DNA of 32,234 nucleotides from Marinilabiliaceae bacterium (lineage in GTDB: Bacteria > Bacteroidota > Bacteroidia > Bacteroidales > Marinilabiliaceae), in assembly GCA_027010905.1 (NCBI GenBank), contig JALVBA010000101.1, forward strand, positions 1 through 32,234. The letters run 5' to 3'. Below the pieces are notes generated by a model, which saw only the letters and a program-made list of their open reading frames with translations, was not told the DNA's origin and searched no databases. Shown here one piece after another: positions 1 through 32,234 of the stretch; positions within the stretch are counted from its first letter, which is position 1; each line of letters opens with the position of its first letter. The position numbers were made by a program, and so were the translations under genes.

Positions 1-46
1 GAATAGTCCTATAATACATATTACAAACATATAAAAACTGAAAATC

Positions 47-1411
47 ATGTTAAATAAATTCTTAAAATTATTATTAATAGAGTTAATTATTTCGATTGGA
101 ATCACTTATGCACAAACAGGGCGTGAGGATGGCTCAAGATACGGACACGGTAAAGACAGCATTAGGTGTTTGAAAAACCTATCGTTGTATAATGAGTACT
201 ACAAACAAAAGAACTTTCCCGATGCATTAGTCTATTGGGAACAAGTATTTGATGAGTGTCCAAAGGCTACTTCAAACATTTATTCTCATGGCGAAAAAAT
301 GTACAAAGCTTTGTTGGCAAAAGAGAAAGGTTCTGTAAAAAGAGAAGAGTATTACAATAAGCTGATGAGTATCTATGACCAGCGTATAAAGTATTTCGGC
401 AACTCTAAAAAATATCCGGCATCATATATTATGGGGAAAAAGGGTATGGCAATGCTTACGTATAAAAAAGATGATAAAGAGGTTATCCATGAAGCATCTG
501 AACTAATAAATAAAGCCATCAAGGAAAGAGGTGTGAAAACACAAGCTGCTGTTATCATTACATTCATGACCAATACTGTTACCAGGTATAAAGATGGAGA
601 TATTGACGAGATGATGGTTGTTGACAACTACAATACCGCATCAAGTATTATCACACAAAAAATTGCGGTAGCCAAAGGTAACAAGAAGATTGAATATGAG
701 GGGTTCAAAAAAAGAATAGACAAGTTATTCGCAAACAGTGGAGCTGCAAGTTGTGAAAACATTTCAAAAATATTTGGGCCTCAATTAGATGAACATGCCA
801 AAGACCTAGAGTGGTTGAAACGTACAAACCATCTGCTTGTTAGGGGGGGGTGCGATGAGACTCAGTTATTCTTTAACACCTCTGAGCTGCTTTATAAGAT
901 TGAGCCTTCATCATCGTCAGCGTATGGTTTATTCAAAATGAATTTGGAGACAAATAATATTGAGAAGGCAAAACAGTATCTGAAAGAAGCTATTGAAATG
1001 GAAGAAGATCCAGGTGCTAAAGCTAAATTCTATACTAAGCTTGCTTTACTATCTCTCTCCGAAAAGAAATATCAGGAGGTTAAATCCATTTCATTAAAAG
1101 CTATCAAATTAAAACCTGATTGTGGAACAGCTTACATACTTATTGGCAAAGCATATGCTGCATCGGCTAACACTTATGGTAAAAATGCATTTGAACATAG
1201 TACCGTCTATTGGGCTGCTGTTGATAAATTTGTAAAAGCAAAACGAGTAGATCCAACTAAAGGGGAAGAGGCTAATAATTTAATTAACATCTACTCGGCT
1301 CACTTCCCAAATAAAGAGGAGATATTTTTCCAAAAAGAGGTAGCTATCAGTGCTCCATATAAAATTGGCGGATGGATTAACGAAACTACAAAGGTTCGTG
1401 AAAGGAAATAG
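47..1411 (+). CDS. Secreted tetratricopeptide-repeat protein
   Basis: ORF of 454 aa with an N-terminal signal-like segment (MLNKFLKLLLIELIISIGITYAQ) and TPR-like helices (KAKFYTKLALLSLSEKKYQEVKSISLKAIKLKPDCGTAYILIGKAY). Confidence 0.8.
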   Translation: MLNKFLKLLLIELIISIGITYAQTGREDGSRYGHGKDSIRCLKNLSLYNEYYKQKNFPDALVYWEQVFDECPKATSNIYSHGEKMYKALLAKEKGSVKREEYYNKLMSIYDQRIKYFGNSKKYPASYIMGKKGMAMLTYKKDDKEVIHEASELINKAIKERGVKTQAAVIITFMTNTVTRYKDGDIDEMMVVDNYNTASSIITQKIAVAKGNKKIEYEGFKKRIDKLFANSGAASCENISKIFGPQLDEHAKDLEWLKRTNHLLVRGGCDETQLFFNTSELLYKIEPSSSSAYGLFKMNLETNNIEKAKQYLKEAIEMEEDPGAKAKFYTKLALLSLSEKKYQEVKSISLKAIKLKPDCGTAYILIGKAYAASANTYGKNAFEHSTVYWAAVDKFVKAKRVDPTKGEEANNLINIYSAHFPNKEEIFFQKEVAISAPYKIGGWINETTKVRERK

Positions 1412-1414
1412 ATT

Positions 1415-1996
1415 TTGAAACCTCATTTAACATACAAGAGAATCAATATACTTGAAACAGCAAGCCTTTTATTAGTGCTTGCTGTATCTGTTTTTTTGTT
1501 TTCGTGTAAGTCAAACAATCCAGAAGACATTAAAGCTCTGACCGAAAAACAGGATGAGCCCTCCATCACCATTGAAAATCTCGAAACAACAATACTCGAT
1601 TCAGGACTTGTAATACACCGGCTGATTTCTCCCCTTGTATTAAAATACAGTAACGCAGAAGAACCTTTTGACGACTTCCCCAAAGGATTGCTTTTCCTGT
1701 CGTATAGTAAAACAGGGCAGGTTAAATCCCAAATAAAATGTAATAATGCCCGCTATATTGATAAAACCAAACTTTGGGAACTAAATAATAATGTTGAAGC
1801 AATTAATACAAAGGGTGAGATATTAAATACTGAGCAGCTATTTTGGGATATGGGTAAAAAACTTATATATACCGACAAGCATGTTAAGATTACTACAAAA
1901 ACCAACACTTCAAACGGAATAGGGTTCGAGTCAAAAGAAAATATGTCGAACTACACAATTAAAAAATATACAGGAACATTTAATATTGAAGATTAG
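1415..1996 (+). CDS. lptC: LPS export ABC transporter periplasmic protein LptC-like
   Basis: TTG-start ORF 3 nt after the TPR gene; lipoprotein-like signal (LLVLAVSVFLFSCKSN); LptC-like segments (ELNNNVEAINTKGEILNTEQLFWDMGKKLIYTDKHVKITT). Confidence 0.75.
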   Translation: MKPHLTYKRINILETASLLLVLAVSVFLFSCKSNNPEDIKALTEKQDEPSITIENLETTILDSGLVIHRLISPLVLKYSNAEEPFDDFPKGLLFLSYSKTGQVKSQIKCNNARYIDKTKLWELNNNVEAINTKGEILNTEQLFWDMGKKLIYTDKHVKITTKTNTSNGIGFESKENMSNYTIKKYTGTFNIED

Positions 1997-2015
1997 AATA
2001 ACTCTCTACTTATAA

Positions 2016-3281
2016 ATGGACGAACTCACAATCATTATCTTTGCACTAATATTCTCTGCTTTTTTTTCAGGGTGCGAGATGGCGTACATTTCGTCCAACA
2101 AACTACTTATTGAACTAAACAAAAAGAAGTTTCCTTTTCTGGGAAAGATAATCGACCGGTTTATAAAAAATCCATCAGTATTTATTACTACACTACTTAT
2201 TGGCAATAATGTGGCGTTGGTAGTTTACGGTTTACAAATGGCTAAACTAATAGAGCCTGAATTAAGAGTCTTTATTGTTTCTGATACAATTGTATTACTT
2301 CTGCAAACAATTATCTCCACAATTATCATTCTTGTTACAGCCGAGTTTTTACCAAAAACGCTTTTCCGCATAAACCCTATTCTAGTTCTAAACCTTTTCG
2401 CCCTACCCCTCTCATTCTTCTACATCCTATTTTACCCAATAAGTATTACAACAATTTTTATCTCCAGATTGATAATGAAGAGTATTGCAGGAATAAACCT
2501 TACGCCACAAAAGGATGCACTCCCATTTGGAAAAGTTGACCTCGCTAATCTACTCTCGCAACACGAAAAAAAGAGCAAACAATCAACAGATATGCCGCAG
2601 GAGGTAAAACTGCTGAAAAACGCTATAGACTTCTCTAAAATAAAGATACGCGAATGTATTGTTCCCCGAACAGACATAATTACCATCGAAATTAATGAAA
2701 CACTGAAAGAACTTCAGAACAAATTTGTTGAAACAGGTTACTCGAAAATATTGGTTTACAAACAAAATATTGACAATATCATTGGCTATATCCATGTATC
2801 TCAAATGTTCAAAAACCCTAAACAGCTTAAAAATATTATCAGCCCTATATCTATTGTACCCGAATCGATGTCGGCACACTCTCTGTTAAAACAGTTTACT
2901 GATGAAAATAAAAGTATTGCGCTAGTTGTAGATGAATTTGGAGGTACTGCCGGAATTATTTCTCTCGAAGATATACTAGAAGAGATTTTTGGTGAGATAG
3001 ATGATGAGCATGACACAACAGACCATATTGAAGTAAAGATAAGTGAAACAGAATATAAATTCTCAGGTAGACTGGAGATTGACTACATTAATGAAAAGTA
3101 TAATATTAAGCTGCCGGAGATGGAAAATTATGAAACAATAGCAGGAATGATTCTCTACTATTTTCAATCTATACCAAAAATAAATGACGAAATTATCATT
3201 GAATCTTTCTCTATTAAGGTACTTGAAGCTACAAATTCGAAGATTGACTTGGTGAAAATCACTCTACTATCTCCTGATTAA
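2016..3281 (+). CDS. CNNM (DUF21)/CBS/CorC_HlyC domain membrane protein, hemolysin/GldE-like
   Basis: Hydrophobic N-terminus with SGCEMAYISSNK, CBS segment VPRTDIITIE...GYIHVSQMF, and VVDEFGGTAGIISLEDILEEIFGEIDDEHD typical of the family. Confidence 0.85.
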   Translation: MDELTIIIFALIFSAFFSGCEMAYISSNKLLIELNKKKFPFLGKIIDRFIKNPSVFITTLLIGNNVALVVYGLQMAKLIEPELRVFIVSDTIVLLLQTIISTIIILVTAEFLPKTLFRINPILVLNLFALPLSFFYILFYPISITTIFISRLIMKSIAGINLTPQKDALPFGKVDLANLLSQHEKKSKQSTDMPQEVKLLKNAIDFSKIKIRECIVPRTDIITIEINETLKELQNKFVETGYSKILVYKQNIDNIIGYIHVSQMFKNPKQLKNIISPISIVPESMSAHSLLKQFTDENKSIALVVDEFGGTAGIISLEDILEEIFGEIDDEHDTTDHIEVKISETEYKFSGRLEIDYINEKYNIKLPEMENYETIAGMILYYFQSIPKINDEIIIESFSIKVLEATNSKIDLVKITLLSPD

Positions 3282-3405
3282 TAAACCACTACTGTTATTT
3301 ATAACAATATTTTATCAAACTAAAAAAGGAACCTTTATACATAACTTTTTTTTGTATATTCGTACCCTGAAAATTCAAGCATATTTATATAATAATTATC
3401 ATACA

Positions 3406-5496
3406 ATGGCAACGTTACAGAAAATTAGAACCAAAGCAGGAGTATTAGTAGCTGTATTTATTGGGTTTGCACTTTTAGCATTCATCTTTACAGGTTTTTT
3501 TAAGTCGGGCAAATCAATGTTTAAGGGCTCACAACAGGAGGTGGCAGTAATAAGCGGCACGTCAATATCAATACAGGAATATCAGGCAAAATTAGACGAA
3601 CAGGAAGAGTTTGTGAAACTACAGTCAGGTCGCTCTTCACTGGATGAGCAGGAGACAGCCAAGGTTAAAGATCAAGTATGGAGACAATTGATTTTTGAAA
3701 CTATAATCAATAAGAAGGCTGAGGACTTAGGTCTTACCGTCTCTTCTGAAGAGCTTCTATCAATGATAACAGGGAGAGATGTTCATCCTATCATTCGTCA
3801 GATATTCACTAACCCTCAAACAGGAGTTTTTGATCAAGCTCAACTTATCAATTTCCTTAAACAGAAAGACAATGATCCTAAATCAAGTTTCTTCTGGAAT
3901 TATATAGAGAAACAAATTATCAACGAAAGAGTGAATGAGAAATATATCTCTCTACTAAAAAAAGGAATGTATGTAACTACCTCTCAAAGTAACATGGAGG
4001 CCAAAGCAAAATTACGTAAAGTAGATTTTGACTTCATTGCTAAACGATACACTTCAATTCCTGATAGTACAGTAAGCATCTCTGATGCTGAGATTGAGAA
4101 CTATTATCGTAAGAACATAACAAATTTCCAACAGGACGAGACTCGCGACATTGAGTATGTATCTTTCCCGGTAAAGCCTTCAGAGGAAGATAAATTAATG
4201 GCAAAGGAGTGGATTACCAATGCAATGGAAGTATTTGGCTCTAAAGATACAGACCCTACTCAATATGTAAAGATGAACTCTGATCAACCATACGAAGATC
4301 GCTATCTTAAGTCCAATCAATTAAGTCCTAAACTTCAGGATTTCATAAAAGGAGCTAAAATCAACGATCTGTACGGACCATATCTGAAGAATGAGGCCTA
4401 CACTCTCTCACGTCTTGTAGATATTAAACCTATGCCTGACTCTATTAAAGCACGACATATATTGATAAGAACAGGTGCTTCAAAAGAGGAGTTAAATGCA
4501 AAAGCCGATAGTCTGATTAACCTGATTAACAACAATGGTAACTTTGCAACAATTGCCAGAGCTAACTCCGAGGATCCGGGTTCTGCTATTAACGGTGGCG
4601 ATTTAGGTTGGTTTAAAGATGGTGCAATGGTTAAGGAATTTAATGATGCCTGTTTTAATGGTAAAAAAGGTGACATTGTAAAAGTTGAAACTCAATTTGG
4701 TGTTCACATCATCAACATTCAGGATAAAGGAACGCCAACCACAAAATACAAGATTGCCACATTAGTAAGAGATATTACTTACAGTTCAAAAACATATCAG
4801 AATGTATATTCAGACGCAACAAAATTTGCAGCACTGAACAACACCCCTGAAAAATTCAACAAAACTATCGAAGATGAGAATCTGGTTAAGAGATACGGGC
4901 GCGGAATTAAAACTACCGACAGAAATATCGGTTCGCTTAAATCACCAAGAACACTTATAAGATGGGCTTTTGAAAATGAGATTGGAAGCACATCTCCAAT
5001 TTATGAATTTGGCGACGAATTTGTGATTGCTGTACTTACCGGTAAAACAGAAAAAGGAGATGCTCCTCTGTCTGTTGTTAAAAATCAAATTAAAAGAGAA
5101 CTTTTAAAAGACAAAAAGGCTGAGATTATCATTGCTGATCTGAAAAATAAAGAGAAAGACATTTCAGATATCCAACAGCTAGCCGGCAAGCTTGATGTTA
5201 ATGTTCAGAAAGCTGAAGGCATAAGTTTTGCCGACCAACAGGTTGCAGGTGCCGGTATTGAGCCAAGCCTTGTTGCTCTGGCCACTAACAGCAAAACAGG
5301 TGAAATATCTGTTCCTGTAAAAGGTATCAACAATGTGTTTGTTGTAAAAGTAACAAACGAATCAACTGTAGAGGTTAACCCTGAGCAGGAGAAGAATCAA
5401 TTACAACAAAGCATAAACTATAAGGTTGACTACAGTATCTTCGAATCATTAAAGAACGAAGCTGAAGTAACTGATAACCGTATAAGGTTTTTTTAA
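3406..5496 (+). CDS. Membrane-anchored peptidylprolyl isomerase, PpiD/SurA-like with a rotamase (PPIC) domain
   Basis: ORF 3352-5496; ATG at 3406 preferred (MATLQKIRTKAGVLVAVFIGFALLAFIFTGFF = N-in TM anchor). Rotamase motif KARHILIRTGASKEELNAKADSLI...FATIARANSEDPGSAINGGDLGWF. Confidence 0.88.
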   Translation: MATLQKIRTKAGVLVAVFIGFALLAFIFTGFFKSGKSMFKGSQQEVAVISGTSISIQEYQAKLDEQEEFVKLQSGRSSLDEQETAKVKDQVWRQLIFETIINKKAEDLGLTVSSEELLSMITGRDVHPIIRQIFTNPQTGVFDQAQLINFLKQKDNDPKSSFFWNYIEKQIINERVNEKYISLLKKGMYVTTSQSNMEAKAKLRKVDFDFIAKRYTSIPDSTVSISDAEIENYYRKNITNFQQDETRDIEYVSFPVKPSEEDKLMAKEWITNAMEVFGSKDTDPTQYVKMNSDQPYEDRYLKSNQLSPKLQDFIKGAKINDLYGPYLKNEAYTLSRLVDIKPMPDSIKARHILIRTGASKEELNAKADSLINLINNNGNFATIARANSEDPGSAINGGDLGWFKDGAMVKEFNDACFNGKKGDIVKVETQFGVHIINIQDKGTPTTKYKIATLVRDITYSSKTYQNVYSDATKFAALNNTPEKFNKTIEDENLVKRYGRGIKTTDRNIGSLKSPRTLIRWAFENEIGSTSPIYEFGDEFVIAVLTGKTEKGDAPLSVVKNQIKRELLKDKKAEIIIADLKNKEKDISDIQQLAGKLDVNVQKAEGISFADQQVAGAGIEPSLVALATNSKTGEISVPVKGINNVFVVKVTNESTVEVNPEQEKNQLQQSINYKVDYSIFESLKNEAEVTDNRIRFF

Positions 5497-5507
5497 GAAA
5501 AATTTTA

Positions 5508-5546
5508 AAAAAAAGCGATACTCATTAACGGGTATCGCTTTTTTTT
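5508..5546 (+). terminator. Rho-independent terminator after the PpiD-like gene
   Basis: AGCGATAC (5514-5521) / GTATCGCT (5532-5539) stem preceded by an A-run and followed by TTTTTTT. Confidence 0.85.
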
Positions 5547-5832
5547 GTCTAAAGCAACTGACCGCTACACGATTACACCCTCCATCTCCGTAACAGAAAA
5601 CAGAAACAACCATCTGTAAAATTTATCTTTTTGGATAACTTTTGATTGTTAATAAGATTTTTGATGCCTCTATTTCAGCCCTTTAACCTGTTGAAACGGA
5701 CAACTTTCGCACTTTGCAAAAGAAAAAAGTTTGCCCAAAAAATTATCTATAGCTATATTGCACATAGCAAAGAAGAAGAAATCTACTATAGCTAATATAC
5801 AATTTATCAACCTATTAACAGAAAACAACACC

Positions 5833-8394
5833 ATGACAGTAAAAACCATCGACCTTAAATCTGATAAGATGAAAAAAGTGTACGCCCACGATGAGGCATT
5901 TGACTCTTCTCTGGAATATTTTCAAGGAGATGAATTGGCCGCTCGTGTATGGTTAAATAAGTACGCTTTAAAAGACGAAGACGGGATCTATGAATTAAAC
6001 CCGGACGATATGCATTGGCGGTTGGCTCGTGAAATTGCAAGGATAGAGAGTAAGTACCCCAACCCCCTGTCAGTTGAGGAGTTGTATGGTCTGTTTGAGA
6101 AATTCAAATATATTGTACCCCAGGGAGGTCCAATGTCAGGCATTGGAAACAATCAGCAGGTTGCCTCTCTGTCAAACTGCTTTGTAATAGGTAATGATGG
6201 AATTGCCGATTCTTACGGTGGTGTGATGAAAATAGATCAGGAGCAAGTACAACTGATGAAGCGCCGTGGTGGTGTTGGCCATGACCTTTCACACATACGA
6301 CCTAAAGGATCGCCGGTAAAAAACTCAGCTATCACATCCACAGGTATTGTTCCATTTATGGAGCGTTACAGCAACTCAACACGTGAGGTAGCACAAGACG
6401 GACGCCGTGGAGCATTAATGCTAAGTGTGTCGATAAAGCATCCCGACTCGGAGCAGTTTATCGATGCCAAGATGGAGCAGGGCAAAGTTACCGGAGCAAA
6501 TGTATCAGTTAAGATTGATGATGAGTTCATGGAGAGCGTTACTGAAAAAAAGCCATACAACCAACAATACCCTATCGACTCAAAAAACCCTAAGGTAAAG
6601 AGACAAACAGATGCCGGAAATCTGTGGAATAAGATAGTTTACAATGCATGGAAATCAGCTGAACCGGGCATACTATTTTGGGATACAATCATCCGCGAGT
6701 CGGTACCTGATTGTTATGCTGATCTTGGTTACCGCACTGTATCGACTAATCCATGTGGTGAGATACCTCTCTGTCCATATGACAGTTGCCGCCTTATCGC
6801 AATCAACCTCTTCTCTCATGTTGAAAATCCATTTACTGACAAGGCAAAATTTAATTTCAAGCTATTTAAGAAGAATGCCGGATACGCACAACGTATCATG
6901 GATGATATCATCGACCTCGAACTGGAAAAAATTGATGCTATAATTGAAAAGATCAACTCTGACCCTGAGCCTGAAACTGTAAAACGTGTTGAAGTTGAAC
7001 TTTGGGAGAATATCAGAAAAAAAGCCATTGAAGGTCGTCGTACCGGTGTTGGCATCACTGCCGAAGGTGATATGCTGGCCGCATTAGGTCTCCGATACGG
7101 AAGTGATATTGCAACCAGTTTCTCCGTTGAAGTACACAAAACTCTGGCACTGGCCGCCTACAGGTCTTCTGTAACAATGGCTCAAGAGCGTGGCGCTTTT
7201 CCAATTTATGACTTTGAAAAAGAGGTAAGCAATCCATTTATCAACCGACTATTTGAGGCTGACAAATCGCTTGAGGCCGACATGAAAAAGTATGGAAGAA
7301 GAAATATTGCACTTTTAACTATTGCTCCTACCGGAACAACAAGTTTAATGACCCAAACAAGTTCAGGTATCGAACCGGTATTCCTTCCCGTGTACAAACG
7401 TCGCCGAAAAGTTAACCCTAATGACCCTAAGGTAAAGGTTGATTTTATTGATGAAGTGGGTGATCACTGGGAAGAGTACGTTGTTTTCCATCACAAGTTT
7501 GTAACTTGGATGCAGGCCAATAATTATGATGTGACAAAGCAGTACTCTCAGGAGGAGATTGATGAGATGGTGAAAAAATCGCCATATTACAATGCTACAT
7601 CAAACGATGTAAACTGGCTGAACAAAGTTCGTATGCAAGGATTAATTCAGAAATGGATTGATCACTCCATTAGTGTAACAATAAACCTGCCTGAAGATGC
7701 AACTGAAAAGTTGGTTGGCGAGCTCTACGTTGAAGCATGGAAAAGCGGATGTAAAGGAGTTACGGTTTATCGTGACGGTAGTCGCTCAGGTGTTCTTATC
7801 GCCAACGACAAGAGTGAAGAGAATGAAGATAATGAAGATAACAAGTTTCCGCATAAACGTCCGCAGGTATTAAAGGCTGATGTTGTACGATTCCAAAATA
7901 ACAAAGTAAAATGGATCGCTTTTGTAGGATTGATAGGGGGTAAACCTTATGAGATTTTTACCGGATTAGCTGACGACGAGGACGGTATTTTACTCCCAAA
8001 AACCGTTTCGAGTGGTAAAATTATTAAAAACCGTGACAAAGATGGCATAAGCCGATACGATTTCCAATACACTAACAAACGGGGGTACAAAACTACTATT
8101 GAGGGTTTATCGCACAAGTTTGAGAAGGAGTTTTGGAACTATGCAAAACTTATCTCAGGAGTGTTGCGTCATGGTATGCCTATCGAAGATGTACTGAATC
8201 TGGTTTCAGGTCTGCAACTCGACAGTGAGTCAATTAACACATGGAAAAACGGTGTTGAGCGAGCTTTAAAAAAGTATATTCCAAACGGAACAAAAGCTAA
8301 AAAAGGACACTGCGAGAGTTGTGGCTCCGACAGCCTGATATATCAGGAGGGTTGCCTGATTTGCACAAGCTGTGGTGCTTCAAAATGCGGATAA
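5833..8394 (+). CDS. nrdJ: Adenosylcobalamin-dependent (class II) ribonucleoside-diphosphate reductase
   Basis: ORF 5731-8394 opens at a TTG; ATG at 5833 preferred (MTVKTIDLKSDKMKKVYAHDEAFDSSLEYFQGDELAARVWLNKYALKD). Class II RNR motifs SLSNCFVIG, NPCGEIPLCPYDSC, APTGTTSLM, and C-terminal zinc-type CESCGSDSLIYQEGCLICTSCGASKCG. Confidence 0.92.
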   Translation: MTVKTIDLKSDKMKKVYAHDEAFDSSLEYFQGDELAARVWLNKYALKDEDGIYELNPDDMHWRLAREIARIESKYPNPLSVEELYGLFEKFKYIVPQGGPMSGIGNNQQVASLSNCFVIGNDGIADSYGGVMKIDQEQVQLMKRRGGVGHDLSHIRPKGSPVKNSAITSTGIVPFMERYSNSTREVAQDGRRGALMLSVSIKHPDSEQFIDAKMEQGKVTGANVSVKIDDEFMESVTEKKPYNQQYPIDSKNPKVKRQTDAGNLWNKIVYNAWKSAEPGILFWDTIIRESVPDCYADLGYRTVSTNPCGEIPLCPYDSCRLIAINLFSHVENPFTDKAKFNFKLFKKNAGYAQRIMDDIIDLELEKIDAIIEKINSDPEPETVKRVEVELWENIRKKAIEGRRTGVGITAEGDMLAALGLRYGSDIATSFSVEVHKTLALAAYRSSVTMAQERGAFPIYDFEKEVSNPFINRLFEADKSLEADMKKYGRRNIALLTIAPTGTTSLMTQTSSGIEPVFLPVYKRRRKVNPNDPKVKVDFIDEVGDHWEEYVVFHHKFVTWMQANNYDVTKQYSQEEIDEMVKKSPYYNATSNDVNWLNKVRMQGLIQKWIDHSISVTINLPEDATEKLVGELYVEAWKSGCKGVTVYRDGSRSGVLIANDKSEENEDNEDNKFPHKRPQVLKADVVRFQNNKVKWIAFVGLIGGKPYEIFTGLADDEDGILLPKTVSSGKIIKNRDKDGISRYDFQYTNKRGYKTTIEGLSHKFEKEFWNYAKLISGVLRHGMPIEDVLNLVSGLQLDSESINTWKNGVERALKKYIPNGTKAKKGHCESCGSDSLIYQEGCLICTSCGASKCG

Positions 8395-8441
8395 AACATC
8401 AAACACCCTTATAATGGGGAACTACTTAATTTGGAAAATGA

Positions 8442-8471
8442 AAAAGCCGGTAACAGATGTTATCGGCTTTT
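8442..8471 (+). terminator. Terminator hairpin after nrdJ
   Basis: AAAAGCCGGTAAC (8442-8454) / GTTATCGGCTTTT (8459-8471), one G-U pair, U-rich 3' arm. Confidence 0.75.
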
Positions 8472-8547
8472 CTGTTTAAAATAAAATATTTATTATCATT
8501 TAACAATTCCAGATACAATATACCTTATTCATAGAGATACATTTTCT

Positions 8548-8555
8548 TATCTTTG
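8548..8555 (+). promoter_or_regulatory. Bacteroidetes -7 element (TAnnTTTG) for gltX
   Basis: TATCTTTG 15 nt before the gltX ATG at 8570; matches the Bacteroidetes sigma-ABfr -7 consensus. Confidence 0.55.
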
Positions 8556-8569
8556 CAAAAAAAATAACT

Positions 8570-10087
8570 ATGTCAGATAATAAAGTTCGTGTGCGATTTG
8601 CACCCAGCCCAACAGGGCCGTTACATATAGGTGGTGTCAGAACCGCCCTTTTCAACTACCTTTTTGCAAAAAAGAATAACGGCCAGTTCATCCTACGTAT
8701 TGAAGACACTGATCAGACCAGATATGTTCCGGGAGCAGAAGAGTATATTATTGAAGCTCTCGAGTGGTGCGGGCTGGAATTTGACGAAAAGCCGGGTACA
8801 AGCTGTGGCTTTGGCCCCTATCGCCAATCGGAGAGAAAGGATATTTACAAAACATTTGCTAACAAGCTAATAGAATCAGGACATGCCTACTATGCCTTTG
8901 ACACTGCCGAGGAACTGGATGCTAAAAGAGGTAAGTTTGAGAAGCAAAAGAGAGTATTCACATACAATGCTCAATCCAGAGTGGTAATGAGAAACTCACT
9001 ATCGCTACCCGAGGATAAAGTGAAGGAGCTGTTAAAAGGTGACTTTGTAATTCGCTTTAAAATGCCCGACAGTGAGGATATAGAGGAGGTAGATATGATA
9101 AGGGATAGAGTGGTTTTTAATACTCGCGACCTCGATGACAAGGTGTTGTTTAAATCAGACGGCATGCCTACATATCATCTGGCAAATATTGTTGATGATC
9201 ATTTTATGAAGATTTCATATGTTATTCGTGGTGAGGAGTGGCTCCCCTCTCTCCCACTACACATACTGCTTTACCGGGCTTTAGGATGGGACTCTCCCCG
9301 CTTTGCCCACCTACCGTTAATACTTAAACCAACAGGCAAAGGTAAACTTAGTAAACGCGATGGCGACAAAGCAGGATTCCCTGTCTTCCCTCTTAAATGG
9401 AAAGATCCAAAGACAGGTAAAACAGCCTCAGGCTATCGTGAAGAGGGGTACTTTCCAGAAGCATTTATTAATATGTTGTCGATGCTGGGGTGGAATCCGG
9501 GAACAGAGCAGGAAATTTTCACTCTTGAGGAGTTGACTCAACTATTCTCACTCGACAGAGTTAACAAGTCGGGAGCAAGATTTGATCCGGAAAAGGCTAA
9601 GTGGTTCAATCAGCAGCATCTGTTACAAAAAACGAACAAGGAGCTGGCTTCACTCTTTAAGGAGGAACTTACAGAGAGGGGGATCGAGGCAACTGATGAA
9701 TACACCGAAAAAGTTGTGGCGTTAGTAAAAGATAGGGTTGCTTTTGTAAAGGAGATTTGGGATCAGGCGAGCATGTTTTTCATTGCTCCCGATAGCTACG
9801 ACCCAAAGGTGGTCAAGAAACGCTGGAAAGGGGATGTGCCGGCTTTCATGGGTGAACTGACTAGCCACCTGCAAAATGTAGATGGTTGGAAAGGAGATAT
9901 GATTAAAGAGACAATCACTCAACTTATCGAAACCAAAGGTCTTGGATTCGGGCTGGTGATGAATGCGCTCAGGCTGGCTCTTGTGGGCGGTGGTTTTGGC
10001 TCTGACCTGATGACTATTGCTGAGATGATTGGGAAGAGTGAAACAATCGAACGAATAAAAACTGCTGTTGAGAAGATTGCAGTTTAG
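8570..10087 (+). CDS. gltX: Glutamyl-tRNA synthetase
   Basis: HIGH-type motif RFAPSPTGPLHIGGVRTALFNYLFA and KMSKS-type motif KLSKRDGD. Confidence 0.97.
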   Translation: MSDNKVRVRFAPSPTGPLHIGGVRTALFNYLFAKKNNGQFILRIEDTDQTRYVPGAEEYIIEALEWCGLEFDEKPGTSCGFGPYRQSERKDIYKTFANKLIESGHAYYAFDTAEELDAKRGKFEKQKRVFTYNAQSRVVMRNSLSLPEDKVKELLKGDFVIRFKMPDSEDIEEVDMIRDRVVFNTRDLDDKVLFKSDGMPTYHLANIVDDHFMKISYVIRGEEWLPSLPLHILLYRALGWDSPRFAHLPLILKPTGKGKLSKRDGDKAGFPVFPLKWKDPKTGKTASGYREEGYFPEAFINMLSMLGWNPGTEQEIFTLEELTQLFSLDRVNKSGARFDPEKAKWFNQQHLLQKTNKELASLFKEELTERGIEATDEYTEKVVALVKDRVAFVKEIWDQASMFFIAPDSYDPKVVKKRWKGDVPAFMGELTSHLQNVDGWKGDMIKETITQLIETKGLGFGLVMNALRLALVGGGFGSDLMTIAEMIGKSETIERIKTAVEKIAV

Positions 10088-10114
10088 CAGACATACAATA
10101 TAGTTTTAGTGACA

Positions 10115-10142
10115 GGGTGGCTTTTTTTAAAGAAAGCCACCC
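10115..10142 (+). terminator. Hairpin after gltX, possible terminator
   Basis: GGGTGGCTTT (10115-10124) / AAAGCCACCC (10133-10142), perfect 10-bp stem 28 nt after the gltX stop; no U-tract follows. Confidence 0.5.
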
Positions 10143-10166
10143 CATCAGCAGTCGTTAGATTCTGAC
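10137..10166 (+). repeat. 30-bp direct repeat, copy A
   Basis: CCACCCCATCAGCAGTCGTTAGATTCTGAC; 27/30 identical to 10379-10408 by manual comparison. Confidence 0.85.
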
Positions 10167-10315
10167 TCGGAATTTAATGTTGTTACACCTGATAATTTTA
10201 TTGAGTTCCTAGGGATGGAAGGTTGAACACCTATCGGTGTTCTCTTCTCTATTTTGACATTTCAATTCCGTATGTTTCACATACGACTATTTTTGTTCAA
10301 CCCTTTTCAAGGGTT
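10162..10315 (+). pseudogene. 3'-terminal remnant of a second AAA_14/DUF4143 ATPase gene plus its downstream hairpins
   Basis: In-frame translation of 10165-10227 reads DSEFNVVTPDNFIEFLGMEG*, matching the C-terminus of the intact ATPase (DSEFNIVTPDNFLEFL*). Homology continues through the two downstream hairpins to 10315, matching 11731-11886. Confidence 0.85.
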
Positions 10316-10378
10316 GCTTCTGGTATTCAGTGGTAGCCATTACATTTCTACAACCCAACTCCAAAACAATACATCTCT

Positions 10379-10408
10379 CCACCCTGTCAGCAGTCGTTAG
10401 ACTCTGAC
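10379..10408 (+). repeat. 30-bp direct repeat, copy B
   Basis: CCACCCTGTCAGCAGTCGTTAGACTCTGAC; partner of 10137-10166. Confidence 0.85.
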
Positions 10409-10457
10409 AGCGGTGCATGGACGAAAATAATGTTGCTATCAATACCGCTGACAGGGT
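10381..10457. repeat. 77-bp inverted-repeat element
   Basis: ACCCTGTCAGC (10381-10391) and GCTGACAGGGT (10447-10457) are perfect reverse complements. Internal CTGACAGCGGT/ACCGCTGACAG forms an alternative stem with one mismatch. Confidence 0.75.
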
Positions 10458-10553
10458 CTCTGACCACTGTCAGGGTTCAGTTATGTTTATCCTATCTACC
10501 TTTTTTTAACTACTCTATTGAAACCATCTTCTTTCGACTTGCCCATATTTACT

Positions 10554-10613
10554 TAATTAGGCAACTTGACTTGCCTAATTATGCCTAATTAGGCAAGTCA
10601 GGTTGCCTAATTA
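10554..10613. promoter_or_regulatory. Nested palindrome, putative operator upstream of the ATPase
   Basis: TAATTAGGCAACTTGACTTGCCTAATTA - TGCC - TAATTAGGCAAGTCAGGTTGCCTAATTA: 28-bp arms, reverse complementary except one position. Four copies of TTGCCTAATTA/TAATTAGGCAA; perfect 14-bp palindrome TGCCTAATTAGGCA at 10582-10595. Confidence 0.8.
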
Positions 10614-10633
10614 GGAATTTTACCATACCTTTG
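10603..10633 (+). promoter_or_regulatory. Bacteroidetes-type promoter for the ATPase gene
   Basis: TTG at 10603-10605 (-33), 20-nt spacer, TACCTTTG at 10626-10633 (TAnnTTTG, -7); CDS starts at 10650. Confidence 0.65.
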
Positions 10634-10649
10634 TTAAAAATTTCAGGAC

Positions 10650-11783
10650 ATGAATACCCAATGGATTAAACGATTTTATGAAGAATCAGAAGAGATACTG
10701 CTCCAAAAAGGCAAAGTCTTTGTTCTATTTGGTCCTCGCAGAGTTGGCAAAACGATGTTGATTGAAAAGCTAATCTCACAATTTAATGGTAGTATCTATT
10801 CAGGCACAGGTGACAACTTCGATTTGCATGAGATTCTATCATCACAGAGTTTACAGAAGATAAAATCAGCACTGGGGAGATACGATCTGATATTTATTGA
10901 TGAGGCACAACTGATACCAAACATCGGTTATTCAATAAAACTACTAATCGACAATATGCCGGAAAAGATTATAATCCTTACCGGCTCTTCCTCCTTTGAT
11001 TTGTCAGGACAGGTGGGAGAACCTTTAACAGGCCGTCAAAAGCAGAAGAAACTTTTTCCGGTTTCTATAGTTGAATTAAAGAAACAGTATGGGGGTATGT
11101 TTATATTTGAACATCTCGAAGATTTTTTGATTTTTGGCACATACCCTGAAGTGTTAACACAAGACAGTATTATTGATAAGAAAGAGTATCTGCTATCTAT
11201 CCGAGACTCATACCTTTTGAAGGATATTTTCACACTAAAGGAGCTGAAGTATCAGAATAAGATATTTGACCTATTGCGCTTACTGGCCTTTCAAATAGGG
11301 CATGAAGTTTCGATGAATGAGTTAGCTAGCAGTCTAGGTATTGCAAAACAGAGTGTAGACAGGTATCTCTCTTTACTTGAGAAAGCATTTATAATAAAAC
11401 GACTTGGGGGATTTTCACGAAATCTGAGGAATGAGATAACCAAGTCGTCACGCTACTACTTTTTTGATAATGGTGTGCGAAACGCAATTATCAACAATTT
11501 TAACTCCAGAAACAACCGAAACGACATAGGTATGTTATGGGAGAATTTCATGGTAATGGAACGATTAAAAAAACAGGAGTATCAGCGATTATTTTCTAAC
11601 AACTATTTTTGGAGAACTTATGACCAGAAAGAGATTGACCTAATTGAAGAGAGAAACGGGAAACTTTACGCATTCGAATTCAAACACGGCAAAAAATCAA
11701 AAGAGCCCAAACAGTGGAGGAGTGCGTACCCTGACTCGGAGTTTAATATTGTTACACCGGACAATTTTCTTGAATTTCTATAG
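10650..11783 (+). CDS. AAA_14-type ATPase with C-terminal DUF4143 (PD-(D/E)XK-like) domain
   Basis: Walker A GPRRVGKTML, Walker B LIFIDEAQ, sensor-type ILTGSSSF, HTH-like MNELASSLGIAKQSVDRYLSLLEKAFIIKRL, C-terminal EIDLIEERNGKLYAFEFKHGKK (D...ExK). Confidence 0.93.
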   Translation: MNTQWIKRFYEESEEILLQKGKVFVLFGPRRVGKTMLIEKLISQFNGSIYSGTGDNFDLHEILSSQSLQKIKSALGRYDLIFIDEAQLIPNIGYSIKLLIDNMPEKIIILTGSSSFDLSGQVGEPLTGRQKQKKLFPVSIVELKKQYGGMFIFEHLEDFLIFGTYPEVLTQDSIIDKKEYLLSIRDSYLLKDIFTLKELKYQNKIFDLLRLLAFQIGHEVSMNELASSLGIAKQSVDRYLSLLEKAFIIKRLGGFSRNLRNEITKSSRYYFFDNGVRNAIINNFNSRNNRNDIGMLWENFMVMERLKKQEYQRLFSNNYFWRTYDQKEIDLIEERNGKLYAFEFKHGKKSKEPKQWRSAYPDSEFNIVTPDNFLEFL

Positions 11784-11795
11784 GGATAGGAGGTT

Positions 11796-11886
11796 GAACA
11801 CCTTTCGGTGTTCTCTTCTCTCTTTTTAAATTTCAATTCCGTATGTTTCACATACGGCTATTTTTATTCAACCCTTTTCAAGGGTT
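11796..11886 (+). repeat. REP-like hairpin cluster after the ATPase gene
   Basis: Perfect stems GAACACC-tttc-GGTGTTC (11796-11813), CCGTATG-tttca-CATACGG (11839-11857, then CTATTTTT), AACCCTT-ttc-AAGGGTT (11870-11886). All present with few changes in 10225-10315. Confidence 0.85.
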
Positions 11887-11960
11887 AAGATAGCATACAG
11901 GCAATTCTTTGGTGTATTTTCTGTATTTGTAAAGAGTCACTATTTTCTATCTTTAAAGAA

Positions 11961-12048
11961 ACCGCGAAGCGGTGAAACAAAAATAGCCATAGGTGAAACC
12001 TATGGCTAAACGAATCATAAACTCACTCAACCCGTGATAACGGGTTGA
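11961..12048 (-). repeat. Inverted REP-like hairpin cluster
   Basis: ACCGC-gaa-GCGGT (11961-11973), AGCCATAGG-tgaaa-CCTATGGCT (11985-12007), TCAACCCG-tgataa-CGGGTTGA (12027-12048). AAAATAGCC flank is the reverse complement of the GGCTATTTT flank at 11856. Confidence 0.8.
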
Positions 12049-12111
12049 ACATCATCCTGCGTGAAAGTAGCATTTCCACAGGTTACCCATAACGGCTATT
12101 TATCCTTTCAA

Positions 12112-12561
12112 CTATCCCAGCAAAGACCTTACAATATTTGAAATTACTTTACCATCGGCTCTGCCGGCAAGTTTTTTAGAGACTAGCCCCATCACTCTGC
12201 CCATATCCTTCATTGAGGCAGCTCCTACCTGAGCAATCACCTCTTTAACGGCTGCCTCTACCTCCTCACGAGTCAAAGGCTCCGGAAGGAAATGATTAAG
12301 CACTTTAATCTCTGACAACTCCTTCTCAGCAAGTTCAATTCGTCCCTGCTGCTCATAAATCACAGCCACATCATGACGCTGCTTTACCATCTTCTGCATT
12401 ACTTTAACAGCTGCTTCTTCGCTAACTTCACCTGAACTACCTTTTGCTGATCGTAGTTCAAGCAACTCTTTTTTAATAGCTCTAAGTGTCTCTAAAGAGA
12501 CTTTATCACGGGCTTTCATGGCCGTTTTTATCTCGTCTGTTATTCTATCTATAAAATCCAT
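12112..12561 (-). CDS. GatB/YqeY domain protein
   Basis: 149 aa, MDFIDRITDEIKTAMKARDKVSLETLRAIKKELLELRSAKG...MGRVMGLVSKKLAGRADGKVISNIVRSLL. Confidence 0.93.
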   Translation of the reverse strand: MDFIDRITDEIKTAMKARDKVSLETLRAIKKELLELRSAKGSSGEVSEEAAVKVMQKMVKQRHDVAVIYEQQGRIELAEKELSEIKVLNHFLPEPLTREEVEAAVKEVIAQVGAASMKDMGRVMGLVSKKLAGRADGKVISNIVRSLLG

Positions 12562-12612
12562 AATTCTCTTTTTCTAAAAATATTAATACTGAACCTATGA
12601 AGTCCCGGTTCA

Positions 12613-14118
12613 CTAATCCACATTATCGTGCAGATAGGGGTTATTCTTTCTGATTACGATACCTTTTTCGGGATCATCAGAGAGGGAGAATCTACTTACC
12701 TGCTCATCAACACTCTTGTTCTGTTGCTTATCCTTGTTAATTGGAATCCCCCTACGTTTGTAAGCGGGAACATTCTCCATCTGTTCAATCATTCTCTCAT
12801 CTTCAATCTCCTCGGGGGATAGTGAGGATAGCGACGATGGGATGGCTGCTGCAGGGTTATAACTTCCTCTTTCGGCAGGTATATCATCCCTTGGGAGAGT
12901 ATCTCTTTCAGCTTTTTTAATAACCGGATTATAGAGCTCGTCAATCATCTCTTTTTTCTTCACTCTCTCCAACTCCATATTGAAAGTGTATGTACCTCCA
13001 ACCTCAGGCGCATCAGTCAGTGGATTAACCTTCACCTCTTCCTCCTCTACTGGTACAGGAGCATTTTCCTCAATAACCTCCCCATCGAGTGAGAAACGCT
13101 GAACTTCTGGTTGTGTCTCCGGTGCCGAATTCTTCTCATCAGTATACTCATACCCAAACCCTGTGGCAATAATTGTAACATTAACCATACTCCCCAGGTC
13201 AGAGTCAATGCCGGTACCCCAAATAATGGATGCATTATTACCTATAATCGCCTGTACAAAATCTGTTACCTCACCAACCTCATCCATGGTAATCTCCTCC
13301 TTACCGGAAGTGATATTCAGCAGAACATTTTGTACCCCTGAAATATCATAGTTGTTTAGCAACGGCGAATCCAATGCAGCCTGAATAGCATCAATAGCTC
13401 TTTTATCACCCTCGGCAGATGCTGATCCCATAATTGCAACTCCACTATCCTTCATCACCGTTTCCACATCGGCAAAGTCAACATTAATATAGCCATGAAC
13501 AGTAATTATCTCGGCAATACCTTTGGCAGCTGTGGCAAGCACATCATCAGCTTTTGAGAAAGCATTTGAAAGCTTCAGATCACCGTACATCTGTCTCAGT
13601 TTCTCATTATTGATTATAAGCAGTGCATCAACATGCTTCTTAATCTCACTAATACCCTCCAGAGCCTGAGTTATTCTTCTCTCCCCCTCAAAACGAAAAG
13701 GGATAGTGACGATACCAACTGTAAGTATACCCCTTTCGTGAGCTGCTTTAGCTATGATAGGTGCTGCACCGGTACCTGTACCACCGCCCATTCCAGCAGT
13801 AACAAACACCATCTTGGTATTATCCTCTAATACAGAAATAATACTATCAAGATTTTCAATTGCGGACTGCTTGCCCGTCTCGGGTTTATTCCCTGCTCCG
13901 CGTCCCTCGGTAAGTGTTTCACCCAACTGTATCTTAACCGGTACGGGGCTGTTATCCAAAGCCTGAAGATCAGTATTACACACCACAAAGTTAACATCCT
14001 TAATACCTTTGTTAAACATGTAATTAACAGCATTCCCTCCTCCTCCACCTACTCCGATAACCTTAATTATCGAAGATCTTTCGGTAGGAATCTCAAAATT
14101 CATCAAATCTTCTTCCAT
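12613..14118 (-). CDS. ftsZ: Cell division protein FtsZ
   Basis: Tubulin signature GMGGGTGTGAAPIIAKAA; IKVIGVGGGGGNAVNYM; C-terminal PAYKRRGIPINKDKQ. Confidence 0.98.
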   Translation of the reverse strand: MEEDLMNFEIPTERSSIIKVIGVGGGGGNAVNYMFNKGIKDVNFVVCNTDLQALDNSPVPVKIQLGETLTEGRGAGNKPETGKQSAIENLDSIISVLEDNTKMVFVTAGMGGGTGTGAAPIIAKAAHERGILTVGIVTIPFRFEGERRITQALEGISEIKKHVDALLIINNEKLRQMYGDLKLSNAFSKADDVLATAAKGIAEIITVHGYINVDFADVETVMKDSGVAIMGSASAEGDKRAIDAIQAALDSPLLNNYDISGVQNVLLNITSGKEEITMDEVGEVTDFVQAIIGNNASIIWGTGIDSDLGSMVNVTIIATGFGYEYTDEKNSAPETQPEVQRFSLDGEVIEENAPVPVEEEEVKVNPLTDAPEVGGTYTFNMELERVKKKEMIDELYNPVIKKAERDTLPRDDIPAERGSYNPAAAIPSSLSSLSPEEIEDERMIEQMENVPAYKRRGIPINKDKQQNKSVDEQVSRFSLSDDPEKGIVIRKNNPYLHDNVD

Positions 14119-14285
14119 TGGTATTTATTTTACTGTCTTTTAACTGATAGCTTTTCAGATATTACTCATATTCATTGCCAGTAATCGAAAGCTCTTTATC
14201 ATTAACAAACCTCTTAACATTTGAACCATTTAACCATGCAGTCCTATAACCATAAAACTCTTTAGCACTCTAGCCATTTATTAAT

Positions 14286-15659
14286 TTACATCTCAGCATC
14301 CTTATCGTCGAACATTGAAACAATAGAGTTTTTCATTCCATCAAACATCCCGTCAAAGAGACTTCCTGTTGCCTCTTCACTCTTTGCCTTAGCTTTTTTA
14401 CCTCCTCTTCCCCAATGTCGTTTCACCTCTTTCGGTCTGCTTTCTCCACTGCTTTGCAATGTTGGTTCAAGACCTCCAAACAACTCCGGCTCGCATATTG
14501 AGCTTGTCTGCTTTTTCATGGCACTCATCAACAATCCTATACTTGTGGCATACATTGGTAGATTGGCACTTTCAGGGATAGAACCGACAAGAAATCTGTC
14601 TGGTACTCCGATACGAACATCAAGTGCAGTACGAAACTTTATCAAATCAGAGATATCTCTCAGCAGAGCACCTCCACCTGTAACCACAATACCGGCACCC
14701 AGCTTATCATAAAATCCGGATCTTTCAACTTGCATGAGAACCAGATCGATTATCTCCTCCATCCTTGCCTGAATAATATACGACAAGCTTCGGAAAGAAA
14801 TCTCTTTAGGCTCCCACCCGTCAAGACCGGGGATTGAAACAACCTTATCTTCTCGTTCACGCTCACCAATAGCAGCACCAAACTGAACCTTCAGTGTCTC
14901 AGCCTGTTTGTAAAGAATTGAGCATCCACTTTTTATATCAGATGTAATTACATTTCCACCAAAAGGGATAACAGCAGTGTGGCGAATTATCCCATCATAA
15001 AAAACCGCCACATCGGTAGTACCGCCACCTATATCAACCAAAACCACACCTGCCTCCTTCTCATCATCAGTAAGCACACTGTGCGACGAAGCGAGAGGTT
15101 CAAGTATTAGTCCCTGTAACTCCAAGTCAACTCTCTTAATACACTTCTCTATATTTTTCACTGAAGCTATCCGACCCAACACAATATGAAAGTTACCCTC
15201 CAAACGGCGGCCGGACATTCCAACCGGCTGTTTCACTCCGGTTTCGTTATCCACAACATAATCCTGAGGTATAACGTGCATTATCTTCTCCCCTGCCTCG
15301 ATAAGCATTTTGTAGTTATCGAGTGATAGTTGTTCCACATCATTTTGTGTAATCTCCGGATTGTCGGTAATAAACCGTGACACCGTATTTTGCAGGCTTC
15401 GGATATGCTGACCGGCAATTCCAACATAAACTTTCTCAAGCTTAACATTCAGATTCTTCTCAACTTTAGTCAATACATCCTGAATGGCTGATGTGGTCTC
15501 TTCGATATTAAGCACAACACCACGCTTCACTCCTGTTGATGGCACACCTTCCATCCCTAGCAACTCCATCTTTCCGTCTTCGGTTTTGCGCCCAACAACA
15601 GCAACAATCTTTGTAGTACCAATATCAATAGCAGCAATTAAGTTCGATTCAGCAATCAT
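14286..15659 (-). CDS. ftsA: Cell division protein FtsA
   Basis: Actin-like AIDIGTTKIVAVVG, VLVDIGGGTTDVAVF, VVTGGGALL; C-terminal amphipathic-like SLFDGMFDGMKNSIVSMF. Confidence 0.97.
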   Translation of the reverse strand: MIAESNLIAAIDIGTTKIVAVVGRKTEDGKMELLGMEGVPSTGVKRGVVLNIEETTSAIQDVLTKVEKNLNVKLEKVYVGIAGQHIRSLQNTVSRFITDNPEITQNDVEQLSLDNYKMLIEAGEKIMHVIPQDYVVDNETGVKQPVGMSGRRLEGNFHIVLGRIASVKNIEKCIKRVDLELQGLILEPLASSHSVLTDDEKEAGVVLVDIGGGTTDVAVFYDGIIRHTAVIPFGGNVITSDIKSGCSILYKQAETLKVQFGAAIGEREREDKVVSIPGLDGWEPKEISFRSLSYIIQARMEEIIDLVLMQVERSGFYDKLGAGIVVTGGGALLRDISDLIKFRTALDVRIGVPDRFLVGSIPESANLPMYATSIGLLMSAMKKQTSSICEPELFGGLEPTLQSSGESRPKEVKRHWGRGGKKAKAKSEEATGSLFDGMFDGMKNSIVSMFDDKDAEM

Positions 15660-15661
15660 AA

Positions 15662-16396
15662 TTATTCCACTTTAGAGCAAACTATCTGCCCATTATATTT
15701 TAAACTTACTTTTCTATACAAATTCCACTCTCTCGCATCCCATCCATTTTGATACAATGCTTTGAGATTTCTGAATTTAACAGCCATATTGTCAATAGTC
15801 CCAAACTCAATAAGATGGTCTCCTACTCTGGGGGCAAGAACAAACTCACCCTTGCTATCCACATATATCTGTTCAATCTGCGACCTCCAAAAAAGGTCAC
15901 TATTAATATACTGTGCCAAATCAAACAGGTCATCTCCATTTTTCAATTTGTCGATATGACCGTTAGCCACCAAAACATGAGCTGTATGCTTTAGTGAGAT
16001 AGGCATTTTCAATCCCTCCCTATCGAGATAATAGGATTTATTTGAACCGTTAAACACTCTCAACATCGGAACTTTCTGCTCAACTTCAACACGCAACACG
16101 CCTCCCAGAGTGTAGTAAACCTCACAATTATCTATGGCAGGATGCTTTTCAAAAAACATCTCCATATCCTCAGTATTGATTTCATCTGTCAAGCGACCAA
16201 GAATGCCCGGATATCTCTCCAGTGTCAAAGCACGAATCTCATCAGCAGTGATAAACCTATTGGTCACACTATCACTTATTTCAGAACGTACCTCCCTGCA
16301 TACAACCCCAGCCCTATCCACAGAAACAAAAGCCATCATCACAGGAAAATAGAGTCCCAGAATACCTAATCCCAATATTTGATATAATCTCCTCAT
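15662..16396 (-). CDS. ftsQ: Cell division protein FtsQ
   Basis: Position between murC and ftsA; single N-terminal TM; POTRA/FtsQ-like FFEKHPAIDNCEVYYTLGGVLRVEVEQKVPMLRVF. Confidence 0.87.
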   Translation of the reverse strand: MRRLYQILGLGILGLYFPVMMAFVSVDRAGVVCREVRSEISDSVTNRFITADEIRALTLERYPGILGRLTDEINTEDMEMFFEKHPAIDNCEVYYTLGGVLRVEVEQKVPMLRVFNGSNKSYYLDREGLKMPISLKHTAHVLVANGHIDKLKNGDDLFDLAQYINSDLFWRSQIEQIYVDSKGEFVLAPRVGDHLIEFGTIDNMAVKFRNLKALYQNGWDAREWNLYRKVSLKYNGQIVCSKVE

Positions 16397-16489
16397 ATTA
16401 ATACAAACTACACCGCTTAAAAATAGTTCTTTTACACTCTTTCAGTTTCATTTACAACTATTTTTTATTAACAATTTATTCAAAACAGT

Positions 16490-17872
16490 TTATAACTTTA
16501 TAAATTCTCTGATTTTTTCATCCAAATCAGGCACAAGCTGGTCAACATCTCCGGCTCCCATAGTAAGTAATACATCGGGTTTATCTTTCATAATCATATT
16601 AAACAACGACTCTTCATCACACAAAATCGCACTGCTATTTTTCATCTGTTTTTTAATCAATTCGGAGCTAACACCCTTTATCGGCAGCTCTCTTGCCGGA
16701 TATATATCCAACAGGAAAACCTGATCAACCATATCTAGAGCCTTTGCAAACTCAGCTGCAAAATCTTTTGTTCTACTGTAAAGGTGTGGCTGAAAAACAG
16801 CAGCTATTCTCTTCTCAGGATAGATTGCTTTCACCGAATTCACCGTAGCTTTAATCTCTTCCGGGTGATGAGCATAATCATCAATAAAAATAAAATTATC
16901 ACTTTTGATTATATATTCGAACCTGCGGCGAATACCCATAAATGAAGCCAGACCGGCTTTCAGTTCATCCTCAGTTACCCCTCCGATTAGTGCCAAGGCA
17001 GAAGCTGCGATAGCATTCTCAACATTTAACAGTCCGGGTATGCCAAGCTTCAACTCCTCAATCTTTCCAAACGGACTATTCAGGTCGAAATGGTACAGGC
17101 CGTCAACAAGCCGAATGTTTGAAGCGTAAAAATCTGACTCCTCCTGCATAGAGTAGAAGAACCTCACTGAATCTTCAGGAGGTGTAAGCTTGCCAATACC
17201 CTTTTTCAGAATCAATGTTCCCCCCGGACGTGTTAGCCCAACAAACTCATTAAAGCTCTTCTTCAACTCACTCTCATTGCCATAGACATCAAGATGATCA
17301 GCATCGATTGATGTGATTACCGACATATATGGGGTGAGATGCAGGAAAGACCTGTCGTACTCATCAGCCTCCAAAACAACGTAGGGCGATTTACCTGAAT
17401 GCAGAAAGTTGGTATTGTAATTATTAGATATTCCACCAAGAAAAGCGGTACAGCCAATTTTTGAATTTGTGTAGATGTGAGCTGTAAGAGTTGAAATTGT
17501 TGTCTTCCCATGCGTACCGGCCACACAAACTGCATTCCAGCTTTTAGAAATCATTCCCAGCACTTCGGCTCTCTTTTTTATATCGAAACCCATTTCGCGA
17601 AAATATGTAAGCTCAGAATGTTTTTCAGGAACTGCCGGAGTGTAAACAACCAATGTATCTTCAGGCAGAAAACACTGTTCAATCAGCCACTCCACATCCT
17701 CAAGGTAATGGATAGTCATACCTTCACTTTCTAACTTCACAGTTAATTGCGACGGAGTCCTATCATACCCAAACACAGCAACTCCCTGACGATAAAAAAA
17801 CCGCGCCAGGGCACTCATTCCGATACCACCGATGCCAACAAAAAAGACCTGTTTCAGATACTTAAAATCCAT
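16490..17872 (-). CDS. murC: UDP-N-acetylmuramate--L-alanine ligase
   Basis: FVGIGGIGMSALARFF, VAGTHGKTTISTLTAHI, FIDDYAHHPEEIKAT. Confidence 0.97.
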   Translation of the reverse strand: MDFKYLKQVFFVGIGGIGMSALARFFYRQGVAVFGYDRTPSQLTVKLESEGMTIHYLEDVEWLIEQCFLPEDTLVVYTPAVPEKHSELTYFREMGFDIKKRAEVLGMISKSWNAVCVAGTHGKTTISTLTAHIYTNSKIGCTAFLGGISNNYNTNFLHSGKSPYVVLEADEYDRSFLHLTPYMSVITSIDADHLDVYGNESELKKSFNEFVGLTRPGGTLILKKGIGKLTPPEDSVRFFYSMQEESDFYASNIRLVDGLYHFDLNSPFGKIEELKLGIPGLLNVENAIAASALALIGGVTEDELKAGLASFMGIRRRFEYIIKSDNFIFIDDYAHHPEEIKATVNSVKAIYPEKRIAAVFQPHLYSRTKDFAAEFAKALDMVDQVFLLDIYPARELPIKGVSSELIKKQMKNSSAILCDEESLFNMIMKDKPDVLLTMGAGDVDQLVPDLDEKIREFIKL

Positions 17873-17882
17873 ATCTCTCTAT

Positions 17883-17909
17883 TTACTTATTACTTATTAC
17901 TTATTACTT
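17883..17909. repeat. 7-bp tandem repeat (TTACTTA) x 3.9
   Basis: TTACTTATTACTTATTACTTATTACTT; spans the murG stop codon (17904-17906) and the murG-murC spacer. Confidence 0.85.
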
Positions 17910-18986
17910 CCTACATCCTACCTCCAATACCTCTTGCGCTATATTTTTGGCTGCATCAGGACGGGCATGTTTTAGAATATGCTTACTCAACCGACTCATC
18001 ATTTCGCTATCGTTTAGCAACTCCAATGCCTTTTCAATCAATATATCTTTGTCATCATCTTTAACCAACAGTGCTGCGTTGTCATCAACCATAACTTTGG
18101 CATTCTTTGTCTGATGGTCTTCGGCCACATTTGGACTAGGGATAAAAATCACCGGCTTTCCGGCTACAGCCAACTCCGACACCGACAAAGCTCCGGCACG
18201 TGAGATAACCACATCAGCTACGGTGTATGCCATATCCATTCTTTTAATGAAAGGTTGAATCTTCACATTTTTAACATCACCGGCACCACTTTTCATCTCT
18301 TCGAAATAGAAATTACCCGTTTGCCACAGCAACTGAACATCATCAGGGAGCCCTTTCACTCCTGACAAAATACCATCATTAACCGAACGAGCTCCTAGAC
18401 TTCCACCTATTACCAGTATGCTCTTTTTTGAACTATCCAAACCAAAATACTCAACAGCCTCACTCCGTTCAACCTTAGTCATAATATCCTGACGTACCGG
18501 ATTACCTGTAATCACAATTTTACCGGCAGGAAAAAACCTCTCCATGGCAGGATAAGCAACACATATTCGTTTAGCCTTTTTGGCCAAAATCTTATTTGTA
18601 ATTCCCGGATATGAGTTTTGCTCCTGCAGCAAACATGGAACTCTGGAATTGGATGCCACCCTGAGAACAGGTCCGCTGGCATAACCTCCCACACCAATAG
18701 CAACATCAGGCTTGAAATTCTTAACAACCCTCTTTGCCTGAATTATCCCGGCAATCAGCTTAAACGGGAATAACAGATTCTTAGCTGTCAGCTTACGCTG
18801 CAATCCGGCAACCGTAAGCCCTATTATTTTATATCCTGCAGCCGGCACCTTCTCCATCTCCATTTTCCCTTTCGCTCCCACAAAAAGAATCTCAATCTCT
18901 GGGTCAATACTTTTCAAGGCATTAGCAATTGCTATTGCCGGAAAAATATGACCTCCTGTACCACCTCCACTAATTATGACTCTCAT
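17904..18986 (-). CDS. murG: UDP-GlcNAc:lipid-linked N-acetylglucosaminyltransferase MurG
   Basis: ISGGGTGGHIFPAIAIANAL; GGSLGARSVNDGI; FIPSPNVAEDHQTKNA. Confidence 0.98.
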   Translation of the reverse strand: MRVIISGGGTGGHIFPAIAIANALKSIDPEIEILFVGAKGKMEMEKVPAAGYKIIGLTVAGLQRKLTAKNLLFPFKLIAGIIQAKRVVKNFKPDVAIGVGGYASGPVLRVASNSRVPCLLQEQNSYPGITNKILAKKAKRICVAYPAMERFFPAGKIVITGNPVRQDIMTKVERSEAVEYFGLDSSKKSILVIGGSLGARSVNDGILSGVKGLPDDVQLLWQTGNFYFEEMKSGAGDVKNVKIQPFIKRMDMAYTVADVVISRAGALSVSELAVAGKPVIFIPSPNVAEDHQTKNAKVMVDDNAALLVKDDDKDILIEKALELLNDSEMMSRLSKHILKHARPDAAKNIAQEVLEVGCRK

Positions 18987-19038
18987 CAGTTAAAAATTGA
19001 TTTGGTATAAAATATCAACCGCTCTATCTATAATTACC

Positions 19039-20235
19039 CTAAACATCTACCACTTCAGGCTTTTCATTCGACTGCTCCTTATCTTCGAGATTAGACTTAC
19101 TAACACTCAAAATCATCCCTAGTGCCAAACAGGAGAATAGTATTGAAGTACCTCCCATACTAACCAACGGCAGAGTCTGCCCCGTTACAGGAAACATTCC
19201 TACTGCTACTCCCATATTTATTATTGCCTGAAGAACTAAAGTCATAGTAAGCCCCATAACCAACAGAGCCGGGAAGACCCTGTTGCTAGACCGTACAATC
19301 ACTCCTGCCCTGAATAGCAAAATCATGTATGCCAACAAAACAATCATCCCACCAAACATGCCAAACTCCTCGATAATGATAGCGTAAACAAAATCGCTGT
19401 AGGGATGAGGCAAGAAATATCGTTGCACACTATTACCCGGTCCTTTGCCGAAGAAACCTCCGTTTGCAATTGCCAACTCAGATTTTGAGGCCTGATAGTC
19501 ATGTGAGTCACTCTTGGTGGCATCCCCCTTATCCCGGAAATGCTCAACCCTCCCCCTCCACGTCATCAACCGGCCACACCCGGGCCACTTACGTGGGATA
19601 TGGGGAGCTAACAACAGCAGAATAACCAATGCTCCAATAGCCAGACCTCCGGTAGAGGCAAGAAACTTAAACGGCACCCTACCGATAAACATCAGAACCA
19701 TACTTGCAAAACCAATCAGGATAGCTGTAGAGAGGTCTTCGGTAAATATCAAACCTACAACTCCAACAACAGGCAAAAGGAGTCGGCGGAGATAGACCCT
19801 ACGTGTAATCTTAACATCCTGATGCCGGGCAAGTTCTTTGGCAAGAAAAATCATCAAAGCAATCTTAGCAAACTCAGAAGGTTGAAAAGTTAAATTCACA
19901 ATAGGTAGGGTAATCCAACGATTTGCACTATTAATATTCGTACCTGAAAAGAGTGCTATAAACAGAAGTGCAATCGCTAGCATCAAAATAATAAACGCCA
20001 GACGACCAAACCATTTATAGGGTATCTTATGCACAAAAACAATAATAGTTACGCCAAACAGCAGAAACATAGCGTGCCTCACCAGATAGTAAACCGCATT
20101 TCCGGCATGGTGCTTTGACGCCAGGTTTCCGGTAGCACTATAGATTACCATCATAGAGATAACAGACAACCCTGCTATTACATACCAGATTATCTTGTCG
20201 CCCTTAAAATATCTTTGCAAAAACTCTTCCATCAC
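19039..20235 (-). CDS. ftsW: SEDS family peptidoglycan polymerase FtsW
   Basis: Polytopic; NLTFQPSEFAKIALMIFLAKEL; GNSVQRYFLPHPYSDFVYAIIIEEFG; GQTLPLVSMGGTSILFSCLALGMILS. Confidence 0.97.
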   Translation of the reverse strand: MMEEFLQRYFKGDKIIWYVIAGLSVISMMVIYSATGNLASKHHAGNAVYYLVRHAMFLLFGVTIIVFVHKIPYKWFGRLAFIILMLAIALLFIALFSGTNINSANRWITLPIVNLTFQPSEFAKIALMIFLAKELARHQDVKITRRVYLRRLLLPVVGVVGLIFTEDLSTAILIGFASMVLMFIGRVPFKFLASTGGLAIGALVILLLLAPHIPRKWPGCGRLMTWRGRVEHFRDKGDATKSDSHDYQASKSELAIANGGFFGKGPGNSVQRYFLPHPYSDFVYAIIIEEFGMFGGMIVLLAYMILLFRAGVIVRSSNRVFPALLVMGLTMTLVLQAIINMGVAVGMFPVTGQTLPLVSMGGTSILFSCLALGMILSVSKSNLEDKEQSNEKPEVVDV

Positions 20236-21572
20236 AATTTCCTTACAGTATCTTTAAACAGTATACCCCGGTGCTCATAATTATTAAAAAGGTCGAAACT
20301 GGCACATGCAGGAGAGAGCAGAACAACATCGTTAATCTCACCCACCATGTATGCTGATTTTACGGCATCCTTCATTGAGCTTGTCTCGATTATTTCGTGT
20401 ACTATACCTTTAAAATAGTTCGCCAGCTTTTTATTATCTCTGCCCATGCAGATAAGAACCTTCACCTTTTTGCGCACAATATCCTCCAGCTCAGCGTAGT
20501 CGTTACCTTTATCTGTACCACCGGCAATCCAAATCACAGGATTATCCATACACTCAAGAGCATACCAGGTAGAGTTGACATTGGTAGCTTTAGAGTCGTT
20601 GATAAATTTAATACCACGAACGGTAGCGACTTTTTCAAGCCGATGCTCAACCCCTTTAAAGCTTATCAGGCTATCGCGGATAATCTTCTTTCGAATCTTA
20701 ATAACATGGGACACTATCCCGGCTGCCATAGAGTTATAGATGTTATGGCGTCCCTTTAAAGAAAGCTCATGTGCAAAAAGGCTCATAGATTCATTTTTAT
20801 AATTAATTACAATTTTATCATCTTCTAAATATGCTCCCTCACTCACTCTGATTTTTAATGAAAACGGCAGTTTACAACTCACAATACTTCTCTCCTCCAT
20901 CTCAGCAACTACATTTTTATCATCGGCACAGTAGAGAAACTTATCCCCCTCTGCCATGTTTTGCACCACTCTGAACTTTGAGTTGATGTAGTTCTGCATC
21001 TCATGTCCATACCTGTCGAGATGGTCGGGGGTAATATTCAGGATGATTGCGATATCAGCCTTAAAACTGAACATCCCATCCAACTGAAAACTACTCAGCT
21101 CCAAAACCCACCACTCAGGCTCAACACCCTGTGCAACCTGCCTGGCAAAACTAACACCCACATTACCTGCCATTCCCACGTTTAACCCTGCCTCAGTTAA
21201 AATATGATGAATAAGCATTGTGGTAGTTGTTTTACCATTGCTACCTGTAACACAAATCGTCTTTCCTTTGGCATACCTTCCGGCAAACTCAATCTCTGAG
21301 ATAACCGGAATACCTCTACTTTTCAACTTCACAATAAGAGGGACATCATCGGGTATACCCGGACTCTTAACCACCTCATCAGCCATTAATACTTTAATCT
21401 CCGAATGTCCCCGTTGTTCAAACTCAACGCCACACTCTTTCAACTCATCGAGGAAGTGAGGCTTTATCTCCCCCATATCGGAGACAAAAACCTGCAAGCC
21501 ATTTTGCATAGCAAGCATAGCCGCACCAATGCCGCTCTCCCCTGCTCCCAATATGACTAACCTCTTTTTCAT
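20232..21572 (-). CDS. murD: UDP-N-acetylmuramoylalanine--D-glutamate ligase
   Basis: LGAGESGIGAAMLA; VTGSNGKTTTTMLIHHIL; INDSKATNVNSTWYAL; ATGA overlap with ftsW. Confidence 0.97.
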   Translation of the reverse strand: MKKRLVILGAGESGIGAAMLAMQNGLQVFVSDMGEIKPHFLDELKECGVEFEQRGHSEIKVLMADEVVKSPGIPDDVPLIVKLKSRGIPVISEIEFAGRYAKGKTICVTGSNGKTTTTMLIHHILTEAGLNVGMAGNVGVSFARQVAQGVEPEWWVLELSSFQLDGMFSFKADIAIILNITPDHLDRYGHEMQNYINSKFRVVQNMAEGDKFLYCADDKNVVAEMEERSIVSCKLPFSLKIRVSEGAYLEDDKIVINYKNESMSLFAHELSLKGRHNIYNSMAAGIVSHVIKIRKKIIRDSLISFKGVEHRLEKVATVRGIKFINDSKATNVNSTWYALECMDNPVIWIAGGTDKGNDYAELEDIVRKKVKVLICMGRDNKKLANYFKGIVHEIIETSSMKDAVKSAYMVGEINDVVLLSPACASFDLFNNYEHRGILFKDTVRKL

Positions 21573-21743
21573 CTAATATATGCCCCCTCTAACTCCCCCC
21601 AAGGGAGAGAAAATTAAAAGACTAATTATTTTACAATTTTCTCTATCATATCTCCTCACATATTCCTGTAACTAATACACCTCTCTTATTCTCATTCTAT
21701 CTTCACCTCCATATTCCGATTCTCAGGACTCTGCAATCATTCA

Positions 21744-21822
<79 letters not shown>

Positions 21823-21832
21823 TTCCTTCTTC

Positions 21833-23065
21833 CTACCTTACCTTCAACGTTACCAATGTAATTACGGCCAGTACGATACCAATAATCCAAAAGCGTGTTA
21901 CTATTTTCGACTCGGTATATCCTTTTATCTGATAGTGATGATGAAGCGGCGCCATCCTGAATATCCGCCTCCCCTCACCAAATTTCTTTCGTGTATATTT
22001 AAACCATCCCACCTGCATCATTACAGAGACATTTTCAACAAAAAATATCCCGCACAATATTGGTATCAAAAGCTCTATCCTAATCATTATTGCAAAAACA
22101 GCAATTATTCCACCGAGAGTAAGACTACCTGTATCGCCCATAAACACTTGAGCCGGGAATGAATTATACCACAGAAACCCCACCGTTGCACCTATGAATG
22201 CACCAATAAAAATCACAAGCTCTTCGGAGAATGGGATGTAGAGAATATGCAGATAGTTGGCATAGATAATATTACCCGAGAGATAGGCGAAAATTCCGAG
22301 GGTAGTAGCAATAATTGCCGACGTTCCCGTGGCGAGACCATCGAGGCCATCAGTGATATTTGCACCATTGGACACTGCGATAATGATAAAAATTACTGCC
22401 AGTACAAAAATTATCCATCCATATTTTTTAGCACTGTCGCCCATAAAGCCTAGTACCGATGAGTAATCAAATTTATTATTCTTAAAAAACGGTACTGTTG
22501 TAATTGCCCCCTTTATCTCACGCATCACCGGACGCTCGGTGATTTCGCCCTGCCTATTTTCAACCTGAATACTCTGTCCCGGGACTCTCTCCCTTATCAC
22601 AACATCATCGCTAAGATAGAGTGTCAGGCCAACAATTAACCCCAGACCTATCTGGCCGGCAATTTTAAATCTTCCTGCAAGACCCTTTTTATCTTTCTTA
22701 AATACTTTAATATAGTCGTCAATAAAACCAATTGTGCCTAACCAAAGGGTAGTGATAATCATCAGAATGATATATACATTTTCGAGTTTGGCAAAGAGTA
22801 TTGTGGGAATCAGAATTGCACCAATAATTATCAGACCACCCATTGTGGGTGTTCCCTTCTTCTCGTACTGACCTTCAAGTCCAAGGTCGCGTACTACCTC
22901 TCCAATTTGCTGGCGCTGAAGTGACCGAATAATCACCTTGCCAAAAACAGTAGCAAAAAGCAGCGAAAAGATGATAGCCATACTTGCTCTGAAAGAGATA
23001 TACTGAAACATCCCTGCCCCCGGAAAATTCAGTTCTGATAAGTATTGAAACAGATAGTAAAGCAT
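21833..23065 (-). CDS. mraY: Phospho-N-acetylmuramoyl-pentapeptide-transferase
   Basis: [72 protein letters not shown]. Confidence 0.98.
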
Positions 23066-23071
23066 AGTTAT

Positions 23072-24532
23072 TTATTTTTGTGCAAATATTTCTTTTACAA
23101 TTTCTCTATCGTCAAAATGGGTTCTTTTACCCTTCACCTCCTGATAGGTCTCGTGACCTTTCCCGGCAATCAGAATGATATCTCCAGCCCGTGCAACCAT
23201 ACAAGCGGTCTTAATGGCTTCCTTACGGTTAGTTATTGAAATAACCTTGATGCGCTCTTTAAAGGTAACCCCCTCCATCATATCCTCAATTATCTGCTCC
23301 GGCTCTTCACTCCGAGGATTATCGGAAGTGAGGATAACTTTCGAGCTGCCTTTAACCGCCTCGGCAGCCATAACCGGACGTTTACTCATATCCCTGTCGC
23401 CACCTGCCCCCACAACGGTAATCAGTTGCTGGTCGAAACTTCTTATCTGATTTATTGTGTCGATAACATTTTTAAGAGCATCGGGAGTGTGAGCATAATC
23501 AACAACAGCCGTCTTACCATCGTCCGAACGTATTGTCTCAAACCTACCATCAACCGACTGAAGTTTACTTAGGGCAACAAGTACATCTCCTTTTTCGAAA
23601 CCTAAAGTTCGTGCAGCACCATAAACAGCCATAAGGTTTTGCGCATTAAAAAACCCCACAAATGTTGTCCACACCTCCTGCCCATCAATAATGAGCTGCA
23701 TACCTTCAAACATACTTTCGATAATGCGCCCTTTGAAGTCGGCCATATCGCGAACAGAGTAGGTGTAAACAGAGGCCTTGGTATTCTGAACCATTACAGC
23801 TCCGTTCTTGTCATCGGCATTCACAAGAGCAAAAGCCTTTTTATTGAGCCCGTCGAAGAATACTTTTTTAGCAGTGATGTATGCCTTAAATGTTTTGTGA
23901 TAGTCGAGATGGTCGTGAGTTATATTTGTAAAGATACCCCCGGCAAATGTGAGTCCGCTGATTCGTTTCTGATGAATAGCATGTGAGCTAACCTCCATGA
24001 AACAGTAGGAGCATCCTTCGTCAACCATCTGTTTCATCATACGGTTTAGCGTTACTGCGTCGGGGGTTGTATGGGTAGCCTTAATCTCTTTTCCATCGAT
24101 AAAATTTGCAACAGTAGAGAAGAGCCCTGTCTTGTTACCCAGCAGCCGGCTCATTTCGTACAGAAGTGTTGCAATGGTTGTTTTTCCGTTAGTACCTGTT
24201 ACACCAACCAGCTTCAGCTTCTCCGACGGATTGTCATAAAAGATAGAAGCCATCTGCCCCAATGCCTCCGATGAGTTCTCAACCTGTAAACTGATGCAAT
24301 CATCAGGAATAACCTCAGGCATCACCTCACAAACTACAGCTTTACAGCCGGCTTCGAAAACACCTTTTATGTATTGGTGGCCGTCTGTTTGAGTCCCTTT
24401 AATAGCAACAAAAACACTATTTATTCCGGCCTCTCTTGAGTCAAAAATAATCTCAGAGACTACCGGGTCTACAGCTCCTTTTGAGGAGATAACCTTTACC
24501 GCTGATAATATATGTGACAATTTATACTCCAT
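23072..24532 (-). CDS. murE: UDP-N-acetylmuramoyl-L-alanyl-D-glutamate--diaminopimelate ligase
   Basis: VTGTNGKTTIATLLYEM; HTTPDAVTL; VVDYAHTPDALKNVI; TSDNPRSEEPEQIIEDM (DNPR motif of meso-DAP-adding enzymes). Confidence 0.97.
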   Translation of the reverse strand: MEYKLSHILSAVKVISSKGAVDPVVSEIIFDSREAGINSVFVAIKGTQTDGHQYIKGVFEAGCKAVVCEVMPEVIPDDCISLQVENSSEALGQMASIFYDNPSEKLKLVGVTGTNGKTTIATLLYEMSRLLGNKTGLFSTVANFIDGKEIKATHTTPDAVTLNRMMKQMVDEGCSYCFMEVSSHAIHQKRISGLTFAGGIFTNITHDHLDYHKTFKAYITAKKVFFDGLNKKAFALVNADDKNGAVMVQNTKASVYTYSVRDMADFKGRIIESMFEGMQLIIDGQEVWTTFVGFFNAQNLMAVYGAARTLGFEKGDVLVALSKLQSVDGRFETIRSDDGKTAVVDYAHTPDALKNVIDTINQIRSFDQQLITVVGAGGDRDMSKRPVMAAEAVKGSSKVILTSDNPRSEEPEQIIEDMMEGVTFKERIKVISITNRKEAIKTACMVARAGDIILIAGKGHETYQEVKGKRTHFDDREIVKEIFAQK

Positions 24533-26640
24533 TAGCCCATCCTTAAAGTTATAGTCTTACCCTTCCTGAATCTACCTCCCGGTGTCAGCGATTGGTGACT
24601 CACCCTACCTGCACCCCTGACATTTACTTTCAGTCCTGCATTTTCAAGGACACAAACAGCATCCTTTGCTCCCATACCTCTCACGTCAGGCACCAGACCT
24701 CTCGGTATAATTTTAGGTCGCAACAGAATATCGTACTCACGAGCCCTTGTTGACAACCACTCAGAATCAACATCTTTATTCTTAATATTTATCTTTATAT
24801 CATCGAATACCGCCAGCAACTCCTCTTTTTTACCCCCTTTAGAGTATGGCATACTGTTGGACGCCTCTATCTCAAGGTCTTCGGCAATCTCCTGCCGGTC
24901 GAAACTCTGAGCATACACTCTGTCGGATATTCCTTTAAAAACAGTACCTGCCACCACATTGGCATAATAGACATTTTTAGATGGTGCATTAACCACAACA
25001 ATGCAGCTATAGACGGGTTTGTCTGCCGGAAAGTAACCCACAAAAGTACCCTGATACTCTACTCTGTTTTTATGATATCCGCTTGTACCACTCGCTATCT
25101 GTGCAGTACCGGTTTTCCCGGCAATTTTATATTTATCACTTTTTATATTTGTGGCAGTTCCGCGTTCCACAACTCCCATCAATACTTCATGAACTTTCTC
25201 AACTGTACTTTTTGAGCATATTGAGGGATTTAGTACCTGCGGCTCAAATCTCTTAACCACATCACCATGGTCGCGTATCTCCTTTACAAACATAGGTTTT
25301 ACCTTAACCCCATTATTGGCTATTGCATTGTAAAAAGTTAAAATTTGCAAAGGTGTCATCTGCACCTCATATCCTATAGACATCCAGGGGAGAGATACTC
25401 CTGACCAGTACTTCTCGCCGGGGAATCGAAATACAGGAGCGCCTTCACCGGCGATATCCAGCTCAAGAGGTTTGTTCAGCCCCATGGAGAATATTCTCTC
25501 AACATATTTTGCCTGATTACTTTTATAGTTATCGTAAATCATCCTTGAGATACCGATATTTGATGATTTCTCAAATGCCTCACGAACGGTAATTTTTCCA
25601 AGGCCACCATGATGACTATCTCTCATTATCCGGTCGTAATATCTGTAAGTTCCATTTCCGGCATCAATAGTATCGTCGAGTGTTACCACTCCATCTTCGA
25701 GGGCAACTATCATTGATGCAAGTTTAAATGTAGAGCCGGGCTCTGTTGCATCACCCACTGCAAAGTTGTACGCCTCAGAGTATTTACCTGATGATGTACG
25801 CATCAGGTTTGCAATAGCTTTAATCTCTCCTGTTTGCACCTCCATCAGCACAGCTACGCCGTAACGAGCCTCCTGCTTTTCAAGCTGTCTGAGCAGAGCA
25901 TTCTCCGTCATATCCTGCAACTCTACATTTATGGTAGTTATAATATCTTTCCCGTCAATGGAAGGAATCTCCTCGCGGTTAATCCAACGACCGGCAATTT
26001 TAGTGTATGTTCCGGCTCCGTTTACTCCCCTCAGATACTTCTCGTAGGCTTTTTCCAAACCGGCTTTACCTCCCAACTCTTTATTTCCGTAAATAGAGCC
26101 AATAGTTCGTGAAGCCAGCAGTCCGAATGGTTTCTCACGGCTATCGAACTGCTCTACAATAAAGCCACCAACGTTTTTCCCTAGATTAAAAAATGGAAAC
26201 TGTTTAACTTTCTGAAGTTCGGTGTAGGAGATTTTCTTTCTGTTAACGAGGTAGTATCGCTTACCTGCCCTTCTTGCTTTTTTCAAGTTATTAAGGTATG
26301 TCTGTGATGATTTATCCCTAAAGAACTTTGACAAATGATTAGCGAGGCTTCTCACGTTTTTATTGAATACACCCTGCGTTAGTCCTCCCGCAAGCATATC
26401 CATGTGAATACGGTAACTAGGAACAGAGCAGGCAAACTCCCTGCCATCATCAGAGAGGATATTTCCTCTGTTGGCAACTATCTCTTTCTTCATCGATTTA
26501 AGCACAGCAATCTTCTTCTTCAGCTCTCCCCCTTTAACATACTGCAAATTAAATATACTCATAATAACGAATACAGCCACGGCAAAGACTAAGATGTAAA
26601 GAACACCAAAACGCAAAATTATATTTTTCTTTCTATCCAT
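24532..26640 (-). CDS. ftsI: Division-specific class B penicillin-binding protein with PASTA domain
   Basis: SxxK in EPGSTFKLASM, SSN in EKSSNIGISRMI, KTG in IAGKTGTAQIA; C-terminal PASTA-like VPDVRGMGAKDAVCVLENAGLKVNV. Confidence 0.95.
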   Translation of the reverse strand: MDRKKNIILRFGVLYILVFAVAVFVIMSIFNLQYVKGGELKKKIAVLKSMKKEIVANRGNILSDDGREFACSVPSYRIHMDMLAGGLTQGVFNKNVRSLANHLSKFFRDKSSQTYLNNLKKARRAGKRYYLVNRKKISYTELQKVKQFPFFNLGKNVGGFIVEQFDSREKPFGLLASRTIGSIYGNKELGGKAGLEKAYEKYLRGVNGAGTYTKIAGRWINREEIPSIDGKDIITTINVELQDMTENALLRQLEKQEARYGVAVLMEVQTGEIKAIANLMRTSSGKYSEAYNFAVGDATEPGSTFKLASMIVALEDGVVTLDDTIDAGNGTYRYYDRIMRDSHHGGLGKITVREAFEKSSNIGISRMIYDNYKSNQAKYVERIFSMGLNKPLELDIAGEGAPVFRFPGEKYWSGVSLPWMSIGYEVQMTPLQILTFYNAIANNGVKVKPMFVKEIRDHGDVVKRFEPQVLNPSICSKSTVEKVHEVLMGVVERGTATNIKSDKYKIAGKTGTAQIASGTSGYHKNRVEYQGTFVGYFPADKPVYSCIVVVNAPSKNVYYANVVAGTVFKGISDRVYAQSFDRQEIAEDLEIEASNSMPYSKGGKKEELLAVFDDIKINIKNKDVDSEWLSTRAREYDILLRPKIIPRGLVPDVRGMGAKDAVCVLENAGLKVNVRGAGRVSHQSLTPGGRFRKGKTITLRMG

Positions 26641-26646
26641 TACTTG

Positions 26647-27024
26647 TTATTCCGGTACATATAAAACTCTCGGAGGCTCAGTCAGCTCATTCAACTCAAC
26701 TCCCCTGGCTCTCATCCTCTCCAGCACTTCGCTCTGTTTGCTCATCGACATCAGGTCGGATGATGTTGTAACGGCCTCGTACCTTAACTCCTTAACCTCA
26801 CGGTTCAGCATGTAAAGCTCATTTTGTAATCTCTCAACGGTGTAGTGATTACTGATATAAAGAAATCCCAATGCTACCCCGAGAAAAATAAAATATATCT
26901 GACCGGTAAACAGCTTTTTGGTAAGCAACCTACCATTCATAACATCCTTAAAGGTCACCGTTTTAAGCTCCTGCAACTCTTCGCTGGAATTCACAAAATC
27001 CTTAAATTGAAATAACTTTTTCAT
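26647..27024 (-). CDS. ftsL: FtsL-like small bitopic division protein
   Basis: 125 aa, one TM (IYFIFLGVALGFLYISNHYTVERLQNELYMLNREVKELRYEAV) followed by a coiled-coil; located between rsmH and ftsI. Confidence 0.85.
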   Translation of the reverse strand: MKKLFQFKDFVNSSEELQELKTVTFKDVMNGRLLTKKLFTGQIYFIFLGVALGFLYISNHYTVERLQNELYMLNREVKELRYEAVTTSSDLMSMSKQSEVLERMRARGVELNELTEPPRVLYVPE

Positions 27025-27926
27025 ATCCTCTCTGCTACTCTAAGTTTTGCACTTCGTGCTCTGTTATTTCTACCAATCTCATCATCCGAAGGAACAATTA
27101 CCTTTCTGTTTATGGCTCTAAGCGGAACATCCGCATTTCCATAAATATCAGTTATCACCTCCGAGCTTTTGAATCCACCTGTTTTAATAAAATTTTTCAC
27201 CAGCCTGTCCTCAAGGCTGTGATAGGATATAATAACCAGTCGACCACTCTTTTTTAGTAGTGCCGGACATTGTGCCAACGTCTCCTCTAATACTGCCATC
27301 TCTTGGTTCACCTCAATGCGAAGTGCCTGAAAAACTTTTGCCAAAAATTTTGAAATATCCTTTTTAGGAGCAATCTTTTCGGCCACCCCCTTTAAATCAT
27401 CTGTATACCTAAACGGGTTGTTCAGCCGTTGTGAAGTTATCTCTCTTACAAGTCTTCCTGCATTTTTTATCTCTCCGTACACCGAGAAGATTCGTTTCAA
27501 GTCACTCGCCTCATAGTTGTTCAGAACAGCGGCAGCATCCTTTATTGCAGAGCTATTCATTCGCATATCCAAAGATCCTTTGAAACGAAAGGAGAATCCT
27601 CTTTCGGCAACATCAAAATGGTGAGACGAAACTCCCAAGTCACCTAAGATACCATCGACCTCCTCAATATTCAGATATCTCAAAAAGTTTGTCAGATATC
27701 TGAAGTTATGCTTAACAAAAATAACTCTTGGGTCGTCGGGTCTATTTTCATGGGCATCCTCATCCTGGTCAAAAACAATCAGTTTACCATCTCCAATACG
27801 TTTAAGTATCTCGCGACTATGACCTCCTCCTCCGAATGTAAGGTCAACATACACTCCTTCGGGCTGTATTTCAAGTCCGTCTACTGACTCCTTCAACAAA
27901 ACAGGTATGTGGTATTGTTCGCCCAT
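27021..27926 (-). CDS. rsmH: 16S rRNA m4C1402 methyltransferase
   Basis: HIPVLLKESVDGL, VYVDLTFGGGGHSREIL, GDLGVSSHHFD, RIEVNQEM, ISYHSLEDRLVKNF; ATGA overlap with ftsL. Confidence 0.98.
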   Translation of the reverse strand: MGEQYHIPVLLKESVDGLEIQPEGVYVDLTFGGGGHSREILKRIGDGKLIVFDQDEDAHENRPDDPRVIFVKHNFRYLTNFLRYLNIEEVDGILGDLGVSSHHFDVAERGFSFRFKGSLDMRMNSSAIKDAAAVLNNYEASDLKRIFSVYGEIKNAGRLVREITSQRLNNPFRYTDDLKGVAEKIAPKKDISKFLAKVFQALRIEVNQEMAVLEETLAQCPALLKKSGRLVIISYHSLEDRLVKNFIKTGGFKSSEVITDIYGNADVPLRAINRKVIVPSDDEIGRNNRARSAKLRVAERI

Positions 27927-27937
27927 TGCATTATTAA

Positions 27938-28405
27938 CTAATCCGGTTTAACACCGTCGCTATTTCCCAAAATCCTCTCTGCCAACTGCCCTAGCTCATC
28001 CGGTTCAACATCCAAAGAATTAAACTCGTTATCGTCCCATATTTCAATATGACTGTCTACACCAACAAGAACAACTTCGCCGCCAACTCCTATCTGCTCC
28101 TTCAGCCTTCGGGGAATTAATATCCTTCCATTGGAATCGAAACTCACCTCAGCCAATCCTTTAAAGAAGGCTCTGATAAATTTATTGTGATCACGATTGT
28201 ATGTATTCAGCTTAGCTCTTATCTTCTCCAGCTCTCCCTCCCACTGGTTAAACGGAGTTAAAACAAGGCAGTTCTCAAACAGGTCTTTACGCACAACAAA
28301 GCGGTCGCTTCCGTTGGTCACCATTATCTTTTTAAATGGTGATGGAAGCACTATCCGTCCTTTAGCATCGAGCTTACATGAAAAGTCACCAATGAAGGCT
28401 GCCAT
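27938..28405 (-). CDS. mraZ: Transcriptional regulator MraZ
   Basis: ORF 27938-28462; start at 28405 preferred (MAAFIGDFSCKLDAKGRIVLPSPFK); SpoVT/AbrB-like second repeat VSFDSNGRILIPRRLKEQIGV. Confidence 0.95.
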   Translation of the reverse strand: MAAFIGDFSCKLDAKGRIVLPSPFKKIMVTNGSDRFVVRKDLFENCLVLTPFNQWEGELEKIRAKLNTYNRDHNKFIRAFFKGLAEVSFDSNGRILIPRRLKEQIGVGGEVVLVGVDSHIEIWDDNEFNSLDVEPDELGQLAERILGNSDGVKPD

Positions 28406-28443
28406 AATATTTCTATTTATCAAAAGGTAAAAGTAGTGATTAT

Positions 28444-28483
28444 TTAAACCACAACCAACCATTTTACACCACTTTATCCCACT
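28444..28483 (-). promoter_or_regulatory. Putative MraZ operator: four 10-bp direct repeats
   Basis: Minus strand reads AGTGGGATAA AGTGGTGTAA AATGGTTGGT TGTGGTTTAA: TGG at exact 10-nt spacing, upstream of mraZ. Confidence 0.7.
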
Positions 28484-28619
28484 TGTTGAAAACTTTTTTC
28501 TAAAAAAGAGTGGTCATACTCCTTTTTTCAGAAATAAAACAGGTGCATTTAAGTTTTTTTTTCTATACTTGATATCATCAATAAAAATGATTGTTTTAAT
28601 CATCTGAAGATGCAAAAAA

Positions 28620-29450
28620 ATGACAACACCAGATACCAAAAAGTTTATAGATATTGACAATGTATTTGCATCAAAAAATCCTAAGATGTACAAGTACATC
28701 CCTAAATTCCTGCTCTCTTTCCTGAAGCAAATTGTTCATCAAGAGGGGATAAACGATTTTATAAACCGCAACAAACACAAGCAAGGGCTTGACTTTGCAG
28801 AGGCCATAGCAGAAGAGTTTTCGGGAAGCTACTCCTCATCAGGGCTGGAGAATATACCATTGGACAATCGCTATATCTTTGCAGCCAACCATCCTCTGGG
28901 AGGTTTAGACGGTATGGTATTTTTAACTGAAGTTGGCAAGAGATTCCCTAAGGTTCTGTTTCCGGTTAATGATATCCTTCTGAATCTTACAAACTTGAAG
29001 TCTCATTTTGTACCTATCAATAAGCATGGTGCACAAGGACGTGAAGCAGCCAGACTGTTAGAGGAGGCTTACGCTTCAGACAATCAGATACTGATGTTTC
29101 CGGCAGGGTTGGTAAGCAGAAAGATTGATGGTAAGATAACTGACCTTGAGTGGAAACGAAACTTCATTAAGAAGGCAATACAACACAAACGAGATATTAT
29201 TCCGGTATACATATCAGGGCAAAACAGCAACTTCTTTTACAACCTTGCTAATTTCAGAAAGAGGCTGGGAATTAAATTAAATATCGAGATGCTGTTTTTA
29301 CCAAAGGAGCTTTTCAAAAGTATTAACAAAGAGATAACACTGAAATTCGGGCAGCCGGTTAAATGGGAAGAACTTAACAATGGTTTGAAACCACAAGAGT
29401 GGGCTCAAAAAATCAAGGAACTAACCTATAACCTGACAAAAAACAATTAA
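28620..29450 (+). CDS. glsA: PlsC-like acyltransferase, likely glycine-lipid O-acyltransferase
   Basis: Acyltransferase motif NHPLGGLDGMVF (HxxxxD-like), FPAGLVSRKIDGKITDLEWKRNFIKKAI; adjacent to a GlsB/OlsB-type GNAT gene, as remembered for Bacteroides. Confidence 0.78.
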   Translation: MTTPDTKKFIDIDNVFASKNPKMYKYIPKFLLSFLKQIVHQEGINDFINRNKHKQGLDFAEAIAEEFSGSYSSSGLENIPLDNRYIFAANHPLGGLDGMVFLTEVGKRFPKVLFPVNDILLNLTNLKSHFVPINKHGAQGREAARLLEEAYASDNQILMFPAGLVSRKIDGKITDLEWKRNFIKKAIQHKRDIIPVYISGQNSNFFYNLANFRKRLGIKLNIEMLFLPKELFKSINKEITLKFGQPVKWEELNNGLKPQEWAQKIKELTYNLTKNN

Positions 29451-29455
29451 CTTTG
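29448..29455 (+). promoter_or_regulatory. Possible internal -7 element for glsB
   Basis: TAACTTTG matches TAnnTTTG and overlaps the glsA stop codon; no convincing -33 element. Confidence 0.3.
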
Positions 29456-29474
29456 TATTTAAACATTTAAACAT

Positions 29475-30416
29475 ATGAATAAGTCAAAGCCTGTAATACA
29501 ACCCTTTCCTAAAAAGGAGATTTTGTCTGAACTTACAGATAACCTGTTTGTACGATACACAAACAAAGGGAACAACAAGATATATGACTTTACTGCTCAT
29601 GACGCACCAACTCTGATGCAGGAGGTAGGGAGGCTTAGGGAAATTACCTTCAGGTTGGCAGGAGGTGGCACCGGCAAGCCGGCTGACATTGACGATTACG
29701 ATATGGCAAAGACACCATACCGTCAGTTGATAGTCTGGGATCCCGATGAGCAGGAGATACTTGGGGGTTATCGTTACCTATTGGGAAATAACCTGCCTAA
29801 AAATGATAAAGGCGAAGTTGTTTTGGCAACATCACGCCTGTTCCATCTTTCAGATAAATTCATAAATGAGGTATTGCCTCACACCATCGAGCTGGGTCGT
29901 TCATTCGTGCAACCTCAGTATCAGTCGAGTAAAGCAGGTGCTAAGAGTCTGTTTGCTCTTGATAACCTTTGGGACGGATTAGGCACACTGATAATTCACT
30001 ACCCCGAAATGAAATATTTTTTCGGCAAAGTAACTATGTACACACACTTCAATCAGGAGGCAAGAGATTACATTCTTGGTTTTATGAAGATCTATTTCAG
30101 AGACAAAGAGAATTTGGTATATCCTCATTCACCCGTTAAGATATCATTCACTAACGATCAGTTGAAAGAGATTTTCTCAGAAAACAGTTTTGAAGAGGAC
30201 TACAAAATATTGAGTAAAAAAGTTCGTGAACTAGGCGAGAACATACCACCTCTGATAAATGCCTATATGGGACTGTCGCCATCAATGAGAACTTTTGGAA
30301 CTGCCATCAACGATCGTTTTGGCGATGTTGAAGAGACAGGCATTATCATAACGATAAAAGATCTCTACTCACAAAAGGTTGGCAGACATGTTTCGTCTTA
30401 CAAGAAAAAGGAGTAA
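29475..30416 (+). CDS. glsB: GNAT-family (OlsB/GlsB/hemolysin-like) N-acyltransferase
   Basis: VGRLREITFRLAGGGTGKPADIDDYD, QLIVWDPDEQEILGGYRYLLG, ELGRSFVQPQYQ. Confidence 0.82.
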   Translation: MNKSKPVIQPFPKKEILSELTDNLFVRYTNKGNNKIYDFTAHDAPTLMQEVGRLREITFRLAGGGTGKPADIDDYDMAKTPYRQLIVWDPDEQEILGGYRYLLGNNLPKNDKGEVVLATSRLFHLSDKFINEVLPHTIELGRSFVQPQYQSSKAGAKSLFALDNLWDGLGTLIIHYPEMKYFFGKVTMYTHFNQEARDYILGFMKIYFRDKENLVYPHSPVKISFTNDQLKEIFSENSFEEDYKILSKKVRELGENIPPLINAYMGLSPSMRTFGTAINDRFGDVEETGIIITIKDLYSQKVGRHVSSYKKKE

Positions 30417-30424
30417 TCACATAA

Positions 30425-31924
30425 ATGATTATGACAACTGACAAGATGTATGATTTGGTAGTAATTGGCAGTGGACCTGCCGGGTTTGCAGCTGCCTCAA
30501 GAGCTCTCGACTTTGGGATGGACGTATGCCTCATTGAAGGTACCAACCTTGGTGGAACAGGTATAATTAACGGAGTTCTCACATCCAAAACTATGTATGA
30601 GCTTTCGATGGATTACTCAGTAGCCGCTAGAATTGACAGGGGTTACAGAGCCGGAAATCTGACTGTAAATTACAATGAGGTAAAGAAAACCATCGTTCAG
30701 GCTGCCAAGGAAAAACAATACCAAATGCTCAGTCAGATTGAGTCATACTCACCCGACAAACACGCTAATGGTTCAGTAATACTAGAGAAAGGTTGGGCAA
30801 ATTTCATTGATGGACATTCTGTAAAGATAACAGGTGGCGAGAGTGGTAATAAAATTATCAGAGGCGAAAATTTCATTGTAGCTACAGGATCGAGGCCACG
30901 TCAATACCCGGGGCTTGAAGTTGACGGAAAACGGATTATCACCTCTGACCACATACTTGATTTAGAGAAGTTCCCCGAGAGAATGCTCATTCTCGGCTCG
31001 GGAATAATCGGTTGTGAATTTGCCACTATCTTCTCAAATTTTAAACAGACGGAGGTACACCTGCTAGACAGGGCGAAGCGTGTACTGCCCTATGAAGATA
31101 ACGATGTAAGTGATTTTGTCTCTGACAGTCTGGAGAAGAACGGAGTGATAATTCACCACACAGCAACATTAAGAGAGATAAAAAAACATGACAACTATCT
31201 AGAAGTGATTCTTGATTACGAAAGTGGTAACAGCAAGGTGTTTGAGGTTGATGTTGCACTTGTTGCAATCGGCAGAGAGCTTAACACTGACAACTTAGGT
31301 CTGGACAAGATTGGAATTACATCAAAAGGTAACGGCTCAATCTCAATTGGTGATGACTGTATTCTGAAAAATGACAAAGATATCTGTAACGTATATGCTG
31401 CAGGAGACATTACCGGACATATGCAACTATACAGCATTGCCGAATATCAGGGAAGGCTGGCAGTAGAGAAAATTACTGATTCACCAATATATTTGGCAGA
31501 CTACTCACACATGTCGACACTAATGTTTTTCAAACCCGAAGTGGCAGCCGTTGGTGCAAACGAGAAGATTCTTAGGGCAAAGAAGATACCGTACAAGGCG
31601 GCATACTACTCAAATAAACTGGTAAACCGTGCCGTGGCTATGAGAAGTACCGGTGGTTTTGTAAAGATACTTGTTAGTGGTGATGAGAAACAGGATATTC
31701 TGGGCATGCGGGCTGCCGGACCACAGGCGTCATCGTTTATTGTTGCTGTTGCTCACCTGATAAGTAAAGGTTCAAGCCTACAGGAAGCACTAAAAATTTT
31801 CTATCCTCACCCCAGTTTGCCTGAGGGTATACAAGAGTGTTTACGATCGCTCAGTAACAGGTCTATTTACAAGCCAAAGGCCTTCCCAAATCTCATTAAC
31901 ATCAGAGAGTGGAAACCGGAATAG
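30425..31924 (+). CDS. Pyridine nucleotide-disulfide oxidoreductase family flavoprotein lacking the CxxxxC redox pair
   Basis: FAD motif LVVIGSGPAGFAAASRALDFG, NAD motif MLILGSGIIGCEFATIFSNF, VYAAGDITGHMQLYSIAEYQGRLA, C-terminal YPHPSLPEG. Active-site region reads LGGTGIINGVLTSK. Confidence 0.9.
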   Translation: MIMTTDKMYDLVVIGSGPAGFAAASRALDFGMDVCLIEGTNLGGTGIINGVLTSKTMYELSMDYSVAARIDRGYRAGNLTVNYNEVKKTIVQAAKEKQYQMLSQIESYSPDKHANGSVILEKGWANFIDGHSVKITGGESGNKIIRGENFIVATGSRPRQYPGLEVDGKRIITSDHILDLEKFPERMLILGSGIIGCEFATIFSNFKQTEVHLLDRAKRVLPYEDNDVSDFVSDSLEKNGVIIHHTATLREIKKHDNYLEVILDYESGNSKVFEVDVALVAIGRELNTDNLGLDKIGITSKGNGSISIGDDCILKNDKDICNVYAAGDITGHMQLYSIAEYQGRLAVEKITDSPIYLADYSHMSTLMFFKPEVAAVGANEKILRAKKIPYKAAYYSNKLVNRAVAMRSTGGFVKILVSGDEKQDILGMRAAGPQASSFIVAVAHLISKGSSLQEALKIFYPHPSLPEGIQECLRSLSNRSIYKPKAFPNLINIREWKPE

Positions 31925-32050
31925 ATAAATAGTGTGTCCTTTTCGGTTATTCTTAATACATCCGATTGACAACCATTACTCAGTGTTTTTGTCACAATTT
32001 TTGCATCCGTAAAAATATGCGCAAAAAAATATTATATTTTACTTTTTATA

Positions 32051-32075
32051 CCCGGGGCTTCACCCCGGGCTATTA
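32051..32075 (+). repeat. REP-like hairpin of the TTCA-loop/GCTATT family
   Basis: CCCGGGG-cttca-CCCCGGG followed by CTATTA; same loop and 3' flank as 11839-11863 with a different stem. Confidence 0.75.
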
Positions 32076-32234
32076 GTATGTCGGGCATGGTAATAGGCTG
32101 GCGAGGTGTAAGTCCTCGTACGTGCCGAGTTGATAGGAAACGTTAGCGATTGGCAATGGTGTTGTGGGTGACTGCAAATCAGAAAGAAGCCATTAGCAAA
32201 TTTGAAGTCCTGACGAACAGAAATCTGATATAAG
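32076..32234 (+). mobile_element. Probable 5' end of a group II intron (truncated by the window edge)
   Basis: Non-coding, structured-looking sequence. GCGAGGTGTAAGTCCTCG stem-loop, then GGGTGACTGCAAATCAGAAAGAAGCC and CCTGACGAACAGAAATCTGATATAAG, resembling domain I of bacterial group II introns (compare ...ATCAGATATAAG in Ll.LtrB). RT ORF and domain V would lie outside the window. Confidence 0.5.

Follow-up and report, generated by a model that had tools for sequence, protein, structure and literature searches.

Each PDC-S01 protein probably represses its own gene, by way of a predicted winged helix, through a private operator array in which half-sites recur with a 32-bp period. This proposal comes from sequence comparison. 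The basis for reading the arrays as operators was seen directly, namely the arrays themselves, their 32-bp period, their phase relative to the −7 box, their rarity upstream of other genes and the occurrence of one operator at a single place in its genome. The gene that carries this operator lies in a stretch of 32,234 nucleotides from a Marinilabiliaceae bacterium (GenBank contig JALVBA010000101.1), which we refer to as the window. A sequence-only reading of the window had described a 30-bp repeat and a partial gene copy beside this gene; the 32-nt-period promoter repeat of the intact gene was absent from it.

The PDC-S01 gene and its surroundings

The features of the locus are collected in Table 1. 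By open reading frame and Pfam, the intact ATPase gene (10650–11783) is located between gltX and yqeY. In a genome of the same genus (G002), gltX is followed by yqeY with no ATPase gene between them, and in two further genomes (G001 and G003) a different gene follows gltX, all three being compared by eye. Therefore, the ATPase gene was either gained in the lineage of the window or lost in the others. The interval between the ATPase gene and yqeY holds more hairpins (11945–12060), which are terminator-like on the − strand and have partial matches at contigs C61 and C178.

Table 1. Features of the gltX–yqeY interval, in window positions
Feature	Positions	Strand	Evidence
gltX-type tRNA synthetase gene, upstream neighbour	8570–10087	+	ORF; tRNA-synt_1c E 1.7e-91
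Hairpin 3′ of gltX, right arm entering the truncated REP	10110–10147	+	Inverted repeat; fold z −5.2 for 10100–10166
Truncated REP, first copy of the 30-bp repeat, ending in CTGAC	10137–10166	+	90% to 10379–10408; REP family
CTGAC junction between REP and DUF4143 tail	10162–10166	+	Sequence
Remnant, last ~16 codons of a DUF4143 gene	10162–10211	+	86% to 11731–11780
3′ hairpins of the remnant	10210–10315	+	92% to 11781–11886
Complete REP, second copy of the 30-bp repeat	10379–10420	+	Covariance model E 1.4e-15; among the model's own sequences
Inverted REP, forming a BIME with 10379–10420	10439–10478	−	Model E 3.7e-12, also a model sequence; fold z −6.1
Operator-like array, 32-bp period	10536–10615	+	Direct and inverted repeats; one place in genome
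TAnnTTTG −7 box (TACCTTTG)	10626–10633	+	Pattern; TAnnTTTG in 80/101 homologue upstreams
Intact AAA_14-DUF4143 ATPase gene, PDC-S01 type, 377 aa	10650–11783	+	ORF; Pfam; PADLOC E 5.9e-142
Predicted winged-helix segment, residues 202–271	11253–11462	+	AF2 secondary structure; weak regulator matches
PD-(D/E)XK-like motif residues, E298 to K345	11541–11684	+	95–100% conserved, 107 homologues
End of the intact gene, counterpart of the remnant	11731–11780	+	Sequence match
3′ hairpins of the intact gene, terminator-like	11781–11886	+	Fold z −6.25 for 11781–11890; terminator scan
yqeY, downstream neighbour	12112–12561	−	YqeY E 2.7e-47

The encoded protein scored above the curated cut-offs for both of its Pfam domains, AAA_14 and DUF4143 (85.8 bits against 27 and 127.2 against 28.1), and was matched over residues 6–377 by the PADLOC model PDLC04789 (PDC-S01; E 5.9e-142). 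As judged from its sequence, the gene matches the PDC-S01 type, with an AAA+ ATPase, a predicted winged helix and a PD-(D/E)XK-like domain; PDC-S01 is one of the commonest candidate anti-virus genes in bacteria. Residues G28, GKT33–35, D84, E85, E298, D330, E343 and K345 are intact, and these positions are 93–100% conserved among 107 homologues. The AF2 model (pLDDT 81) has a helix-helix-helix-strand-strand segment at residues 202–271, which gave weak HMM matches to Csa3, CasR and LexA. We predict this segment to be a winged helix (wHTH) and thus a candidate DNA-binding domain.

Foldseek matched the protein to RuvB, Orc1/Cdc6 and NLR ATPases at low TM-scores (0.3–0.4). Both Orc1/Cdc6 and RuvB are DNA-acting AAA+ ATPases with a winged helix, and the resemblance of the window protein to them lies in these matches. 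Unlike them, it has a PD-(D/E)XK-like C-terminus, and the functions are unrelated as far as is known. A sequence search for a solved full-length relative found none, with the ATPase core alone being matched; the viral structure library gave mostly AAA+ ATPases and nothing closer, and the viral contigs gave one partial relative.

A 32-bp period upstream of PDC-S01 genes

The array in the window has TTGCC half-sites at 10539, 10571 and 10603, with opposite half-sites (TTAGGCAA) at 10557 and 10589. The last TTGCC lies about 20 nt upstream of the −7 box, which we take to be the expected position of a Bacteroidetes −33 promoter element. With up to three mismatches allowed, this operator was found at one place in its genome.

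Repeats of this kind were first noticed by reading the upstream sequences of homologues, for which the start codons were set by alignment. A direct repeat at exactly 32 bp was present in 44% of 171 homologue promoters, compared with 8% for a 33-bp repeat; the genes are related, and these and the following counts are not independent events. In 102 upstreams, a 32-bp repeat with a score of at least 9 was found in 45%, a 33-bp repeat in 6% and a 64-bp repeat in 10%, with 0–4% at almost every other offset between 8 and 74. An independent phylum-wide set of 66 distinct upstreams, which was not used to find the period and includes four loci from the window's own order, gave 44% at 32 bp, 9% at 33 bp and 15% at 64 bp.

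For controls, we used 222 upstreams of other genes in the same fetched loci, where the 32-bp repeat was seen in 0.45%. The single control match (L063) is in a locus that was fetched for its ATPase match and may therefore itself be such a promoter. Either an array or an inverted repeat was present in 67% of homologue upstreams versus 8% of controls, and, with the thresholds chosen, about a third of the homologue genes showed neither. Among 21 plasmid homologues sampled, 18 of them from other phyla, 12 had a palindrome near the start (p<0.05), and a 32-bp array was found in Treponema saccharophilum.

For the most part, the arrays occupy the region 40–100 nt upstream of the start. Of 228 pairs of palindrome centres, 98 were spaced by 16 bp and 29 by 32 bp, the next commonest distance. 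The palindromes were phased to the TAnnTTTG −7 box, with a Rayleigh r of 0.40 at 16 bp and 0.50 at 15 bp, and had no phase to the ATG. This position and this phase are as expected for transcriptional control, which argues against the repeats being a DNA target of the ATPase-nuclease, that is a docking, cutting or immunity-marking site whose overlap with the promoter is incidental. Such a target would agree with the conserved nuclease-like residues and with the standing of the family as a phage-defence candidate, and a regular 16/32-bp lattice would suit an oligomer on DNA. However, we know of no nuclease activity for the PDC-S01 protein, and we regard this explanation as very improbable.

Operator sequences differ between genes

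Single-linkage clustering of the operators chained them into one group. With average linkage, which was used instead, the arrays formed about 28–42 sequence classes depending on the cut. The median pairwise similarity of the arrays was the same as the shuffled median, most pairs being no more alike than shuffled DNA. Operators of paralogues within a genome had a mean similarity of 10.1, versus 8.9 when pairs of matched protein identity were taken from different genomes, and this excess was mostly due to one duplicated pair (97% identical, score 57). The members of this pair (L138 and L139, G043:C76 and C37) are recent DUF4143 duplicates whose upstreams are similar as well, so promoter and gene were copied together. 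In a few other within-genome paralogue pairs, the operator similarity was 12–18.

Covariation between the wHTH residues and the operator was weak (four of the top six columns in one analysis; in another, most cut-offs gave no significance), and operator similarity follows the AAA domain as well as the wHTH. Self-binding is the economical explanation of the arrays, because the product has a winged helix and the operator is gene-specific. With covariation weak or mostly not significant, self-binding stays an inference, as do repression by the bound protein and the cue that relieves it.

The weak covariation would also be compatible with an operator for a different host transcription factor, the winged helix of the product having some other role. 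An ORF starts just downstream on the same strand in 24 of the 168 genes whose downstream sequence was long enough, and one ends just upstream in 41 of the 162 with sufficient upstream sequence, which leaves some genes with a close neighbour of this kind. Most PDC-S01 genes are thereby without one to supply a private regulator. One shared regulator does not fit either, because the array sequences vary widely between genes, mostly between paralogues of the same genome too, and the operator of the window has a single location in its genome. We therefore think that a separate regulator is quite unlikely. It may also be that the array activates the gene rather than repressing it.

Proposed autorepression

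In the autorepression that we favour, the working feature is the array itself, whose half-sites recur at 32 bp (about three turns of the helix), whose two-fold axes are typically 16 bp apart, and which reaches into the −33 region. The PDC-S01 protein, probably as oligomers and through the winged helix, would occupy this array and block its own transcription, and the gene would be kept low for as long as the protein is neither titrated nor altered in its state. As each gene has its own operator sequence, most paralogues in the same genome would not cross-regulate. We also considered a more elaborate version, which is speculative and on balance unlikely. Here the array would be a docking lattice. 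Its dyads, spaced by 16 bp, would alternate between the two faces of the helix, keep register with the −7 box and anchor an AAA+ oligomer of the PDC-S01 protein to its own promoter. Repressor, sensor and putative nuclease effector would then be a single polypeptide that is kept on DNA until phage infection releases it, and fast operator turnover would insulate the paralogues from one another.

Autorepression of this kind would resemble that of toxin-antitoxin operons (MazEF, HigBA, RelBE), in which a palindromic operator over the promoter is bound by the encoded protein. In contrast to those operons, the PDC-S01 gene is mostly solitary, with the ATPase, the putative nuclease and the predicted DNA-binding part in one protein. 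The array has a fixed 32-bp period, no antitoxin partner was found, and autoregulation is here what we propose. The paper describing PDC-S01 does not contain the words 'operator', 'promoter' or 'winged', and in the literature searched the one paper that names DUF4143 is a Thermus Argonaute study; the 32-bp arrays of PDC-S01 genes therefore appear to be undescribed in that literature. A gene-specific operator array of constant geometry predicts a role for the winged helix and gives a substrate for binding or reporter assays for each copy of the gene. The arrays also make the inducing signal searchable, and they offer a system for studying changes in operator and regulator specificity at a fixed spacing.

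The 30-bp repeat as a REP element

The sequence-only reading had noted a 30-bp direct repeat at 10137–10166 and 10379–10408, and the two copies are indeed present, with 27 of 30 positions identical (90%). It had taken this repeat as the 5′ edge of a DUF4143 unit. By its sequence and distribution, the repeat is instead a REP element. Further copies were found on contigs C27, C334 and C346, and six strong ones surround a RAYT-type gene on C356; in the stretches read, no DUF4143 gene was seen beside any of these copies. As REP copies recur without a DUF4143 gene, the repeat was rejected as a boundary of a DUF4143 unit, and the idea that the leftover copy marks the boundaries of a mobile or amplifying unit fails at its 5′ end. 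Such a recurrence is what the earlier reading had itself named as contrary to its model. Nor was the repeat present upstream of those DUF4143 homologues whose flanks were read.

A covariance model of the REP was built from eleven aligned copies. It gave 11 matches at E≤4e-12 (nine outside the window and two inside), which are the places from which it was built, plus one match at 9e-6 on C270 and three weaker ones. The few matches point to a small family in this fragmented assembly. In the window, 10379–10478 forms a complete inverted REP pair (BIME) with a fold z of −6.1. The RAYT-type ORF (METLDSNNYYHIYNH...; L009:1743–2300, within G000:C356, L009 1500–2508) has HFH and YIHYNPV motifs, with REPs on both sides. 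It matched NF047646 (E 2.5e-16, 59.9 bits, under the curated cut-off of 80) and, weakly, Pfam Y1_Tnp (E 0.0016, also under the curated cut-off). The REP elements of the window were probably spread by a RAYT transposase.

This arrangement is like that of known REP/BIME and RAYT systems, which have interspersed palindromes, some of them in inverted pairs, on the flanks of a Y1/RAYT ORF (PMC3733652, PMC2817692). It differs from them in having about a dozen matches, albeit in a fragmented assembly, and a RAYT ORF that is below both curated cut-offs. The terminal GTAG or CGTC tag of REPs (PMC3733652) was not seen by eye at the ends of the copies aligned here.

The DUF4143 remnant and the CTGAC junction

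Duplication of the DUF4143 tail and its 3′ hairpins, as described from the sequence alone, was reproduced. The remnant tail is 86% identical to the end of the intact gene over 50 nt (10162–10211 versus 11731–11780), and the hairpin region is 92% identical over 106 nt (10210–10315 versus 11781–11886). A single local alignment gave the 15 mismatches and one 2-nt gap already reported, with a score of 120; the maximum in 200 shuffles was 17, so the match is not due to chance. The CTGAC proposed as the junction is likewise present: it closes the first repeat, and it recurs within both the second repeat and the coding sequence of the ATPase.

The remnant differs from its intact neighbour at 7 of 50 positions and from a homologue in another MAG (L050) also at 7 of 50. 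Because it is equally distant from the two, a recent tandem duplication is not supported as the sole origin of the remnant. By codon position, its differences from the neighbour number 2, 0 and 5, a pattern that would agree, in these small numbers, with divergence under selection. Compared with third codon positions in the tail (5 differences in about 16–17 codons), the noncoding 3′ flank has diverged less (8/106). Hairpins of the remnant type were not seen after the genes of the three closest homologues (L041, L042 and L050), and they have few matches in the genome, not being a high-copy family. A shared local origin is favoured, because the 106-nt flank is 92% identical in the two copies and does not follow the three nearest homologues.

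The suggested history, a tandem duplication followed by a ~1.3-kb deletion at CTGAC, thus holds up in part: a deletion of ~1.33 kb fits the map, whereas the duplication is unsupported as a recent event. Most likely, the gene was duplicated or arrived a second time, and a deletion from the REP into the ATPase gene at CTGAC then left the tail; local duplication followed by the ~1.3-kb deletion is plausible. It is doubtful that cleavage of the REP by RAYT, rather than slippage at the microhomology, deleted the first gene. The genome has a RAYT-type gene with flanking REPs and the deletion begins within a REP, but the 5-bp microhomology accounts for the junction without an enzyme. To our knowledge, there is no known RAYT cleavage site for this REP family.

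It is very unlikely that the 30-bp repeat, promoter, ATPase and hairpins formed one duplicating or mobile unit of which one copy collapsed. The two copies share 3′ hairpins that do not follow the three nearest homologues, and both 30-bp copies in the window carry a GTTAGA variant that is absent from the other aligned copies. A relative with intact tandem DUF4143 genes, as sought by the earlier reading, was also found (L238, G170:C81, same strand), but this one pair is only ~42% identical. Against a single unit, no match to either flank was seen by eye in the 63 nt that separate the hairpins of the remnant from the second repeat. The remnant is also no nearer to its neighbour than to L050, and the 5′ boundary is already contradicted by the REP copies elsewhere. 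The history of duplication and deletion is in itself of little importance.

More DUF4143 pieces consisting of the C-terminus alone occur in the window's genome (L037, G000:C62; L036, G000:C144), where head-only pieces were not seen. Near the start of another contig (L035, G000:C74, 1–440), a DUF4143 tail follows sequence that resembles the 3′ end of a group II intron.
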